The notes beneath the pieces were generated by a model. It did no database searches. It saw only the letters and a program-made list of their open reading frames with translations, and had not been told where the DNA came from. The position numbers were made by a program, and so were the translations under genes. This document shows positions 1 to 64,000 of a DNA stretch of 64,000 nt, in pieces (the first letter of the stretch is position 1; the number at the start of each line of letters is the position of its first letter). The DNA comes from Thermococcus pacificus (GTDB lineage: Archaea > Methanobacteriota_B > Thermococci > Thermococcales > Thermococcaceae), in NCBI RefSeq assembly GCF_002214485.1, contig NZ_CP015102.1:1-64000 (forward strand), in the 5' to 3' direction.

Positions 1-7
1 CCTGCGG

Positions 8-232
8 TCACGACGCCCTCAGCAGCACGGCGTTCTCGTAGGCCTCCACGAGGTCTTTCCTGCCGTTCTCCAGAGCTTCGGAGCGGAGCGTTGAGTATAT
101 CTCCTCTACGGCGTCCCTGAAGAGGACTTCATCAGAGTAGAGCTCCCTGTCGGTCAGGAGAAGATCCACCAAGTCCGCTGTGAACTCCAGGCGGTTGCCC
201 TTCTTTCCCATCAGTGCCTTGAGCCGTTCCAC
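8..232 (-). CDS. small helical hypothetical protein
   Basis: A 74-residue, mostly helical, charged protein that I do not recognise. The GTG at 232 is chosen because a strong GGAGG-type site lies just upstream; a later ATG at 211 has a weaker site. The 5' end overlaps the end of the helical-repeat gene by 22 bases, so the two are probably co-transcribed and translationally coupled. No motif, membrane segment or cysteine pair is visible, and no function is proposed. Confidence 0.6.
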   Translation of the reverse strand: MERLKALMGKKGNRLEFTADLVDLLLTDRELYSDEVLFRDAVEEIYSTLRSEALENGRKDLVEAYENAVLLRAS

Positions 233-1494
233 TGCTTAACCCTCCTCGGAAGTTCTTGCTCGAGGGCCTTTATGAGTATCTCGGAGACGAGGATGGAGGA
301 GAACCTAGGGTCGCGAACCTCGAGGGCGGCATCTATCGCCCGCTCAACGTCACCATCCTTGACGAGATGGTGGGCAACGTCCGCCATCACTATCGAGCGG
401 AGCCTCGAATCCCTGAGGGTGGAGCCTATCTTCATGGCTCCCTCGAGCTCCCCAACGAGGACATAGTAGCGGGCTATCTTGGCCCATATCTCCTCGCTGG
501 GTGTGCTCTTCCCTATGGCCTTTATTACCTCCCAGTCGCCCAGCTCGGGCCTCTCGAGGATCCTGTTCATCACGACCCTCCCAACGAGCTCGGCCTCGCC
601 CTCGTCGAGTGCGGCTATGAACGCCGGGAGGACGTCGTGGTCCCTCTCCAGCAGCTCCAAGGCTATCTTCACGAACACCTCGTCGCTGTTCTCGAGCTTC
701 CTTATCAGCTCGACTGCGGAAACGCCCTCACCGCTCAGGGCGAACGCCAGTGCAAGCTCCTCAGTGAACTCCTTCCCGAACTTCTGGATGAACTCGCCCG
801 CGATGGTCTCGAGGGAGTCGATGTAGTGGCCGAGAACTTCTTTCTCCTTCAGGTAAAAGGAGACCTCCTTGAAGGCCTGCTTCGCCCACTCCCTGGAGCC
901 GATAGTCCTGAGGAGGGAGATGCCGTTCTCGTAGCTCCCGAGGGTGATGTAGGCCTTGATGAGCTCAAGCAGGGCCCTGGAGCGGTAGGGTTCCTCCTCG
1001 ATATACTCGAGGGCGAGTTTACTCTTCCTTATGCGGTACGCGGCCTTCAGCTGGCCCTTCCCTATCATCCTCGTGTTGGCTCGGATGATCTCGAGGAGAA
1101 CCTCGTTTCTGAGCTTTGAGTTATCTATCTCAAGGGCATAGGTTATGGCCTCACCTATCTCACCAAGGGTGAGCATGTAACTGGCGGCAGTCTTCATAAT
1201 CTTGTCTCTCTGGGGCGGTGGAAGAATCCTCGAGTCCTCGAGGACTCCCTGGTATATCTTCTTGGAGGACTTGAGGCCGGCCCTTCCGAGGGAGTAACCT
1301 ACCGATAGAAGCGCCCGGAACATCTTTACGGGGTCATCTATCTCGTTGGCGGTCTCGAGGGCCATTAAAAAAGCCGTCCGGTAGTTACTGTCCCTGGCCT
1401 TGGCAAGTCTCTCACCTATTTTAGCGTACGTTACTGATTTTACATACGGGTCGGGAATCACGTCAACGGAAGCGAGGATTTCCTTGACAATCAT
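211..1494 (-). CDS. helical-repeat (TPR-like) protein
   Basis: A protein of about 427 residues built almost wholly of paired amphipathic helices of 30-35 residues, many containing A-x-x-L-G or R-x-x-L-L-E patterns, which suggests a TPR-like solenoid. Such proteins usually serve as scaffolds for protein contacts; the partner is unknown. No signal peptide or catalytic motif is visible. The ATG at 1494 is preferred over an in-frame one at 1515 because only the former has a G-rich binding site before it. It lies upstream of, and overlaps, the small gene ending at position 8. Confidence 0.7.
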   Translation of the reverse strand: MIVKEILASVDVIPDPYVKSVTYAKIGERLAKARDSNYRTAFLMALETANEIDDPVKMFRALLSVGYSLGRAGLKSSKKIYQGVLEDSRILPPPQRDKIMKTAASYMLTLGEIGEAITYALEIDNSKLRNEVLLEIIRANTRMIGKGQLKAAYRIRKSKLALEYIEEEPYRSRALLELIKAYITLGSYENGISLLRTIGSREWAKQAFKEVSFYLKEKEVLGHYIDSLETIAGEFIQKFGKEFTEELALAFALSGEGVSAVELIRKLENSDEVFVKIALELLERDHDVLPAFIAALDEGEAELVGRVVMNRILERPELGDWEVIKAIGKSTPSEEIWAKIARYYVLVGELEGAMKIGSTLRDSRLRSIVMADVAHHLVKDGDVERAIDAALEVRDPRFSSILVSEILIKALEQELPRRVKQWNGSRH

Positions 1495-1613
1495 ACCACA
1501 TATCCCCCGCACCATTGTTGATTTTACACAACACTCTCACTAGTTATTTGAAGCCGGAGCTTATTAACCTAACCCTCGGAACGTTTTTAAATGGCTCCGT
1601 TGAGGGCATAACC

Positions 1614-2714
1614 ATGTACGCGGTACTATTTGGTAAAAATCCAGCCCTCAGCGAGGCCGAATTTTATTCATTCAGCAGGAGATTCGGCCTTAAAGTTCGA
1701 CCAATCGAGTCCAGTCGTTACTGGTTGTTATTCGATTCCTCACCGGACGTTGAAAGGCAATTCTACTGGCTCGGCGGCTCCCTCAAGCTCGTAAGAATAA
1801 TCGGTGAGGGTGAAGAAGCCATCAGAGACCTTGAATACTCCAAACTCTTCACGGTCAGCCTTTACGGGAGGAGCGACTGGAAGCTCTGGAGGAAGCTGGG
1901 AAGTGAGATAAAGAGGCACTTCAAGGAAGAAGCGCCGGCTAAGTTTTTCAAGCCCGCTAAGGTTTATTCGATGCCGGCGGAGCTCATCCTGAAGGGCTTT
2001 CCAGAAGTTAAGGACTTCGTCTTCCTCTTTAGAGAAGATGGGAGCTTTCTCGTCGGCGAGACCGTTAAAGTAACTGACCCATTCGAGCTGAAGAAGCTCG
2101 ACGTTGAGAGGCCGGTTCAGAAGCCAATCCTCTCGATCCCGCCGAGGCTCGCGAGGATAATGGTGAACCTGACGGAAGTGAGAAAAGGCAGCTTCCTGGA
2201 CCCCTTCTGCGGCATAGGAACTGTAGTCCAGGAGTTCGTCCTTCAGGGTTTGAACGCCTACGGGAGTGACCGCGATCCAGAACAGATAAAGGCCGCAAAG
2301 AAGAACCTCGCCTGGCTCAGAAAAGAGTTCAGGCTTAAAAACTCGGCCCATTTAGAGGTTTGCGACGCAAGGAAGTTAAAACGCTGTTTTAGACAGAGGT
2401 TCGACGCCATAGTGACGGAACCCTATCTTGGGAAGCCCCTACGGAGAAACCCGAGCAGGGGTGAGGCAATTAAACTCGCCAACGAGCTTGACCGGTTCTA
2501 CTATTCGGTCTTCGAGAGCTTTGCGGATGTTTTGAAGAGAAATGGAAAGGTCGTCTTCGTGTTCCCGGCCTACAAGCTGAGCGACGGGGGGATATACAGA
2601 AAAGAGAGGAAGTGGCTCGGAAAGCTCGGCTTCGAGGTTCTTGGAAGATACACGGACTACGAGGAGAGGCACCGCTTAGTTAGGGACATTCACGTGCTGA
2701 GGTACAGGGGTTAG
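1614..2714 (+). CDS. TRM11-like SAM-dependent methyltransferase
   Basis: A methyltransferase of about 366 residues. Motif I reads LDPFCGIGT (about residues 195-203), an acidic D-R-D follows the second strand, and the catalytic loop reads TEPYLG (about 268-273) in place of the N-P-P-Y of Trm-G10 and DNA amino-methylases. This points to the TRM11/RlmL-like Rossmann family, probably acting on RNA, though the substrate cannot be read from sequence. The N-terminal 180 residues do not clearly show a THUMP domain. The ATG at 1614 follows a TATA-like acgtttttaa at 1581-1590, so the transcript would be nearly leaderless. It is divergent from the helical-repeat gene. Confidence 0.75.
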   Translation: MYAVLFGKNPALSEAEFYSFSRRFGLKVRPIESSRYWLLFDSSPDVERQFYWLGGSLKLVRIIGEGEEAIRDLEYSKLFTVSLYGRSDWKLWRKLGSEIKRHFKEEAPAKFFKPAKVYSMPAELILKGFPEVKDFVFLFREDGSFLVGETVKVTDPFELKKLDVERPVQKPILSIPPRLARIMVNLTEVRKGSFLDPFCGIGTVVQEFVLQGLNAYGSDRDPEQIKAAKKNLAWLRKEFRLKNSAHLEVCDARKLKRCFRQRFDAIVTEPYLGKPLRRNPSRGEAIKLANELDRFYYSVFESFADVLKRNGKVVFVFPAYKLSDGGIYRKERKWLGKLGFEVLGRYTDYEERHRLVRDIHVLRYRG

Positions 2715-3070
2715 CCAATGCTGAACGTCCGTTTCAGGATCTCCTTAACTTCATCCATCTTCTCGGGGCCAATCTCCCCAATGCTCTTGATAATGAGCGA
2801 TTTTTCGACCGTAAAAACAGAAGAACAGTCTATGAAGCTCTTCTTCTTGAGCTTACCCCGAAGGAGGTCTTTCTGCTCAAGTTCAACCGGGAATTCCTCA
2901 AAGTGTGGGCTTCCGGTTATTTTGAGCACTATCAAATCGTCGCTTACCTTGTTTAGCTCATCGGAGCTGACAACCAGCACGGGACGGAGCTTTTTTCCCA
3001 GGTAGTCTGTAAAGGGAAGCTCCAGGAGGAGTATCTCACCCTGCCTAAAATTCGAAGAGCTCCTCGGCAT
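2711..3070 (-). CDS. PemK/MazF-type toxin
   Basis: About 119 residues with the PemK/MazF pattern: an early R-x-G-E-I-(hydrophobic) strand, the K-x-R-P-V-L-V-V-S segment, and a later conserved F-x-D-C-S region. Family members are sequence-specific endoribonucleases neutralised by a small partner. The ATG at 3070 has a GGAGG site before it and lies inside the end of the upstream antitoxin gene (26-base overlap), the usual arrangement for a coupled type II module. Its end overlaps the 3' end of the convergent methyltransferase by 4 bases. Toxicity is inferred from the family only. Confidence 0.75.
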   Translation of the reverse strand: MPRSSSNFRQGEILLLELPFTDYLGKKLRPVLVVSSDELNKVSDDLIVLKITGSPHFEEFPVELEQKDLLRGKLKKKSFIDCSSVFTVEKSLIIKSIGEIGPEKMDEVKEILKRTFSIG

Positions 3071-3233
3071 CCTCTCCCTCCTGCAGGAGCTTGAGGTAGC
3101 CAAGCTCTTTCATCGCGTCCCTAACTTCAACCTTCTCAATCAGCAGCTTAATCCGTGAACCAGGGGGTATGTTCAGTTTTTTGAGGGGGATTATCACATC
3201 ACCGCGGTAGATGGCAACTATCTCCTCAGGCAT
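3045..3233 (-). CDS. AbrB/AF2212-like antitoxin
   Basis: A 62-residue protein with a short N-terminal beta-rich half (I-V-A-I-Y-R-G-D-V-I-I-P-L) like the small AF2212/DUF104 or AbrB-like antitoxins, followed by an acidic helical tail ending E-E-L-F-E-F that would bind the toxin. It is the first gene of the pair and overlaps the toxin start. A TATA-like element (gcttttaaacg, 3252-3262, read on the minus strand) sits upstream. Autoregulation by the pair is typical of the family but not shown by a clear operator here. Confidence 0.7.
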   Translation of the reverse strand: MPEEIVAIYRGDVIIPLKKLNIPPGSRIKLLIEKVEVRDAMKELGYLKLLQEGEDAEELFEF

Positions 3234-3274
3234 GATTAAAAATTAGAGGATCCGCTTTTAAACGTTTGGAGCTG

Positions 3275-3703
3275 TTACCCAATAAGCCTCTCGTGCTCCT
3301 GCTTTATGCACCTGTGGGCAACAGCTGTGAGTCCGGCCTCTTTGGCTTTCTTAAAGGCATCCCGGTTATAGGTGTTGAACTGGAACCACACGACCTTGGC
3401 GCCCTTCTCTATCGCCTGCTCCACGTACTCCATCGTGAACTCTGGGCGGACGAAGAGGTCTACTATATCAACTTCGTCCGGGATATCGAGGACGCTGGGG
3501 TAACACTTCCTTCCGAGGACTTCTTCATAGCGGGGGTTCACGGGGTAGACCTCGTAGCCCTTCTCAAGAAGATATCTCATCACCCTGTTGGCGTCGCGCT
3601 CTGGCTTTGGCGAAGCTCCCACGAGGGCTATCTTCCTGTACTTTGTTAGGATCTCCATGATTTCCTCATCGCTAAGCCTGTCAACAGGCATTATCCTTAC
3701 CAT
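3275..3703 (-). CDS. CoA-binding domain protein (YccU-like)
   Basis: A 142-residue single-domain Rossmann protein. I-A-L-V-G-A-S-P-K-P near residue 26 is the nucleotide/CoA-binding loop of the CoA-binding (YccU) family; V-Y-P-V-N-P and V-V-W-F-Q-F-N are further conserved strands. Stand-alone members bind CoA or acyl-CoA, but their physiological role is not settled. A GGTGG site lies before the ATG at 3703. It is divergent from the membrane gene at 3772. Confidence 0.85.
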   Translation of the reverse strand: MVRIMPVDRLSDEEIMEILTKYRKIALVGASPKPERDANRVMRYLLEKGYEVYPVNPRYEEVLGRKCYPSVLDIPDEVDIVDLFVRPEFTMEYVEQAIEKGAKVVWFQFNTYNRDAFKKAKEAGLTAVAHRCIKQEHERLIG

Positions 3704-3771
3704 CTTACCACCAGCCTGCTTTCCACCTCAAGGTTTAAAGGAGTAACCCTTCAAGAATCTCCGGTGGTGCA

Positions 3772-4209
3772 ATGGCCCTCTACGAGGAGAATGTTTCGAG
3801 CAGGGGCTTCAGGATTTTTCTGATCCTCGCAGCGCTGCCGATGCTCTTCGGCCTCTATGCGACCTATATGGCCGGTGAGGGCTTTGAGTTCATGCTCATC
3901 ACAGCGCTTCTCGTCGTGCTCGTGTTGGTAGATGCTATGGAGCTGAGGATCGAGATAGACGAGCGCGAGGTAAGGATACGGGGGCCAATCGGACTTCTCA
4001 TCAAGAAAACTGTCAAGATAGAGAACATCGAGAGCTTCTCCGTTGCGGAGGGCTGGATGAGCTGTTCTGGAGCAATCCACTTCAATCTCCCAGCCAAGGG
4101 CTGCATAATGCTGAGGCAGAAAAAGGGCTGGACGGTTTCCTTCACGACGAACAATCCCGAGGAAGTTGCCCGAGTTCTGGCGATGCTCGGCGTTCCACGA
4201 GCACCCTAG
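3772..4209 (+). CDS. two-TM membrane protein with C-terminal beta domain
   Basis: A 145-residue protein with two hydrophobic helices (about residues 13-33 and 40-55) followed by a beta-rich, PH-like soluble part (E-I-D-E-R-E-V-R-I-R-G-P). I do not recognise a characterised family; it resembles small bacterial-PH/YdbT-like membrane proteins. The ATG at 3772 has a GGTGGTG site, and aaggtttaaagg at 3731 is a plausible TATA box. Its 3' end overlaps the convergent NfeD gene by 68 bases. Confidence 0.65.
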   Translation: MALYEENVSSRGFRIFLILAALPMLFGLYATYMAGEGFEFMLITALLVVLVLVDAMELRIEIDEREVRIRGPIGLLIKKTVKIENIESFSVAEGWMSCSGAIHFNLPAKGCIMLRQKKGWTVSFTTNNPEEVARVLAMLGVPRAP

Positions 4210-4561
4210 TCCCCTTCACTCCTACTATCACTACCTTCTCTCCCCTTTTTGCGGTTCCTTTTATACACTCGGCGCTCCAAAGCTCACCGTCAATCTTCAC
4301 AAGGCCCTCTGGAGCCAAATCCTCAACCACCACAGCGGTTTTCCCGATCAGGCTCTCGGGGCCCGTCTGAGGTCTGACGCTGAGGCCACCACGTAGGACG
4401 AATGGAGCGATGAGAAAGTCCTTGACCAGGAGGATACCTATGATGACCGCCACCGCCCAGAGGGGAACCTCAACCCCGAATCTCGGAAGCACAATGAGAA
4501 GGAAGAGGCCCACAGCGATTTCGTCCGCCGCCAGCGCGAGGAGCGTGATGAAGTTCCTCAT
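4142..4561 (-). CDS. NfeD-like membrane protein, short form
   Basis: About 139 residues: two transmembrane helices (about residues 5-24 and 32-52) and then an OB-fold-like soluble domain with I-G-K-T-A-V-V-V, G-E-L-W-S-A and G-E-K-V-V-I-V-G-V-K-G, the signature of the NfeD C-terminal domain. Short NfeD proteins often work beside stomatin-like proteins, but none is adjacent here. The ATG at 4561 overlaps the stop codon of the upstream peptidase gene, so the two are translationally coupled. Confidence 0.75.
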   Translation of the reverse strand: MRNFITLLALAADEIAVGLFLLIVLPRFGVEVPLWAVAVIIGILLVKDFLIAPFVLRGGLSVRPQTGPESLIGKTAVVVEDLAPEGLVKIDGELWSAECIKGTAKRGEKVVIVGVKGTRVLVERRASPELGQLPRDCSS

Positions 4562-5205
4562 TCCCCACCACCGAGCCATCTCCAGTATGGATTCAGCTCG
4601 ATGATGCTCCACCACTTCTTGAGCTCTTTCCTGGCTTTCCTGTAGTCAGGATAAAAGCGCCCGACGAGGTTCCAGAACGCCTTTGAGTGGTTCATGTACT
4701 TCAGGTGGGCCAGCTCATGAACCACCACATACTCCCTGAGCTTAGGCGGGACGGAAACGAGGCGGACGTTGAAGTTAAGGTTCCCTCTGGGGGAGCAGCT
4801 TCCCCACCTGCTTCGTTGGTGCCTGATGAATACCTTCTTTGGGGAAACGCCCATCTCTCTGGAGTATTCATCGACTAAGGCCAGTATCCTGGGTCTGAGA
4901 TATGACTTAAGCTCGGCTATGGCCTCGTCTGGATAGGCTGAGAAGACGACTGTCCTGAACTTCTCGTGCACCTTGGTCTTTCTCCCGCGGATGACCTGGT
5001 ACAGCTCCCCGTCTATGGGAAACCCCGACCCGGTTCTCTCGCGGAGGTTTTTAATCTCGGCCAGCTTGGCCTCAAGCCACCCCTTATGGCGCTCCACAAA
5101 GGACTCAACGTCAAAGCCTTTGGGTGCGGTAACGACTACCCTGCCGTCAGGCTTCACCTCAATCCGCGCGTACCTGACGGGTCTTCTTCTGATTTCCAAA
5201 TCCAT
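4558..5205 (-). CDS. YgjP/SprT-like zinc metallopeptidase (DUF45)
   Basis: About 215 residues. The zinc motif H-E-L-A-H lies at about 163-167 with a third ligand H-S-K-A-F at about 173, and the family block R-x-R-W-G-S-C-S lies near 132-138. Members of this M48-related family are presumed soluble zinc peptidases; their substrates are unknown. The ATG at 5205 has an aaaggtgatggg site. The gene is divergent from the radical SAM gene and coupled to NfeD downstream. Confidence 0.8.
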   Translation of the reverse strand: MDLEIRRRPVRYARIEVKPDGRVVVTAPKGFDVESFVERHKGWLEAKLAEIKNLRERTGSGFPIDGELYQVIRGRKTKVHEKFRTVVFSAYPDEAIAELKSYLRPRILALVDEYSREMGVSPKKVFIRHQRSRWGSCSPRGNLNFNVRLVSVPPKLREYVVVHELAHLKYMNHSKAFWNLVGRFYPDYRKARKELKKWWSIIELNPYWRWLGGGE

Positions 5206-5242
5206 CCCATCACCTTTTAAGGGAATCTGGCAACTTGAACTT

Positions 5243-6043
5243 ATGAACCTTCGGGTTATCGAGAAAAAGGCCAAAAGCATATACACCCGCTCGAAGATTC
5301 CCGGCGTCGACTGGACAGTGAACCAGTACGTCGGCTGTGCCTTCGCCTGCAAATACTGCTACGCCAAGTTCATGGCGAAATGGAGAGACTACGGCGAGTG
5401 GGGCAGCTGGGTGGAAGTTAAGACCAACGCGCCCGATCTTGCCAGAAAGCGCGTTAAAGGGAGCGTTGTCATGTCCACGGTGAGCGACCCGTACCAGCCG
5501 ATAGAATCGGGGCTAAAACTAACGAGGCGGGTTCTCCAGTACATGGACAAGAGGAACGAGCTCTCCATCCTGACGAAGTCGCCACTCGTGACGCGGGACA
5601 TTGACATCTTTAAACTCTTCCGCTCGATAGAGGTGGGTTTAACCATAAACGGATTCACGGGGAGGGAGAAGAGGCTCTTCGAACCGCTGACACCTGTTCA
5701 TGAGGCGAGAGTGAGCGCACTAAAGGAGTTGAAGGAAGCCGGGCTGAGAACGTACGTCTTCGTTAGCCCGATAATTCCTGAAATAACGGACGTCTCGGCT
5801 ATACTCGGGGACACGAGAGACTTCGCGGACTACTACTTTTTCGAGGTTCTGAACCTCCGGGCGGCGGGAAAGGAGTTTCAGGCCCTGCTCAAAGAGGAGT
5901 ACCCGGAAAGCTATGGGGCTCTGACTGACCTCGGGAAGTTCGGGGAGTTCATACGGAGGCTGAAGGAGGAGATAAAAGGCCTTGGGATAAAGGCCGATGG
6001 AATAGAGACCCACCAGAGGGGCTGGGAGTTCGTGGAAATCTAG
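5243..6043 (+). CDS. radical SAM protein, SplB-like
   Basis: A 266-residue radical SAM enzyme. The [4Fe-4S] ligands lie in C-A-F-A-C-K-Y-C-Y (Cys32, Cys36, Cys39), a CX3CX2C pattern followed by aromatic Y. V-M-S-T-V-S-D-P-Y-Q-P near residue 75 and L-T-K-S-P-L are typical of the SPL/Rv2578c-like group. The reaction is unknown; relatives include spore photoproduct lyase, but most archaeal copies are uncharacterised. The ATG at 5243 is the first that leaves the N-terminus aligned to the family. It ends 4 bases inside the convergent glycerate kinase locus. Confidence 0.8.
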   Translation: MNLRVIEKKAKSIYTRSKIPGVDWTVNQYVGCAFACKYCYAKFMAKWRDYGEWGSWVEVKTNAPDLARKRVKGSVVMSTVSDPYQPIESGLKLTRRVLQYMDKRNELSILTKSPLVTRDIDIFKLFRSIEVGLTINGFTGREKRLFEPLTPVHEARVSALKELKEAGLRTYVFVSPIIPEITDVSAILGDTRDFADYYFFEVLNLRAAGKEFQALLKEEYPESYGALTDLGKFGEFIRRLKEEIKGLGIKADGIETHQRGWEFVEI

Positions 6044-7367
6044 GCACCTTTCCCATCCCCGGAAATCACCGCAATCACCAGCGAGTTAACGTTCGTCCCC
6101 GTTGGCCCCGTTCTGAGGAGGGCCCCGACCCTCTCAAGGGCGTGATAGGCGTTGTGCCTCCTGAGGACTTCTTCGACATCGACTCCAGCTTCTTTCAGCT
6201 TTTCGAGGGTTTCTCCGTCAACTATTCCGCCAGCCGCATCAGTCGGCCCGTCAGTCCCGTCGGTGTCCACCGCCAGGACGGCCGCGTTAAGGCCCGCTAT
6301 CTTCCGGGCAACGCTCAGGGCGAACTCCTGGTTCGGACCGCCGAGGCCGGCCCCTCCCGTTATCGTCACCGTCCACTCGCCGCCCGCTATCAGGACGGCG
6401 GGCTTCTTGAGCGGCCTGTCGTTCCGTGCTACCTCCTGGACTATCGAGCCTATTGCGAGCGCACCTCACGGGCCTCGCCCTCCAAGGTGGTGGTGAGCAC
6501 CGCCGCATTGTATCCCAGTTCTTCCGCCTTCTTCTTAGCTGCCTCGCAGGCCATCGTTCCGCTCCCCCCGATGAAGTTGTGGACGTTTGGCAAGTCCTCT
6601 TTCAGCGTCTCCTCGGCTTCTCCCCTCAAACCGCGCTCGATGTGCTTCTTAACGCTCTCCGGCAGTTTCTTCCAGACGCCGTAGAGGTTTAGAATCCTGT
6701 AGGCATCCTGGAACGTCGTGGGGTCCTTCACGGTGGGGCCCGACGCTATCGCCTCGAGCGGGTCGCCGACGACGTCGGAGAGGATTAAGCTTATTACCGT
6801 CCCTCTAACGTGCTTTGCAAGCTTTCCACCCTTCACCGCGGAGATGTGCTTTCTCACCGTGTTTATCTCGTATATCTTTGCGCCGCTCTTTAGCAGGAGC
6901 TCGTTCGTCCGGATTTTATCGTCGAGACTTATTCCCTTCTCCGGAAGGAGGAATAGCGCTGAACCGCCACCGGAGATGAGGACGAGGAGAATGTCTTCGG
7001 GACCGACTTTCTCCGCCAGCTCAAGGCCAAGTTTGGCACCGAGGAGGGAGTTCTCATCTGGAACAGGGTGGCCGGCCTCGATAACCTTGATTCCCTGCAT
7101 TCGGGGGCAGTTCTCCGCGTAGCCGTATTTGGTGACGACGACTCCTTCATCGATTGCACCGCCGAGGACATCTATCGCTGCCCGGGCCATGGCGCAGGCG
7201 GCCTTGCCGAAGGCGAGGAGGTAGACCCTGCCTCTGATCTCGAACGTCTTACCTAAAACCCTGAGAACATTTCCTCCAATCTCAATCGCATTCCTCACCG
7301 CGAGATGGGGGTCAGCGGCCTTCAGCGCGGCGTCGAGTATCGCAAGAGCATCTTTCAAGGGGTTCAT
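6040..7367 (-). pseudogene. glycerate 2-kinase (MOFRL family), frameshifted
   Basis: Two adjacent minus-strand reading frames together make one MOFRL-type glycerate kinase of about 442 residues, phosphorylating D-glycerate to 2-phosphoglycerate. The N-terminal part (start to about 6451) has V-L-I-S-G-G-G-S-A-L, N-T-V-R-K-H-I-S and I-L-S-D-V-V-G-D-P. The C-terminal part has the MOFRL block with G-G-P-N-Q-E-F-A and D-T-D-G-T-D-G-P-T-D-A-A-G. Between them the frame reads E-V-R-S-Q-stop. Adding one base near 6461 restores V-(A/G)-L-A-I-G-S-I-V-Q-E-V-A and continues without a stop to 6040. This is a single-base deletion or a sequencing error; the rest is intact. A gatttttaag TATA box about 26 bases before the ATG at 7367 suggests a leaderless transcript. 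Confidence 0.85.
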
Positions 7368-7396
7368 GACAAAAAATTGGAACAAGACCTTAAAAA

Positions 7397-8071
7397 TCAG
7401 TCGAGCATGGCCAAAACTTTATCGACCTCGTTGGAAACCTCGACGTCGAAGAGGTGTATCGTCGGCAGAAGCCACCAGAGGCGGTACTGGTGGGCCTTGT
7501 CCTCCTCGCCGAAGTACTGGAAGACGAACCTTCCAAAGCCCGTCATGTCGCGGTGTATGTCCCTTACCTCCCTGAGAACGCGCCTCACCTTCGGCGGATA
7601 CTCCTCGTAGGGCAGGGGCAGGCCCTTCACGAAAACCCTGTCCTTGAAGAAGTCCGTGGTAAGGCCAACGCTCCCGACATGCTTCTCCAGCTGGTTGAAC
7701 TTCTTCTCCGTCCAGAAGCGGTGGAGAATTAGTCTCGGGTCTTCCTTCGCCAGCGGGAAGTTGCCCTCCTCGGTGTCGAGCCAGAACTCGAGGTAGGGTT
7801 GACCTCCCTCTATGACTATCCTCGCCAAAAGCCTGGCGTTCTTTGGTATTTCCCTCTGGGTTTCGCTGATATGGTATTCCTTACCGTCCCGCGTGTAGGT
7901 TTCGCCTTCCTCCCTGGTTCCGGCCTTTGAGACAAAGTAGGCCTCCGTGCCATCAATCGTCCCTAAGTGGAGATCATAGCCCCAGGCCTTCAGGTCTTTG
8001 AACTTGAACCTCCTCTCGGCGGGGACAACTCCGGTGTTCTCGACTATGTAGTAGCCGTCGAGCATTTTCAT
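7397..8071 (-). CDS. conserved hypothetical protein
   Basis: A soluble protein of about 224 residues with no cysteine and no membrane segment; many aromatic residues and a basic-acidic mix suggest a compact alpha/beta domain. I do not recognise it beyond a resemblance to proteins found only in Thermococcales. Starts at GTG 8074, ATG 8071 and ATG 8065 are close together; the TATA-like ctttttaat just upstream makes a short or absent leader likely, so the exact start is uncertain. It precedes the glycerate kinase locus in the same direction with a 29-base gap. Confidence 0.65.
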   Translation of the reverse strand: MKMLDGYYIVENTGVVPAERRFKFKDLKAWGYDLHLGTIDGTEAYFVSKAGTREEGETYTRDGKEYHISETQREIPKNARLLARIVIEGGQPYLEFWLDTEEGNFPLAKEDPRLILHRFWTEKKFNQLEKHVGSVGLTTDFFKDRVFVKGLPLPYEEYPPKVRRVLREVRDIHRDMTGFGRFVFQYFGEEDKAHQYRLWWLLPTIHLFDVEVSNEVDKVLAMLD

Positions 8072-8101
8072 CACTAAAAGTTATTAAAAAGGCAAGAGCT
8101 T

Positions 8102-8527
8102 TTAAAGGTTTTCATCGATTATGAGTTCGACCTCTGCCACAGTTCCAGGGTTCTTCAAAAGTTCAACAATGCGCCTGTCTATGTCCCTGGCTGCTTTGTT
8201 GGCCCTCACCGCGAGCGTTCTTCCGTCTATGTAAGTGCTCTTACGGACCACCATCGAGTAATCGTGGTCGAGTATCAGGTCTGGGCTTCCCTCAGCCAGG
8301 ACTTCATCCACAATGCCGCTTACCCTAATCCTGATGAGGAGCCTTTTTCCAGCCTTTAACGCAGCTTTAAACTCCTCGCTCAGGTCGTTTATCCCTTTAT
8401 CAGCCCCGATGCAGATTATGCAGTCTCCGCGCGGGGTCAGGTAGTCCTCCTTCGTGAACTCCAGCGTCGATTTGTGCGTGGCTTTAACGTTCTCATGGCC
8501 CCTGCAGTGGATGACTTCCCTCAGCAT
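8102..8527 (-). CDS. DUF371 family protein
   Basis: A 141-residue protein matching the DUF371 pattern: L-R-E-V-I-H-C-R-G-H-E-N-V near the start, C-I-I-C-I-G-A-D-K-G, and D-H-D-Y-S-M-V-V-R-K-S. The histidine- and cysteine-rich N-terminal half may bind metal or RNA, but no function is established. The ATG at 8527 is where family homology begins; the upstream in-frame extension looks non-coding and overlaps the divergent small gene. Confidence 0.8.
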   Translation of the reverse strand: MLREVIHCRGHENVKATHKSTLEFTKEDYLTPRGDCIICIGADKGINDLSEEFKAALKAGKRLLIRIRVSGIVDEVLAEGSPDLILDHDYSMVVRKSTYIDGRTLAVRANKAARDIDRRIVELLKNPGTVAEVELIIDENL

Positions 8528-8586
8528 GGTTCTGAGTTGAAATGTGAGTTTATAAACCTCAGGACCACAGCAAATCAATGAAAAAC

Positions 8587-8594
8587 TTTTTAAG
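8587..8594 (+). promoter_or_regulatory. TATA box for the 49-residue ORF
   Basis: A tttttaag TATA-like element lies about 33-40 bases before the GTG at 8627. Start would fall near 8615, leaving a short leader that contains a GGTGAT ribosome binding site. This supports the small ORF as an expressed gene. Confidence 0.45.
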
Positions 8595-8626
8595 CATGAA
8601 CGAGAAATACTACGGTAGGTGATACT

Positions 8627-8776
8627 GTGAGATGGGAGCATCTTATTAGGGGTCTCGTTAGGATTCATGCTGGATTCTCAGTGGTGAGAATAAACTCCTT
8701 GGGGATAAGATACCCAAAGAACACCCGCGTGGATCTGCTGGACGTCGCAATCAAAAAAGTCAAAAGGAAAAACTGA
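8627..8776 (+). CDS. small basic protein, 49 residues
   Basis: A GTG-started ORF with an aggtgat ribosome binding site six bases upstream and a TATA box before that. The product begins R-W-E-H-L-I-R-G-L and ends K-K-V-K-R-K-N: basic, with a central strand pattern (F-S-V-V-R-I-N-S-L-G-I-R-Y-P). It lies between the DUF371 gene and rps17e and is too short for most ORF cut-offs. I do not recognise it. The good signals and protein-like composition favour a real gene, perhaps nucleic-acid binding, but that is inference. Confidence 0.5.
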   Translation: MRWEHLIRGLVRIHAGFSVVRINSLGIRYPKNTRVDLLDVAIKKVKRKN

Positions 8777-8864
8777 ATTAGTTTCCACCCTGGGAAAACT
8801 TTTAAAAGGCCTCTCATGATTGTGAGTTACGGTTGTCAGAATCAAGCTAACGGGGTGATTGATG

Positions 8865-9068
8865 ATGGGAAACATCAAGCAGACGTTCATCAAGAGGGTT
8901 GCCCGCGAGCTGTTTGACCGCTATCCGAACGAGTTCACCAGGGACTTTGAGCACAACAAGAAGAAGGTCGAGGAACTCACCACTGTCCAGAGCAAGACCA
9001 TAAGGAACAGGATAGCGGGCTACCTCACCAGGCTCGTTAGGATGAAGGAAGAGGGCAAGATGCTCTGA
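8865..9068 (+). CDS. rps17e: 30S ribosomal protein S17e
   Basis: A 67-residue protein starting [11 protein letters not shown] and containing [17 protein letters not shown], diagnostic of the archaeal/eukaryotic S17e protein of the small subunit. The ATG at 8865 is chosen over TTG 8859 and ATG 8862 because it matches the family N-terminus and sits 5 bases after GGTGAT. A cttttaaaagg TATA box lies at 8801-8811. A gcccttttttc T-run follows the stop codon and probably terminates transcription. Confidence 0.95.
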
Positions 9069-9102
9069 GCCCTTTTTTCAGGCTTTCTTCTTCAGCGACT
9101 TC

Positions 9103-9699
9103 CTAAAAGCCATCCAAATCTTCGAGTATTTTCCTGGGGAGCCTCGGAGCGAACTCCTTGAGGAGCCTCTCAAACTCGCGCTCGTTTTCCTGCGCTATCC
9201 TCCTGAAGAGGTTCTCGATGTAGGTCTCGGTCAGGAGACGAACCTCCTCTAACTCCTGCTTAGTCTGGATTATCTCACTTATTCGGTTCTGTATCTCTTC
9301 CAGGAACGCAAGGAGTTCGTCTATCTTGGCCTCAGCCGGCTCCGTGGACTTTATGAGGCTCCTGGCCTGGTCGTACTCCTTGGTCTGCCTCGGGGCCTTC
9401 GGCTCGTACATCTCGGTGCCGAACGCGTAGGGCGTCAGGAGAACCTCAAGGCGGAAGCCGCGCTTTATGGTGTAGTACTTCCTCGGCCTGCCACGCGGTA
9501 TCTTCTCGGTCCTGCCCTCTATGAGGCCCGCGCTCTCGAGTATCCGGAGGTGTTCCAGGATGGCCTTCTGGCCGACGCCGAGTTCCTGGCTCAGCTCGCT
9601 CACGAAGTAAGGCCTCTTTGTGAGCAGTATGAGTATCCGTCGCCTTGTCTCGTTCCCGAGGATGTCAAGCAGTCTTCCAAGGTTCTTATTTGACTCCAT
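9103..9699 (-). CDS. phr: Phr-type heat-shock transcriptional regulator
   Basis: A 198-residue regulator. Residues 8-70 form an ArsR-like winged helix (L-G-N-E-T-R-R-R-I-L, P-Y-F-V-S-E-L-S, H-L-R-I-L-E-S-A-G-L-I-E, wing R-G-R-P-R-K-Y-Y). The C-terminal half holds long helices with coiled-coil character. Length and sequence match Pyrococcus Phr, a dimeric repressor of heat-shock genes (AAA ATPase, Hsp20) that also represses itself. The ATG at 9699 has a gggggtgag site. A TATA-like cttaaaac lies upstream (9743-9750, minus strand). The gene follows thymidine kinase in the same direction. Confidence 0.85.
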   Translation of the reverse strand: MESNKNLGRLLDILGNETRRRILILLTKRPYFVSELSQELGVGQKAILEHLRILESAGLIEGRTEKIPRGRPRKYYTIKRGFRLEVLLTPYAFGTEMYEPKAPRQTKEYDQARSLIKSTEPAEAKIDELLAFLEEIQNRISEIIQTKQELEEVRLLTETYIENLFRRIAQENEREFERLLKEFAPRLPRKILEDLDGF

Positions 9700-9778
9700 G
9701 GTCTCACCCCCTTTCCCTAACCTGACGTAAGAAAAGTCGGTTTTAAGTTTTTCGGTCAAAAGAAAAACGGGGAAAGCT

Positions 9779-10360
9779 TCACGGAACGAGGTGGTGCTCC
9801 CTGCAGCGGGCCTCGTAGCTCTCCCTTCCCCCCACAAGGATTACCGGGGAATTCCTCGGAGCAGGTTTTCCGTCGATGAGGCGCTGGCTCCTTGTTGCGG
9901 GCCTGCCGCAGACGGTGCAGACGGCGGTGAGGTAGACTATGTTGTCCGCCCTCACGAGGAGTTCCCTCATAACCGGAAACGGGTCCCCTTTGAAGTCAAG
10001 GTTCAACCCGCTTGCTATAACATAAACGCCCTCGTCCGCGAGGCGGTTCAAGGCTTCGACAACAGAGATATGGAAGAACTGGACCTCATCGACACCTATG
10101 ACTTCGTATCCGTCCCTTTTAGTTATTTCAACTATCCTCTCAACGCCCTTCTCGTCGGTCGGGATAACGAAGGCCTCGTAGCGAAGGCCGTTGTGGGCAA
10201 CAACCTCGTCCTTGGAATACCTGCTGTCCATTGCAGGTTTGAAGAAGGCTGCCTTTCTCTTCGCGAACATCTGCCTCTCTATGCGTTTTATCAGTTCGGT
10301 GGTTTTACCCGCGAACATCGGACCGGTTATGACCTCAAGAAACCCGCCTGGATGAACCAT
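9779..10360 (-). CDS. tdk: thymidine kinase
   Basis: A 193-residue type II thymidine kinase for thymidine salvage. The P-loop G-P-M-F-A-G-K-T lies near residue 13, D-E-V-Q-F-F is the Walker B/general-base block, G-L-N-L-D-F is the next conserved strand, and a C-x-x-C...C-x-x-H zinc lasso lies near the C-terminus. Length fits the small TK1-like family. The ATG at 10360 is preferred because GGTGAT precedes it; an ATG at 10372 is also possible. It lies between rbcL and phr, all on the minus strand. Confidence 0.93.
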   Translation of the reverse strand: MVHPGGFLEVITGPMFAGKTTELIKRIERQMFAKRKAAFFKPAMDSRYSKDEVVAHNGLRYEAFVIPTDEKGVERIVEITKRDGYEVIGVDEVQFFHISVVEALNRLADEGVYVIASGLNLDFKGDPFPVMRELLVRADNIVYLTAVCTVCGRPATRSQRLIDGKPAPRNSPVILVGGRESYEARCREHHLVP

Positions 10361-10457
10361 CACTATCACCATTGGAGAAACGCGGCAGGGAGTTAAATCC
10401 CCTCCGGCCCAAAAGTTGGACGGTAGACGAAAAGGGGAAAGAAAAACCGTCAGAGCC

Positions 10458-11792
10458 TCAAACCGGGGTGACGTGGCCCCACTTCTCCAGGGCCCTGGCG
10501 AGCTCCTTGTGGGTCTTGGCGTACTCGTCGAGCGGGATTCCCTGCATGATAGCGTCTATTGCCTGCCTGACAGCCCTGGCTCCCGCAGCTGGCCCGTCCG
10601 GGTGTCCCATCGTTCCACCGCCGAGCTGGAGGACTATGTCCTTTCCGAGGGCGTCTATGACGGGCTGGATGTTGCCGGGGTGAAGTCCGCCGGAGCTGGT
10701 CGGGAAGACGGGCTTAATGTGATAGAATTTCTGCTCAAGGTGATAGACATCGTTTTCGTCCGGAACGTAGTGGTCCTCGGTGATTATCCTCTTGTACTGG
10801 ATGACCTCCCACTTCTCGCCCTCCATCTTACCGGCCCCGGCTGTACCAATGTGGAGCTGGTCAACGCCGATGACGCGGTAGAGTTTGGCCAGGACGAACA
10901 TCGAGATGCCGTGATACTTGTAGCGGGCGAAGGCGGTGTGCATTGCCCTGTGGGCGTGCAAAGCTATGCCGTAGTCCTCGGCAAGCTCGCGGATGTAGTC
11001 GAGGACGCCCCAGCCGAGGACGACGACGTCAACCATCGCGTGGGGAACGCCGTAGTCGGCGAGTATCTCAAGCCTCTGCTCCATCTCGAGTATTGGCGAG
11101 GTAATGTTGGCGAACCAGGTCTTCTTTTCTCCCGTCTCATTTTCGGCCTTTTCCATGGCCTTGGTGACGACCTTAACGCGCTCCTCGAAGCGGTTGTACC
11201 ACGGGCTGGTGAGGTTCTCGTCGTCCTTGAGGTAGTCGGCTCCACCTGTGTAGAGGTCGAGGGCAAGCTTGTAGAGCTCTTCCGGGGAGTAACCTACCTT
11301 CGGCTTGGGGACGACACCGTAGAGCGGCCTGTCATAGATTTCGAGCTTCTTCCTGACACCCTCAATGCCGAAGTTGGGTCCCGGGTAGTTCCTGAGGAAC
11401 CTCTCCGGAAGGTAGATATCCTCAAGGCGGAGCCACTCGACGCGCTTCATTCCGAAGACGTTGCCAGCGACGCTGGCTAAAAAGCCAGGCATGTTGCCCT
11501 CCTCGAAGATGTGCTCCGGGTAAGCGATCCTGACAATCCAGCTACCGTCACCCATGTCTGTGAAGTGGTAAGCTTTTGCCGACATGTCGGCCCATCTCTC
11601 ATGCTCGTACCAGGGATAAAGGGTCGTCCAGGTTCCGGTCGAGCTCTCGGCAGCGACTGCACCGGCTGCCTGCTCGATCGTGTATCCCTCCGCCGGAGTA
11701 ACGCGGAAAACGGCTATTATGTCCCTCTTCTTGTTCGGCTCGTAGCCCTTGTCCACGTAGTAGTCGTATATCTTGTCGAACTTCTCCACCAT
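10458..11792 (-). CDS. rbcL: ribulose-bisphosphate carboxylase, type III
   Basis: A 444-residue form III Rubisco large subunit, close to the T. kodakarensis enzyme in length and sequence. K-P-K (163-165) supplies catalytic lysine, G-A-D-Y-L-K-D-D-E-N carries the lysine that is carbamylated (K189) with the Mg ligands D191 and E192, and the loop-6 region F-P-T-S-S-G-G-L-H-P-G follows. In this group the enzyme works in AMP degradation, turning ribulose-1,5-bisphosphate and CO2 into 3-phosphoglycerate; the other two enzymes of that pathway are not in the window. The ATG at 11792 has a ggggtgtg site. A ttttttatag TATA box lies near 11835-11844. A T-rich tract after the gene (10430-10447) is a likely terminator. 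Confidence 0.97.
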   Translation of the reverse strand: MVEKFDKIYDYYVDKGYEPNKKRDIIAVFRVTPAEGYTIEQAAGAVAAESSTGTWTTLYPWYEHERWADMSAKAYHFTDMGDGSWIVRIAYPEHIFEEGNMPGFLASVAGNVFGMKRVEWLRLEDIYLPERFLRNYPGPNFGIEGVRKKLEIYDRPLYGVVPKPKVGYSPEELYKLALDLYTGGADYLKDDENLTSPWYNRFEERVKVVTKAMEKAENETGEKKTWFANITSPILEMEQRLEILADYGVPHAMVDVVVLGWGVLDYIRELAEDYGIALHAHRAMHTAFARYKYHGISMFVLAKLYRVIGVDQLHIGTAGAGKMEGEKWEVIQYKRIITEDHYVPDENDVYHLEQKFYHIKPVFPTSSGGLHPGNIQPVIDALGKDIVLQLGGGTMGHPDGPAAGARAVRQAIDAIMQGIPLDEYAKTHKELARALEKWGHVTPV

Positions 11793-12086
11793 GCTCACAC
11801 CCCCTAGGTAACTCTTAGGTTGAATCAACCACTATAAAAAACCTGCGGTGCAATAGTGGGACATTAGAGCCTTTTAATCGGCATTGAGGACGTTTTCTAT
11901 CCCACGAAGCCCCAAACTCCCGCCCCCCTTTAAGAAATTGGGGGGCTAAACGGCTTCCAAATACGATTTGAAAGGCCAGAAGGTCTTCTCAGAACTTCGC
12001 CCTCGAGTTAGTATTGGAGGTGTCGCAAGTTGAAAGCCCAAGGATACTAGATTTCTCGACTGCCTACCCAAAAAAGGCCAATTATC

Positions 12087-12106
12087 GCCCTCAGAGGGCT
12101 GTTTTT
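12087..12106 (+). terminator. hairpin plus T-run upstream of the histone promoter
   Basis: GCCCT-cag-AGGGC forms a five-base-pair stem followed by tgttttt. It lies just before the histone TATA box and points the same way, so it would end any plus-strand transcript arising in the preceding intergenic region. Archaeal termination mainly needs the T-run; the stem may be incidental. Confidence 0.4.
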
Positions 12107-12111
12107 CCGAA

Positions 12112-12124
12112 AAGTTTATATAGG
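12112..12124 (+). promoter_or_regulatory. histone gene promoter (BRE/TATA)
   Basis: The segment aaagtttatatag is a near-consensus archaeal BRE plus TATA box. Transcription would start near 12145, leaving a leader of about 40 bases with the ggaggttggg ribosome binding site. The strong match fits an abundant chromatin protein. Confidence 0.7.
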
Positions 12125-12183
12125 CCTTCGCTCCTAAAATAGAACGCAGATACCTGCAAAACAACGTTTAGGAGGTTGGGAAA

Positions 12184-12387
12184 ATGGCTGAGTTGCCGAT
12201 TGCCCCAGTTGACAGGCTTATAAGGAAGGCCGGCGCTGCCCGCGTCAGCGAGGACGCCGCCAAGCTCCTGGCCGAGCACCTTGAGGAGAAGGCCATGGAG
12301 ATCGCCAAGAAGGCGGTTGACCTTGCCCACCACGCCGGCAGGAAGACCGTCAAGGCCGAGGACATCAAGCTTGCTATTAAGAGCTGA
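12184..12387 (+). CDS. archaeal histone
   Basis: A 67-residue histone-fold protein: [14 protein letters not shown] at the start, a long middle helix, and [14 protein letters not shown] at the end. Dimers wrap DNA into chromatin-like particles. It is one of the two histones expected in Thermococcus; the position next to rbcL fits the HTkB (hpkB) copy of T. kodakarensis, which I infer from remembered gene order. GGAGG lies 10 bases before the ATG, and T-rich tracts follow the stop codon. Confidence 0.97.
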
Positions 12388-12435
12388 TGTTCTTTCTTTT
12401 CCTTCATTAGCTTTTCTCTGCTGTTCTAATGCCCC

Positions 12436-12930
12436 TCACCAGAAGGTAACCCTCTCAACCCTGACGCTTTCTCCGTTGATTTTCAGGAGTGCAAAGCCGG
12501 CCGAGTCCATCCTAGGGAACGTCGGCGAGCCGGGATTCAGGAGAATAACCCTCTGACCGTGAACAGAGTAAGTATCATGGTAGAAGCGGTGAGTATGGCC
12601 GAAAATCAGGACGTCAACCCCCATGTCGAGGGCTTTGAGCGTTAGGAACTGAGCATTCAGGGAGAAGAACCGGTGACCATGCAGGAGGCCTATCCTGACG
12701 CCTTCAGCGTCCAGAACCTGTTCCTCGGGAAGTTGAAGGTGGTCAGCGTTGCCTCTCACGGCTATCGTCGGGGCGAACTCTTCGAGAGTCTCAAGAAGCT
12801 CCGCGGAAGTAACATCCCCAGCGTGGAGTATCAAGTCTGGCCTTTGCTTTTCAAGCTCCTTCAAAAGAAGTGAAGGAAGGTTGTTCGTTTTATCGCCGTG
12901 ATGGGTATCACTGGTAACCGCTATGATCAC
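12436..12930 (-). CDS. metallophosphoesterase, MJ0936/YfcE type
   Basis: A 164-residue calcineurin-like phosphoesterase. Metal ligands are visible in S-D-T-H (7-10), H-A-G-D-V (36-40), R-G-N-A-D-H (58-63), L-H-G-H (84-87) and F-G-H-T-H (110-114), the order found in MJ0936-type phosphodiesterases. It probably cleaves a small phosphodiester; the natural substrate is unknown. It starts with GTG at 12930 after a TGAGGGA site, nine bases after the TFB stop codon, so it is likely the third gene of a Gar1-TFB operon. Confidence 0.88.
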   Translation of the reverse strand: MIIAVTSDTHHGDKTNNLPSLLLKELEKQRPDLILHAGDVTSAELLETLEEFAPTIAVRGNADHLQLPEEQVLDAEGVRIGLLHGHRFFSLNAQFLTLKALDMGVDVLIFGHTHRFYHDTYSVHGQRVILLNPGSPTFPRMDSAGFALLKINGESVRVERVTFW

Positions 12931-12939
12931 GGGAATCCC

Positions 12940-13851
12940 TCATATCGGGACGTTTATGCCGAGCTTCTCAACAAGCTCCTTGTAGCGGTTTCTAACGGTC
13001 ACCTCAGTAACGTGTGCAACCTCCGCAACTTCTCGCTGGGTCTTCTTCTCGCCCTCAAGGAGCGATGCAACGTACAGAGCGGCCGCAGCAAGTCCAGTCG
13101 GACCTTTCCCACTCGTTATGCCCTTCTCTATGGCCTCCCTCAGTATCTCCTTTGCCCTTTTCTTCGTCCTCGCGCTCACGTTGAGTGCATCGCCGAAGCG
13201 GTCAACGTACTCTATCGGGCTTGTGGGGCGGAGGTTGAGGTTCAGGCCCCTCGCCATGAAGCGGTAGCTCCTTCCTATCTCCTTCTTCGAGACCTTTGAA
13301 ACGGCCGCTATCTCGTCGAGGGTCCTCGGAATGCCCTCCATCCTGCAGGCGGCGTAAAGAGCGGCAGAAACCATCCCCTCTATCGACCTTCCGCGGATGA
13401 GCTTCTTCATGACAGCCTTCCTGTAGAGTGAAGCGGCTGCCTCCTTAACACGCCTCGGAAGGCGCATCTGGGCCGCCATCCTGTCGAGCTCGCTTAATGC
13501 AAAGGCGAGGTTCCTCTCGGCGGCGTCGTTTATGCGCATCCTCCTCTGCCACATGCGGAGCCTTCTCAGCTTGTTTCTGTACATACCGCTTATCTGGTTG
13601 CCGTGTATGTCCTTATCACGCCAGTCGATATCGGTGGAAAGGCCTTTATCATGGATCATCAGTGTCATGGGCGCACCGGTTCTGGCGCGCTTGGCCCTCT
13701 GATCGGGATCGAAGGCACGCCACTCCGGGCCTTCATCAATAACATTCTCCTCAAGAACGTAGCCGCACTTGGCGCAGACGATTTCGCCCCTCCTCGGGTC
13801 ATAGATAAACTCGGTCGAGCCGCAAACCGGACACACCCTCTTATCAGCCAA
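12940..13851 (-). CDS. tfb: transcription initiation factor B
   Basis: A 303-residue TFB. The N-terminal zinc ribbon uses C7, C10, C26 and C29; the B-reader/linker (about 45-100) contains E-W-R-A-F-D and K-G-L-S-T-D-I-D-W; two cyclin folds follow (about 110-205 and 210-300), with G-R-S-I-E-G and R-T-L-D-E-I-A marking the first. It recruits RNA polymerase to TBP-bound promoters. The stretch after the reader ([11 protein letters not shown]) differs from the main Pyrococcus TFB1, and the location fits the second TFB of T. kodakarensis (TFB2). It starts with TTG at 13851 behind GGGGTGAG. Confidence 0.95.
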
Positions 13852-13857
13852 AAGCTC

Positions 13858-14190
13858 TCACCCCCTCTTTCTGGGGGCAGGGCGTCTCGCCTTTCCGCCC
13901 TTCGAGCGCTTTCCGCCGGACCTGCCGGCCTTCCCGGACTTGGACTTTCCGGGCTTTGACTTCCTGGAGGAATCAACGTAGAGCAGCGCACCGACGTAAC
14001 TCTCGGGATCTCTGACCCTTGGCTTAACCGCCACATAAGGCCTCTTCACCGGCCCAAAAACGTCTTTAACGGTTCCCACGAGGGTAAGTCCCTTGTCGAC
14101 CACGGGCGAATTGAGCGCGGGAACCCAGTCAGACCTCAGGATAAGGAACCCCTGCTTTGCGTAGTGAGAAACTTTGCCAAGGCGCTTCAT
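13858..14190 (-). CDS. gar1: H/ACA RNP protein Gar1
   Basis: A 110-residue Gar1: a beta-barrel core of about 75 residues (V-V-D-K-G-L-T-L-V-G-T-V-K-D-V-F-G-P-V-K) followed by a lysine/glycine/arginine-rich tail. It binds Cbf5 in H/ACA ribonucleoproteins that guide pseudouridylation. The ATG at 14190 has a GGTGGGG site; an upstream in-frame start is weaker. It is the first gene of the Gar1-TFB-phosphoesterase operon, with a six-base gap to TFB. The TATA box ctttataaagg lies at 14236-14246. Confidence 0.9.
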   Translation of the reverse strand: MKRLGKVSHYAKQGFLILRSDWVPALNSPVVDKGLTLVGTVKDVFGPVKRPYVAVKPRVRDPESYVGALLYVDSSRKSKPGKSKSGKAGRSGGKRSKGGKARRPAPRKRG

Positions 14191-14235
14191 AGCCCCACCC
14201 CAAAAGGACATATCCTTTTAAGCTTTTCGCTTTGT

Positions 14236-14280
14236 CCTTTATAAAGTTTTCGGAAATTTTCCAAAAGATTTTTATTTAAT
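14236..14280. promoter_or_regulatory. divergent promoters for gar1 operon and inositol kinase
   Basis: Two TATA-like elements lie back to back. CTTTATAAAGG at 14236-14246 faces gar1 (minus strand), and atttttatttaa at 14269-14280 faces the inositol kinase (plus strand). Each is placed about 35-45 bases from its start codon or leader. No shared operator is evident. Confidence 0.55.
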
Positions 14281-14313
14281 AGCCTTCGATCATTAGAGAT
14301 TGGGAAGGCCAAA

Positions 14314-15141
14314 ATGAAATGCCTCGTTGTCGGTCACCTCGTCAGGGACGTCATCCTCAGGGGTTCGAAGGCCGAATCCCGCATTGGGGGAGGGGCGTAC
14401 TATTCTGCCATCGCGCTCTCACGCTTCTGCGATGTCGAGGTCTTAACGAGTGTCGGGAAGGACTTTCCGGAGGGCTGGCTCAAAGAACTCAGGGAAAGAG
14501 GTATTGAACTCCACATCATCCCATCGGAGAAGAGCACTTCCTACAGGCTCCACTATCTCGACGCGAATACCCGTGAGCTCAGCCTGCTATCGGTTGCAGA
14601 GGAGATAGCCAGCATGCCTGAGGGAGACTACGATATGGTAGTCCTCAACCCGGTGGCGGGGGAGATACCGCCCGAGACCGTTGAGGAGGCCAAAAGGAAA
14701 AGCTCCTTCGTTGCCGCCGACGCCCAGGGATTCATAAGGAGCCCCGAGATTGGGAAGCTCAGGCTCAGGGGCATCAACGGCGACCTTTTCGAAGGGCTGA
14801 AGGTTCTCCACGCGGACGTTTCCGAGATAAACCTCATAAGCAGGTTTGACCCTGGGGAGGTTGAGGTTCTCCTCGTCTCGAACGGGAGTGAAGAGGGGAG
14901 GGCCTACCTGCGGGGAAGGGAGTACAGCTACCTCCCTGTGAAAGTTCCTGTGGAGGAATCAACCGGCGCCGGAGACGTGTTCTTGGCGGCGTTCTCCTAC
15001 TTTTACACCCAGTGCCCCTTCATACAGGCCCTCAAACGCGCCGCCGCTTTCACGGCGCTTTTCCTCAAGCACCGGAACTTCACCTTCTCGATGGACGAGG
15101 TTAACGAACTCGCGATTATGGTCGGGGCCAGACCCGTGTAG
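14314..15141 (+). CDS. ribokinase-family myo-inositol 3-kinase
   Basis: A 275-residue PfkB-family kinase. I-G-G-G-A-Y-Y-S-A-I-A-L lies near residue 24 and the ATP/anion-hole motif S-T-G-A-G-D-V-F-L-A is near 215-224, with D of GAGD the catalytic base. The T. kodakarensis homologue at the same place (TK2285) was shown to phosphorylate myo-inositol. That fits this neighbourhood, which also holds inositol-phosphate synthase and DIP synthesis genes, so it may salvage free inositol into the DIP pathway. The ATG at 14314 follows a gggaaggcc site. Confidence 0.85.
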   Translation: MKCLVVGHLVRDVILRGSKAESRIGGGAYYSAIALSRFCDVEVLTSVGKDFPEGWLKELRERGIELHIIPSEKSTSYRLHYLDANTRELSLLSVAEEIASMPEGDYDMVVLNPVAGEIPPETVEEAKRKSSFVAADAQGFIRSPEIGKLRLRGINGDLFEGLKVLHADVSEINLISRFDPGEVEVLLVSNGSEEGRAYLRGREYSYLPVKVPVEESTGAGDVFLAAFSYFYTQCPFIQALKRAAAFTALFLKHRNFTFSMDEVNELAIMVGARPV

Positions 15142-15183
15142 TCCGTATAAAGGGATATAAGGGAAAACTCCCCAACTTCTTCC

Positions 15184-15238
15184 GCCGATGATGAGACGTC
15201 AGCATGCTGACGCGTGATGAGGAACGGGAACTGAGGTG
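15184..15238 (+). ncRNA. C/D box guide sRNA
   Basis: A complete set of boxes in order: C box ATGATGA (15188-15194), a 12-base guide, D' box CTGA (15207-15210), a 3-base spacer, C' box GTGATGA (15214-15220), a 10-base guide, D box CTGA (15231-15234). Both C-type boxes match RUGAUGA exactly. A gatataag TATA box at 15155-15162 would start transcription near 15184. By the box+5 rule the targets would carry 2'-O-methyl C opposite G15202 and C opposite G15226. The RNA ends 5-10 bases before the NUDIX start codon, and the NUDIX ribosome binding site abuts the D box. Confidence 0.8.
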
Positions 15239-15243
15239 GTAGC

Positions 15244-15753
15244 ATGGACAGGTACGTCCTTCTGCTCAAGACTCCGAAGGACTACGATGTTTCCCCCCTT
15301 AGAGAGGAGCTAAAGGAGTTTCTCACAGAGAGACACCCGGAGATACGGGCCGAGCTCCACAGGTGCATAGGCCTCACCGCCGACGTGGTCATCCTCTACA
15401 ACGGCGGCGTTGTCCTCATAAAGCGGAAGCACGAGCCGTTCAAAGACCACTACGCCCTTCCAGGAGGCTTTGTTGAGTACGGCGAGAGGGTCGAAGAGGC
15501 CGCAGTCCGGGAGGCCAAGGAAGAGACGGGCCTCGACGTAAGGCTGCTGAGGCTCGTCGGGGTTTACTCCGATCCCGGCAGGGACCCGAGGGGGCACACC
15601 GTGACGACTGCTTTCCTCGCTCTGGGAACCGGCGAGCTCAAGGCAGGGGACGATGCCAAAGAAGTCCACGTCGTGCCCTTAGAGGAGGCCCTCAAGCTGC
15701 CACTGGCCTTTGACCACGAAAAAATACTACGCGATGCGCTGACGCTGAGGTGA
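15244..15753 (+). CDS. NUDIX hydrolase (ADP-ribose pyrophosphatase-like)
   Basis: A 169-residue protein with a 45-residue N-terminal extension and a NUDIX domain. The box G-G-F-V-E-Y-G-E-R-V-E-E-A-A plus A-K-E-E-T-G-L is complete, and R-D-P-R-G-H-T-V-T follows as in ADP-ribose pyrophosphatases. It would hydrolyse a nucleoside diphosphate linked to another group, likely ADP-ribose. The gaggtgg ribosome binding site directly follows the D box of the C/D sRNA, so the leader and the sRNA share sequence. Confidence 0.9.
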   Translation: MDRYVLLLKTPKDYDVSPLREELKEFLTERHPEIRAELHRCIGLTADVVILYNGGVVLIKRKHEPFKDHYALPGGFVEYGERVEEAAVREAKEETGLDVRLLRLVGVYSDPGRDPRGHTVTTAFLALGTGELKAGDDAKEVHVVPLEEALKLPLAFDHEKILRDALTLR

Positions 15754-15757
15754 GGGT

Positions 15758-16114
15758 ATGAAGGCCAAGTATCCCGGCTTCGGGAAAATAATCATCGACG
15801 GTAAAGTCTACGACCACGACGTCGTTGTTTATCCCAGCGGGAAGATTGAAAAAAGAAAGAAGTGGCTCAGCAAGGACAAGCACGGCACGAGCCACAAGCT
15901 TGATCCGGATGAGCTGAGGGAGTACCTGAAAGAAGACTTCGACGTTCTCCTCATCGGGACAGGGGCCTATGGGATGCTCTCTCTGCTACCGGAGAGCAGA
16001 GAGCTCGTTAAAGGGAAAGAGGTCATCGAACTCCCAACGGGAAAGGCGGTTGAGAGGTTAAACGAGATGGCCAAAAAGAAGAGGGTCCTAGCGGTGTTCC
16101 ACGTTACCTGCTGA
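15758..16114 (+). CDS. Mth938-like domain protein (DUF498)
   Basis: A 118-residue protein with the Mth938/NDUFAF3 pattern: F-G-K-I-I-I-D-G-K-V-Y-D-H-D-V-V near the start, L-L-I-G-T-G in the middle, and a short helix-strand end. Eukaryotic relatives assist complex I assembly; the archaeal role is unknown. GGTGAGGG precedes the ATG, four bases after the NUDIX stop codon, so the two form an operon. Its 3' end overlaps the convergent permease by 11 bases. Confidence 0.8.
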   Translation: MKAKYPGFGKIIIDGKVYDHDVVVYPSGKIEKRKKWLSKDKHGTSHKLDPDELREYLKEDFDVLLIGTGAYGMLSLLPESRELVKGKEVIELPTGKAVERLNEMAKKKRVLAVFHVTC

Positions 16115-17567
16115 GCACCCTGAGAACCACAGCGATGCCAAGTCCCGCGAGGAGCATCGCGTAGGGGTAGCCGAGGGCATACCACAGGCCAGCTACAGCA
16201 CCCAAGGTAATCCCGTTCAGGATTATGAGAATCAGCACGTGCCCGGTGTTTGTTTCCGGCACCGAGAGCTCCTTCTCCCCGTGGTAAAAGAAGGCCAGGG
16301 CTATCGACGATGTCAGGAACGGGAGTATTAAAGCCGCGGGGAGCAGTTTGAGCGCTCCTGGATCGATGTAGGCAGCGGCCAGGACAAGGCCTGCGCCGGC
16401 CGTTACCGGCACCGCGTTCATCACGAGGAGTTTGGCTCTGAGGAACTGTCCCAGGGTCAGAGGGAGGCTCCGCAGGAACTCAAACTCCCTGCCGTCGATT
16501 TTAAGAACCGTGTCCACGCCCACCGATGCCATCCACGCTATCATCAGGAGAACCGAGGCAACGCTCCATTCCCCCATCTCCCCTGAGGTTAGGACGCCCA
16601 AGGCGCTCGGCAGGACCACGAAGAGGGGGAATATGAGGCCCACGAGGAGGGCGCTCTTCCTGACGGCTATCCTGAGATCCTTCAGGGCAATGGCGATGAC
16701 CGGGTGATGCGTCCGGGCTTTGAAAGATACCGTCCCCACGTGGGATACGGCGGCGCCCTCTTCCATCCTGCCCCAGAGTTTTCCGAGGATGAAACGGTAG
16801 GTGGGGACGAGAACCGCAAGGTAGCCGAGGACGAGAAGGAAAGAGTGGAGAGGCTCGAGTATCGAGGCGATGGAGAATGGATAGGCTACCGAGTACCTTG
16901 AGAAAAACGGCAGGAGTTCCTCGTAGTGCTCGCTCACGTACATCTGGACGTAGTTGATGGCGTAGAACATTCCAATAAACAGGATGGCCCCCAGAACCCT
17001 CGCCATCGTTCTGAGCTTGGAGAACCTGCCGCCGACGCTGGAGGAGCCGAAGAGGGTGAAGACGACCAATCCAAGGACGTGCCCGAGAAAGGCCCCTAGC
17101 AGTATCCAGAGAAATCCCATCAATCCTGACACCGGCGATCTGTATGCCATCGCCAGGACCGCCGGAATGAGGGCCACTATGGCCGGAACGTTGTCTATCG
17201 CCAAGAGGACGCTGAGGTACTTGGCTCCGGTTTTTATTGGCAGGGGTTTGAGGGGCTCGAATATCCCCATGGAGACGGCGTAGGAGGCGTTGACCGTCGT
17301 CGTGTAAAGGGCCATGACGAATGGAAGGAGTGCGTAGGTGGCGAGCAGAACGGCGGCCCTCGTATCGTCCTCGGCCCCAACTATCGCGCCCGCCATCATG
17401 AGGCCGAAGAAGAGGAAGGCCACTGACTGAAGGGCTACCCCACGCTTTATATCTCCGGCATTCCGCAACTGCTTCCTGAACTTCTTTGGATCAGCAGCTA
17501 TCTGGGGGTTGTTCTTCAACCGCCTATAGTGAAGCTCCCGGTAGAGGATTCTAACTATCCCCAGCAT
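16104..17567 (-). CDS. ABC transporter permease
   Basis: A 487-residue membrane protein with roughly ten to twelve hydrophobic helices in two halves separated by a soluble segment (about 265-285). The basic N-terminal region (R-R-L-K-N-N-P) is cytoplasmic. It pairs with the ATPase gene eight bases upstream, forming an ABC-2-like exporter. The cargo is not evident. The ATG at 17567 has a GGTGAGAG site overlapping the end of the ATPase gene. Confidence 0.8.
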   Translation of the reverse strand: MLGIVRILYRELHYRRLKNNPQIAADPKKFRKQLRNAGDIKRGVALQSVAFLFFGLMMAGAIVGAEDDTRAAVLLATYALLPFVMALYTTTVNASYAVSMGIFEPLKPLPIKTGAKYLSVLLAIDNVPAIVALIPAVLAMAYRSPVSGLMGFLWILLGAFLGHVLGLVVFTLFGSSSVGGRFSKLRTMARVLGAILFIGMFYAINYVQMYVSEHYEELLPFFSRYSVAYPFSIASILEPLHSFLLVLGYLAVLVPTYRFILGKLWGRMEEGAAVSHVGTVSFKARTHHPVIAIALKDLRIAVRKSALLVGLIFPLFVVLPSALGVLTSGEMGEWSVASVLLMIAWMASVGVDTVLKIDGREFEFLRSLPLTLGQFLRAKLLVMNAVPVTAGAGLVLAAAYIDPGALKLLPAALILPFLTSSIALAFFYHGEKELSVPETNTGHVLILIILNGITLGAVAGLWYALGYPYAMLLAGLGIAVVLRVLSR

Positions 17568-17575
17568 GCTCTCAC

Positions 17576-18337
17576 CTAAAGGGTCTCCCTCAGAGCCTGA
17601 ACTATGCCCAAAACCTCGTCCCTGCTCTCGGTGAGCTTGAGAAAGACGTCCTCCAGGCTCTCCTCGTGGGCGAACTCCTTGAGCTGCTCAACAGTCCCCT
17701 CGGCTATCAGCCTGCCGTTGTAGATGACGCCGATCCGGTCGCATATCATCTCAGCCAACGCCAAAACGTGCGTCGAGAAGACTACGCTCTTTCCATCCTC
17801 CCGGAAGTCCATCAGAAGCTCCCGCAGAATCCTCGCGCTCTTTGGGTCGAGGCCGTTCATAGCCTCGTCCAGGATGAGAACGGCCGGATCGTGGAGCATC
17901 GCGCTTATGAGCGAGACCTTCTGCCTGGTTCCGAAGCTGAGCGATCCTATCATCTCACCGAGGTACTCTTCGATACCGAAGGCCTTCACGAGGGCATCAA
18001 CCCTCTCCTGGAGCTTTTCTTCAGGGATTCTTCTCACGCTGCCCACGAAGTTGAAGAACTCAATCGGGGTGAGGCTCTCGTAGAGAACCGGCGTTTCCGG
18101 CACGTAGCCGGTCATCTCCTTAACGCGCAGGGGGTCCTGTGAGACGTCCACACCGTCCACAAGAACCTTCCCAGAGGTAGGGGCAAGGATTCCGGCGAGG
18201 ATTTTCATCGTGGTGCTCTTCCCGCTCCCGTTAGGCCCCAAGAGGCCGTATATCTCGCCGTCGTTCACGGTGAAGGTTATCCCGTTAACGGCCACAGTAG
18301 AGCCGAACCTCTTGACGAGGTTTTCAACCTCGATCAT
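17576..18337 (-). CDS. ABC transporter ATPase
   Basis: A 253-residue ATPase. Walker A is G-P-N-G-S-G-K-S-T (about 37-45), the signature is L-S-F-G-T-R-Q-K, an unusual form of LSGGQ, Walker B is V-L-I-L-D-E-A, and the switch histidine is in S-T-H-V-L. It powers the permease encoded directly downstream. Walker B ends D-E-A instead of D-E-P. The ATG at 18337 follows ggtggtagg; an in-frame start at 18352 is less likely. Confidence 0.9.
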   Translation of the reverse strand: MIEVENLVKRFGSTVAVNGITFTVNDGEIYGLLGPNGSGKSTTMKILAGILAPTSGKVLVDGVDVSQDPLRVKEMTGYVPETPVLYESLTPIEFFNFVGSVRRIPEEKLQERVDALVKAFGIEEYLGEMIGSLSFGTRQKVSLISAMLHDPAVLILDEAMNGLDPKSARILRELLMDFREDGKSVVFSTHVLALAEMICDRIGVIYNGRLIAEGTVEQLKEFAHEESLEDVFLKLTESRDEVLGIVQALRETL

Positions 18338-18415
18338 CCTACCACCGAGCATAATAATTTTGAGGCTTAATAAACTTTCCCGTCTAGAGCGGCGTTAGGA
18401 AAAGACCAGCCCCGT

Positions 18416-19093
18416 CTAGTCTTTCCGCTCCAAATGCGCCCTCCGAACTTCCAGAATCCCCGAGTAGTTGCATTCGTTCCACTTCTTCTCGACCTCGTCG
18501 AACACTATCCTTGCCTTAAAGAACGGCGCGTCCCTCACGAAGGTCTCGAACTCGCCGCCTTCCCCGGCTACGTGGACCCTGTACTTCTCGTTGAGTTTAA
18601 CCAGCTCCTCTAAAGTCTTCTCGTCTATTTTCCTGCCGAGCCAGCTCTCATCGAGGCCGTAGGCGGCGGTGCCGACCATTACAATATCAAAAATTTCAAC
18701 CAGCTCGCGCATATACTCAACGGGATCACGGTGCCAGGCCGGGGCGAAGCTCTTCAAGCCAAGTTCCTCAACAACTCTGTCAACTCTTCGCTTCTGGTAC
18801 TCGCTCGCCAAAGCGCCGGCGACGACGCCGTCTATCTTAAGCCCCTCGAGGACAGCCTTCATGTCCTCAACTTCTTTCTCCTTCTCACCGCTCGTGAAGC
18901 CCTTGACGAGGGGAATCCCGATGGCTTTGGCCTGAAGCTCGGTGAGGTGAATGTTCGGGACATGGTACATGTAGCTCTCGTCGCTCTCGCTCACCATGCT
19001 TACAAGGTACTTAACCTCAAACCCCTGCTTCAGCGCCCAGTAGAGGGCGTAGTTCGAGTCCTTTCCGCCCGAGTAGAGTACCGCAACCCTCAT
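18416..19093 (-). CDS. dph6: diphthine-ammonia ligase
   Basis: A 225-residue PP-loop ATPase: [10 protein letters not shown] at residues 5-14, then a conserved [11 protein letters not shown] and G-E-G-G-E-F-E-T motif. These mark the MJ0570/Dph6 family, which performs the last amidation step of diphthamide on elongation factor 2. The ATG at 19093 has GGTGG six bases upstream; GTG at 19102 is the alternative. Its TATA box is shared with the AT-rich gap facing the DIP gene. Confidence 0.88.
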
Positions 19094-19189
19094 TTTTTCC
19101 ACCCGAAAAATTTTTAAAAACTTTAAGTTATTTTAAGTCCGGACGCTTCTAAGCTCCTTGAGTGACAGGGGATTAAAAAGGTGATGCCG

Positions 19190-20470
19190 ATGCCAGAGAT
19201 GGCAGTAATACTAGCAGCTGGCCTCGGAACCAGGATGGGCGGGAAGCCAAAGGGACTCGTCAAAGTCGCCGGAAGGGAAATTCTGTACCGTACCATGGCC
19301 ATTCTCCAGAGGGTCGGAGTCAAACGCTTCGTTCTCGTCACCAACGACCGCTACGCACCGCTTTACAGGGAGTTCATTGAGAAATACGGTTTTCCAGCGG
19401 AGGTCATCATCAATCCCGAGCCTGAGAAGGGCAACGGACACTCCCTCCACCTGGCGAAGGGAAGGGTTTCGGGGAAGTTTGTCCTTGTGATGAGTGACCA
19501 TGTCTACAGCGGGGTTTTTCTTGAGAAAGCAATCCGCGGAGACGGTCTCATAGCGGACAGAAGGCCGGGATGGGTTGACGTTGGCGAGGCAACGAAGGTT
19601 AAAGTGAAAAACGGCCGCGTTGAGAAAATAGGAAAGGGCCTCAAAGAGTGGGACGCAGTGGATACGGGCTTCTTCGTCCTTGATGAGGGCATCTTTGAGG
19701 TTACCGAAGAGCTGGAGCGCGAGAGGAACGGTGATTATTCCCTCAGCGAGGTCGTGGAACGGGCGACGCTTCCGGTAACTTTCGTTGACGGCCTCGGCTG
19801 GACTGATGTTGACACGCCGGAAGACATAAAACAGGCCAGAAAAATGCTTGTGAAGACCGCGGTGAAAGGAACCGGGGATGGATTCGTCAGCAGACATCTG
19901 AACAGAAAAATATCCACCGAGATCAGTGCTCTGCTCGTGGATAAAGTCACGCCGAATCAGATGACTGCTTTTACATTTGCCCTCGGAATCTTCTCTGCCC
20001 TGTTAACCCTGGTGAGCCTTCCGCTGGCAGGAATACTCTACCAGCTTAGCTCTATCTTAGATGGCGTTGACGGGGAGATAGCAAGGGCCCAGCTGAGGAC
20101 GAGCAGACTGGGCGGTTATATAGACTCAATCCTCGACCGCTACGTTGACGGGACCTTCCTGGCGCTTCTGGCTTACTCGACGCTTAGTGAGCCTTTATGG
20201 TACCTCATCGCCCTCTTCGCTCTCCTCGGCGCGGTGATGGTCAGCTACTCGACTGAGCGCTTCAAGGGGGCCTTCTGCAGGGACGCCTACGCTGAAGTGC
20301 CCTCCCTCAGAAAACTGCCCGGTAAGAGGGATGAAAGGGTCTTCCTCACGATGCTCTTCCTGCTGTATCCCATTCCCGTTTCAATAAAAGCACTGTTTGC
20401 CATACTTGCAATTCTGACGAACCTGAGGGTTGCCCTGACCCTCTATTTCGTCTCCAGAAAAGTTTCGTGA
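19190..20470 (+). CDS. bifunctional inositol-1-P cytidylyltransferase / DIPP synthase
   Basis: A fusion of about 426 residues. The N-terminal 230 residues are a nucleotidyltransferase (L-A-A-G-L-G-T-R-M-G-G-K-P-K-G) that would make CDP-inositol from CTP and inositol-1-phosphate. The rest is a CDP-alcohol phosphatidyltransferase with the full D-G-V-D-G-E-I-A-R...G...D...D motif and several membrane helices; it would join CDP-inositol to a second inositol phosphate to give di-myo-inositol-1,3'-phosphate phosphate. It thus acts at the membrane in synthesis of the thermoprotectant DIP. AGGTGAT precedes the ATG at 19190; starts at 19181 and 19199 are possible. Confidence 0.93.
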   Translation: MPEMAVILAAGLGTRMGGKPKGLVKVAGREILYRTMAILQRVGVKRFVLVTNDRYAPLYREFIEKYGFPAEVIINPEPEKGNGHSLHLAKGRVSGKFVLVMSDHVYSGVFLEKAIRGDGLIADRRPGWVDVGEATKVKVKNGRVEKIGKGLKEWDAVDTGFFVLDEGIFEVTEELERERNGDYSLSEVVERATLPVTFVDGLGWTDVDTPEDIKQARKMLVKTAVKGTGDGFVSRHLNRKISTEISALLVDKVTPNQMTAFTFALGIFSALLTLVSLPLAGILYQLSSILDGVDGEIARAQLRTSRLGGYIDSILDRYVDGTFLALLAYSTLSEPLWYLIALFALLGAVMVSYSTERFKGAFCRDAYAEVPSLRKLPGKRDERVFLTMLFLLYPIPVSIKALFAILAILTNLRVALTLYFVSRKVS

Positions 20471-20527
20471 GCGAAAACTATTTAACTGCTGTAAAATATC
20501 CTACACCAACAAAGGAGGTGGAGGAAA

Positions 20528-21676
20528 ATGGTTAGGGTTGTCATACTCGGCCAGGGCTACGTTGCCAGCATTTTTGCGAGCGGACTTGAGAAGATAAAGG
20601 CAGGGAAGATGGAGCCCTACGGTGTTCCGCTTGCCGACGAGTTGCCAATTAAAATCAAGGACATAGAGATAGTCGGCTCCTACGACGTCGACGCGAGCAA
20701 GGTTGGAAAGGACCTCTACGAGGTCGTCAGATCCTACGACCCGGAGGCTCCGGAGAGCCTCAAGGGGATAACCGTCAGGAAGGGCGTCCACCTTGGAAGC
20801 CTCAGAAACCTCCCGATTGAAGCTACTGGCCTCGACGACGAGATGACCCTCAAGGAGGCCGTTGACCACCTCGTGAGCGAGTGGAAGGAGCTCAAGCCCG
20901 ACGTCTTCGTCAACGTCTGCACCACTGAGGCTTTTGTCCCCTTCGAGAGCAGGGAGGAGCTTGAGAAGGCAATCGAGGAGAACAACAAGGACAGGCTCAC
21001 TGCCACACAGGTCTACGTCTACGCGGCTGCCAAGTACGCCAAGGAGGCTGGAGGAGCGGCCTTTGTAAACGCCATCCCGACCCTCATAGCCAACGACCCG
21101 GCGTTCGTCGAGCTCGCCAAGGAGAGCAACCTCGTTATCTTCGGTGACGATGGAGCAACCGGTGCAACACCGCTCACCGCCGACGTTCTCAGCCACCTCG
21201 CCCAGAGGAACAGGTACGTTCTGGATATAGCGCAGTTCAACATAGGTGGAAACAACGACTTCCTAGCGCTAACCGACAAAGAGCGCAACAAGAGCAAGGA
21301 GTTCACCAAGAGCTCGGTCGTTAAGGACCTCCTCGGCTACGACGCCCCGCACTACATCAAGCCGACCGGCTTCCTTGAGCCCCTCGGCGACAAGAAGTTT
21401 ATAGCGATGCACATCGAGTACGTCAGCTTCAACGGCGCCCACGATGAGCTTGTCATCACCGGTAGGATAAACGACAGCCCGGCTCTGGCTGGTCTCCTCG
21501 TCGACCTCGTCAGGCTCGGAAAGATAGCCGTTGACAAGAAGGAGTTCGGAACCGTTTACGAGGTCAACGCCTTCTACATGAAGAACCCCGGACCGAAGGA
21601 GAGGGGCAACATACCGCGCATCATAGCCCACGAGAAGATGCGCACCTGGGCCGGCCTCAAGCCAAGGTGGCTCTGA
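20528..21676 (+). CDS. ino1: inositol-3-phosphate synthase
   Basis: A 382-residue NAD-dependent synthase that cyclises glucose-6-phosphate to inositol phosphate, the first step of DIP synthesis. The N-terminal nucleotide fold reads V-V-I-L-G-Q-G-Y-V-A-S; N-I-G-G-N-N-D-F-L-A-L and D-S-P-A-L-A-G are the conserved active-site blocks. GGAGGTGGAGG precedes the ATG at 20528. It lies 57 bases after the bifunctional DIP gene in the same direction, with an actatttaac TATA-like element between, so it can have its own promoter. Confidence 0.95.
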   Translation: MVRVVILGQGYVASIFASGLEKIKAGKMEPYGVPLADELPIKIKDIEIVGSYDVDASKVGKDLYEVVRSYDPEAPESLKGITVRKGVHLGSLRNLPIEATGLDDEMTLKEAVDHLVSEWKELKPDVFVNVCTTEAFVPFESREELEKAIEENNKDRLTATQVYVYAAAKYAKEAGGAAFVNAIPTLIANDPAFVELAKESNLVIFGDDGATGATPLTADVLSHLAQRNRYVLDIAQFNIGGNNDFLALTDKERNKSKEFTKSSVVKDLLGYDAPHYIKPTGFLEPLGDKKFIAMHIEYVSFNGAHDELVITGRINDSPALAGLLVDLVRLGKIAVDKKEFGTVYEVNAFYMKNPGPKERGNIPRIIAHEKMRTWAGLKPRWL

Positions 21677-21735
21677 CTCTTCTTTTCCAACAAACCTTTT
21701 AATCCCTTTTCCCAACTTTTCCCGGAGGGAAGCCG

Positions 21736-22338
21736 ATGAGCTGGAAGAGGGGAGCCTATCCGGAATTCACGCTTGAAGATGCGGTCGCGGTTCTTTTCAT
21801 GCTCCAAGAACCGGTTGGGAGGAAGACGGTCTCCGAGGTTCTTGAACTCGGCGAGGGGAGCGTCAGGACCCTTCTGAGGAAGCTGTCCCAGCTCGGAGCT
21901 ATATCATCAACCCAGCGCGGTCACTCGCTCAACGAAAACGGACAGGAACTCGTGGAGAGGATTGAGTCCTGCTTCTCAGGAGCAAAGCCTGCCGGCAAAA
22001 TCGATGGCTATCCAGCGTACGCCCTGGTGGTTAGAAATCCCCCCGAGTTCAAGAGCATAGAGCTCCGCGATGAGGCGATAAGGTTCCACGCGAAGGGAGC
22101 TATGATACTCGTGGTCAGAAACGGGGAGATAGTCTTCCCGGAGGACGGCAGGCCCCTGCGGGAGACCATGCCAGAAATCGCGGAGGAGCTGGAGGAGAGG
22201 TCCAAGCCGGAAGATGGGGATATGGTTGTGGTGACCTGGGCGGAGAAGGAAGCGGACGCCATGAAGAGCGCCTACCACGTGGCGTTGACCCTGAAAGGGG
22301 AGTGCATTCCGGAGGAGATAATCTCCCTCGTGAGGTGA
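21736..22338 (+). CDS. HTH protein with DUF4443-like C-terminus
   Basis: A 200-residue protein. Residues 10-75 form a winged helix (T-V-S-E-V-L-E-L-G-E-G-S-V-R-T-L-L-R-K-L); the second half is an alpha/beta ligand-binding-like domain (G-Y-P-A-Y-A-L-V-V-R, G-A-M-I-L-V-V-R-N-G). It looks like a small-molecule-responsive regulator or effector. It precedes pyrF with a four-base gap, hinting at a link to pyrimidine synthesis, though this is only positional. Confidence 0.7.
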   Translation: MSWKRGAYPEFTLEDAVAVLFMLQEPVGRKTVSEVLELGEGSVRTLLRKLSQLGAISSTQRGHSLNENGQELVERIESCFSGAKPAGKIDGYPAYALVVRNPPEFKSIELRDEAIRFHAKGAMILVVRNGEIVFPEDGRPLRETMPEIAEELEERSKPEDGDMVVVTWAEKEADAMKSAYHVALTLKGECIPEEIISLVR

Positions 22339-22342
22339 AAGC

Positions 22343-22978
22343 GTGAGCAGGCTTATTCTAGCTTTGGACGTCTACGAACGCGAGAGGGCCCTTGAGATAG
22401 CGGAGTGCACAGCTGACTACCTCTGGGCCATCAAGGTCAACTGGCCACTGATAATCGGCTCGGGCCTTAAGATAATCACCGAGCTTAAGCAGGTGACCGG
22501 ACTGCCAATCATAGCCGATTTGAAGCTCGCTGATATACCGAACACGAACAGGCTGATAGCAAAGAAGGTTTTTGAGGCAGGGGCGGACTACGTCATAGCC
22601 CACGGCTTCGTCGGGAGGGACAGCGTTAAAGCGGTGATGGAACTCGGGAAGACGATAATCGTCGTCGAGATGAGCCATCCCGGGGCGAAGGAGTTCATTC
22701 AGCCCGTAACGGATAAGCTCATCGAGATGGCCAACGAGCTTGGGCCGTTTGGGGTTATTGCGCCGGCAACGAGGCCGGAGCGCGTGAGTTACATCCGCTC
22801 GAAGCTCAAGCCAGGGATTAAGGTGATAACCCCCGGCGTTGGCGCCCAGGGCGGGACGGCGAGCGAGGTTTTAAAGGCCGGAGCCGACTACATCATCGTG
22901 GGAAGGGCCATCTACCAGAGTGAAAACCCGAGGGAGAGCGCGAGGAGGATTTTCGAGGAGGTGGAAGCATGGAGCTGA
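22343..22978 (+). CDS. pyrF: orotidine 5'-phosphate decarboxylase
   Basis: A 211-residue decarboxylase making UMP from OMP. L-A-L-D-V-Y at the start and A-D-L-K-L-A-D-I-P near residue 58 hold the catalytic D-K-x-x-D pair; P-G-V-G-A-Q-G-G and I-I-V-G-R-A-I-Y bind phosphate. It starts with GTG at 22343 and overlaps the PUA gene by 10 bases. Confidence 0.96.
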   Translation: MSRLILALDVYERERALEIAECTADYLWAIKVNWPLIIGSGLKIITELKQVTGLPIIADLKLADIPNTNRLIAKKVFEAGADYVIAHGFVGRDSVKAVMELGKTIIVVEMSHPGAKEFIQPVTDKLIEMANELGPFGVIAPATRPERVSYIRSKLKPGIKVITPGVGAQGGTASEVLKAGADYIIVGRAIYQSENPRESARRIFEEVEAWS

Positions 22979-23487
22979 AGGTCAAGCACCCCCTCAGCAA
23001 GAAAGAAGTTAAGGAGATAATCCGCGAGATGACCGAGATCTTCGGCGAGGAGATAGCCAAGAAGATGCTGAACAAGAAGGACCGCGTTGAACTGGCGGAG
23101 TTCGATAAGACGACGGAGGTAATCCTCGTCAACGGGAGGCCTTTCTTCATCAGGCGGAAGGAACTCGTCTTCCCGCTGGTCATAGCGCTCTACGAGCTGT
23201 CCAACGAGGATGATTTAAGGAAGTGGCCGAGGAGGGTTGTGGTCGATGCCGGTGCCGTCCCATTCATCATCAAGGGCGCCGACGTCATGGCGGCAGGGAT
23301 AACCGACGCCGACGAGAACATCAGAGAGGGGGACTTCGTATTTGTAGTCGAGGAGGACTACGGGAGGCCCCTCGCAATAGGAATAGCACTCATGGACGGC
23401 AAGACTATGAAGGAGAAGCCCAAGGGCAAGGCAGTGAAGAACATCCACCACGCCAAGGACAAGATATGGGAGCTCACGGTGGGCTGA
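22969..23487 (+). CDS. PUA-domain RNA-binding protein
   Basis: A 172-residue protein with an N-terminal DUF1947-like region (about 1-75) and a C-terminal PUA domain: [22 protein letters not shown] is the canonical PUA start. The architecture resembles the MCT-1/Tma20 group that binds ribosomes in eukaryotes. Role in archaea: probably RNA or ribosome binding. It is translationally coupled to pyrF and followed by ribL with a one-base gap. Confidence 0.85.
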
Positions 23488-23488
23488 G

Positions 23489-23947
23489 ATGGGAGATGAA
23501 AACGAGGGGAAGAGAAAGGTCCGCGTCCTCACGGGAGGTGTTTTTGACCTCCTCCACGTCGGCCACGTCCACTTTTTGAGCCAGGCGAAGGCTCTGGGAG
23601 ACGAGCTGGTGGTGATAGTCGCCCACGACGAGACCGTCAGAAAGAGGAAGCGCAGAGAGCCCGTGAACACCGCGGAGGACAGGGCCGAGCTGCTGAAGGC
23701 CCTCAAGATGGTGGACGAGGTCTACATCGGCAGTCCCGGGGCGATAGACTACGAACTCGTGAAGAGGATCGATCCGGACATAATCGCGGTCGGGCCGGAT
23801 CAGTCCTTCAACTGCGAGAGGCTCAAGGAAGACCTGAGAAAGCACGGGATAAACGCAGAGGTGATACGCATACCGTACCTCTACAGGAGCGACAGGGCCA
23901 AGACGAGCAAGATAATACAGAGGATAGTCGAGACGTACTGCGAGTGA
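23489..23947 (+). CDS. ribL: FAD synthetase, archaeal RibL type
   Basis: A 152-residue cytidylyltransferase-fold enzyme. [11 protein letters not shown] contains the H-x-G-H motif, and the C-terminal [10 protein letters not shown] is the R-x-x-x-x-S-T/S-S-like block. Archaeal RibL transfers AMP to FMN to give FAD. Family cysteines are present (C-E-R, Y-C-E). It is the last gene of the run from the HTH gene. Confidence 0.88.
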
Positions 23948-24079
23948 TTTGAAAGCCTGATTGCAGCCCTTATTACTCCGGCTTATTGGAGGGCAAATGC
24001 CCAATAATCGGGGGTTGGGGCGTTATTTGAGCGCTTATTTAATCTCGGATTTGAAGGTCTGATTTGACCACCATCAGCG
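23948..24079. repeat. intergenic region with 17-base direct repeats beside the parA operon
   Basis: GATTTGAAAGCCTGATT (23946-23962) and GATTTGAAGGTCTGATT (24048-24064) match at 15 of 17 positions and flank a segment rich in CTTATT and a bulged hairpin (about 23984-24006). It lies between the 3' ends of ribL and the RHH gene of the parA operon, a place where centromere-like sites are sometimes found. Function is inferred only from position. Confidence 0.4.
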
Positions 24080-24418
24080 TCAGAGCTTGAACTTCTCCAT
24101 GTAATCCCTCAGGAAGTCGGGGTCTTCCCGTTTGACGGCACTCAGGAGCTCATTGAACTTCTTCTCGCCGAGTGCAAGCTTCAGGTAGTAGTAGAGGTTG
24201 ACGGCGTCCTCAACTATAGCGCTCTGTCTCCTGCCTTCATCCGCATATAGCTCAATGAGCTTCTTGTTCATGTCCCTGCTTATGTAGAGGGTCTTCTGCA
24301 TCTTCTCCTTCTTCAGATCCTTCGATTTGAGAGCTTTTTCTTCCTTCTTGGGCTTTGAGGGCTTCGTGAGCTCATTAACGGAACCTTCAAAAAGCTTGGG
24401 AATTTTATCCTTCGACAA
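24080..24418 (-). CDS. ribbon-helix-helix-like protein, ParA partner
   Basis: A 112-residue protein: a basic, lysine-rich N-terminal 50 residues and a C-terminal domain with strand Q-K-T-L-Y-I-S, helix R-D-M-N-K-K-L-I-E-L, and helix R-R-Q-S-A-I-V-E-D-A-V-N-L-Y-Y-Y, like a ribbon-helix-helix fold. The start is TTG at 24418, six bases after GAGGTGG, inside the end of parA (14-base overlap). Coupling to a ParA-like ATPase suggests a ParB-like or CopG-like DNA-binding partner. This is inference. Confidence 0.7.
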   Translation of the reverse strand: MSKDKIPKLFEGSVNELTKPSKPKKEEKALKSKDLKKEKMQKTLYISRDMNKKLIELYADEGRRQSAIVEDAVNLYYYLKLALGEKKFNELLSAVKREDPDFLRDYMEKFKL

Positions 24419-25175
24419 TTTCGACCACCTCTCTCGCGAGCTTTGCAAAGGCCTTGGCGGCCCTGCCGTCACCCTCGAACTCGAATATGCTAACGCCCTG
24501 ACTCTGGGCCTTCTCAAGGGCTATCGCCTTCGGAATCGTCGTCAGTATCGGCGCGTCCGGGTAGGTCTCCTTCAGCTCCTTGAGACGCATCTTCGGAACC
24601 TTTGTCTGGCGGGTGAACTTGTTGGGGACCAGTCCGAGGAGCTTGAGGTTCTCGTTGGTCTCCTCGCGGATCATGCGCATGAGGTTGAACATGAGCTGCA
24701 TTCCGATGACGCCGAAGTAGCTGAGTTCGAGTGGAATGAGGACGTAGTCGGAAGCGGTCAGAGAGTTGACCAGGAAGATGCCCATGCTGGGCGGGTTGTC
24801 TATGAAAACGTAGTCGTAGTCCGGCAGGATTGGGGTGAGGGCCTTCTCAAGCCTTCTCTCGCGGTTGTAGGTGTTGATTATCTCGATTTCCTTGGCGGAG
24901 AGGTTTAGGTGGCTCGGTATGAGGTCGATGTTCTCGCGCACCTTAACTATCGTCTCCTCTATGTCGCTGTCCCTCGTCATGAGCGTTCCGACGTTCCTGT
25001 CGCCGTACTGGAGGACGTCCATGCCTACGAGCCCAAAGGTCAGGTTGAACTGCGGGTCTATGTCCACCAAGAGAACCTTCCTGCCCATATCCGCGAGCGC
25101 GTAGGCGAGGTTCATTGTCAGGGTGGTCTTCCCGACGCCACCCTTCTGATTGGCCACGCTAATGACCACTGCCAT
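24405..25175 (-). CDS. parA: ParA/MinD-family ATPase
   Basis: A 256-residue deviant Walker ATPase. K-G-G-V-G-K-T-T (11-18) is the P-loop with signature lysine, D-I-D-P-Q is Walker A', and D-Y-V-F-I-D-N-P-P is Walker B, all typical of ParA partition ATPases (Soj). N-K-F-T-R-Q-T-K lies in the nucleoside-binding region. It lies 32 bases downstream of ftsZ and overlaps the small RHH gene, suggesting a chromosome-segregation or division-positioning operon. Confidence 0.88.
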   Translation of the reverse strand: MAVVISVANQKGGVGKTTLTMNLAYALADMGRKVLLVDIDPQFNLTFGLVGMDVLQYGDRNVGTLMTRDSDIEETIVKVRENIDLIPSHLNLSAKEIEIINTYNRERRLEKALTPILPDYDYVFIDNPPSMGIFLVNSLTASDYVLIPLELSYFGVIGMQLMFNLMRMIREETNENLKLLGLVPNKFTRQTKVPKMRLKELKETYPDAPILTTIPKAIALEKAQSQGVSIFEFEGDGRAAKAFAKLAREVVEIVEG

Positions 25176-25207
25176 AGAATCACCTAACTAAATGATAAAC
25201 GAAAGGG

Positions 25208-26461
25208 TCAGGCTATGTCCAGGAAGTCGTCCAGAACTCTCTTAGCGTAGGGCGGGAGCTCCTTGCCCTTCTTCTCTGACCTACCGGATATCGTGTTGAA
25301 TATCCTGTCGTAATCGTCGTTCGCTGACTTGAAGGGCCTCACAGGCTCGGCCGTTATTATGTTGTCCTTTATTGACGAGCCGACCTGGAGGGCGTGCTCC
25401 CCGCCGAGGATGTGCGGGCTCTTGACGCCGGTCATGATGACCATAGCGCGGACGACCTTACCCATGTCCTCGTCGATCCTCGCTCCCCACTTGATCTCGC
25501 TCTTCTCACCGAGCTTCTCGTAGACGATGTTCATGGCATCGTTTATCTCTCCAATGCTGACGTCCGGTCCGACGGTGAAGTGAACGAGGGCTTTATCACC
25601 ACTACCATACTCGACTTCAAGCATCTTGTTCTCAAGGGCGTTCTTGACGGCATCGACGGCCCTGTTGCTGGAATCGCTCTCACCGATTCCGATGAGTGCA
25701 GCCCCACCGTTGTGCATGACGCTGTAAACGTCTGCGAAGTCGATGTTGACCATCGACGGGAGCTTTATGGTCTCAGTTATGCCCTTAACCATCCTGGCTA
25801 TTATCTCGTCGGCGAAGCGGAAGGCGGCGTTTATCGGAAGCTTTGGAACGAGCTTGAGGAGCTTGTCGTTCTCAATTATTATGACGGTGTCCGAGTAGTA
25901 CATGAGGGCCTTTATGCCCGCCTTGGCCTTCTCAATCCTTACCTTACCCTCGTTCTTGAACGGGTAGGTCACGACGCTAACGACGAGCGGCTCCCTAAAG
26001 CGGCCGTTGTGCCTGGCGCGCTCCTTTATCACCTTCGCCACAACCGGCGCGGCGCCCGTACCGGTGCCGTTGCCCATACCAGCGGTGATGAAAACAAGAT
26101 CGGCGTCACCTATTGTCTCAGCGATCTCGTGGGCGCTCGCCTCGGCGGCGCGGTAACCCACTTCAGGGTTTCCACCTGAACCCTTACCCTGGGTTATCTC
26201 CTTTCCAAGGAGGAGCTTCTTGTGCGCCTTCGTCCTGGCAAGGTGCTGAGCATCGGTGTTCATGGCTATAAGCTCGGCACCCTGAACGCCAAGCTCAAAG
26301 AGCCTGGTTATGGTGTTGTTTCCAGAACCACCAACGCCAACTATAACGATCCTTATCAAATCCTCGAGGTTCTCGTCCGAAAACCCTTCAAAGTTCTTGG
26401 TCTTAGCATCGTCGTCTAGGTCGAGTTTGATTCCCGCCTGTTCGAGCAGTTTAAACACCAT
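25208..26461 (-). CDS. ftsZ: cell division protein FtsZ
   Basis: A 417-residue tubulin-like GTPase. The N-terminal extension of about 40 residues is acidic; V-G-V-G-G-S-G-N-N, the G-box [12 protein letters not shown] and N-A-D-like N-I-D-F-A-D-V (T7 region) are intact. It forms the division ring. The ATG at 26461 is preferred over TTG 26470. The gene follows a CdrS-like RHH gene, an arrangement seen with ftsZ2 in haloarchaea. Confidence 0.95.
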
Positions 26462-26523
26462 CTGCCCCAACCCCCTCAGTCTATCAGGTCATGATTGTGA
26501 TTAAAGCGGCTGATTCAAGCGGC

Positions 26524-26715
26524 TTATTTCAGTACGTAATCGGGAGTGGAACGCTCCTCGGTCTCGAGCTGGTAGAGCTCCTTCTTCAAAAGCTCGCGTA
26601 TTGCTTCCCTGATTATCTCGCTCCTGTTGGGGTAAACACCCTTCCTAACGAGCTGATCCATGGCGTTAATAAGCCCCTGGGGGAGCTGTACACTGATGAT
26701 ACGCATCTTGGCCAT
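26524..26715 (-). CDS. CdrS-like ribbon-helix-helix regulator
   Basis: A 63-residue RHH protein: strand M-R-I-I-S-V-Q-L-P, helix Q-G-L-I-N-A-M-D-Q-L-V, turn G-V-Y-P-N-R-S-E-I-I-R-E-A-I-R-E-L-L. In haloarchaea CdrS sits upstream of ftsZ2 and controls it, and the same order is seen here. GGTGGTG precedes the ATG at 26715. The TATA region is the AT-rich tract at 26757-26776. The name is by position and fold, not by experiment. Confidence 0.8.
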   Translation of the reverse strand: MAKMRIISVQLPQGLINAMDQLVRKGVYPNRSEIIREAIRELLKKELYQLETEERSTPDYVLK

Positions 26716-26924
26716 TCCTGCACCACCCAGTTCAGCAAGCCGCTGGAATAGATAGTGATTTAATTAGTTAAATACTTTGCGCTCGCTTAATATTATTAAC
26801 ATATTATGATTTCCAAAAATTTTTTGAAAAATTTTGAATTCACAAAAAATATAAAAATTTGGCCGGCCGAACGGCTCAGAAAGAGTTTTAACGCCAGAAA
26901 TTCCACCCTTTCCAGGGTGGCCGG

Positions 26925-27332
26925 ATGGAAGAGATAACCCCAAATCTCCACATTGCAAAGGTATCTATAAAAAACGCCGAAACAATTATACCAAGGATAA
27001 AGGGAGATTTCCAGATAGTTCGAGCAGAATGCTGGGAGGAAGTGGCCTTTGCGGCGATTTTAGCCCTCCGCTCGTTTGAGAGAGGGACCAACCATGCGAG
27101 AACTCTCGGGGGCGAATTACTTCTCAGGCTGGCTGGAACCCTCCAGATCAAGGACGCGATAGCCGAAAGGGGGATCAGGAACGGAGAGAACTACCTGGTG
27201 GTCTTCGGAGATCGCGGGAAAGCGGAAGCGCTCCTTCAGGAACTCGGGTTTGAGGAACTGCCGCTGACCGGCTGCGAAAGGGATAAGCTGAAAACTTTTT
27301 TTGAAAAAGCGGCCTTGGTCGAAGTTTTGTAG
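26925..27332 (+). CDS. cgi121: KEOPS complex subunit Cgi121
   Basis: A 135-residue protein with the Cgi121 block: N-H-A-R-T-L-G-G-E-L-L-L-R-L-A-G-T-L-Q-I followed by D-A-I-A-E-R-G-I. In KEOPS it binds the tRNA 3' end and helps Bud32-Kae1 make t6A37. The ATG at 26925 has a GGGTGG site, and gagttttaacg at 26883-26893 is the probable TATA box. It is transcribed away from the cdrS-ftsZ block. Confidence 0.85.
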   Translation: MEEITPNLHIAKVSIKNAETIIPRIKGDFQIVRAECWEEVAFAAILALRSFERGTNHARTLGGELLLRLAGTLQIKDAIAERGIRNGENYLVVFGDRGKAEALLQELGFEELPLTGCERDKLKTFFEKAALVEVL

Positions 27333-27383
27333 GCCCTTAATGCCCATTTATGCCCTTTATGGTGGATAGATTTATAAAATCCC

Positions 27384-27393
27384 CCTATCATTC
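27384..27393 (+). promoter_or_regulatory. TATA box of aminotransferase gene
   Basis: gatttataaaat near 27367-27378 and the following AT-rich stretch form the promoter; transcription would begin close to the listed segment, about 30 bases before the ATG at 27419, leaving the gaggtgat ribosome binding site in the leader. Confidence 0.45.
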
Positions 27394-27418
27394 TCGGATT
27401 GCTTGAGGTGATGCCCTC

Positions 27419-28597
27419 ATGAAATATAAAAAACGCAAATACTTCCTCGCAGGCAGGATAAACCTCATCCAGCGCTCGAAGATAAGGGAGCTCTTCGAAA
27501 AGGCAAAAAAGATGGATGACGTTATCTCCCTCGGAATTGGCGAGCCAGATTTTGACACCCCCGAGGTGATAAAGGAGGCCGCCAAGAGGGCGATAGATGA
27601 GGGCTACACCCACTACACGCCCAACGCGGGCATTCCCGAGTTCCGCGAAGCTATAGCAGAATACTACAAGACCCACTACAAGGTTGACGTCTCTCCCAAT
27701 GACATAATCGTCACTGCCGGCGCTTACGAGGCAACTTATCTGGCTTTCCAGACCCTTCTCGAGCAGGACGATGATGTTATCATCCCCGATCCAGCGTTCG
27801 TCTGCTACGTTGAGGACGCGAAGATAGCCGAGGCAGGCATAATCAGGATCCCCCTCCGCGAGGAGAACGAGTTCCAGATCGACCCGGACGAGCTGGTCGA
27901 GGCGATAACCAAGAGGACCAGAATGCTCGTCATAAACTATCCAAACAACCCCACCGGAGCCGTCCTCAAGAAGAAGACCGTGAAGGCGATAGCCGACATA
28001 GCGGAGGACTACAACCTCTACATCCTGAGCGACGAGCCCTACGAGCACTTCCTCTACGAGGGGGCCAAGCACTACCCGATGATAAAGTACGCCCCGGACA
28101 ACACGATTCTGGCGAACTCCTTCTCAAAGACCTTCGCAATGACCGGCTGGCGTCTCGGCTTCACCATAGCCCCAACGCAGGTTATTAAGGACATGATAAA
28201 GCTCCATGCCTACGTCATCGGAAACGTCACCTCATTTATCCAGATAGCCGGAATCACCGCCCTCAGGGACAAGCGCAGCTGGGACGCCCTCGAAACCATG
28301 CGCCAGACGTATGCGGAGAGGAGAAAGCTCGTCCTGCACCACCTCCACAAGATGCCGCACATAACGCCCTTCAAGCCCAAGGGTGCATTCTACATCTGGG
28401 CCAAGATTGACCCCGAACTTGACATGACGAGTGAAGATTTCGCCAACTGGCTCCTCGAAAATGCAGGGGTCGTTGTAATCCCGGGAACGGCCTTTGGAAA
28501 GCAGGGAGAGGGCTGGGTCAGGATAAGCTACGCGACCGAGAAGGAGAAGCTCATCGAGGCCATGGAGAGGATGAACGAGGCCCTTTCAAAGCTCTAA
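27419..28597 (+). CDS. class I/II aminotransferase (aromatic type)
   Basis: A 392-residue PLP enzyme. L-G-I-G-E-P-D-F-D-T-P, N-Y-P-N-N-P-T-G, D-E-P-Y-E-H, the Schiff-base lysine in S-F-S-K-T-F-A-M-T-G-W-R-L-G, and the substrate arginine region W-V-R-I-S-Y-A are intact. It is close to the Pyrococcus aromatic aminotransferase group, acting on Tyr/Phe and 2-oxoglutarate in amino acid fermentation, although the exact specificity cannot be read. It is followed by a membrane gene 13 bases downstream. Confidence 0.92.
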   Translation: MKYKKRKYFLAGRINLIQRSKIRELFEKAKKMDDVISLGIGEPDFDTPEVIKEAAKRAIDEGYTHYTPNAGIPEFREAIAEYYKTHYKVDVSPNDIIVTAGAYEATYLAFQTLLEQDDDVIIPDPAFVCYVEDAKIAEAGIIRIPLREENEFQIDPDELVEAITKRTRMLVINYPNNPTGAVLKKKTVKAIADIAEDYNLYILSDEPYEHFLYEGAKHYPMIKYAPDNTILANSFSKTFAMTGWRLGFTIAPTQVIKDMIKLHAYVIGNVTSFIQIAGITALRDKRSWDALETMRQTYAERRKLVLHHLHKMPHITPFKPKGAFYIWAKIDPELDMTSEDFANWLLENAGVVVIPGTAFGKQGEGWVRISYATEKEKLIEAMERMNEALSKL

Positions 28598-28610
28598 AGG
28601 TGGAAACACG

Positions 28611-28874
28611 ATGGACGGCATCCTCGCCATCTTTTTTGCCATTTTCTTGGCAGAGCTCGGGGACAAGACCCAGCTCGCGACCATAGCCTTTGCCTCAAAG
28701 TACGGCTGGAAGACTGCCTTTACCGGGGCTGTTCTCGGCCTCGCGGCGGTTAACCTGTTAGGGGCCATCCTTGGAGACAAGCTTGGGGACGTCCTCCCCA
28801 TTGATCTGGTCCACAAGGGGGCGGGGGTCCTCTTCATACTCTTCGGAGTCCTGATGCTGCTTGGAAAGATTTAG
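28611..28874 (+). CDS. GDT1/TMEM165 family protein, half size
   Basis: An 87-residue membrane protein with three hydrophobic helices and the family signature A-E-L-G-D-K-T-Q-L-A (14-23). Full-length members carry two such repeats and move Mn2+ or Ca2+; this one has a single repeat, so it probably works as a dimer. The AAAGGTGG site and short gap suggest co-transcription with the aminotransferase. Confidence 0.85.
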   Translation: MDGILAIFFAIFLAELGDKTQLATIAFASKYGWKTAFTGAVLGLAAVNLLGAILGDKLGDVLPIDLVHKGAGVLFILFGVLMLLGKI

Positions 28875-28889
28875 ACAGGAGGGGGTTAA

Positions 28890-30095
28890 ATGGACAGGAA
28901 ATGGCTGACGGTTATAATGAACACCCTTGTTGTCGCCTCTGGTTTTGGAACCATGCACATGCTCGAAAAGTTCAAGGACGTTGTTATAGCGCACTACGGC
29001 ATAACGGAGGCCATGATGAGCTACCAGCAGACCGCCTACGTCGTCGGTCTCTTCGTGGCATTCCTCCTCGGCGGGACGAGCCTTTTCAAAGGCTCCTTTA
29101 AGAGGAGCGTAGCTTTAATAGTCAGCTTCGCAGCTATACCGCAGTTCCTGATTCCCTTCATGCCCAACTGGTGGGGAATCGTCGCCCTGAGGTTCTTCCA
29201 GGGCTTCATAGTCGCGCTAGTCGCGGTCTTCAGCAACCAGATTGCAAGACTCTTCCTGGCCGAGAGGCCCTTTGCCAAGGGTATAGTCCTCTCCGGAATT
29301 TTCTGGGGCGGGATCTACGGTATAAACCTTGCCAAGTGGGCTTCCCACTCTTACGCAGGCTGGAAGGCCGTTGAAGTTGCTTTCCTCCTCTCGGCGATCG
29401 TCATGTTCATAATGCTCGCCCTCTGGTGGTTCTTCGTTGAGGACTTCGAGATACCCAAGGAGAAGCACTCTGCTAAGGGGGCCAACGTCTGGAAGATGCC
29501 CTTCACGTGGGTCTTCGGCTTCACGTTCTTCCCGGCCCTCTGGATAGTATTTACCCTTGGCTCCTTCACACTCCACAACGTGGACTTCAGCGACGCTCAG
29601 CTCGCCAACCTCGTCATGACCCTCGAGGTCTCGATGGGTGTCTGGTCGATAATCATGGGCTACCTCGGCTACCGCCTCTCCCTCAAGAACACCAGCAACA
29701 GGGGCCTCTTCAAGGCGATAGTCAGCGTCATGACGACCTCCTACGCCCTCACATTCCTGGGTCTCTTCATCCTCTGGAAGGGCATATCGGCCAACGACTA
29801 CACCCTTGCCCTCCTCGGCCTCGCGATAACCGGAATAGTACAGGGAACTGGCCCGGCATTCTGGACGACGGCTCCAGCGGCCTATCCAAAGGAAATTTAC
29901 CCAGAGGCAAGCTTTGCCCTTGGTTTAATCTCGAACTCAGCCAACGCAGTCGCTCCGAACGTCATGTTCGTCCTCGTCCACGGTGTCTCCACGGGAGTAA
30001 CCATATACCTTGGCATGGCCCTGCTCGGCATAGTTCTCCTGCTGGCGTCGTCGAGGATGAAGCTCCCCGTGGAGGAGCTTGGAGATGCGGCCTAA
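28890..30095 (+). CDS. MFS transporter
   Basis: A 401-residue transporter with twelve hydrophobic helices, a cytoplasmic loop near the middle (K-E-K-H-S-A-K-G-A-N) and R-F-F-Q-G-F in TM4-5, typical of major facilitators. The substrate cannot be read. A GGGGG site precedes the ATG at 28890. It overlaps the next small membrane gene by 11 bases. Confidence 0.85.
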   Translation: MDRKWLTVIMNTLVVASGFGTMHMLEKFKDVVIAHYGITEAMMSYQQTAYVVGLFVAFLLGGTSLFKGSFKRSVALIVSFAAIPQFLIPFMPNWWGIVALRFFQGFIVALVAVFSNQIARLFLAERPFAKGIVLSGIFWGGIYGINLAKWASHSYAGWKAVEVAFLLSAIVMFIMLALWWFFVEDFEIPKEKHSAKGANVWKMPFTWVFGFTFFPALWIVFTLGSFTLHNVDFSDAQLANLVMTLEVSMGVWSIIMGYLGYRLSLKNTSNRGLFKAIVSVMTTSYALTFLGLFILWKGISANDYTLALLGLAITGIVQGTGPAFWTTAPAAYPKEIYPEASFALGLISNSANAVAPNVMFVLVHGVSTGVTIYLGMALLGIVLLLASSRMKLPVEELGDAA

Positions 30096-30414
30096 ACCCG
30101 CCATTGTTTCCTTTTTCTTACTACTCTCCCTCTTCTTCTACGGCATCGGGCTACTCGGCGGTGACCTCTCGGACATCGCCGGATACGGGGTTATCGGAAC
30201 CATCCACCTCATCTTTGCGGCCAGCATTTACAGAGGGCACGAGACAATCGTGGACATCTCCCCGTATATAGCGCTTCTGGACATGCTCTTCGGGCTCCTC
30301 TGGATCATGGTGGGGCTCTCTCTGCCCGCGTTCACACTGACCCTCCTCTCGGCGCTCATACTGGTAGCCCTCATGGACGAAGACGTCAGAACGGAGCTGA
30401 AGATGGGCGGCTGA
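30085..30414 (+). CDS. small four-helix membrane protein
   Basis: About 109 residues with four hydrophobic helices and a short acidic end (D-E-D-V-R-T-E-L-K). I do not recognise it. The ATG at 30085 lies inside the MFS gene end, with GGAGG ten bases before; the upstream TTG is less likely. It may assist the transporter, but only position suggests this. Confidence 0.65.
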   Translation: MRPKPAIVSFFLLLSLFFYGIGLLGGDLSDIAGYGVIGTIHLIFAASIYRGHETIVDISPYIALLDMLFGLLWIMVGLSLPAFTLTLLSALILVALMDEDVRTELKMGG

Positions 30415-30766
30415 TTATCTGGATTGTGGGGGAAGTATGCCCCCGGCAGGTTGGGAGGAATCTTTTAGAAAAAGCTTGACCAAGCAAACTTTGCAACACA
30501 AAGTTTGATCAAAGGGTTCCTTTCTCGTAAGAACACCGAAAACCGAGCGTGCACTCTTTTCGTAACTCACTGGAAAGGGGTTTAATCCTAAAGGTGGCCT
30601 TTCAGGCAGGTTTGCGCTTTATTCTGGCATTCAAAGGACGCTGTGAAGAAAGCAAGCCCTTAAGAGCTAGTAATTGATGAACAACCCCCATGGAAATCAG
30701 CATTCTCAGAAAAAGCACGCAATCTTTCCGCCATCCGTAAGGACGCTTGAACGACAGTGAAAGCAG

Positions 30767-30822
30767 CGCTGAAGCTTTTTGAAAAAGCTTCACCAAAAGT
30801 TCGTAGCTCCTCTTTGAGAAGG
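30767..30822. repeat. palindrome-bearing repeat, copy 1
   Basis: Contains GAAGCTTTTT-g-AAAAAGCTTC, a perfect 10-base inverted repeat, followed by accaaaagttcgtagctcctct. Copy 2 lies at 31310-31356 with small changes. It is one element of the tandem-duplicated block. Confidence 0.7.
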
Positions 30823-31309
30823 CGTGCTGTAGGTTTTATCCTCTCACAGTTCACTCCCAAAATGAGGGAACATTCAAGTGAGCCATTGGCAAGGGTTTAT
30901 TTCCTTTGACGCCCTGCGGGCGTCGATTTTAAAGTTAAAACCCCTCTCGTGAAGCAATTCAAAAAAGTCTCCTCATCCAAAACAGCTATTCAAGAGGAAA
31001 ACCACTAAGAATTTGACTTCCTAGAAAGAGCTACGAACTTTGATGAAACTTTTGCTCGGCAAACAAACTTTGCAGAGTAAAGTTTGATCAAAGAGTGCCC
31101 TTCTGAAGAAAAGAGCAAAAGACCAGTCGTGCCCTGTCCAAGAGCAAGTTTTAAGGGGTTTAACATTAAACCACACTCTTTAAGCAGTTTCAACTTTAAT
31201 CAGCGCCCTAAGGGCGCGCTTTAGGGAGTGAAACACTCACCAAGGGAGCAAGCGAGTAAAAACCCTTTCAGAATTTGAATCTTTAGAAGAAGCACCTCAT
31301 CTTCCGCCA

Positions 31310-31356
31310 GCGCTGAAGCTTTTGGAAAAAGCTTCACCAAAAGTTCGTGGTTCCTC
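31310..31356. repeat. palindrome-bearing repeat, copy 2
   Basis: The second copy of the element at 30767, with one change in the left arm (gaagcttttg) and accaaaagttcgtggttcctct after it. The near identity over about 45 bases is much higher than in the surrounding copies, so this part is the best preserved. Confidence 0.7.
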
Positions 31357-31660
31357 TCAAACCGGCAATTTGAGAAGAATTCCAGTGAAAAGAGCTGGAG
31401 TGAATCTTGAATTCCACATATTAACCTGCTTTTTAATTACGAGTTCAATCATAACCGACGCCCAAAGGGCGTCAAGGGAGGAGAACTCCCTGAGAAAGGG
31501 CTATAATTAGGGAATTCAAATCTAAAACAGCTCGTAAAAAGGAATCCCCTTGCGGTTAGCGCTGTCAAAAAGAACCACCAACCTTGATCAAACTCAACGG
31601 GACTGTCGTCCCGTGCGTTGGAGCTTCGCTTCAACGTCGCGCAGGCGAAGTTTGTTAGAA

Positions 31661-31748
31661 TGGTGCGGGGGCGGGGATTTGAACCCCGGAACCCCTACGG
31701 GACGGGACCCTAAATCCCGCGCCTTTGACCAGGCTCGGCTACCCCCGC
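31661..31748 (-). tRNA. tRNA-Leu (anticodon UAG)
   Basis: A class II tRNA folds cleanly: acceptor GCGGGGG/CCCCCGC, D arm GCC...GGC, anticodon stem CGGGA/TCCCG with loop TTTAGGG giving anticodon UAG for Leu CUA codons, a long variable arm (TCCCGTAGGGGTT), T arm CGGGG-TTCAAAT-CCCCG, discriminator A and an encoded CCA. A tttttaaag TATA box at about 31774-31782 is correctly placed upstream. The repeat block lies at its 3' side. Confidence 0.96.
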
Positions 31749-31791
31749 GCGGTTTTGAGTTGTCACCCCCGCTTTAAAAACTTTGAGGAGC

Positions 31792-31838
31792 AAAGTTTAT
31801 AAGGATGTAAAGGAAGCTTTACGTAAAGGAAACCTTAC
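31792..31838 (+). promoter_or_regulatory. TATA box and tandem 16-base operators of the DUF2178 cluster
   Basis: gtttataagg (31795-31804) is the TATA box. Right after it lie two abutting 16-mers: GTAAAGGAAGCTTTAC (31807-31822), a perfect six-base inverted repeat, and GTAAAGGAAACCTTAC (31823-31838), an imperfect one. The ATG at 31839 follows at once. Two head-to-tail dyads over the start region look like a repressor site; the XRE protein at 33092 is the obvious candidate. Confidence 0.65.
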
Positions 31839-32231
31839 ATGGTGGTAGCTGTGGAAAGGTGGAAACTCATTGGATACGTGATTCCGGCCACGACTGCCTC
31901 ACTGCTGGCCGTGGCCCTCTGGATGGGGAATGCACCACTTGCCTTCGGAGTTCTGGCCGGGGCGATAGGTGTAATGCTCCTTTATTCGGAGTGGCTCAGG
32001 GGACGTGGGGAGGTTCTGAGTGATGAGAGGACTCTCCGTATAGAGGAAATGGCCTCAAAGAGGACGCTGCAGGTCTTGATACTCGTCATAGCTTTCCTCG
32101 TGGTTGGGCTCTCCATATTTTCCGAGAGGGATCCGGGGTTAAGGAGTGCCTATTATCTCTCCCTTGGCTTGATGGTTTTAATCTCAGCCCTGAAGGTTTC
32201 ATTAAAACGCCACTATTCGAGGGTGATGTGA
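31839..32231 (+). CDS. DUF2178-like membrane protein 1
   Basis: A 130-residue protein with four hydrophobic helices in two hairpins. The loop between them has L-S-D-E-R-T-L-R-I-E-E-M-A-S-K-R-T-L, the family's charged motif, and the C-terminus reads H-Y-S-R-V-M. GTG at 31851, six bases after GGTGGT, is an alternative start. First of four adjacent paralogues controlled by the tandem operators. Members often stand beside XRE regulators; the function is unknown. Confidence 0.8.
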   Translation: MVVAVERWKLIGYVIPATTASLLAVALWMGNAPLAFGVLAGAIGVMLLYSEWLRGRGEVLSDERTLRIEEMASKRTLQVLILVIAFLVVGLSIFSERDPGLRSAYYLSLGLMVLISALKVSLKRHYSRVM

Positions 32232-32615
32232 ATGAAAGCAAAGTACTGGTTCGGGTGGGGGATAATGTTCGTGGCCCTTATAGGCCTCTTCATTTTCGCT
32301 TCAAACGCCGGGAGTGTGCTCCTTGGCGTCTCCAGCCTGCTCCTTGGTGCTATAGTCGCGACGGCATACCAGAGATATCTCGAGAGTATTGGGGAGATGA
32401 TCACTGACGAGAGGCTTCGACTGATAGAGGAGAAGAGCTACGCACTGACGATGCGCGTCCTTGGCTTCACGATAGCGCTCACCTTCGTCTCGACGAGCAT
32501 AATCTCCCAGAGCAATCCCTTCTGGAAAAGCGCCTCCATCGTGAGTGGCCTGTTTATGTTTGTCTATGCACTGCTTCCAATCTTTGCAAAGGCTCACTAC
32601 GAGAGGGTGATTTAG
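32232..32615 (+). CDS. DUF2178-like membrane protein 2
   Basis: A 127-residue paralogue of the preceding protein: four hydrophobic helices, motif I-T-D-E-R-L-R-L-I-E-E-K-S-Y-A-L-T, and C-terminus H-Y-E-R-V-I. It starts on the base after the previous stop codon; its GGGTGAT ribosome binding site is made of the codons for the preceding R-V-M end. Confidence 0.8.
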   Translation: MKAKYWFGWGIMFVALIGLFIFASNAGSVLLGVSSLLLGAIVATAYQRYLESIGEMITDERLRLIEEKSYALTMRVLGFTIALTFVSTSIISQSNPFWKSASIVSGLFMFVYALLPIFAKAHYERVI

Positions 32616-32906
32616 ATGGGGAGTGGACTTCTTTTCCTGTTTATAGCAGCTGTTACAGGAATCTACTGGTTTATGTTTTGGCGCTTTATGAAGGAAACAG
32701 GCCAAATGAAGGATGAGCGTGGAAGGAGAATAAACCAAATTGCCTCCGAGAAGATTCTCATAATCGTCCAGATGATGCTGCTTGTGGGCCTCCTTGCCTC
32801 AGAGAAATTCGAAACTCTTGACGCATCCAAAATTCTTGCACTAATTTATGTAGTCGCAATTTTTGGTCATGCCTCCTTGAGGTATTACTACTCCCGGGTG
32901 ATGTGA
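32616..32906 (+). CDS. DUF2178-like membrane protein 3, shortened
   Basis: A 96-residue paralogue lacking the second N-terminal helix: one hydrophobic helix, then M-K-D-E-R-G-R-R-I-N-Q-I-A-S-E-K, two helices and the C-terminus Y-Y-S-R-V-M. It again begins directly after the previous stop codon. Three rather than four helices suggest a topology change or partner dependence. Confidence 0.75.
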   Translation: MGSGLLFLFIAAVTGIYWFMFWRFMKETGQMKDERGRRINQIASEKILIIVQMMLLVGLLASEKFETLDASKILALIYVVAIFGHASLRYYYSRVM

Positions 32907-33095
32907 ATGAACGAGATTCTAATTATCTCAGCATTGTTCCTAGTATGTGGCCTCCTTTTGGGTATATTCATTGCAAAGACTATCCTAAAGGACATAGGCA
33001 TTCCTCCCGACGAAAGAGCATTGGAGCTAGACAAATTGACAGCTTTGAGAACTTTGGAGCTTATTATGCAAGGAAGATGTGAGGTGTCGCCATGA
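32907..33095 (+). CDS. DUF2178-like membrane protein 4, truncated
   Basis: A 62-residue protein: one hydrophobic helix, then P-P-D-E-R-A-L-E-L-D-K-L-T-A-L-R-T-L-E-L-I. This is the family motif, but the following helices are missing, so it is a truncated paralogue or a single-helix member. It abuts the preceding gene and overlaps the XRE gene by four bases (ATGA). Confidence 0.7.
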   Translation: MNEILIISALFLVCGLLLGIFIAKTILKDIGIPPDERALELDKLTALRTLELIMQGRCEVSP

Positions 33096-33304
33096 AGAAC
33101 CGTCTCCGCGAGCTGAGAGAAGAGAGGGGCCTCACTCAGGAGGAGCTTGCAAAAGCACTGGGTGTTACAAGGCAGACGATAATAGCGATAGAGAAGGGGC
33201 GCTATGACCCTTCCCTCAGGCTGGCCTTTAAGATGGCAAGGTTTTTCAATGTTAGAATAGAAGACATATTCATCTATGAAGGTGAGAACGATGAATGCCG
33301 ATGA
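33092..33304 (+). CDS. XRE-family HTH regulator
   Basis: A 70-residue Cro/CI-type protein: R-L-R-E-L-R-E-E-R-G-L-T-Q-E-E-L-A-K-A-L-G-V-T-R-Q-T-I-I-A-I-E-K-G-R-Y is a textbook HTH, with a short acidic end. Such stand-alone regulators near DUF2178 genes are likely autorepressors. It lies inside the operon it probably controls and overlaps neighbours on both sides. Confidence 0.9.
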   Translation: MKNRLRELREERGLTQEELAKALGVTRQTIIAIEKGRYDPSLRLAFKMARFFNVRIEDIFIYEGENDECR

Positions 33305-33662
33305 GCGGATTCCCGGGGCACTTCTCTACACTGGCGGCATCGTGCTCGCGTTTCTTCGCCCGCCTGTGGACAGAATAGCTTGCATAACTGTTCCCGGGGG
33401 AAAAGTAACCAGTGGCATCAACCCCTTTTTCCTGGCCCTTGAGTTCGGTTTGGTGATGGTCGGATCGGTGCTCCTCGCTCTAAAGCACGACTTCAAAAAC
33501 AGCCACGCTAAAAACGGCCGGATAAGCGTTGCAAGTGGTCTTGGAGTAGCATTTATCGGAGGATACTCCGGTCTTCGCGCGGTTCTCCTTTTTGGAGTTA
33601 TGCTCGCCACCTTTGGATTGGTCCTTTACAAGGTCGGGGGTATGAGAGATGCCGATGGTTGA
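33291..33662 (+). CDS. membrane protein between XRE regulator and ABC ATPase
   Basis: A 123-residue protein with four hydrophobic helices (about 10-25, 44-62, 80-95, 98-113). The ATG at 33291 has AGGTGAG six bases upstream and overlaps the end of the XRE gene; it overlaps the ATPase gene at its own end. It does not show the D-E-R motif of the DUF2178 paralogues beyond N-A-D-E-R-I-P near the start. Unrecognised. Confidence 0.7.
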   Translation: MNADERIPGALLYTGGIVLAFLRPPVDRIACITVPGGKVTSGINPFFLALEFGLVMVGSVLLALKHDFKNSHAKNGRISVASGLGVAFIGGYSGLRAVLLFGVMLATFGLVLYKVGGMRDADG

Positions 33663-34395
33663 AGTCCAGAACCTTGAGAAAGACTACGGAAAGGTGAAGG
33701 CCCTCAAGGGGATAAGTTTCTCCATCAACGAGGGCGAAATCTTCGGGTTAATTGGGCCGAACGGGGCCGGAAAGAGCACGACGCTGAAGATTCTCGCAAC
33801 ACTACTAAGGCCCACAGGAGGAAAGGCGGAGGTCTCCGGATACGATGTCGTGGAAGATGCCGAGGAGGTCAGGAAGCTGATAAGCTACCTGCCGGAAGAG
33901 GCTGGGGCGTACAAAAACCTCACAGGGCTTGAGTATCTGAGCTTCATGGCCAGGCTCTACGCCAAGGACGAGGAGAAGGCGGAGGATATGCTAAAACTCG
34001 GGATCGAACTGAGCGGGCTCGGGGAGAGGCTGAGGGACAAGGTCGCAACCTACTCGAAGGGAATGACGAGAAAGCTTCTCCTCGCGAGGGCGCTCATGGT
34101 GAGGCCGAAGCTGGCCATTCTGGATGAGCCGGCAAGCGGCCTTGACATAGTCAACGCCTACGAGATAAGAAAAACTATAAAGCACTTTTCCAGGGAGGAG
34201 GGCGTCACGTTTCTTGTTTCGAGCCACAACATGCTTGAGGTCGAGTTCCTCTGCGATCGCGTTGCCCTCATCAACGAAGGCCTCATCGTTGAGAGCGGGA
34301 CTCCGAGGGAGCTCAAGGAGAAGTACGACGCCGAAAACCTGGAGGAAGTCTTCATGAGGGTGGTGGGTTTTGAAAAGAGGGGTGGTGCCCTATGA
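33649..34395 (+). CDS. ABC transporter ATPase, NatA-like
   Basis: A 248-residue ATPase: Walker A G-P-N-G-A-G-K-S-T (about 38-46), signature Y-S-K-G-M-T-R-K, Walker B L-A-I-L-D-E-P, and switch S-S-H-N. The family powers ABC-2 exporters such as NatAB. It overlaps the permease gene by four bases (ATGA), so the pair is coupled, and it belongs to the operon started by the DUF2178 genes. Confidence 0.92.
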   Translation: MPMVEVQNLEKDYGKVKALKGISFSINEGEIFGLIGPNGAGKSTTLKILATLLRPTGGKAEVSGYDVVEDAEEVRKLISYLPEEAGAYKNLTGLEYLSFMARLYAKDEEKAEDMLKLGIELSGLGERLRDKVATYSKGMTRKLLLARALMVRPKLAILDEPASGLDIVNAYEIRKTIKHFSREEGVTFLVSSHNMLEVEFLCDRVALINEGLIVESGTPRELKEKYDAENLEEVFMRVVGFEKRGGAL

Positions 34396-35663
34396 GTGAC
34401 TTCTGGGTTCTCGCGAGGAAGGAAATAATGAACCTGATAAGGGACAAGAAGCTTCTCTTTGGGCTTGTGATCGTTCCCCTGATAATCTACCCTGCAATGG
34501 GCAAGATGATTCAGACCGGCCTCCAGCAGGCCCAGGAAGAGACGCAGGTGGCCGTTATTAACCTCGATGAGGGCAATTATGGGGAAGTTCTCATAAAGGC
34601 ATTGGAAGTGACTCCAAACGTGTCCGTTACGGTTTTGGAGGCCGGGTCTATTGAAGAGGCGCTTGAAAAGGCCTCGGAAGAAGGGCAGAACGTCCTGGTG
34701 GTTATACCGCGCAACTTCAGCCAGAGCATAGAGGGCAACACCATTGCCACCCTCCAGATCTACGGCATCTTCCGGTCAGTAGGGACTGGGATAAGGGAGA
34801 GCGTGAGCGAAAGCAGGATAAACGCCGTGGTCGGAGTGCTCTCGGAGCAGATAGCCAGAATAAAGATAGAGGCCCTGGGTGTCAAGAATCCTGAGGCGGT
34901 GCTTCACCCGATATCGGTCACCAGCATGTCCGTGATAAAGGGAAGGATAGTCCCTGTGTCCCCTTCGCTCGTTTCCGGGGTCCTGGCTTCCCAGGCATAC
35001 AGCCTGCCCCTGATAATTTTCCTGATGGTCACGATAACGGCCCAGATGGCTGCAGGAGCTGTTGCGGCCGAAAAGGAAAACAAAACCCTTGAGACGCTCC
35101 TCACGCTCCCGGTAAAAAGAACGACCATAGTGGCTTCAAAGATAAGCGGGACTGCTGTGATGGGCCTGATAGCAGCCTTGGCCTACATGGTCGGCCTCAG
35201 GAGTTACATGGGGACCTTCATGGTGGAAACGGGGGTCACTCTCCAGGACCTGGGCCTTCAGACGACCCCGACCGGGATGGTGCTATTTGCGGTCGTGGTG
35301 TTCCTCACCATAGTCTTCGCCCTTTCCCTTGCGATGCTCCTGGCGGTCTTTGCAGAGGACGTGCAGAGTGCGAATACGGTCGTCAGCTCGGTAATACTGC
35401 CCCTCGCCTTCCCAGCTTTCATACTGATGTTCACGGACATATCCGAGCTCCCGACGTTCGCCCGCTACGCCCTGATGGCCGTTCCATTCACCCACCCCAT
35501 ACTGAGCTACCGCTACGTGCTCGGGGGAGACTACACCTCCCTCGGCCATAGCATCGCGTACCTGGCCGTCATAGCGGCAGTGACACTCTACCTGACCGCC
35601 CGCGTCTTCTCAGGGGAGAGGATATTAACCGCCAAAATAAGCTGGGGGAAGAAGAGGGGCTAG
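34392..35663 (+). CDS. ABC-2 permease, NatB/YhaP-like
   Basis: A 423-residue permease: one N-terminal helix (about 22-38), a 150-residue extracytoplasmic domain (residues 45-205), and five to six helices after that, with E-K-E-N-K-T-L-E-T-L-L-T-L-P-V in the coupling region. This is the NatB layout, which exports Na+ or amphiphiles. The cargo here is unknown; control by an XRE regulator suggests an inducible efflux system. Confidence 0.88.
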   Translation: MSDFWVLARKEIMNLIRDKKLLFGLVIVPLIIYPAMGKMIQTGLQQAQEETQVAVINLDEGNYGEVLIKALEVTPNVSVTVLEAGSIEEALEKASEEGQNVLVVIPRNFSQSIEGNTIATLQIYGIFRSVGTGIRESVSESRINAVVGVLSEQIARIKIEALGVKNPEAVLHPISVTSMSVIKGRIVPVSPSLVSGVLASQAYSLPLIIFLMVTITAQMAAGAVAAEKENKTLETLLTLPVKRTTIVASKISGTAVMGLIAALAYMVGLRSYMGTFMVETGVTLQDLGLQTTPTGMVLFAVVVFLTIVFALSLAMLLAVFAEDVQSANTVVSSVILPLAFPAFILMFTDISELPTFARYALMAVPFTHPILSYRYVLGGDYTSLGHSIAYLAVIAAVTLYLTARVFSGERILTAKISWGKKRG

Positions 35664-35675
35664 CCCTTCTTTCCC

Positions 35676-36089
35676 TTATTCTATCGGAACCCCGTCCTTC
35701 GTCCTCGGGGCGAGCCACTTCATGAGCTTCTTTGGGTTTTTTGTTCTGATGATGATGGTTATGGGCCCGAGTGGGCTCTCCTCGTTGAAGTTCACGACGC
35801 CAGCGTAGGCGGCCTGCTTGTTAACCTTGATTATTATCTCCTCTCCGAAGTAGCCTTCCTCAAGGAAGCTCCTCGCCGTGTCGAGTATGGCCTGCCCTCT
35901 GAAAAGCTCGTAGAGCCTGCTTAAGGCCTTCCTGCTCCTCGTCTTCCCGGTTAGGATTATGTAGTCCCCCTCATCAAAGGCCTCGAACTCCAAATCTGGA
36001 ATCAGGTTCAGCATGGCCTTCTTTACCTTCTCGATGTCCTCGGTCGGGTAAACGTAAGCCTCAACTTCAACTTCCTCGAAGAGCTCCAT
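35676..36089 (-). CDS. UPF0201 / DUF54 family protein
   Basis: A 137-residue protein with the UPF0201 pattern: [12 protein letters not shown]-x-x-K-V near the start and the G-P-I-T-I-I-I strand near the end. RNA binding has been proposed for the family from its fold, without a defined role. The ATG at 36089 has a ggtggg site. It is divergent from the ZIP gene. Confidence 0.82.
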
Positions 36090-36160
36090 CTTTCCCACCG
36101 GACTAAGGTCGGAAGAAACCTTATAAACTCAACCGCCCACATAATTAGGGTGGCCTAACA

Positions 36161-36970
36161 GTGTTAGAGAACTTCATCACGAACCTCGCTGAGTGGATAC
36201 TCAACCTCTCAAACGGCAGTACCATGTGGGTAGCCTTCTACGCCGGTCTATTCGTTGCCATGATGACCTCTCTCGGCGCTCTGGTTGCCATCTTCGCCAA
36301 AAGCCTCCCGGAGGATGGCGTTGACTTTTCGCTGAGCTTCGCCGCGGGGGTTATGATAGTCGCCTCTTTCACCTCGCTCATCCTCCCCGCGATAGAGGAT
36401 ACTGGTTCTTTCTCTCCGGCTGGAATAGGGATAGCCCTCGGTGTTCTCCTTATCTATGCAATAGATCGCCTTTTGCCCCACGAGCACCTCGTCAGGGGCT
36501 ACGAGGGGCCGAAGTCGATGACGGAGCGCCTCAGAAAGGTCTGGCTTTTGGTGATAGCGGTCATAATTCACAACCTCCCGGAGGGGCTAGCCGTTGGCAC
36601 GTCTCTCGTCTACAACCTGGAGGTCGGCCTCGTCACGACGATAGCGATTGGCATACAGGACTTTCCAGAGGGAACGGTAGTTTCCCTACCGCTGGCGGCC
36701 ATTCAGAAGAAGCGCCTCCAGCCGATTTTGATGGGCGTTCTCAGTGGTGTCGCTGAGATGGTGATGGTTCTCGTTGGAGCCTACTTCTTCACGCTCTTCA
36801 GCTGGCTCCTGCCGTACGGCCTCGGGATGGCAGGAGGGGCAATGCTCTACGTCACCGTCAAGGAGATGATACCTGAGATATACAGGGGAGAAAAGAACGA
36901 GACCCTCGTAACACTCGGCTTCTTCGCCGGCTTCTACGTCATGCTCTTCCTGGATTCGATGTTAGGATGA
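36161..36970 (+). CDS. ZIP-family metal transporter
   Basis: A 269-residue transporter with eight predicted helices. The metal-site motifs H-N-L-P-E-G-L-A-V-G (TM4) and D-F-P-E-G (TM5) are complete, and a soluble loop with H-E-H-L is between helices 3 and 4. It probably imports Zn2+ or related cations. It starts with GTG after agggtgg and overlaps the convergent kinase by 32 bases. Confidence 0.9.
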   Translation: MLENFITNLAEWILNLSNGSTMWVAFYAGLFVAMMTSLGALVAIFAKSLPEDGVDFSLSFAAGVMIVASFTSLILPAIEDTGSFSPAGIGIALGVLLIYAIDRLLPHEHLVRGYEGPKSMTERLRKVWLLVIAVIIHNLPEGLAVGTSLVYNLEVGLVTTIAIGIQDFPEGTVVSLPLAAIQKKRLQPILMGVLSGVAEMVMVLVGAYFFTLFSWLLPYGLGMAGGAMLYVTVKEMIPEIYRGEKNETLVTLGFFAGFYVMLFLDSMLG

Positions 36971-37508
36971 GTTCGACGATTTCTCCCACTTTTTTCTCGT
37001 ACTCTTCCCGTGAGCCGTCGTTGATGATCATGTAGTCTGCCATCGCTATAACACCACCAATTCCGAAGCGCAGCTCTTTCCAGTCCCTTTCCTCGAAGTC
37101 TTCCCAGGTTTTTGGATCGTCATGTCTTCCCCTGGCTCTCAGCCTCTCGAAGCGCTGTTTTGGTGGGGTGTGAACCGCTACAATCACTATTCGCTCATCA
37201 GGAAAGGCCCCTCTGAAAGTCCCCACCTCGTCGAGCGATCGGACGCCGTCTATGACCGCCACACCACTGTTTTTTAGTAAGGCTCTGACTTTCTCCACAG
37301 CCAGCTTTGCAACGGCGTTTTGGCCGAGCTCCTGTCTCAGGCGAATGCTTACCTTGGCCACGTTCTCTTTGGTCAGCTCGAGACCCCTCTTTACGGTCTC
37401 CTCCCTTACGATATCGCCCATAGAAACGCTGGGAAAGCCCCTTCTTTCGAACTCCTTTACGATTTTGCTCTTTCCAGAACCGGGCATTCCAGTCACGATG
37501 ATGATCAT
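36939..37508 (-). CDS. UPF0200 P-loop kinase-like protein
   Basis: A 189-residue protein with P-loop G-M-P-G-S-G-K-S (8-15), then V-S-M-G-D-I-V-R and D-G-V-R-S-L-D-E-V. The family resembles adenylate and dephospho-CoA kinases; the substrate has not been fixed from sequence. The ATG at 37508 is used; GTG 37517 is possible. A ggggatttaaaaagt TATA region lies upstream (37532-37546). Confidence 0.8.
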   Translation of the reverse strand: MIIIVTGMPGSGKSKIVKEFERRGFPSVSMGDIVREETVKRGLELTKENVAKVSIRLRQELGQNAVAKLAVEKVRALLKNSGVAVIDGVRSLDEVGTFRGAFPDERIVIVAVHTPPKQRFERLRARGRHDDPKTWEDFEERDWKELRFGIGGVIAMADYMIINDGSREEYEKKVGEIVELILTSNPGRA

Positions 37509-37553
37509 AGTGCCCACGCCCGAATAAAATATGGGGATTTAAAAAGTTAGTCC

Positions 37554-39734
37554 CTACTTAAGGAACGCGTCCAGTGTTCCCTTCTTTTTGCGCTCAGCCT
37601 TCTTTCCAGCGTCCTTGACCTTTCCGGGCATCTCGACGCCAAAGTGCTTGAACAAGCCTTCCACGACCTTAATACCTATGCCCTCCACCTCAAGCAGGTC
37701 CTTGACCTTCGCGCGCATTATGTCCTCCGGGGTTCTGAAGCCGGCGTTGTAAAGTGCTCTCGCCCTCTTTCTTCCGATGTTGGGCAGTCTGACGAGCTCG
37801 AGGAGCTCTTCCCTGACTCCGTGCCTCAGGCGTAGGTGCAGATCCCTCAGATAGTTCAGGACGTCTTCCTTCGGCTCGAAAAGGCGGTAGAGCTCGATGA
37901 GCGCGTACATAAGCCAGTCCGCCAACTCTAAAATCCTGTAGAGGTCGCCGGGGTCTATGTTGTAGGTCTCGTATATCCTTGTCTCAGGAACCTCGTTTAT
38001 CCAGTCGAGGAGGACTTTAGCGGTCTTCACCTGGCTCAGGAAGCCCTGGAAGCGCGAGTCCTCGTAGTAGGGGATGTTTGTGTAGAGCTTCTCCTCGAAC
38101 TCGTAGGCTAAATCAAGGTAATCCTCCAGCTCGCGCTTTCTTGCAGTGAGCGTCGCCATATCTGGAGTCGATGCTATCAGCTGGAAGATTCCAAAGGGAT
38201 TTGGGTTCTTCTCTAACATTGGAAAAGCGTCTCTGAACTTCTTTGCCGTTACCGGGTCGATGTAGAGCTGGGACGTTCTCCTGCCGAAGGGCAGGGCCAT
38301 GAAGCGGTCTTCCACGTCCATGTCGATGAACTCGTTCTCGATGAGGAAGTAGACGACGTTCTTGGCCTTGTACTCCAGCGAAGCAATGTCCCCCCTCTGG
38401 TGGGCGTAGAACGTCCTTTCAAGGAAGGAAACGAGCTCGCGGAAGTTCAAGATGCCGAAGTTGGTTATTAAAGCGAGAATCTGACTTCTGAAGGCCTGCT
38501 CGTTGGCGAGCATCGAGAAAAGCTTCTCAGGCTTCCCGTGGACGTAGCGCTCCATAAGATTCTTGGGGTCGTCGGTTCTGGCCACTATTATCGCTTCGCC
38601 ATACCTGTCGTACTTTGGCCTTCCTGCCCTTCCCATCATCTGCTGAATTTCGAGGACTGGAATGTCGGTCCAGCCGAAGCCGGCGTAGCGCTTGGTGTCG
38701 CGGATTATGACGCGGAAGGCGGGGGTATTGACTCCAACCGCCAACGTCGGCGTCGCCGTTATCACCTTGATCAAACCATCTCTGAACGCATCCTCTATCA
38801 GCGTTCTCTCGGCCCTGCTCAATCCCGCGTGGTGGAAGGCGACGCCGCCCCTCAATGCCCTCTTCAGCTTTTCCGTTGTCGGGTTGTCCTCTATCTGGGA
38901 GGTCAGCTCCTCCAGCTGCCTCGTCTCCGGCTTGGTGAGCAGTCTGGAAACCTTCGATGAGAGCGAAACGGCCTCCTTTTCCGCGGAACGCCTCGTGTTT
39001 ACAAAGACGAGCGCCTGTTTGCCCTTCTTCACGGCGTCGATTGCTAAGCTTTCCCAGTTCTCAGGGTAGCGGTCGATTTTACCGTCCTCCCAGAAGAGCT
39101 GGCCGAGGTGAAAAACCCCCTTCCTCAGCTCGACCGGGCGCCAGTCGCTCATGACTAAAGCTGCATCGAGCCACTCCGCCAGCTCCTCCGCGTTTCCTAC
39201 CGTCGCGCTCAAAGCGAGAATCTGCGCCCTTCCGAGCATGTGGCTGAGTATCATCTCCAGAGTTGCCCCTCTGTCGTAGGAGCCTATGAGGTGAACCTCA
39301 TCCGCAACAATGAGCTTGACGTCCTTAATCCATCCTGGAGAGTGCCTCAGAAGGGAGTCGAACTTCTCTGCCGTCGCCACTATGATGTCGTACCTTCCAA
39401 GCCACTCGTCTGTTGAGTCATAGTCACCTGTCGTTGCTGCGACCCTTACTCCCAGGCTCTCCCACTCTTTGAACTCGCGGTACTTCTCCTCGGCAAGGGC
39501 CTTGAGCGGGACGAGGTAGACGGCTTTGCCCCCCTCGCGGAGGAGCTTGTTTATCATGACTATCTCGCTCACCAGGGTCTTCCCGCTCGCCGTGGGGATG
39601 GCCAGAACGAGGTTTTTGCCCTCTAAAACGCCGCTCTTCAACGCTTCTGCCTGAGGAGGATAGAGCTCCTCTATGCCCCTCTCGCGGATGATTTTCTTTA
39701 TGCGCTCGTCGACAGGAAGTTCATCGACCTTCAT
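37554..39734 (-). CDS. hel308: DNA helicase Hel308/Hjm
   Basis: A 726-residue superfamily 2 helicase. Motif Q-like Y-P-P-Q, Walker A P-T-A-S-G-K-T (about 49), D-E-V-H, S-A-T motif III, and Q-M-M-G-R-A-G-R-P (motif VI) are intact, followed by the winged helix, the ratchet domain and a C-terminal helix-hairpin-helix (P-N-I-G-R-K-R-A-R-A-L). The end G-T-L-D-A-F-L resembles a PCNA-binding peptide. It unwinds lagging strands at stalled forks. The ATG at 39734 follows GAGGGG; longer in-frame starts look non-coding. Confidence 0.96.
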   Translation of the reverse strand: MKVDELPVDERIKKIIRERGIEELYPPQAEALKSGVLEGKNLVLAIPTASGKTLVSEIVMINKLLREGGKAVYLVPLKALAEEKYREFKEWESLGVRVAATTGDYDSTDEWLGRYDIIVATAEKFDSLLRHSPGWIKDVKLIVADEVHLIGSYDRGATLEMILSHMLGRAQILALSATVGNAEELAEWLDAALVMSDWRPVELRKGVFHLGQLFWEDGKIDRYPENWESLAIDAVKKGKQALVFVNTRRSAEKEAVSLSSKVSRLLTKPETRQLEELTSQIEDNPTTEKLKRALRGGVAFHHAGLSRAERTLIEDAFRDGLIKVITATPTLAVGVNTPAFRVIIRDTKRYAGFGWTDIPVLEIQQMMGRAGRPKYDRYGEAIIVARTDDPKNLMERYVHGKPEKLFSMLANEQAFRSQILALITNFGILNFRELVSFLERTFYAHQRGDIASLEYKAKNVVYFLIENEFIDMDVEDRFMALPFGRRTSQLYIDPVTAKKFRDAFPMLEKNPNPFGIFQLIASTPDMATLTARKRELEDYLDLAYEFEEKLYTNIPYYEDSRFQGFLSQVKTAKVLLDWINEVPETRIYETYNIDPGDLYRILELADWLMYALIELYRLFEPKEDVLNYLRDLHLRLRHGVREELLELVRLPNIGRKRARALYNAGFRTPEDIMRAKVKDLLEVEGIGIKVVEGLFKHFGVEMPGKVKDAGKKAERKKKGTLDAFLK

Positions 39735-39767
39735 GCCCCTCACATCCCACCCAATTGGGGGCGGCGG

Positions 39768-39776
39768 TTTTATATG
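39768..39776. promoter_or_regulatory. shared bidirectional TATA box between hel308 and 39808 gene
   Basis: The single element tttatatgc (centre about 39772) lies 36 bases from the plus-strand ATG at 39808 and 38 bases from the minus-strand ATG at 39734. It reads as TATA in both directions (ttttatat / gcatataaaa). Both genes also carry the same GAGGGGCATG start context. No second TATA box is present in the 73-base gap. Confidence 0.5.
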
Positions 39777-39807
39777 CTTATCCCACTCACTATTCCAGGG
39801 GAGGGGC

Positions 39808-40380
39808 ATGGAGCTGAGAATTCCCTACATCGTCTTTAAAACCGGAACCGGAGAATACGGAGTCGACGCGTACTTCTCTCTCAGGGTTGAAAAGCCGGAG
39901 CGAAGGGCCACGCTCATACGGAGGACGGATGCACTCGAAAGGGTAAACGCAAAGCCGCCGGGAACCCTTCTCGATGCAGGTTCAGTGGATGGGTATCTGA
40001 CGTCACTGTTCATGGCGCTCTACGACCTCAGCGGGGAGAGGTTCAACGAGAGGGCCCACCACATGAGGCGCTGGAGCCTCTGGAGGTTAATAGGAATACC
40101 CACCGGCCATCAGAGGCACGTGGACAGAGACGAGGAGCTGGCGGAGAAGAGCAGGGAAGCACTTCTTGCCCTCGCGATAGTGAGGAAGGTGCTTGGGGTA
40201 AAGGCACCGACCGAGCTGGAGAAAGTGCGTATCATTCCCAAGGGCTACGCGGTGTTGAGGCTTGAAATAAGCGGGGAAACCGTGAGCGACCCCGTTTACC
40301 GGGAGCTTTTCAAAATAGACTCCAACGCAGGGATGGCCATTCAGTGGCTCAGGTTGAAAACTGAGAGGGAAGAAAGGTAA
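39808..40380 (+). CDS. conserved hypothetical protein divergent from hel308
   Basis: A 190-residue soluble protein with a beta-rich start (I-P-Y-I-V-F-K-T-G-T-G-E-Y-G-V-D-A-Y-F-S) and a basic, helical middle rich in H/R (H-H-M-R-R-W-S-L-W-R). I do not recognise a family. It shares the promoter region with hel308, so a link to DNA metabolism is possible but only positional. Confidence 0.7.
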   Translation: MELRIPYIVFKTGTGEYGVDAYFSLRVEKPERRATLIRRTDALERVNAKPPGTLLDAGSVDGYLTSLFMALYDLSGERFNERAHHMRRWSLWRLIGIPTGHQRHVDRDEELAEKSREALLALAIVRKVLGVKAPTELEKVRIIPKGYAVLRLEISGETVSDPVYRELFKIDSNAGMAIQWLRLKTEREER

Positions 40381-40382
40381 AG

Positions 40383-41363
40383 TCACTCCTTTCCGTAGAG
40401 CCAGCAGGCAACGTAGTGGCCGTTTTCGACCTCAATGAGGGGCGGCTCCTTCCTGTCGCAGAGACCCGCCTTGGCGAAGGGACACCTCGGGTGGAAGCGG
40501 CATCCCTGGGGCGGGTTTATCGGGCTCGGCGGCTCCCCTTCCACTTTCATGCGCTTGGCTTTGAGCTCCTTGGCGAGCTCCGGGTCCGGAACAGGTATCG
40601 CCGACAGGAGGAACTTGGTGTACGGGTGGAGCGGGTTCTCGAATATCTCCTCCGCCGGGCCGACCTCGACGAGTTTTCCAAGGTACATCACGCCCATCCT
40701 GTGGCTCATGTACTTGACGACTCCGAGGTCGTGGCTGATGAAGAGGTAGGTGAACCCGAACTCCTTCTGGAGATCCTTGAGGGTGTTGAGGATGTTGGCC
40801 TGCACCGAAACGTCGAGCGCCGAGGTGGGCTCGTCGAGGACAATGAACTCTGGCTTGAGAGCGAGGAGCCTCGCGAGGGCTATGCGCTGTCTCTGGCCGC
40901 CGGAGAACTCATGCGGATAACGGTAGAGGTGCATCTCATTGAGGCCAACGCTCTCGAGGAGCTTTATCACGAACTCCTCTGGGTCGTCCACGGGTATCTT
41001 GTGGAAGCGGACGGGCTCCATGATTATCTCAAAGACGGTCTGGCGTGGGTTAAGGGAGGAGTAGGGGTCCTGGAACATTATCTGGGCCTTCCTGCGGAAC
41101 CACTTCATCTCTTCCCCTTTGAGCTGCGTGACGTCCTTGCCCTGAAAGATGATCTGGCCTGCGGTTGGCTCTATTAGACGGAGTATCGTCCTTCCTGTCG
41201 TCGTCTTTCCGCAGCCGCTCTCACCCACGAGGCCGAAGGTCTCCCCACGGTTTATCGTGAAGCTTATGTCGTCAACGGCCTTGACGTAGCCCTCCGTCCT
41301 TATTAAACCCCTGATGGGGAAGTACTTTTTGAGGTTCTTAACCTCGAGTATCGGCTCGCTCAT
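40383..41363 (-). CDS. oppF: oligopeptide ABC transporter ATPase, OppF type
   Basis: A 326-residue ATPase: Walker [10 protein letters not shown] (about 45), signature F-S-G-G-Q-R-Q-R, Walker B F-I-V-L-D-E-P, and the C-terminal cysteine motif C-R-F-H-P-R-C-P-x-A-x-x-x-C that binds an Fe-S cluster in Opp/Dpp ATPases. It is the last gene of the operon and drives uptake with OppD. Confidence 0.93.
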
Positions 41364-41372
41364 GCTATCACC

Positions 41373-42353
41373 TCAGTACAGGTGGCAGGCCACGAAGTGG
41401 CCGGGTTCTATCTCCTTCAGCTCGGGAACCTTCTCCTTGCAGGCGCCCATAACCCTCGGGCACCTCGGGTGGAAGCGGCAGCCGCTGGGGGGCTCGATGA
41501 GGTTCGGAACGGTTCCAGGAATTGTCTCGAGCCTGTCTATTTTTCCGAGCGGATTTGGAACCGCCCTGAGGAGTCCCTGGGTGTACGGGTGGAGCGGGTT
41601 CTCGAATATCTGCTCGACGGAGCCGATCTCAACGATTTTACCCGCGTACATGACGGCAACGCGGTCGGCCATCTCAGCGACGACACCCATGTTGTGTGTG
41701 ATGAGGATCACAGTGGTGTTGTATTCCCTCTTGAGCTTGTTTATGAGATCGAGTATCTGAGCCTGAACGGTGACGTCGAGGGCCGTTGTTGGCTCGTCGG
41801 CTATGAGTATCTTCGGGTTGTTTGAAACGCCTATTCCAATGACAACACGCTGCTTCATTCCCCCGCTCATCTCATGCGGGTAGTTCTTCACCCTGTTCTC
41901 CGGATCCGGGATGAGGACGCGCCTGAGTATATCTACAGCCTTCCTAAAGCCCTCTTTCCAGTCCTTAACGGTCTCATGAACGACCATGGCCTCGGCTATC
42001 TGGTAGCCAACGGTGTAGAGCGGGTCGAGGGACGCGTGCGGGTCCTGGAAGATGTAGGCGATTTCTTTGCCGCGAATCTTCCTTATCTCCTCAGGGTCAA
42101 GCTTGAGCAGGTCGACGGTGGAGCCGTCATCACGGTGGTAGATTACGCTTCCCTCAACGATCCTTCCCGGGCTCTCTATGAGCTGAGTGAGCGCCCTGGA
42201 GGTAACGCTCTTACCGCAGCCGGTCTCTCCGACGAGGGCAAAGGTTTCACCGCGGTAGACATCGAATGAGACCCTCTCAATGGCCTTGACTATACCGGCG
42301 TAGGTGTAAAAGTGGACGGTAAGGTCCCTAACCTCAAGGATCGGCTCAGGCAT
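41373..42353 (-). CDS. oppD: oligopeptide ABC transporter ATPase, OppD type
   Basis: A 326-residue ATPase: Walker A G-E-T-G-C-G-K-S, signature M-S-G-G-M-K-Q-R, Walker B I-L-I-A-D-E-P, and the same C-terminal C-R-F-H-P-R-C-P motif followed by later cysteines. The ATG at 42353 lies inside the end of oppC (8-base overlap), with GGTGAGAG as ribosome binding site. Confidence 0.93.
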   Translation of the reverse strand: MPEPILEVRDLTVHFYTYAGIVKAIERVSFDVYRGETFALVGETGCGKSVTSRALTQLIESPGRIVEGSVIYHRDDGSTVDLLKLDPEEIRKIRGKEIAYIFQDPHASLDPLYTVGYQIAEAMVVHETVKDWKEGFRKAVDILRRVLIPDPENRVKNYPHEMSGGMKQRVVIGIGVSNNPKILIADEPTTALDVTVQAQILDLINKLKREYNTTVILITHNMGVVAEMADRVAVMYAGKIVEIGSVEQIFENPLHPYTQGLLRAVPNPLGKIDRLETIPGTVPNLIEPPSGCRFHPRCPRVMGACKEKVPELKEIEPGHFVACHLY

Positions 42354-43524
42354 TGCTCTCACCCTCCTTCTTGGCCTTCTTGACCTTGAACTCTATGCTC
42401 CTCCTCGTCTTCGGGTCGAGGATGTCTCTCATGGTGTCTCCGAGGAGGTTCCAGCCGAGGGCCACAAGCATAATCATGAAGCCCGAGAACGTGACCAGCC
42501 ACCACTTCTCCGGGAAGTACTGGGAGCCGTCGTAGACTATCCTACCCCAGTCCGCTATCGGCGGCGTTGCACCGAGGCCGAGGAAGCTCAGGCCGGCCTC
42601 CATGAGGATAACACCGCCGAAGTCAAGGGTTATGTAAACCAGTATCGGCCCTATGATGTTGGGCAGGATGTGTCTGAACATTATCGTCCTTGAGCTGAGG
42701 CCTATTGCCCTTGCCGCCTCGACGTACAGGCTCTCCCTCTCAGTCAGCGTCGAACCCCTGGTGATCCTCGCGTAGGCCGGCCACCAGACGATGATCATTG
42801 CCAGTATGACAGCGAGCAGTTTTCCGAGGTTCCCCGCGTCCTGCTGTTCAAGGGCAAAGAGCCACAGCACGAACCTCTGTATCGACTCGTGAGCCGAGAT
42901 GAAGTTCTGAAGCCTCTGCGGAAGGACGGCGGAGAAAGCTATGGCCAGGATAAGCGCTGGAAAAGCCAGGAAGACGTCGGTTATGCGCATGACAAGCTCG
43001 TCAACCTTTCCGCCATAGTAGCCCGCTACGAGACCAAGGATGATTCCAAGGGGCACTCCAAGGGCGATGACTATTATCGAGATCACGAAAGAGACCCTGG
43101 CGCCGTAGAGGATGAGGCTGAGGAGGTCCCTTCCGTAGTGGTCCGCACCGAGGGGGTAGTGGATGGTAGTTATGTACTGGATGACGTTGTCGCCCTGGAT
43201 CTCAGTAACGTTCAGGGTGTAGGTCGATCCAGGTGGGGCGAGGTATGTGTCAAAGTTGTAGTTGGTCGGGAAGAACCTGTAGCTCCACGTGGCGAGACTC
43301 GGGCCGAAGAGGCCGAGGAATACGAACATCAGGACGAGGAGGAGGCCTATAAGGCCGGGCGGAGAGCGGTTCAGTGCGTAGAGCATGAGCTTCCATTCTT
43401 CCATCTTTGAGCGGTTCTTCTTTTTCCAGTCCTTCCTGAATAGGCTGAAGAATGATCCGAGTGCCTCAACCAGCGCATCAGAAAGCCTGTCAAGCACGTT
43501 GGTCTTATACTCTTCCCTTCCCAT
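42346..43524 (-). CDS. oppC: oligopeptide ABC transporter permease, OppC type
   Basis: A 392-residue permease with a long basic N-terminal cytoplasmic part (about 55 residues), a first helix, a 70-residue extracytoplasmic loop, and five more helices. E-A-A-R-A-I-G-L-S...R-H-I-L-P-N is the EAA motif that contacts the ATPases. It is larger than typical OppC because of the N-terminal part. A 20-base gap separates it from oppB. Confidence 0.9.
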   Translation of the reverse strand: MGREEYKTNVLDRLSDALVEALGSFFSLFRKDWKKKNRSKMEEWKLMLYALNRSPPGLIGLLLVLMFVFLGLFGPSLATWSYRFFPTNYNFDTYLAPPGSTYTLNVTEIQGDNVIQYITTIHYPLGADHYGRDLLSLILYGARVSFVISIIVIALGVPLGIILGLVAGYYGGKVDELVMRITDVFLAFPALILAIAFSAVLPQRLQNFISAHESIQRFVLWLFALEQQDAGNLGKLLAVILAMIIVWWPAYARITRGSTLTERESLYVEAARAIGLSSRTIMFRHILPNIIGPILVYITLDFGGVILMEAGLSFLGLGATPPIADWGRIVYDGSQYFPEKWWLVTFSGFMIMLVALGWNLLGDTMRDILDPKTRRSIEFKVKKAKKEGESNA

Positions 43525-43544
43525 TTTATCACCTCACTCACGTC

Positions 43545-44546
43545 TCAGTACCTCACCCTCGGGTCTATTAGAGCGTAGAGTATGTCCACGACGAGGTTGG
43601 TTATGAGGAATATCAGGGCGAAGACCATGGTTATCGCCACCACCGCCGGGAAGTCGAGGTTCCTGATGGACTCTATGACGTAGGAACCCATTCCAGGGAG
43701 GCCGAAGACGGTCTCCGTGATCGGGGTTCCACCGAGGAGGCCACCGAACTGGAGTCCGAGGACTGTGACTATTGGAACCATGGCGTTCTTGAGAGCGTGA
43801 CGGTAGATGGCCCTCTTGGGGACGCCCTTCGCCTTAAGGAACGCGACGTAGTCGCTGCTTATGGCCTCGAGGAAGCTGTTCCTGACGAACCTCGCCAGGA
43901 CGCCGGCTCCCATGAAGCCGAGCGTGAAGCCCGGAAGCCAGAGCCTGTGGAGGTGCTGGCCGAGGGTCTGGAAATCGCCCGTGATCAGGGCGTCTATTAT
44001 CGGGATGTGGGTTATCTGGTGCTCCGGCGGGGCCGGGAAGCCCGCGAGGGTTATCCAGTGGACCTTAACGAAGAACACGAAGATGAGGAGGTAGCCCAAC
44101 CAGAACACCGGCATGGAAACGCCGGTGAGGGCGAAGAACCTGATGACGGTATCCACCCAGGTGTTCCTCTTAAGGGCCGAGATTATACCCAGGGGTATCC
44201 CTATGATCAGTATGAAAAAGAACGCCATCAACGCCAGCTCAAACGTTACTGGAAACCTCTCGCTTATGTCGTCGAACACGTAGTTGGATGTCCTCGGGTC
44301 TATTATGTCATTCTTTGCCAGACCGCTTACTAGGAACCAGTATTGGTCGTACCAAGGCTCATCGAGGTGGTACTCCTTTCTGATCTGCTCCATGTACGCC
44401 TGGCTGGCCTTCTCACCACCGGCCCACGCTCTGGCAACGTCCGCGGGAATGACGTACGCTATCAAAAAGACTATGAGAGTGACTCCGATGAGGGTCGGTA
44501 TGAAAGTGAGGAGCCTCCTTATCAGGAATTTCTTCAGGTTCGCCAA
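43545..44546 (-). CDS. oppB: oligopeptide ABC transporter permease, OppB type
   Basis: About 333 residues with six helices: a first helix (about 10-30), a long external loop, and the EAA motif K-A-K-G-V-P-K-R-A-I-Y-R-H-A-L-K-N. The TTG at 44546 is preferred because GGGGGG lies six bases upstream and homology starts with A-N-L-K-K-F-L-I-R-R; the ATG at 44582 has no ribosome binding site but cannot be excluded. It follows the binding protein gene. Confidence 0.88.
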   Translation of the reverse strand: MANLKKFLIRRLLTFIPTLIGVTLIVFLIAYVIPADVARAWAGGEKASQAYMEQIRKEYHLDEPWYDQYWFLVSGLAKNDIIDPRTSNYVFDDISERFPVTFELALMAFFFILIIGIPLGIISALKRNTWVDTVIRFFALTGVSMPVFWLGYLLIFVFFVKVHWITLAGFPAPPEHQITHIPIIDALITGDFQTLGQHLHRLWLPGFTLGFMGAGVLARFVRNSFLEAISSDYVAFLKAKGVPKRAIYRHALKNAMVPIVTVLGLQFGGLLGGTPITETVFGLPGMGSYVIESIRNLDFPAVVAITMVFALIFLITNLVVDILYALIDPRVRY

Positions 44547-44623
44547 TTCTATCCCCCCTGCGTCTTTTGGTCTTTTCTCCATGGACGGTCTCAAAAATCG
44601 GAGAGAAAAAAGAAAACTCAAAA

Positions 44624-46798
44624 TCAGCTGACGGTTATCTCAAGGCTCTTGAATTCCGTGGCGCCGTAGAGGAACGGGCCAACCCAGTTGTCGGAGTCGA
44701 GGTAATCCGGGACCCAACCGACGATATAAACGTCGTACTCGCCGTGCTCGGTCTTGTCAAGGTAGGTCGGCCAGTTGTAGCTGTTGACGGTGACCTGGAA
44801 GCCGAGCTGGCTCCAGACGTTCTGGAGGAGGGTCATGATTTTCTCACGTGCCGCGTTGCCCTCGTTGTAGATGAGCTCTATCTTGTACTGGGTCGGGTCG
44901 ACGCCGGCCTGGTTGAGAAGCTGCTTAGCCTTGGCAAGGTTGTAGTTGTACTTGATGATGCCCTCCTCGGTGTAGCCAGGCCACGGCTTCGGTATCGGTC
45001 CGTAGTTCATCTCGAGGAGTCCCTGGTAGACGATCTGCTTTATCTGATCGTATGGGACGGCGTAGGCAAGGGCCTCCCTGACTAGTGGATCGTTGAAGGG
45101 CTCCTTCTGGGTGTTGAAGACGAGGAAGGTCAATATCGGCTGGAGGATGTCGGTCTGGACAACTGAGTTGAACCCATCGAGGGTGAGACCCTTTACGGTG
45201 TCCATCTTCTCAGGCGGTATGACGACGACGTCTGCCGTTCCGGTCTTGAAGATGTTAATCCTCGCCATGGCGTCGCTGTTGATGATGTAGACGACCCTCT
45301 TGTGGCCCGGAGTTGCCGTAGCGTTCCAGTAGTACGGGTTGTACTCGAGGACGATATAGGCGTCCTTCTGGTAGTCTGCCACATAGAACGGACCTGTTCC
45401 AACAGGGTTGTTGTGCATGAGCTGGTGGGTCGGATCACTCTTGCCCTCGCTCAGGTAGTTCCACCAAGCGCTCGGGTTGTGGCCGTTGTCGCTGGCTGCG
45501 AGGGCCTCCTCATACTTGTCGCCGAGGAGGTACTCCATCGGGACGACGCTGAGGAACGGGTCGGCTAGTATTCCGAGAACAGGAGCGTAGGGCTGCGGCA
45601 GGACAAGCTTGAAGACTCCGGCGGTGTCCCCGCTGTAACCGAAGAACTGCTTGAGCTCGTCAAGGCTCTTGACCTCGGTGCTCTTGCCGCCGAACTCGGC
45701 GACGAGCGGGTGCTCCTTGAGGTACTGGTCAAACTCGTCCTCGGTGAGCGCGGCGGAGTTGTTGACATCCATGAAGCCGTCGACCATCCAGCTGACACTG
45801 TGACCGAGTCTCTCAACACGGAGGAAGGTGAAGGCAACGTCGGTGGCGTCGATCGGGTAGGTCTTGTCGTTCCACGGGTCGTAGGCCTTAACGCCGCCGC
45901 GGATTAGGAAGTACCACTCGGTGCCATCCTTGTTGTGGGCCCAGGCAACGGCGAGGTCCGGGCTGACGGTCTCGGTGTCCTCCTTCCAGTAGGTGACGAG
46001 GGTGTCACCGATCTCGTGCCAGATCTCCCATCCGAAGGTCTCGTAGGTCATGGCGGGGTCAAAGCTCTCCGGCCAGCCAATCGTGGCTATGGTGTAAGTC
46101 TCGGGGTCGTTGGTGTAGTCCTTGATACCGATCTTGACGGTCGGGGCGCTGGAGTCCTCGCTCAGGAGGTCGTAGCGCTCAGCAAGGGTCGGGTGGTAGT
46201 AGCGTCCCTTGACCCAGTCCCAGTAGACACGAAGCTGCCTGTTCTGGCCGAGGATAACCTCGGGCACGAGCTTGTTTCCGAGCATATAGAGGGCCTTAAA
46301 GAGCTCCGTCCTTATGGTCGGGTCAGTTTCACGCCTGGCGGCTATGATGAGGGCATCGACATGCTCATCGCGGAAGAAGGCCGGGTTAATGGCACCGAAT
46401 CCCTGACCCTGTTCCATGAGGGTCTGGACGTCTGGGGTGTTGGCCTCGTCAACCTCGTACTCAATCTTTATGACCTTCCTGTCGGTGGGTACCTCAACGG
46501 TGGGGCTGGCCCCCTTAGGGCCAACGACTACGACGCTCTTATCGGTGACGATAACGTAGACGTTGTCCATCTCGAGTATTCCAGGTTTCACTTCCGCCGG
46601 GGTCTGGGTGGTCGTTTGGGTGGACGTGGCAGTTCCACCCGAGGATGTCGTGGTCTGGCCACCTGTCTGGCTCTCAGTGGTAGTCTGGCTCTGGGAAATT
46701 GTGGTGGTTTCGCCTCCGCCACTGATACAGCCGCTGGCAACAACCGAGAAAACTACCAAAAACACGACCAATAGGGCTATTGTAGGCTTTGCCTTCAT
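44624..46798 (-). CDS. peptide-binding lipoprotein with permuted-looking domain order
   Basis: A 724-residue extracytoplasmic solute-binding protein (SBP family 5). Signal peptide to V-A-S-G-C (lipobox, Cys24), then a Thr/Ser/Gln-rich linker to about residue 65. Next (about 135-215) comes a piece that in ordinary family members lies at the C-terminus: a D-A-L-I-I-A-A-R-R-E-T-D-P segment and W-D-W-V-K-G-R-Y-Y-H-P. Then the usual N-terminal start (I-G-W-P-E-S-F-D-P-A) and the rest follow, ending abruptly after P-D-Y-L-D-S-D-N-W-V-G-P-F-L. This suggests circular permutation of the C-terminal strand-helix region. It delivers peptides to OppBCDF. Confidence 0.85.
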   Translation of the reverse strand: MKAKPTIALLVVFLVVFSVVASGCISGGGETTTISQSQTTTESQTGGQTTTSSGGTATSTQTTTQTPAEVKPGILEMDNVYVIVTDKSVVVVGPKGASPTVEVPTDRKVIKIEYEVDEANTPDVQTLMEQGQGFGAINPAFFRDEHVDALIIAARRETDPTIRTELFKALYMLGNKLVPEVILGQNRQLRVYWDWVKGRYYHPTLAERYDLLSEDSSAPTVKIGIKDYTNDPETYTIATIGWPESFDPAMTYETFGWEIWHEIGDTLVTYWKEDTETVSPDLAVAWAHNKDGTEWYFLIRGGVKAYDPWNDKTYPIDATDVAFTFLRVERLGHSVSWMVDGFMDVNNSAALTEDEFDQYLKEHPLVAEFGGKSTEVKSLDELKQFFGYSGDTAGVFKLVLPQPYAPVLGILADPFLSVVPMEYLLGDKYEEALAASDNGHNPSAWWNYLSEGKSDPTHQLMHNNPVGTGPFYVADYQKDAYIVLEYNPYYWNATATPGHKRVVYIINSDAMARINIFKTGTADVVVIPPEKMDTVKGLTLDGFNSVVQTDILQPILTFLVFNTQKEPFNDPLVREALAYAVPYDQIKQIVYQGLLEMNYGPIPKPWPGYTEEGIIKYNYNLAKAKQLLNQAGVDPTQYKIELIYNEGNAAREKIMTLLQNVWSQLGFQVTVNSYNWPTYLDKTEHGEYDVYIVGWVPDYLDSDNWVGPFLYGATEFKSLEITVS

Positions 46799-46847
46799 TA
46801 ATACTCACCCCTGTACATTAAGGGCATGTTTCATAAGGGCAGCGAAA

Positions 46848-46860
46848 GTAATAAACCTTT
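46848..46860 (-). promoter_or_regulatory. promoter of the opp operon
   Basis: On the minus strand gaaaggtttattac is a BRE/TATA-like element. Transcription would start near 46825, giving a leader of about 27 bases with GGGGTGAG before the ATG at 46798. The operon order is binding protein, oppB, oppC, oppD, oppF. Confidence 0.45.
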
Positions 46861-47023
46861 CGATGCCCCCCTGCGTCTAGTATGGACATTTTAACCGCAC
46901 TATGGGTTACTTAAAGTCAGTAAATACCGGTATACTACTCCAAAGAACTTGAAAAAACTACGAAAAGCTTAAATGAGTTGAGAGGAAAGATAAAGATGTA
47001 AAGCCTTTCCGCGGTGGTGAAAA

Positions 47024-47269
47024 ATGGTCAGGTCGTATGTTTTGTTGACCGTTGAGATTGGAAAAGTCGAGAGCGTTATAGAGGCTCTAAAGCAGATACC
47101 GGGTGTTACCAAGGCTGACGCCGTTACCGGCCCCTACGATGCAATAGTCCACATCGAGGCCAACGACCTCGGCGAACTCACCAGAAGAATACTCCACGAC
47201 ATACACAACATCGACGGCGTCATCGACACTACCACGGCTATAGTCGTGGAAATGGAAGAAGAGGAGTGA
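47024..47269 (+). CDS. stand-alone Lrp/AsnC ligand-binding (RAM) domain protein
   Basis: An 81-residue protein: V-L-L-T-V-E-I-G-K-V-E-S-V at the start, G-V-T-K-A-D-A-V-T-G-P-Y-D-A-I-V in the centre, and I-D-T-T-T-A-I-V-V at the end, the RAM fold of Lrp-type regulators without any DNA-binding domain. Such proteins bind amino acids and assemble with full-length Lrp proteins. GGTGGTG precedes the ATG, with a gcttaaat TATA box at 46968. Confidence 0.9.
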   Translation: MVRSYVLLTVEIGKVESVIEALKQIPGVTKADAVTGPYDAIVHIEANDLGELTRRILHDIHNIDGVIDTTTAIVVEMEEEE

Positions 47270-47614
47270 TCACCTCTTTTTCTTCCCGGATTTGTGCTTC
47301 TTGCCTTTGGATTTAACCTGAGTTTTTCTGATTTCCCTGATCTTCTGGCCGAGCATCTTCAGCGATTTGCCCTTGGGGTGCTTGCTCTCTATCCGAAGCA
47401 TACCCTTTAGCCTGTACTCCTCGTCGAGACCAGCCAGCCTCGGATTCATCTTCTCCGCGTCCACCTCGATGACCTTCATCCCGAGGGCCACGGCCGCGTC
47501 CGCTATCTCCTGAACTCCGGGAGAATCCACGGCGAATTCCTTGCCCACGGCCCTGCCGTAGCGTCTGCTGAGCCTGGCGTCGAGCTCGTTGGGCCACACC
47601 ACGAACTTTCTCAT
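47270..47614 (-). CDS. srp19: signal recognition particle 19 kDa protein
   Basis: A 114-residue SRP19: V-V-W-P-N-E-L-D-A-R-L-S-R-R-Y-G-R-A-V near the start is the RNA-binding signature, with a lysine-rich tail (K-G-K-K-H-K-S-G-K-K-K-R). It binds SRP RNA and primes SRP54 loading. AGGTGAG precedes the ATG at 47614. Its stop codon abuts that of the convergent RAM gene. Confidence 0.93.
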   Translation of the reverse strand: MRKFVVWPNELDARLSRRYGRAVGKEFAVDSPGVQEIADAAVALGMKVIEVDAEKMNPRLAGLDEEYRLKGMLRIESKHPKGKSLKMLGQKIREIRKTQVKSKGKKHKSGKKKR

Positions 47615-47671
47615 CTTCTCACCTGACAAGGTTTAAAAGAACTGCCGTTAAAAACCCTTTTGGTGAGACGT

Positions 47672-48310
47672 ATGGACACATCCACCCTCAAGAAGTACCT
47701 TCTCGGTAAGGCCAACAGGGGAGATTCCGTTCTCATAGAATACGAGTCCACCTACCCGGTTGAAGGGTTCTCCTGGGGCTTCCTGATACCCGCGCTGCTC
47801 GAGAGAAACGGCGTTGTAGTGGCCGACTTCTTCGGCGTGGGTGATCTGCTGTTCAGGAACTACATACGCAGGGTTTCCGGAAGGGAGTACTCACGCACCA
47901 TCGAGCTTATGAGGAATATTAAGGTCGTTAAGATAGGTCCTGGCTCGGCCAGCTACGGTGGAGTCTTCGAAGAGATAACACCCACCTACGAGCCATCTAC
48001 ATTCCTGAAGAACTACCACACTATCATAAGCAAGATGAGCAGGCTGCCCTCCAAACCGGAGTATGTCGTCACCTTCGGCCTAGGACACTACATCCACTTT
48101 GGAGATGACGACGCCATCAGATCGTTGATAACTGCTGTCAGCACAATACCAACGGAGGACTGGGTGGGGGTTCACTTTATAAACGAGGGCGTCATGAGAA
48201 GGGAGCATCTAGCCATGCTTGAGGGGATATCCTCAATGGTCTTCCACGTCTCAGAGAGAGGTCTGAAAGTGAAGAAGGAAGGTGAGAGTATTGATCAGGG
48301 AGGGAGATAA
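47672..48310 (+). CDS. DUF257 family protein
   Basis: A 212-residue protein of the DUF257 family, common in Thermococcales: L-I-E-Y-E-S-T-Y-P-V near residue 25, G-R-E-Y-S-R-T, and a RecA-like general layout without an intact P-loop. The function is unknown. The ATG at 47672 follows GGTGA. Its end overlaps the start of trmI by 20 bases. Confidence 0.75.
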   Translation: MDTSTLKKYLLGKANRGDSVLIEYESTYPVEGFSWGFLIPALLERNGVVVADFFGVGDLLFRNYIRRVSGREYSRTIELMRNIKVVKIGPGSASYGGVFEEITPTYEPSTFLKNYHTIISKMSRLPSKPEYVVTFGLGHYIHFGDDDAIRSLITAVSTIPTEDWVGVHFINEGVMRREHLAMLEGISSMVFHVSERGLKVKKEGESIDQGGR

Positions 48311-49052
48311 GGTCCTGCTAATAGACAGGAGGGGCAAGCGCTACCTCGTAACGGTCTCCGACAGGGAGTTCCACACAGACCTGGGCATACTCAAGCTCGG
48401 GGAGCTTATAGGGAAGCCCTACGGATCCTCTATAACCAGCCACAAAGGGGAAGAGTTCAGGGTCATTAAGCCTGATATCAACGACATCATAGCCAAGATG
48501 AGGCGCGGGCCGCAGATCATCCACCCAAAGGACGCCGGCATAATAATCGCCTACGCGGGGATTTCGCCAGGAGACACGGTTATAGAGGCCGGCGTTGGCA
48601 GCGGCGCGCTCACAATTTTCCTGGCGAACATAGTGGGGCCGAGCGGAAGGGTAATCAGTTACGAAATCAGGGAAGACCACGCCGAGATAGCCCGGAAGAA
48701 CGTCGAACTAGCCGGCTTCTCTGATAGAGTCACAATAAAGCTCAAGGACATCTACGAGGGCATAGACGAGGAGCGCGCGGACCACATCGTGCTCGACTTA
48801 CCCCAGCCCGAGAACGTTCTACCTCACGCGGTCGAGGTTCTCCGCCCGGGAGGATACTTTGTGGCCTACACGCCCTGCGCCAACCAGGTCCACCGCTTCT
48901 TCCAGGCGTTTCAGGAGTACAGGGAGTACTTCTACAGGCCGAGGGTCGTCGAGGTTCTCGTCAGGGAGCAGGAGATCAAGAAGGAGTGCATGAGACCGAA
49001 GACGACGATGCTGGCCCACACGGGATACATAACCTTCATCCGGAAGCTGTGA
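48291..49052 (+). CDS. trmI: tRNA (adenine-57/58-N1)-methyltransferase
   Basis: A 253-residue TrmI. An N-terminal beta domain of about 60 residues is followed by the Rossmann domain: G-P-Q-I-I-H-P-K-D, I-E-A-G-V-G-S-G-A-L (motif I), and L-D-L-P-Q-P (motif IV). Archaeal TrmI methylates A57 and A58 in the T loop. The TTG at 48291 gives the length of the Pyrococcus enzyme and follows GGTGAG; GTG 48282 is the alternative. Confidence 0.9.
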   Translation: MIREGDKVLLIDRRGKRYLVTVSDREFHTDLGILKLGELIGKPYGSSITSHKGEEFRVIKPDINDIIAKMRRGPQIIHPKDAGIIIAYAGISPGDTVIEAGVGSGALTIFLANIVGPSGRVISYEIREDHAEIARKNVELAGFSDRVTIKLKDIYEGIDEERADHIVLDLPQPENVLPHAVEVLRPGGYFVAYTPCANQVHRFFQAFQEYREYFYRPRVVEVLVREQEIKKECMRPKTTMLAHTGYITFIRKL

Positions 49053-49260
49053 ACTCTTCCTCTGCTTCTTCCCCCTCTGCCCCCTCATCTTCTCCGTAAG
49101 TGAAGTACGCCAGAGTCCCGAAGACCAGCACCCCTGCAACCGCCTGGAGGACGGGGTCGCCCGGAATTCTCATCAGGATGGTGATATTGCCGTAGAGGAT
49201 CGGCCAGAAGAGCGCGATCGCGGTCAGGACAACCGAGGCAATGTAGATTTGCTTCCTCAT
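49036..49260 (-). CDS. small membrane protein
   Basis: A 74-residue protein with two hydrophobic helices (about 4-24 and 34-52) and an acidic tail (E-D-E-G-A-E-G-E-E-A). I do not recognise it. The ATG at 49260 follows GGGGGA; the upstream in-frame start at 49287 is weaker. It overlaps the end of the convergent trmI by 17 bases. Confidence 0.6.
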   Translation of the reverse strand: MRKQIYIASVVLTAIALFWPILYGNITILMRIPGDPVLQAVAGVLVFGTLAYFTYGEDEGAEGEEAEEEFTASG

Positions 49261-49346
49261 TGTGTTTCCCCCGTTAACTCTCCTCACGAATGTTTTTTAA
49301 TCCTTTCTCTCACCGTCCGAGGATACTTCTAAATCTCCAACCTTTG

Positions 49347-49383
49347 GTTAACAACAGATTTATAAGCACCCAATGTTGCGAAC
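49347..49383 (+). promoter_or_regulatory. TATA box flanked by SurR-like motifs
   Basis: GTTAACAAC (49347-49355) and GTTGCGAAC (49375-49383) both match GTTn3AAC, the core of the SurR site known from Pyrococcus redox and hydrogenase promoters. They flank the TATA box tttataag (49359-49366). One copy sits at the BRE side and the other just after the expected start, as in dual activation/repression sites. The downstream genes encode a ferredoxin/NADPH flavoenzyme, a plausible SurR target. Confidence 0.55.
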
Positions 49384-49426
49384 CTTTAGATGTCCAGCTT
49401 TGGGCTCATGTACGGAGGTGTTCATC

Positions 49427-51747
<2,321 letters not shown>

Positions 51748-51774
51748 TTTTACCTCTTTTCCCTTTAACTTCTG

Positions 51775-51796
51775 CCCCAGTAGTTAACTACTGGGG
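51775..51796. terminator. 22-base perfect palindrome between convergent genes
   Basis: CCCCAGTAGTT followed by its exact complement AACTACTGGGG forms a hairpin between the end of sudA and the end of the HTH gene. A partial echo (gtggtagttaagg) follows at once. The position between two convergent genes suggests a bidirectional terminator or RNA processing site; there is no long T-run, so a protein-binding site is also possible. Confidence 0.5.
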
Positions 51797-51828
51797 TGGT
51801 AGTTAAGGTTTTGCCAGAGATCCAAAGC

Positions 51829-52158
51829 TCATCCTTTCAGATTCGTTTGGACTTCGTTCTCCAGCGCCTTTAGCGTGGACTCAATGCGGCTTAAAAGCTC
51901 ATTAAGGGCCTTTTGAGGAGCCTTGGCGTGGTAAACGTAACCCAGCCACCCCCTGTTCACGAGTGTTCTCTCAATCAGGCCCAGCTCGAGGAGGTGCTTC
52001 AGCTTCTCCCTGACGATTCTCTCCGACAGGCCGAGGGCCTTCGCAATCTGCCTCGGCGTCAGTGACTCCCGCTGAAGGAGGGAGTAAATCCTGATTTCCG
52101 TTTCTCCAAGTTCGAAGAATTTCAAGCTCCTCGCGAGGGTCCGGAGGACGTCTTCCAT
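51829..52158 (-). CDS. TrmB-like HTH regulator
   Basis: A 109-residue regulator: winged helix at about 17-75 (E-T-E-I-R-I-Y-S-L-L, T-P-R-Q-I-A-K-A-L-G-L-S-E-R-I-V-R-E-K-L-K) and a C-terminal coiled coil for dimerisation. It lacks a sugar-binding domain. The gene is divergent from ubiA, and a perfect 16-base dyad lies between them, so it probably controls both. Confidence 0.82.
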   Translation of the reverse strand: MEDVLRTLARSLKFFELGETEIRIYSLLQRESLTPRQIAKALGLSERIVREKLKHLLELGLIERTLVNRGWLGYVYHAKAPQKALNELLSRIESTLKALENEVQTNLKG

Positions 52159-52191
52159 ACCTCTCCCTCTGAAATTTTTCTTTCATACCTA

Positions 52192-52218
52192 TTCACTGAT
52201 TAGTGAAAAGGTTTATAA
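52192..52218. promoter_or_regulatory. operator dyad and TATA box between HTH gene and ubiA
   Basis: TTCACTgattAGTGAA (52192-52207) is a perfect six-base inverted repeat directly upstream of the ubiA TATA box gtttataa (52211-52218). It lies 34 bases before the start of the divergent HTH gene, where it could also block that promoter. The HTH protein is the likely ligand. Confidence 0.6.
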
Positions 52219-52238
52219 CATTTTCCTCAAGAGGGAAG

Positions 52239-53057
52239 ATGGTGAAAACGATGGCATCGGTTTCAGCTGTGATTAAAAACCTCAGGCCTTTCGAGGGAAG
52301 GGCCTACGTTGCTCTAATAGGACTGGCCCTGCTGATGAATCTCCAAGAGGCTGGGCCGGAGGAATTGATAACAGCGCTTATAGCGGGTGTTCTCTTCGTG
52401 TGGTACGCGTTCTCGATAAACAACTGCTTTGATGTCGATACGGACTCGCTGAACCCCCTTAAGGCACGAAAGAATCCGGTGGCGTCCGGAGAGCTGACGT
52501 TGAGGGAGGGGCTGGGGCTGTCGGCTCTCCTCGCAATGGCTGGAACGGGTCTCGCCTTCACCCTCAACCGCGAGGCCTTTGCAGTTTACGCTGTCATGAC
52601 GACCCTGGCGACCATCTACTCCGCCCCGCCGAGGCTGAAGGCGAGGCCTGTGGTCGATGTCCTCTCCCACGGGCTTTTCTTCGGCGGACTGCCATTCCTG
52701 TACGGTGCACTGGTCGATGGGAGCCTTTCGCAGACTGAAATATGGCTTGCAGCTGCCATAACCTTCTACTCGTTCGCACTTGAGCTGAGAAACCACCTTG
52801 AGGACTACGAGAGCGACCTAAAAGCCGGACTCAGGACAACGCCCGTGGTAATCGGTAAGGGAAAGAGCGAGGCTCTCGTGGACATCTTCTCGCTCATCGC
52901 CATTGGAATCGTCCTCTACACCCTCACCCCGCCCATGGCCGTTGTCTCATCCCTGGTGGTGGCCAGGAGGGGCCTGGGTATTAAGCCCAAAACTGCACAC
53001 CGTGCCTTTGATGCGGCAATGGTCGTAGCGCTCCTTCTGGCGGGGGGAAGTTCATGA
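52239..53057 (+). CDS. UbiA-family prenyltransferase
   Basis: A 272-residue membrane enzyme with seven to eight helices. N-N-C-F-D-V-D-T-D (first Asp-rich motif) and D-Y-E-S-D-L-K-A-G-L-R-T-T-P (second) bind Mg-prenyl diphosphate. It prenylates an unknown acceptor; archaeal members include lipid-forming geranylgeranyl transferases. The TATA box is 21-28 bases before the ATG at 52239, which suggests a leaderless start; an ATG at 52251 after GGTGA is also possible. It overlaps the glycosyltransferase gene by four bases. Confidence 0.88.
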   Translation: MVKTMASVSAVIKNLRPFEGRAYVALIGLALLMNLQEAGPEELITALIAGVLFVWYAFSINNCFDVDTDSLNPLKARKNPVASGELTLREGLGLSALLAMAGTGLAFTLNREAFAVYAVMTTLATIYSAPPRLKARPVVDVLSHGLFFGGLPFLYGALVDGSLSQTEIWLAAAITFYSFALELRNHLEDYESDLKAGLRTTPVVIGKGKSEALVDIFSLIAIGIVLYTLTPPMAVVSSLVVARRGLGIKPKTAHRAFDAAMVVALLLAGGSS

Positions 53058-54211
53058 GGATAGCCCTCGTCAGCGATTGGTACTATCCAAAGGTGGGTGG
53101 AGTGGCCAGCCACATGCACCACCTCGCGGCTCACCTTCGGAAGAGGGGTCATGAGGTTGCCGTAGTGACAAACGACCTCAAGACCGGAAAGGAGGAAGAG
53201 CTTGAGGAACTGGGAATTGAACTCATTAAGATTCCCGGAACGGTAAGTCCGATAATCAGCATAAACATCACCTACGGCCTGAAGTCCAACCTTGAGCTTG
53301 GGGAGTTCCTCAGGGACTTTGAGGTAGTTCATGCCCACCACGCCTTCACGCCTCTGTCGCTGAAAGCTGTGAAGGCCGGAAGGAACCTAGGGAAGGCTAC
53401 TTTATTGACGACCCACAGCATTTCCTTCTCCCACGAATCGTCCCTCTGGAGGGCACTGGGCTTAACCTTTCCCCTGTTCAGCCATTACCTGAGCTTTCCC
53501 CACGGGATAATAGCGGTCAGCAATGCCGCCAAGGCCTTCATAGAGCACTTTACCAGCGTTCCTGTCAGAGTAATCCCAAACGGCGTTGACGACGAGGTCT
53601 TCAGGCCCCTCAGTCAAAAGGAAAAGAAGCGCGTGAAGGAAGAGCTCGGGATTGAAGGGCGCGTTGTTTTGTACGTCAGTAGGATGTCGTTCAGGAAAGG
53701 GCCTCACGTCCTCCTCAACGCCTTCCAGAACCTTTCCAGGGAGTTTGAAGATGCGACCCTCGTCATGGTTGGCTCAGGCGAGATGCTGCCCTTCCTGAAG
53801 GCGCAGGCGAAGTTCTTAGGAATTGAAGACAGGGTTGTCTTTACAGGATACGTGCCCGGGAATACCCTTCCCAAGCTGTTCGGGATGGCAGACGTCTTTG
53901 TACTTCCTTCCACAACGGCAGAGGCCTTCGGCATAGTCATCCTCGAAGCCATGGCCTCGGGGATTCCAGTTGTGGCCTCCAACGTTGGTGGGATTCCAGA
54001 GGTCGTCAAGGAGAGCGGAAGCGGTCTTTTGGTTCCGCCCAGTGACGAAGTGGCCCTTAAAGAGGCGGTTCAGACCATCTTAGACGATGAAAAACTGGCA
54101 GGGGATCTCGGGAGAGCCGGGAGAAAGGCCGTCGAAAGGAAATACTCTTGGAAAGTTGTTGCCTCGGAGATAGAGAGTGCTTATAATGAAGTCCTCTCAA
54201 CTTTGGAGTAG
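53054..54211 (+). CDS. GT4 glycosyltransferase
   Basis: A 385-residue GT-B enzyme: S-D-W-Y-Y-P-K-V-G-G-V at the start, I-P-N-G-V-D, and the GT4 motif E-A-F-G-I-V-I-L-E-A-M-A-S-G-I-P-V-V. The overall pattern resembles PimA-like lipid glycosyltransferases. Coupled to UbiA by overlap, it may glycosylate a prenylated lipid. Confidence 0.9.
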   Translation: MRIALVSDWYYPKVGGVASHMHHLAAHLRKRGHEVAVVTNDLKTGKEEELEELGIELIKIPGTVSPIISINITYGLKSNLELGEFLRDFEVVHAHHAFTPLSLKAVKAGRNLGKATLLTTHSISFSHESSLWRALGLTFPLFSHYLSFPHGIIAVSNAAKAFIEHFTSVPVRVIPNGVDDEVFRPLSQKEKKRVKEELGIEGRVVLYVSRMSFRKGPHVLLNAFQNLSREFEDATLVMVGSGEMLPFLKAQAKFLGIEDRVVFTGYVPGNTLPKLFGMADVFVLPSTTAEAFGIVILEAMASGIPVVASNVGGIPEVVKESGSGLLVPPSDEVALKEAVQTILDDEKLAGDLGRAGRKAVERKYSWKVVASEIESAYNEVLSTLE

Positions 54212-54227
54212 CACACCCGAAAAGTCA

Positions 54228-54303
54228 CGGCGATGACGAGCCTCACGATATCTGAAACTGCGCTTCGCACAGTACCGTGATGAGGGGCATACTGGCCGAG
54301 CCG
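54228..54303 (+). ncRNA. C/D box-like guide sRNA candidate
   Basis: Boxes in order: ATGACGA (54233-54239, one mismatch to RUGAUGA), a 12-base guide, CTGA (54252-54255), a 21-base spacer, GTGATGA (54277-54283, perfect), a 12-base guide, CCGA (54296-54299, one mismatch to CUGA). GGC and GCC flank the terminal boxes as a stem, and T-rich tracts follow (54308-54326). A cttataatg TATA-like element lies at 54179-54187. Two exact 12-base guides argue for a real sRNA despite the imperfect C and D boxes. Confidence 0.55.
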
Positions 54304-54396
54304 CTACTCTTTTAACCCTTTTTTGGAAAGGATAGAACGAGCGATGAAGAGCTCTAGGGTATCTGACATCGGGATGATGAAAGAAAAGAGCCGAGC

Positions 54397-54735
54397 TCAC
54401 TCCTTCAGCTCCTCGATGTTCTCCATGACGTTCTCGAACTTCTTGTACTCCTCGCTCTTGGCGAGCTGGGTGATGAAGTCGTCTATCTCCCTCTTTTCGA
54501 GGAACGCTCCAGCTAAAAGCTTGCCTGTGTAGTGGTTGTTCTTTATCTCCCAGAACATGTAGAACTCAGGGAAGTTCTCCTTTATCTTCCTGTAGGCAAC
54601 CCCATACTTGGAATCCTTCAGAGGGTTCTGCTCGAGGTAGAAGTGCCCCGGCTCGAGCTCTATCATGTGGAGGATCGCTCCCCGCTTGGTCTTCACGAGC
54701 TTAACCTTAACGTCCCACTCCTTCAGAACCTCCAT
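54397..54735 (-). CDS. conserved hypothetical protein
   Basis: A 112-residue soluble, charged protein: a beta-rich start (E-W-D-V-K-V-K-L-V-K-T-K-R-G-A-I-L-H-M-I-E) and a helical end. W-E-I-K-N-N-H-Y-T-G-K-L-L-A-G is its most distinctive stretch. I do not recognise it. GGTGGT precedes the ATG at 54735. It stands alone between an sRNA candidate and gcvH. Confidence 0.7.
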   Translation of the reverse strand: MEVLKEWDVKVKLVKTKRGAILHMIELEPGHFYLEQNPLKDSKYGVAYRKIKENFPEFYMFWEIKNNHYTGKLLAGAFLEKREIDDFITQLAKSEEYKKFENVMENIEELKE

Positions 54736-54780
54736 GGAAACCACCAAGAAGAATAAGGAAAAGGACTACTTAACTTTTCC

Positions 54781-55185
54781 TCAGAGGCTTTCGAGGTACT
54801 CCGCGTAAGCCTCGGCGTCCATGAGCTCCTTGAGCTCCTCGTCGAGGTTGCTCGGCTTGAGCTTGGCTATCCAGTTCTCGTAGGGGTCCTCGTTGAGCAG
54901 CTCCGGGCTGTCCTCAAGGGCCTCGTTGACTTCGGCGACCTCTCCGCTGACAGGGGCGTAGACCTCGCTGACGGCCTTAACGCTCTCAAGTTCGCAGAGG
55001 ACGTCGCCCTTGCTGACCTCTTTGCCCACTTCCGGAAGCTCGACGTAGGCCAAATCGCCAAGCTCCTTCTGGGCGTAGTCGCTTATACCAACAAGAACAG
55101 TCCCGTCCTCAAGAACCTGGGCCCATTCGTGGTCCTTCGTGTAGTAAAGCCCTTCCTTAACCTTGTATTCGCCGACTTCAATCAT
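54781..55185 (-). CDS. gcvH: glycine cleavage system H protein
   Basis: A 134-residue lipoyl carrier: G-L-Y-Y-T-K-D-H-E-W near the start, V-G-I-S-D-Y-A-Q-K-E-L-G-D, and the lipoylated lysine in E-S-V-K-A-V-S-E-V-Y. It shuttles methylamine in glycine cleavage. The ATG at 55185 follows GGTGAT. A gtttaaat TATA box lies at 55219-55226 (minus strand). The other glycine cleavage genes are not adjacent. Confidence 0.95.
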   Translation of the reverse strand: MIEVGEYKVKEGLYYTKDHEWAQVLEDGTVLVGISDYAQKELGDLAYVELPEVGKEVSKGDVLCELESVKAVSEVYAPVSGEVAEVNEALEDSPELLNEDPYENWIAKLKPSNLDEELKELMDAEAYAEYLESL

Positions 55186-55378
55186 GAACATCACCGATTT
55201 TCGTAGGAAGCGCAGAGATTTAAACCTTTCCATGAGCGAAGGGGTCACGTTCGCCTTTCTCCATTGAGGCCCCCAAAGTTTCGACATTTTTGTTCAAACC
55301 CAGAAAGGATTTCGTAAATCCTGTGGATTTATTGTCAATTGCAAAAGCGTTATAACTCCCCTCACCCTAAAATACAGT

Positions 55379-55984
55379 ATGAGCCGTGTCCCCTTCTACC
55401 TCAAGGAGAGGCTTGAGCGCCTCAGAGAGAGGGTAACCCATGGGCAGTTCGAGGCTTCAAAACTTCCCGCGTGGGAGCGAATTATCCTCACATGGGCAGT
55501 GCTCATCGCCTTCTGGGTCGTTATCTCTGGTAGTCTGAGCTTGGATAACCTCCTCGTGGGTGCGGCGGTTACGGGGATCATAGCGGCATTCATGCGCGAC
55601 CTCCTGACGGAGGATATAAGGAAGAGTGGCCACATAGCTGAAAAGCTCCTCTACTTCACCTTCATCTACCTCCCCCAGTACGTCGTTATAATGGCCTTCC
55701 GCCTGCTCGAGAGCAACCTCAAGGTTGCCAAGAACGTAATCTTCATGGACATCAACCCCGGCATAGTCAAGATAAAGACTGACCTCCATTCCGATACTGG
55801 CATCACGATACTGGCGAACTCCATCACACTTACCCCGGGGACACTCACCCTGGACGTCAACAAGAAGCTGGGGGAGACCTACCTCTACGTCCACTGGATA
55901 GACGTGGAAACCCTCAACAGGGAGAAGGCCGGAGAAAAGATAAAGGGGGACATCGAGGAATGGCTCAAGAAAGTCTTCTGGTGA
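55379..55984 (+). CDS. mnhE: Mrp antiporter subunit E
   Basis: A 201-residue MrpE/MnhE: a basic N-terminal region, two or three helices (about 33-70 and 85-105) and a soluble C-terminal part with T-L-T-P-G-T-L-T-L-D-V, diagnostic of the family. The TATA box gttataac (55349-55356) is about 24 bases before the ATG, so the operon transcript is probably leaderless. It is the first of eight overlapping genes. Confidence 0.92.
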   Translation: MSRVPFYLKERLERLRERVTHGQFEASKLPAWERIILTWAVLIAFWVVISGSLSLDNLLVGAAVTGIIAAFMRDLLTEDIRKSGHIAEKLLYFTFIYLPQYVVIMAFRLLESNLKVAKNVIFMDINPGIVKIKTDLHSDTGITILANSITLTPGTLTLDVNKKLGETYLYVHWIDVETLNREKAGEKIKGDIEEWLKKVFW

Positions 55985-56235
55985 GCGCGTTCTACCTCCT
56001 TGTCTTCACCGCGGTGCTGATAACCTACCGCGTTCTTAGGGGACCGACCCTCCCGGACAGGGTGGTGGGCCTCAACACGGTAACGACGAAGGTCGTCGTG
56101 ATAATAGCCCTCGTCTCCGTCATGAGGGAAGAGTACTACCTGATAGACCTTGCCATAGTGCTCCTCATGGTGAACTCCGTCGGGGGGCTCATTCTGGCAA
56201 AGTACATGGAGAGGAGGGGTCGGAGTGGGACCTGA
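55960..56235 (+). CDS. mnhF: Mrp antiporter subunit F
   Basis: A 91-residue protein with three hydrophobic helices and R-G-P-T-L-P-D-R-V-V-G-L-N, the MrpF/MnhF signature between helix 1 and helix 2. It overlaps mnhE by 25 bases and mnhG by 11 bases. Confidence 0.92.
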   Translation: MAQESLLVSAFYLLVFTAVLITYRVLRGPTLPDRVVGLNTVTTKVVVIIALVSVMREEYYLIDLAIVLLMVNSVGGLILAKYMERRGRSGT

Positions 56236-56542
56236 GGTTTTGGTCCTGCTCTTTGGCGAAGCTGTCATGGTCTTCGGGGCCCTGGGAATAATCCGCTTCC
56301 CCGATGTGTACACGAGGCTCCACGCTGCCACGAAGTGCGACACCGGCGGCGCCATGAGCATAATCCTCTACCTTGTGCTCACGATGGACGCCCCCGCATT
56401 GGTGAGGGCCAAGTTCCTCGTGCTGGCCTTCCTGATAGCGATGATGAACCCCATGGTGAGCCACGCCATCGCGAGGGCGGCCTACAGGTACGGGGTGATA
56501 CCGAAAGTGGTGGTGGACATGTATGCTTGGGACAATCCTTGA
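56225..56542 (+). CDS. mnhG: Mrp antiporter subunit G
   Basis: A 105-residue, three-helix protein with G-I-I-R-F-P-D-V-Y-T-R-L-H-A-A-T-K-C-D-T-G-G, the MrpG/MnhG signature. It starts with GTG at 56225 and overlaps the DUF4040 gene by 20 bases. Confidence 0.92.
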   Translation: MGPEVLVLLFGEAVMVFGALGIIRFPDVYTRLHAATKCDTGGAMSIILYLVLTMDAPALVRAKFLVLAFLIAMMNPMVSHAIARAAYRYGVIPKVVVDMYAWDNP

Positions 56543-56753
56543 CGTTATATTCGTCGCGATGGCCCTCCTTGCACTGGCGGTGGTCGAGGAGAAAAACCTA
56601 GTCAGCTCCGTCGTCAAGTACTCCCTGCTGAGCCTGCTCTTCGTCCTCGCACTCTTCGAGCTGAACGCCCCCGACGTCGCCCTCTCGGCAATAGTTGTGG
56701 GCGCGGTTGTCATAGGAGTCTTCATATTCACGATAGAGGAGGTGGCGGAGTGA
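56523..56753 (+). CDS. DUF4040 subunit (MrpB N-terminal/MbhD-like)
   Basis: A 76-residue protein with two or three helices and the DUF4040 pattern V-K-Y-S-L-L-S-L-L-F...N-A-P-D-V-A-L-S-A-I-V-V-G. In other Mrp-type complexes this domain is part of MrpA or is called MbhD. It overlaps the next gene by four bases. Confidence 0.85.
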   Translation: MLGTILDVIFVAMALLALAVVEEKNLVSSVVKYSLLSLLFVLALFELNAPDVALSAIVVGAVVIGVFIFTIEEVAE

Positions 56754-56992
56754 AGAAGGTGGCACTACTCCTGACCGCTGCCCTCGGCTTCCTGCTCCTC
56801 TCACTAACCTACTCCCCACCTTACGAGGGGAGCTACACCTACTACGTCTCCCATTGGGAGGAGATAGGCGTCCCCAACCTCGTCTCGGCCATACTCGCCG
56901 GCTGGAGGGCGTACGACAGCCTCGGTGAGGCAAGCCTTCTCTTCACGGCAGTCACCGGCTTTTACATCCTCCTGGGAGGGAAGAAGAAGTGA
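56750..56992 (+). CDS. MbhE-like Mrp subunit
   Basis: An 80-residue protein with an N-terminal and a C-terminal hydrophobic helix and V-P-N-L-V-S-A-I-L-A-G-W-R-A-Y-D-S-L-G-E between them, the pattern that follows DUF4040 in MrpA C-terminal regions and in MbhE. It starts with GTG. With the preceding gene it supplies the parts that in bacteria are the end of MrpA. Confidence 0.82.
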   Translation: MKKVALLLTAALGFLLLSLTYSPPYEGSYTYYVSHWEEIGVPNLVSAILAGWRAYDSLGEASLLFTAVTGFYILLGGKKK

Positions 56993-56994
56993 AG

Positions 56995-57390
56995 ATGAGC
57001 ACGGTCGTGAGGACGACTACGAAGATGGTCAGCCCGTTCCTTGTCACTTACGCGGCATATCTGATGCTCTACGGCCACATGAGCCCCGGCGGCGGCTTCC
57101 AGGGGGGAGTCATCCTTGCGGTAGCGGTTATACTGCTCATCACCTCCCACGGATACGCGAAGGTCAGGAGGAAGTTCCATTTCAACTGGGCGAGCCTTAT
57201 AGAGAGCTCCGCAGGAGTGCTGCTGGTGCTCCTCGGGCTGACCGGGGTGGCTTTCGGAGCTTTCTACGCAAACTTTCTTCCGACCGAGGGTGGGATAATC
57301 CTCCCGTTCAACGTCATAGTTGGCCTCGAAGTCGGCGCCGCTTTCACCTTCGTCTTTTACATCCTGCTGAGGTGGGTTGAGAGTGATTAG
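56995..57390 (+). CDS. mnhB: Mrp antiporter subunit B
   Basis: A 131-residue protein with four helices and H-M-S-P-G-G-G-F-Q-G-G-V, the MnhB signature. The ATG at 56995 is used; GTG 56989 lies within the preceding stop region. It overlaps mnhC by eight bases. Confidence 0.9.
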   Translation: MSTVVRTTTKMVSPFLVTYAAYLMLYGHMSPGGGFQGGVILAVAVILLITSHGYAKVRRKFHFNWASLIESSAGVLLVLLGLTGVAFGAFYANFLPTEGGIILPFNVIVGLEVGAAFTFVFYILLRWVESD

Positions 57391-57682
57391 TCCAGAGCAG
57401 GCAGGAATAATCATAATGCTGGTCGGAATCTACGGCCTGATGACCAAGAGGGAGCCGGTAAAGTTAGTCCTTTCAATAAACATTGTCTCCCTCGGCCTGG
57501 TGCTCTTCTTCGTCGGGCTGGCCTACTCCCCTGGGAAGGACGTCCCGATAATGCCGACGGATCCGGTAGACCCCCTTCCGGCGACACTCATGCTCACCAC
57601 GCTCGTAGTCGACGTTGCCATAACATCGCTGGCCCTCGCCATAATAATCCGAATGAGGGGTGATGGTGAGTGCTCCCCCTGA
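57383..57682 (+). CDS. mnhC: Mrp antiporter subunit C (NuoK-like)
   Basis: A 99-residue three-helix protein: G-I-Y-G-L-M-T-K-R-E-P-V-K-L-V-L-S-I-N-I and D-P-L-P-A-T-L-M-L-T-T-L-V-V-D-V-A, typical of MnhC/NuoK. It starts with GTG at 57383, six bases after GGTGGG, and overlaps mnhD by 13 bases. Confidence 0.9.
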   Translation: MISPEQAGIIIMLVGIYGLMTKREPVKLVLSINIVSLGLVLFFVGLAYSPGKDVPIMPTDPVDPLPATLMLTTLVVDVAITSLALAIIIRMRGDGECSP

Positions 57683-59166
57683 TGGTGGCCTCCCCTCTCC
57701 TTACGGCGTTCCTCATCGTGCTCCTCGATGTCCTCCACGCGGGTAAACGGGCTGTGCAGGCACTCTTCATTGCGGGAGCAATCCTCCCAATCCCTGTGGC
57801 ATGGTTATCTGGAGGCGGGAGTGAAATCGTCGGCGGCTGGCCGAGGGAAGCGGGGATAGAGGTGGCGTTAACTGAAGTTAATACCCCGTTTATAGTCGGC
57901 GAGCTCGTACTCTTCACCTTCGTCTCCATCTACTCCCTCCAGTACTTCAGCTTCCGCGACAAGAAGACGCCCAAAGTCCTTGCGTTGCTCCTCCTCGTCC
58001 ACACAGGGCTCCTCGGGGCGTTCATAGCCCGGGACTTTTTCAACTTCTACATCTACATGGAGATAGCCTCCGTCTCGGCCTTCGCGCTTGTGGCGCTCTC
58101 CAAAGAATCCAGCGCCAAGAGGGCGGCCTTCAAGTACCTAATGCTCTCCCTGCTGGCTTCGTACATGTTCATCTTCTCACTGGGGTTAATCTACATGGAA
58201 ACCGGCTACCTGAACGCTGAGCTTGCCTCAAGGACGGCAGTCCCGTCGAGGGAGCTGGGCGCGGCCATCGCCATAGCTACTGCCTCCCTCCTTCTGAAGG
58301 CGGGTATCTTTCCCCTGCACAGCTGGCTCCCGGATGCGCACTCCCGCGCACCAACCCCCGTGAGTGCCCTGCTGAGCGGAGCGGTGGTCAAGGCCCCCGC
58401 CTACGGAATGGTACTCCTGTTCTCGTCCCTCCCGGTAGGGGAGACTCTACGAACGGTTCTAATGGGTACCGCGGTTGCCTCTGTGTTCTTCGGCATAGGC
58501 ATGGCCCTCCTCCAGAGGGACGCCAAGAGGCTCTTAGCTTACCACACCGTCTCCCAGATGGGCTACGTGCTCCTTGGAATAGCGAGCCTCAACTTCGTCG
58601 GCGCTGCCTACTATGCGATGGCCCACTCCATCTTCAAGGGCGGCCTCTTCCTCGCGGTGGGTTCAATCTCGACCAAGAGCAGGGAGCTGGGGGAGTTCGG
58701 ATACAAAAACGAGTCAGTGATAGCGGTTTCCGTTCTCATGCTCAGCCTCGCCATAGGCGGCGTCTCTCCCTTCGTCGGCGCCTACGCGAAGGGGCTCGTT
58801 TCGTCAGGTTTAAGCGACGGATGGAAGCTCGCAGTCCTCCTCGGAACCATCGGGACGCTCATCTCCTTCACGAAGCTGAACTACTACCTCATGAGAGGGC
58901 AGAGCCCCTCACTACTGCCCGCTTGGAAGCTGTCCTCCTTCGGCCTGGCCCTCGCGGCTTTCCTGGCAGGCCTCCTCCTTGGAACCGGGATTAACCTGAA
59001 GGACGCCCTGAACATAGCTATAGCCGTTATCAGCTTTGCAATTCTTAAGAGGACGGGTCTCCTCGAGAAGAGGGTCAGGTTAAGCTCCGGCGACGTGGGA
59101 AAAGAAATAAACGTCCTTGTGGCGGTCTTCGTGGCCGCAGTCGTGCTTCTCCTGTCACTCCAGTGA
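57670..59166 (+). CDS. mnhD: Mrp antiporter subunit D (NuoN-like)
   Basis: A 498-residue proton/sodium translocating subunit with about 14 helices. The essential TM5 glutamate lies in Y-M-E-I-A-S-V, TM7 lysine in L-L-K-A-G-I-F-P-L-H-S-W-L-P-D-A-H, and H-T-V-S-Q-M-G-Y in TM8. It is the only antiporter-like subunit of this operon. It overlaps the convergent ACT gene by 12 bases. Confidence 0.93.
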   Translation: MLPLMVASPLLTAFLIVLLDVLHAGKRAVQALFIAGAILPIPVAWLSGGGSEIVGGWPREAGIEVALTEVNTPFIVGELVLFTFVSIYSLQYFSFRDKKTPKVLALLLLVHTGLLGAFIARDFFNFYIYMEIASVSAFALVALSKESSAKRAAFKYLMLSLLASYMFIFSLGLIYMETGYLNAELASRTAVPSRELGAAIAIATASLLLKAGIFPLHSWLPDAHSRAPTPVSALLSGAVVKAPAYGMVLLFSSLPVGETLRTVLMGTAVASVFFGIGMALLQRDAKRLLAYHTVSQMGYVLLGIASLNFVGAAYYAMAHSIFKGGLFLAVGSISTKSRELGEFGYKNESVIAVSVLMLSLAIGGVSPFVGAYAKGLVSSGLSDGWKLAVLLGTIGTLISFTKLNYYLMRGQSPSLLPAWKLSSFGLALAAFLAGLLLGTGINLKDALNIAIAVISFAILKRTGLLEKRVRLSSGDVGKEINVLVAVFVAAVVLLLSLQ

Positions 59167-59562
59167 GCGGAACGTGACCTCCCTCACCTCAGGGAGCGCC
59201 TTGAGCTCCTCGATTAGGCCCTCTACGGTTCCTTCCATACCGCTCACGTCTATAACCGCTACTATGCCTGCCATGCCGATGGAGGAGAGCTCCTCGGACT
59301 CGCTGAAAAGTATGTTTGCCCCGTGCTTCCCCATGAGCCCGCTTATCCTCGCAAGAACCCCGGGTCTGTCCTCAACGACAAGCTCAACCTCAACGAGCCG
59401 CTTCCCGGGCAGGGCCACTCTCTCGGCGTGAAGCTCCTTGAGGTCCGTGTCGATCTCGACCAGGAAGTAAGCCCCCTCCACGAGGCCCAGGTCGTAGGCG
59501 TAGTCGCGGGGTATCTCGATCTTCCCGTTCTCCTTTATCCTGACTATCTCGTAGTGCCTCAT
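59155..59562 (-). CDS. AbrB-like plus ACT domain protein
   Basis: A 135-residue protein. Residues 1-50 look like a SpoVT/AbrB swapped-hairpin domain (I-K-E-N-G-K-I-E-I-P-R-D-Y-A), and residues 58-135 are an ACT domain (V-E-L-V-V-E-D-R-P-G-V-L-A-R-I-S-G-L-M-G). This suggests a DNA-binding or dimerising protein whose activity depends on a small ligand such as an amino acid. AGAGGT precedes the ATG at 59562. Confidence 0.75.
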   Translation of the reverse strand: MRHYEIVRIKENGKIEIPRDYAYDLGLVEGAYFLVEIDTDLKELHAERVALPGKRLVEVELVVEDRPGVLARISGLMGKHGANILFSESEELSSIGMAGIVAVIDVSGMEGTVEGLIEELKALPEVREVTFRSLE

Positions 59563-59638
59563 GGAGAAACCTCTCTCCCAAAGGATAAAAGCCTTGCCCG
59601 GCACAACGGTTATTAAGCTGTGCACCGTAGGGGCCAAC

Positions 59639-60787
59639 ATGGAAATAATCGGGTACGTCTTCGTGATTATAGCCTTCGCGAGGCTCCTGGCAGAGGTTTT
59701 CGAGAGGCTGGGCTACCCTGGTTTCCTGGGCGAGATAACCGCGGGGATGATCCTGAGTGCGGTTCTCGTCGGGATGCCAAGGGATCAGCTGGAGCTCATG
59801 GCCGAGCTGGGCCTGTTCTTCCTCATGATATCCGCGGGCCTTGAGGTCACACCGGAGGAGCTCCACTACGCCGGGAAGACGACACTGCCGCTGTACGGGA
59901 TAACTTACGCCGTCATGTTCGCCACCACGCTTCCCTTTACAGGATGGAGCGCTGGTTCGGACAACGTCATTTCGGCGGCGATACTCTCTATAGCATCCGC
60001 CCCGATAGTTCTCCGCCTCAAACGCTTCTTTGGCGAGGATTTTCTCCACGTCGCCCTCTCCTACGCGGTCATAAGCGAGGTCATGGGGCTCTTCATCGTC
60101 TACATGGTGGTCAGGTTCCACGAGAGCCCCGGGAACTACGCGCCTATCCTGTGGGACATATTCAAAGACGCCGCCTTCATCGGCGGGATACTCTACGTCA
60201 ACTACCTTATAGGAATAAGGCACAAGGTGATGCTCATCCGCTTCCTCCGCAGGCTAAGGAGCGACGAGGCTGTCTTTGGACTGTTCATGATACTCTCCAC
60301 GTCCCTCGCTTTCATAAGTGAGGAGATAGGGATGCACTTCACGATAGGCGGCTTCCTCGCCGGTCTTCTCATGCACAGCGACCTCCTTGGAACCAAGCAA
60401 TACGACAGGCTAACCACTATCATCAGCGGTGTCACCTACGGCATCTTCGCCCCTATATTCTTCGCCTGGCGTGGTCTGAACTTTGAGACGGAGCTTTCCT
60501 TCGTCGTCGTTGAGTTCTTCGTGGTTATCTACACGGTGAGGCTCCTGCTCTCAGCGCTCGCCGTACGGAGGGACAGCCTATCCAAGAGCCTCGTCCGCGG
60601 CGCAGGAATAGCGAGCTTCGGCGTGCTCGGCCTTCTGATGGGAGAGATCGGCTTCGTCTCAGGGGTTCTGAGCGAGCACATGTACGCCATGTCCTCCCTC
60701 GCGAGCGTCCTCGGCATATTCGCCTCGGCCACGGTTGGGAGGCTCGTGAACTACTGGAGTCCAAAAAAGGCCAGCGGGGCTCCTTAG
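59639..60787 (+). CDS. CPA2-type cation/proton antiporter
   Basis: A 382-residue transporter with about 12 helices. L-G-Y-P-G-F-L-G-E-I-T-A-G is the family start; I-G-G-F-L-A-G-L-L-M is near TM9. It resembles the NapA/KefB-type Na+/H+ or K+/H+ antiporters, without a nucleotide-binding domain. The usual D-D pair is not obvious (I-S-E-V-M replaces it), so the ion coupling is uncertain. It is divergent from the ACT gene, with a cggttattaag TATA-like element. Confidence 0.82.
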   Translation: MEIIGYVFVIIAFARLLAEVFERLGYPGFLGEITAGMILSAVLVGMPRDQLELMAELGLFFLMISAGLEVTPEELHYAGKTTLPLYGITYAVMFATTLPFTGWSAGSDNVISAAILSIASAPIVLRLKRFFGEDFLHVALSYAVISEVMGLFIVYMVVRFHESPGNYAPILWDIFKDAAFIGGILYVNYLIGIRHKVMLIRFLRRLRSDEAVFGLFMILSTSLAFISEEIGMHFTIGGFLAGLLMHSDLLGTKQYDRLTTIISGVTYGIFAPIFFAWRGLNFETELSFVVVEFFVVIYTVRLLLSALAVRRDSLSKSLVRGAGIASFGVLGLLMGEIGFVSGVLSEHMYAMSSLASVLGIFASATVGRLVNYWSPKKASGAP

Positions 60788-60952
60788 GGAACATCTTTGG
60801 TTTTTATGCAGGGTTTTCCCATATAGGGCTTTTTAGCCGGCCCGTTCAGATGTAGCGAAACGTTTTTAAGCCGCCCGCAGAGTAGCGAGTAAGCGAACCG
60901 TTGCTTCACCATATAATCGCCTAATAAGTGAGAAAAGAAGGAGGGAACTAAT

Positions 60953-61426
60953 ATGAGCTGGACAACTCCGAAGAGAGCATTTATGGGAGCCGCCACCGCT
61001 GAGGGCGGCACCAAGCTTAACGCCTTTGACAACGCGCTCCTCAAGCTCGGAATAGGCAACGTCAACCTCGTCAAGCTCAGCAGTGTAATCCCGGCCCACA
61101 TCGAGTGGATGAACGAGGTTCACGACGTTCCGATAGGAATGCTCCTTCCAACGGTTTACGCCCACATCGAGAGCGACGAGCCCGGTATGACCATCAGCGC
61201 GGCCCTTGGAGTCGGCATAAGCGAGAACAACGAGGGCGGTCTTATCTATGAGTACTCCGGCTACTGCACGAAAGAAGAGGCCGAGGAGATGGTCAGGAAG
61301 ATGGTCGAGGAGGGCTTCGCCCAGCGCGGCTGGAAGCTGGCCGAGTTCAGGGTCGCGAGCGCGAGCATAACCGTGAAAGACAAGCCTGCGGCAGCCCTCG
61401 CCGTCGTGGTCATGTTCCCGTACTGA
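60953..61426 (+). CDS. pdaD: pyruvoyl-dependent arginine decarboxylase
   Basis: A 157-residue proenzyme. The self-cleavage serine is in K-L-S-S-V-I-P; the new N-terminal Ser becomes the pyruvoyl group. G-V-G-I-S-E-N-N-E-G-G and E-Y-S-G are conserved. It converts arginine to agmatine, the first step of archaeal polyamine synthesis. The leader is about 60 bases; a cgtttttaag TATA box lies at 60861-60870 and GGAGGG before the ATG. Confidence 0.94.
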   Translation: MSWTTPKRAFMGAATAEGGTKLNAFDNALLKLGIGNVNLVKLSSVIPAHIEWMNEVHDVPIGMLLPTVYAHIESDEPGMTISAALGVGISENNEGGLIYEYSGYCTKEEAEEMVRKMVEEGFAQRGWKLAEFRVASASITVKDKPAAALAVVVMFPY

Positions 61427-61448
61427 CTCCTCACACCCTTTTCCATTT

Positions 61449-61700
61449 CTACGAGCACGTAGTCTCCGGGGATATCTTCTGGAAAAGCAGGTTGTACCGT
61501 GTCTTTCCCTTGATCACCCACACCTCAACGTACTCGAGGTCTCCAGCCTGACGGACCACCATCCAGAGAATCCCAAAGCCTTTCCTCTGGGGGAAGTTCT
61601 TGAGGATTTTCCTCACACGAGTTCCCGGCCCAATGGAACCACTTTTCTCCTCCCTACCGCCCAGGAGGCACCATATTTCTTCGGTTCCCAGAAACCTCAA
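61449..61700 (-). CDS. small hypothetical protein
   Basis: An 83-residue ORF starting with TTG at 61700, basic, with a few strands (E-Y-V-E-V-W-V-I-K-G-K-T-R). No ribosome binding site is clear, and the start codon lies within the promoter region of speE on the other strand. Unrecognised. The real start may be internal, or the ORF may not be a gene. Confidence 0.35.
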   Translation of the reverse strand: MRFLGTEEIWCLLGGREEKSGSIGPGTRVRKILKNFPQRKGFGILWMVVRQAGDLEYVEVWVIKGKTRYNLLFQKISPETTCS

Positions 61701-61740
61701 GCTTTAAAACCCAATGTCCTACCTAATCCCGGTGAGACTC

Positions 61741-62613
61741 ATGGGATACAACGAGCAGGAAAGGGCTTTCATCGAATGGTATCCACGCGGTTATGGGGTT
61801 GGCTTCAAGGTCACGAGGAGGCTCTTCGAGACCCAGACCGATTATCAGAGGCTCGAGATCTACGAGACAGAGGGATTCGGCAAACTGCTCGTCCTCGACG
61901 GGACGGTCCAGCTCGTGGAGATAGGAGAGGAGAGCTACCACGAGGTTCTCGTGCACCCGGTTCTTCTCGCCCACCCCAATCCGAAGAGGGTGCTCGTAAT
62001 CGGCGGCGGTGACGGAGGGACGCTCAGGGAGGTTCTGAGACACAAGACCGTTGAGAAGGCAACGATGGTCGAGATAGACGACGCCGTTGTCGAGGCATCC
62101 TACCTCTACCTCGACGTTGCCAAAGACCTGCTCGACAGGCTCATAAAGAATGAGGAACCACGGGCCGAGCTCATAATTGGCGACGGAGTGAAGTACCTGC
62201 GCGAGAGCGAGGAGAAGTTCGACGCCATAATAGTGGACTCTACCGACCCCGTTGGCCCGGCGAAGCTCCTCTTTTCAGAGGGATTCTACAGGGACGCTTA
62301 CGAGAAGCTCAACGACAGAGGGCTGTACATCACCCAGGCCGGGAGCGTCTACCTCTTCACCAACGAGCTGCTAGATGCATACAGGGGAATGAAGAAGGTT
62401 TTCGACAGGGTTTACTACTTCAGCTTCCCGGTCATCGGCTACGCCTCACCGTGGAGCTTCCTCGTTGGCGTCAAGGGGGACATCGACTTCACGAAGGTCG
62501 ACCTTGAGAGGGCAAAGGAGCTCAAGCTCCACTACTATGACCCAGAGAGGCACGAGACTCTGTTCCAGATGCCACGCTACGTCAGGAAGCTCCTCGAGGA
62601 GCAGGGCGAGTGA
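61741..62613 (+). CDS. speE: polyamine aminopropyltransferase
   Basis: A 290-residue spermidine-synthase family enzyme: [12 protein letters not shown] (motif I), V-E-I-D-D-A-V-V, and [13 protein letters not shown] for the second acidic site. In Thermococcus the enzyme adds aminopropyl groups to agmatine, giving N1-aminopropylagmatine. It stands 314 bases after pdaD. GGTGAG precedes the ATG at 61741; an ATG at 61714 is possible. The gctttaaaac element (61700-61709) is the likely TATA box. Confidence 0.94.
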
Positions 62614-62730
62614 ACCATTCCCTGCTCTTTCTATTCTCCCCCTTCATTGATGGACTCCTGCCACCGGAAACTCTGGAAAGCCTTATGAGGAGGTCATCCA
62701 ATATTCGCAAGAAGCGAACGGGTGAGGTGA

Positions 62731-63381
62731 ATGGGTAAGGACGAGGTTCTGGTAGAGATAGACAGGCGTATTAAGCGCCTCGAGGCTGAGATCTCGATGG
62801 CGGAGGAGAGGATGCGCTACCTAGAAGAGATAGGGGCGCCTGTCAAGTACAGGGCCCTCCAGAGGAAGGATTACACCGTCTACTACCTTATCCTCATGGG
62901 GGTCTGGATAGTCATAGGCATGCTGGCTCTCCTCCTCATGAAGAACCGCCTCCCGTACTACTTCAACGTCCCGCTCATGCCCTACTTCATCATAGCCCTC
63001 GTCCTCCTCGTCGCTCCCGCGGTTTACCTCATCTGGAGCCGGAGGGAGTCACCGCCGACCCCAATGGAGGACTTAGAGGAGAGGGAGAGGCTCTCCAGGG
63101 TGGTTCTAAACCTTTTCTACCGCCCGCTGAGGGAGGCCGTGGAGGAGAACGATATGGAGAAAATGCGGGCTCTCGCCGATGAGCTCCTTAGCAACCCCGT
63201 TTTAGCCAGCGGCGTTGAGAGGATGGCCGAGGGCGACCCAAAGCTCAACGCCTACGCCCTCTACCTCTACGCCAGCTACACGCCAGAGCTGGAAAGCGAG
63301 GTGAGGGATACCATCGAAAAGCTCACCAACAGGCCCCTGAAGGTCCTTCTATCCGGCCTACTGGAGAAAGAGAGGGACTGA
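62731..63381 (+). CDS. coiled-coil membrane protein
   Basis: A 216-residue protein: an N-terminal coiled coil (about 5-35), two transmembrane helices (about 50-70 and 82-102) and a C-terminal helical domain (about 115-215) with L-x-x-x-L spacing. I do not recognise a family. GGTGAGGTGA precedes the ATG. It is followed in the same direction by another unrecognised gene. Confidence 0.7.
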   Translation: MGKDEVLVEIDRRIKRLEAEISMAEERMRYLEEIGAPVKYRALQRKDYTVYYLILMGVWIVIGMLALLLMKNRLPYYFNVPLMPYFIIALVLLVAPAVYLIWSRRESPPTPMEDLEERERLSRVVLNLFYRPLREAVEENDMEKMRALADELLSNPVLASGVERMAEGDPKLNAYALYLYASYTPELESEVRDTIEKLTNRPLKVLLSGLLEKERD

Positions 63382-63457
63382 CCTCCCCTTCTGAAGAGCG
63401 AGGCCTTCGGGAGAAAAAGGTAACGTTATAACCCCACCTGCAGTTCTTCAATCGGTG

Positions 63458-64000
63458 ATGTGCTTGAGGCTGGAGGTTCTCAGCAAGGAGGATATGAACG
63501 CCCTGTCGAGGGAGCTGAGCAGGGCAGGGATAATGAACAGGACGAAGGAGGAGGTTTCCCCCCAGATATCCCACTACATTGTCATCGAAGAAACCTACGC
63601 GGAGCTTCTCGAAAAAGCTGAGGGCATCGAGCCCCTGGAGGAATACCTTGAGGAGCTCAGGGCCGCCTACGAGGAGATGCTCGCTGATTGGAATGTTGGC
63701 GAGGAGAGGACTCTTGAGGGCCTTTTTGATGAGTCCGACCCTGGAAAGCTGATACTAGTAACCGCCCTCATGGAATCGGAGGCAGTCAAGGAGGACAACG
63801 GAAAGCTGATTCTGAAGGAAAAGCCCGCCCTCGACGTCCTGAAGGTTGAGCTCCGCTTCCCGATAGAGGAGCTCGAAGAATACCTTGAAGAGCTGGAGGA
63901 GCGCTTCAATCCGAGCATGGTCACGGAGTACATCCTCGAGAAGAACTACTACGTCGAGGTCATGGAAGTTGATAGAGAGCTCGTTGAGGCCGCCCTTGAG
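63458..64000 (+). CDS. partial acidic coiled-coil protein, cut by window end
   Basis: An open frame running to the last base, at least 181 residues. The product is very acidic, with repeated helical E-x-L-E-E-Y-L-E-E-L segments (about residues 57-65 and 138-147), which suggests two copies of a similar module. A gttataac TATA box lies at 63424-63431. Starts at ATG 63458 or TTG 63464 (after GGTGAT) are both possible. Unrecognised. Confidence 0.6.
   Translation, partial: MCLRLEVLSKEDMNALSRELSRAGIMNRTKEEVSPQISHYIVIEETYAELLEKAEGIEPLEEYLEELRAAYEEMLADWNVGEERTLEGLFDESDPGKLILVTALMESEAVKEDNGKLILKEKPALDVLKVELRFPIEELEEYLEELEERFNPSMVTEYILEKNYYVEVMEVDRELVEAALE

Follow-up and report, generated by a model that had tools for sequence, protein, structure and literature searches.

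The gene at 44624-46798 (minus strand) of the window, by which we mean the whole 64,000-nucleotide stretch of Thermococcus pacificus DNA analysed here, encodes a natural circular permutant of solute-binding protein (SBP) family 5: it has the segments of this family in the same circular order, but with other termini. Very likely, it is the peptide-binding, DppA-like lipoprotein of a dppBCDF importer, with ligand and transport being inferred. Among archaeal relatives, the same circle has been opened at no fewer than five points, three in a small insert, one in a YYWN..HK loop and one inside the middle part of the protein, and the tree requires six or more changes of opening class within archaea.

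The open reading frame is intact (ATG start, 724 amino acids, no internal stop). The residues of its lipobox, A21, S22, G23 and C24, are invariant among 12 homologues; a Thr/Ser-rich linker extends to about residue 72 and is followed by a block (residues 73-213) carrying ALIIAARRETDP (149-160) and WVKGRYYHP (195-203). The motif DSDNWVGPFL occupies residues 701-710, after which 14 residues remain to the C-terminus. We denote as T the tail that ends ordinary family 5 proteins, as N the N-terminal part and as M the middle part; ordinary members read N-M-T and the window protein T-N-M. Between M and T lies an insert (beta1-alpha1-beta2-beta3-beta4; about residues 73-136 plus 714-724 in the window protein), which is absent from bacterial N-M-T forms. 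The features of the gene, from the protein N-terminus onwards and with their basis in brackets, are:

46727..46798, minus strand: signal peptide and lipobox ASGC, residues 1-24, with lipidated Cys24 (sequence)
46583..46726, minus strand: Thr/Ser-rich linker, residues 25-72 (sequence; length varies between homologues)
46391..46582, minus strand: archaeal insert, N-terminal part, residues 73-136 (limits of T-profile matches; strands in AlphaFold2 model)
46160..46390, minus strand: displaced tail T, residues 137-213 (phmmer, T profile, hhalign; helix-helix-strand-strand in model)
46103..46159, minus strand: T-N fusion joint, residues 214-232, linking old C-terminus to old N-terminus (in all permuted forms)
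45323..46102, minus strand: N segment, residues 233-492 (Pfam SBP_bac_5 from residue 278; hhalign)
45299..45325, minus strand: loop NATATPGHK, residues 492-500, the M-T-N opening point (comparison with M-T-N forms)
44660..45301, minus strand: M segment, residues 500-713, with Asp698 and the DSDNW motif (Pfam, phmmer, hhalign)
45161..45184, minus strand: opening position of the sole Thermoplasmata form (L098), about residues 539-546 (comparison with L098)
44624..44659, minus strand: C-terminal strand (beta1) of the insert, residues 714-724, and stop codon, the T-N-M opening (sequence; model)

The Pfam profile SBP_bac_5 (PF00496) matches residues 278-713 with 229.8 bits against a cut-off of 32.4 and is covered from position 2 to 364 of 368. 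The canonical linear order N-M-T is absent, which makes the protein a permuted and not an ordinary member of the family. In the phmmer comparison with Y. pestis DppA (5f1q), residues 234-328 and 458-707 align with 30-125 and 200-445, and residues 148-216 align out of order with 468-536, a match that is weak alone (2.3 bits). The window protein was cut into segments (T, 77-215; N, 216-493; M, 497-724), and profiles of these were built from archaeal relatives. In N-M-T reading frames of Chloroflexota (L109-L125), the T profile matches the C-terminal end, immediately behind M (24-37 bits); its matches to bacterial reading frames start only at about T position 61-66. Using hhalign against a set of 20 canonical bacterial sequences, the columns rotated to N-M-T gave one alignment (score 488.9, query 26-624), the native T-N-M columns gave 423.6 plus an out-of-order T block of 83.7 (Prob 96.4, E 1.4e-9), and M-T-N columns gave two alignments (260 and 239). 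Third alignments, which are spurious, reach only about 19-22, and the match of the displaced T exceeds chance. With phmmer and a single sequence as query, rotation brought no gain in PDB score (124.5 vs 125.1 bits), because the tail is too divergent to be matched without profiles.

The nearest canonical-order relatives found are family 5 proteins of Chloroflexota (L111, L112, L119 and L125; about 25% identity), which are N-M-T and have no insert, whereas the archaeal window protein has the insert and is T-N-M. DppA and OppA (PDB 5f1q, 1dpp, 6ofq) are homologous in N and M by sequence and predicted fold and in T by profile, and are likewise encoded with two permeases and two oligo_HPY ATPases. 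In contrast to them, the window protein is ordered T-N-M, its old termini are joined, an insert lies where M meets T on the circle, and its N-terminal lipid tether is placed elsewhere on the chain.

Different orders of the same protein exist in other archaea. The whole-genome search in Thermococcaceae returned full-length collinear matches in most genomes; in genus g4 (G004, G009, G014) the pieces 499-723 and 77-493 are swapped. The M-T-N frames of g4 are open, possess signal peptide, lipobox and linker and occupy the position of the window gene in the same operon, flanked by the same genes. By BLASTP, the G009 protein shares 74% identity with the window protein over 77-492 and 77% over 499-721. 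Each of T, N and M of the g4 proteins has 78-90% identity to its closest T-N-M relative, whereas L102 and L103, M-T-N proteins of Thermoproteota, reach only 64-67% with the g4 proteins in the N segment. In a census with a rotated query, tallied from the results table, T-N-M was present in 56 of 94 Thermococcaceae genomes, M-T-N in three and N-M-T in none; five had broken or partial copies and two only distant canonical proteins at the cut-off. Scanning the genomes of 84,980 species, we found T-N-M also in Archaeoglobus and Acidilobaceae bins, and M-T-N in several Thermoproteota and Thermofilum. The family occurs in 39 of 398 Thermoproteota genomes searched, more distant T-N-M forms among them. 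One protein from a Thermoplasmata MAG bin (L098) is opened inside M, in the order M(43-225)-T-N-M(1-44), and a dppB-like gene follows it. SBP_bac_5 itself is matched in two pieces, the first-listed stretch being profile 149-365 in L096 and 177-364 in L098.

Some loci deserve mention individually. In L040 (G041, 2777-4863), the orthologue consists of two overlapping frames, one with T-N and one with M, lacks residues 438-483 and is broken or split. The orthologues in L045 (G060) and L046 (G020) are fragmented, contain stop codons and are apparent pseudogenes, and at the N-terminus of L066 (G093) signal and linker appear in a shifted frame, probably through a sequencing error or a mutation. A single Acidilobaceae bin contains three paralogues of the permuted protein, on three contigs (L099, L100, L101).

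Three of the openings fall in the insert. Opening A1, after beta1, is that of the window protein, Thermococcales and Archaeoglobi (chain ending ..FKSLEITVS); A2, after alpha1, is found in most Acidilobaceae-like proteins (..NPDEVKALFAGG); and A3, after beta3, in a distant T-N-M group (..WLVIVGEAK). Opening B, of the M-T-N forms, cuts the loop YYWN..LYGYKP / HKxVIYIINNDA, the uncut version of which is LYGQDKPQHEVVIF in T-N-M proteins. Opening C, of L098, lies inside M between RLDTVRGLTMKGKT and EFHSIVKTDILQP. Classes A1 to A3 were assigned by tail length and content; L180 was moved to A3 by eye, and L097, whose end is cut off, remained unclassed. As A1-A3 lie within some 40 residues, trimming or drift of the ends, and not separate events, could explain part of this variation.

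An earlier note, made from the sequence alone, had described a lipobox, a Thr-rich linker, a tail-like segment placed first and a chain ending after DSDNWVGPFL, and had read this as a circular permutation. The layout held at the level of sequence coordinates, and three independent lines support the reading: the rotated alignment, the reordered orthologues of the same operon and the Pfam profile matched in two pieces. The case named there as a refutation, an added domain alongside an ordinary C-terminal lobe that is complete, does not apply: there is no second T, and the chain stops 14 residues past DSDNWVGPFL. Its question whether the order is common to all Thermococcales homologues is answered in the negative by genus g4. 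It also requires a correction, in that the opening falls inside the archaeal insert and thus in a part that bacterial relatives lack.

For the phylogeny, all sequences were rotated to one order (IQ-TREE, LG+C20, 68 rows, 631 columns). The four orders require six changes on the tree, five of them within archaea; the six opening classes require seven, six within archaea. The M-T-N proteins of g4 are nested, with strong support, among T-N-M proteins of Thermococcaceae and Archaeoglobi. A single clade of all M-T-N proteins was rejected (delta lnL 312, p-AU 1.2e-6). Caution is due for the long branches L105, L180 and L181. Despite the tree, the M-T-N openings of g4 and Thermoproteota look like one event, as they use the same loop and have the nearly identical ending LYGYKP. 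This might be accounted for if a favoured loop was opened in parallel, or if a duplicate was retained and then resolved.

The T-N joint of all permuted forms reads ..ERYDLxWEDPNAPxVxIGIxDYKNDPETYVIATIGWPxSFDPA; a contiguous T-N match was found in none of 301 Chloroflexota genomes. We infer that a common ancestor would have formed a tandem or fused duplicate (signal-N-M-T-N-M-T), the ends of which would have been trimmed differently in each lineage, every survivor keeping the T-N joint. One fused duplicate, trimmed per lineage, is the simplest explanation for the common joint. No duplicated intermediate was found in the family loci collected, although absence in this sample does not exclude one, and duplication is therefore not distinguished from fission and fusion. 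The stretch separating the g4 gene from dppB showed no remnants of a second copy. As a separate observation, the M-T-N gene of L171 (G315) forms the final part of an open frame of 1297 residues (4241-8131), in which no second family segment was found; residues 1-630 of this frame show no match to the family and are possibly non-coding. Programmed DNA rearrangement was rejected, the genome of the window being one contig with one copy.

The other explanations differ much in their merits. That the orders are assembly artefacts of metagenome bins is all but ruled out: the order of L098 does depend on one 4.9 kb MAG contig, but T-N-M is present in 56 genomes, some of them single-contig, and M-T-N in the single-contig genome G004, in G009 and in many Thermoproteota; moreover, every frame is open with its own signal and linker, and the same permease gene follows in G004, G009, G014 and L098. 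It is also highly improbable that the N-terminal block is a foreign added domain and the C-terminus merely truncated, without any permutation. The first 60 residues of the block (the insert) have no counterpart in bacterial relatives, which would favour this view; however, by profile, residues 137-213 correspond to the tail at the C-terminus of canonical proteins, and orthologues place the same block directly after M.

Fission and fusion, a history in which separate genes for N-M and T, or for T-N and M, became rejoined in a new order, appears unlikely. In its favour, G041 carries T-N and M in two overlapping frames and a tandem duplicate was not seen; against it, G041 looks broken because of its missing residues, and the process would have to be repeated for every opening, whereas one fused duplicate accounts for the common T-N joint. 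It remains possible that the archaeal ancestor was M-T-N and that T-N-M arose several times, in place of a further change from T-N-M to M-T-N in g4. The almost identical termini in g4 and Thermoproteota, the uncut insert of g4 and the T-N-M openings, which vary by at least one insert element between clades, speak for such an ancestor. Against it, more changes are needed than in the most parsimonious history, and g4 is nested within T-N-M with strong support.

Natural circular permutation is a known phenomenon, observed in saposin/swaposin and in DNA methyltransferases, the latter with documented intermediates and likewise with several orders (PMC3320104). Such permutations are usually regarded as single ancient events separating distant relatives. 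Unlike methyltransferases and swaposin, the present case concerns a single transport protein whose orthologues, at one chromosomal locus, show several openings, and every form carries an export signal of its own; to our knowledge, such a case is unusual. In the literature searched, which was confined to open-licence papers, we found no description of a solute-binding protein that is permuted in nature. Since the orders differ between orthologues of the same operon with about three quarters of their residues identical, history, mechanism and functional cost can be studied directly. Order-dependent annotation and sequential fold searches misread this family, and where a binding protein carries its tether may be free to vary in evolution. 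A bolder reading attributes at least six re-openings, at five or more places, to selection on tether exit or to repeated formation of fused duplicates. We lean slightly against it; if true, it would make the family a natural test series for the effects of permutation on an ABC importer.

Downstream of the window gene, in the same operon, the following genes were identified:

43545..44546, minus strand: dppB-like permease, probable TTG start at 44546 (Pfam BPD_transp_1, 147 bits)
42346..43524, minus strand: dppC-like permease (Pfam BPD_transp_1 and OppC_N)
41373..42362, minus strand: dppD-like ATPase (Pfam ABC_tran and oligo_HPY; best NCBIfam models OppD/DppD, below cut-off)
40383..41363, minus strand: dppF-like ATPase (Pfam ABC_tran and oligo_HPY; best NCBIfam models DppF/OppF, below cut-off)

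Two BPD_transp_1 permeases and two oligo_HPY ATPases (40383-44546) therefore indicate a Dpp/Opp importer. The window protein falls short of the DppA equivalog model NCBIfam NF043070 (126 bits vs 1005 needed).

The AlphaFold2 model of the window protein, from 22 T-N-M sequences, is confident (pLDDT 88, pTM 0.83), with the insert strand at the end of its chain. For an M-T-N protein, only a poor model was obtained (pLDDT 58.5, 6 sequences). The best PDB matches of the window protein model are all family 5 proteins of DppA, OppA and GbpA types (6ofq, 1dpe, 5f1q, 3m8u; E to 3.6e-25). Structure prediction had been proposed in the earlier note as a check, but Foldseek aligns sequentially (TM about 0.5-0.67), and its result cannot by itself show permutation. 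The further idea of that note, that permutation moved the hinge-closing region beside the membrane anchor, remains an inference without supporting data.

By phmmer, Asp698 aligns with the Asp of GWTGD in DppA. This Asp is the ligand of the peptide amino-terminus in DppA. We infer that the folded domain would be an ordinary two-lobed clamp, that it would bind peptides with Asp698 replacing the DppA residue (there are no binding data) and that it would hand them to DppBC (there are no transport data). The permutation would shift the exit point of the lipid tether and leave the clamp itself unchanged. The openings may have moved under the requirement that the tether exits the clamp compatibly with permease docking, or may be neutral. 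In T. kodakarensis proteomics, the peptide SBP YP_184217, which we take, as a guess, to be the orthologue of the window protein, was down in stationary phase and reportedly up in oxidative stress (PMC4870337). At 47660-49052 of the window, a gene for a DUF257 protein adjoins a tRNA methyltransferase (GCD14) gene, and both are kept upstream at the g4 loci.
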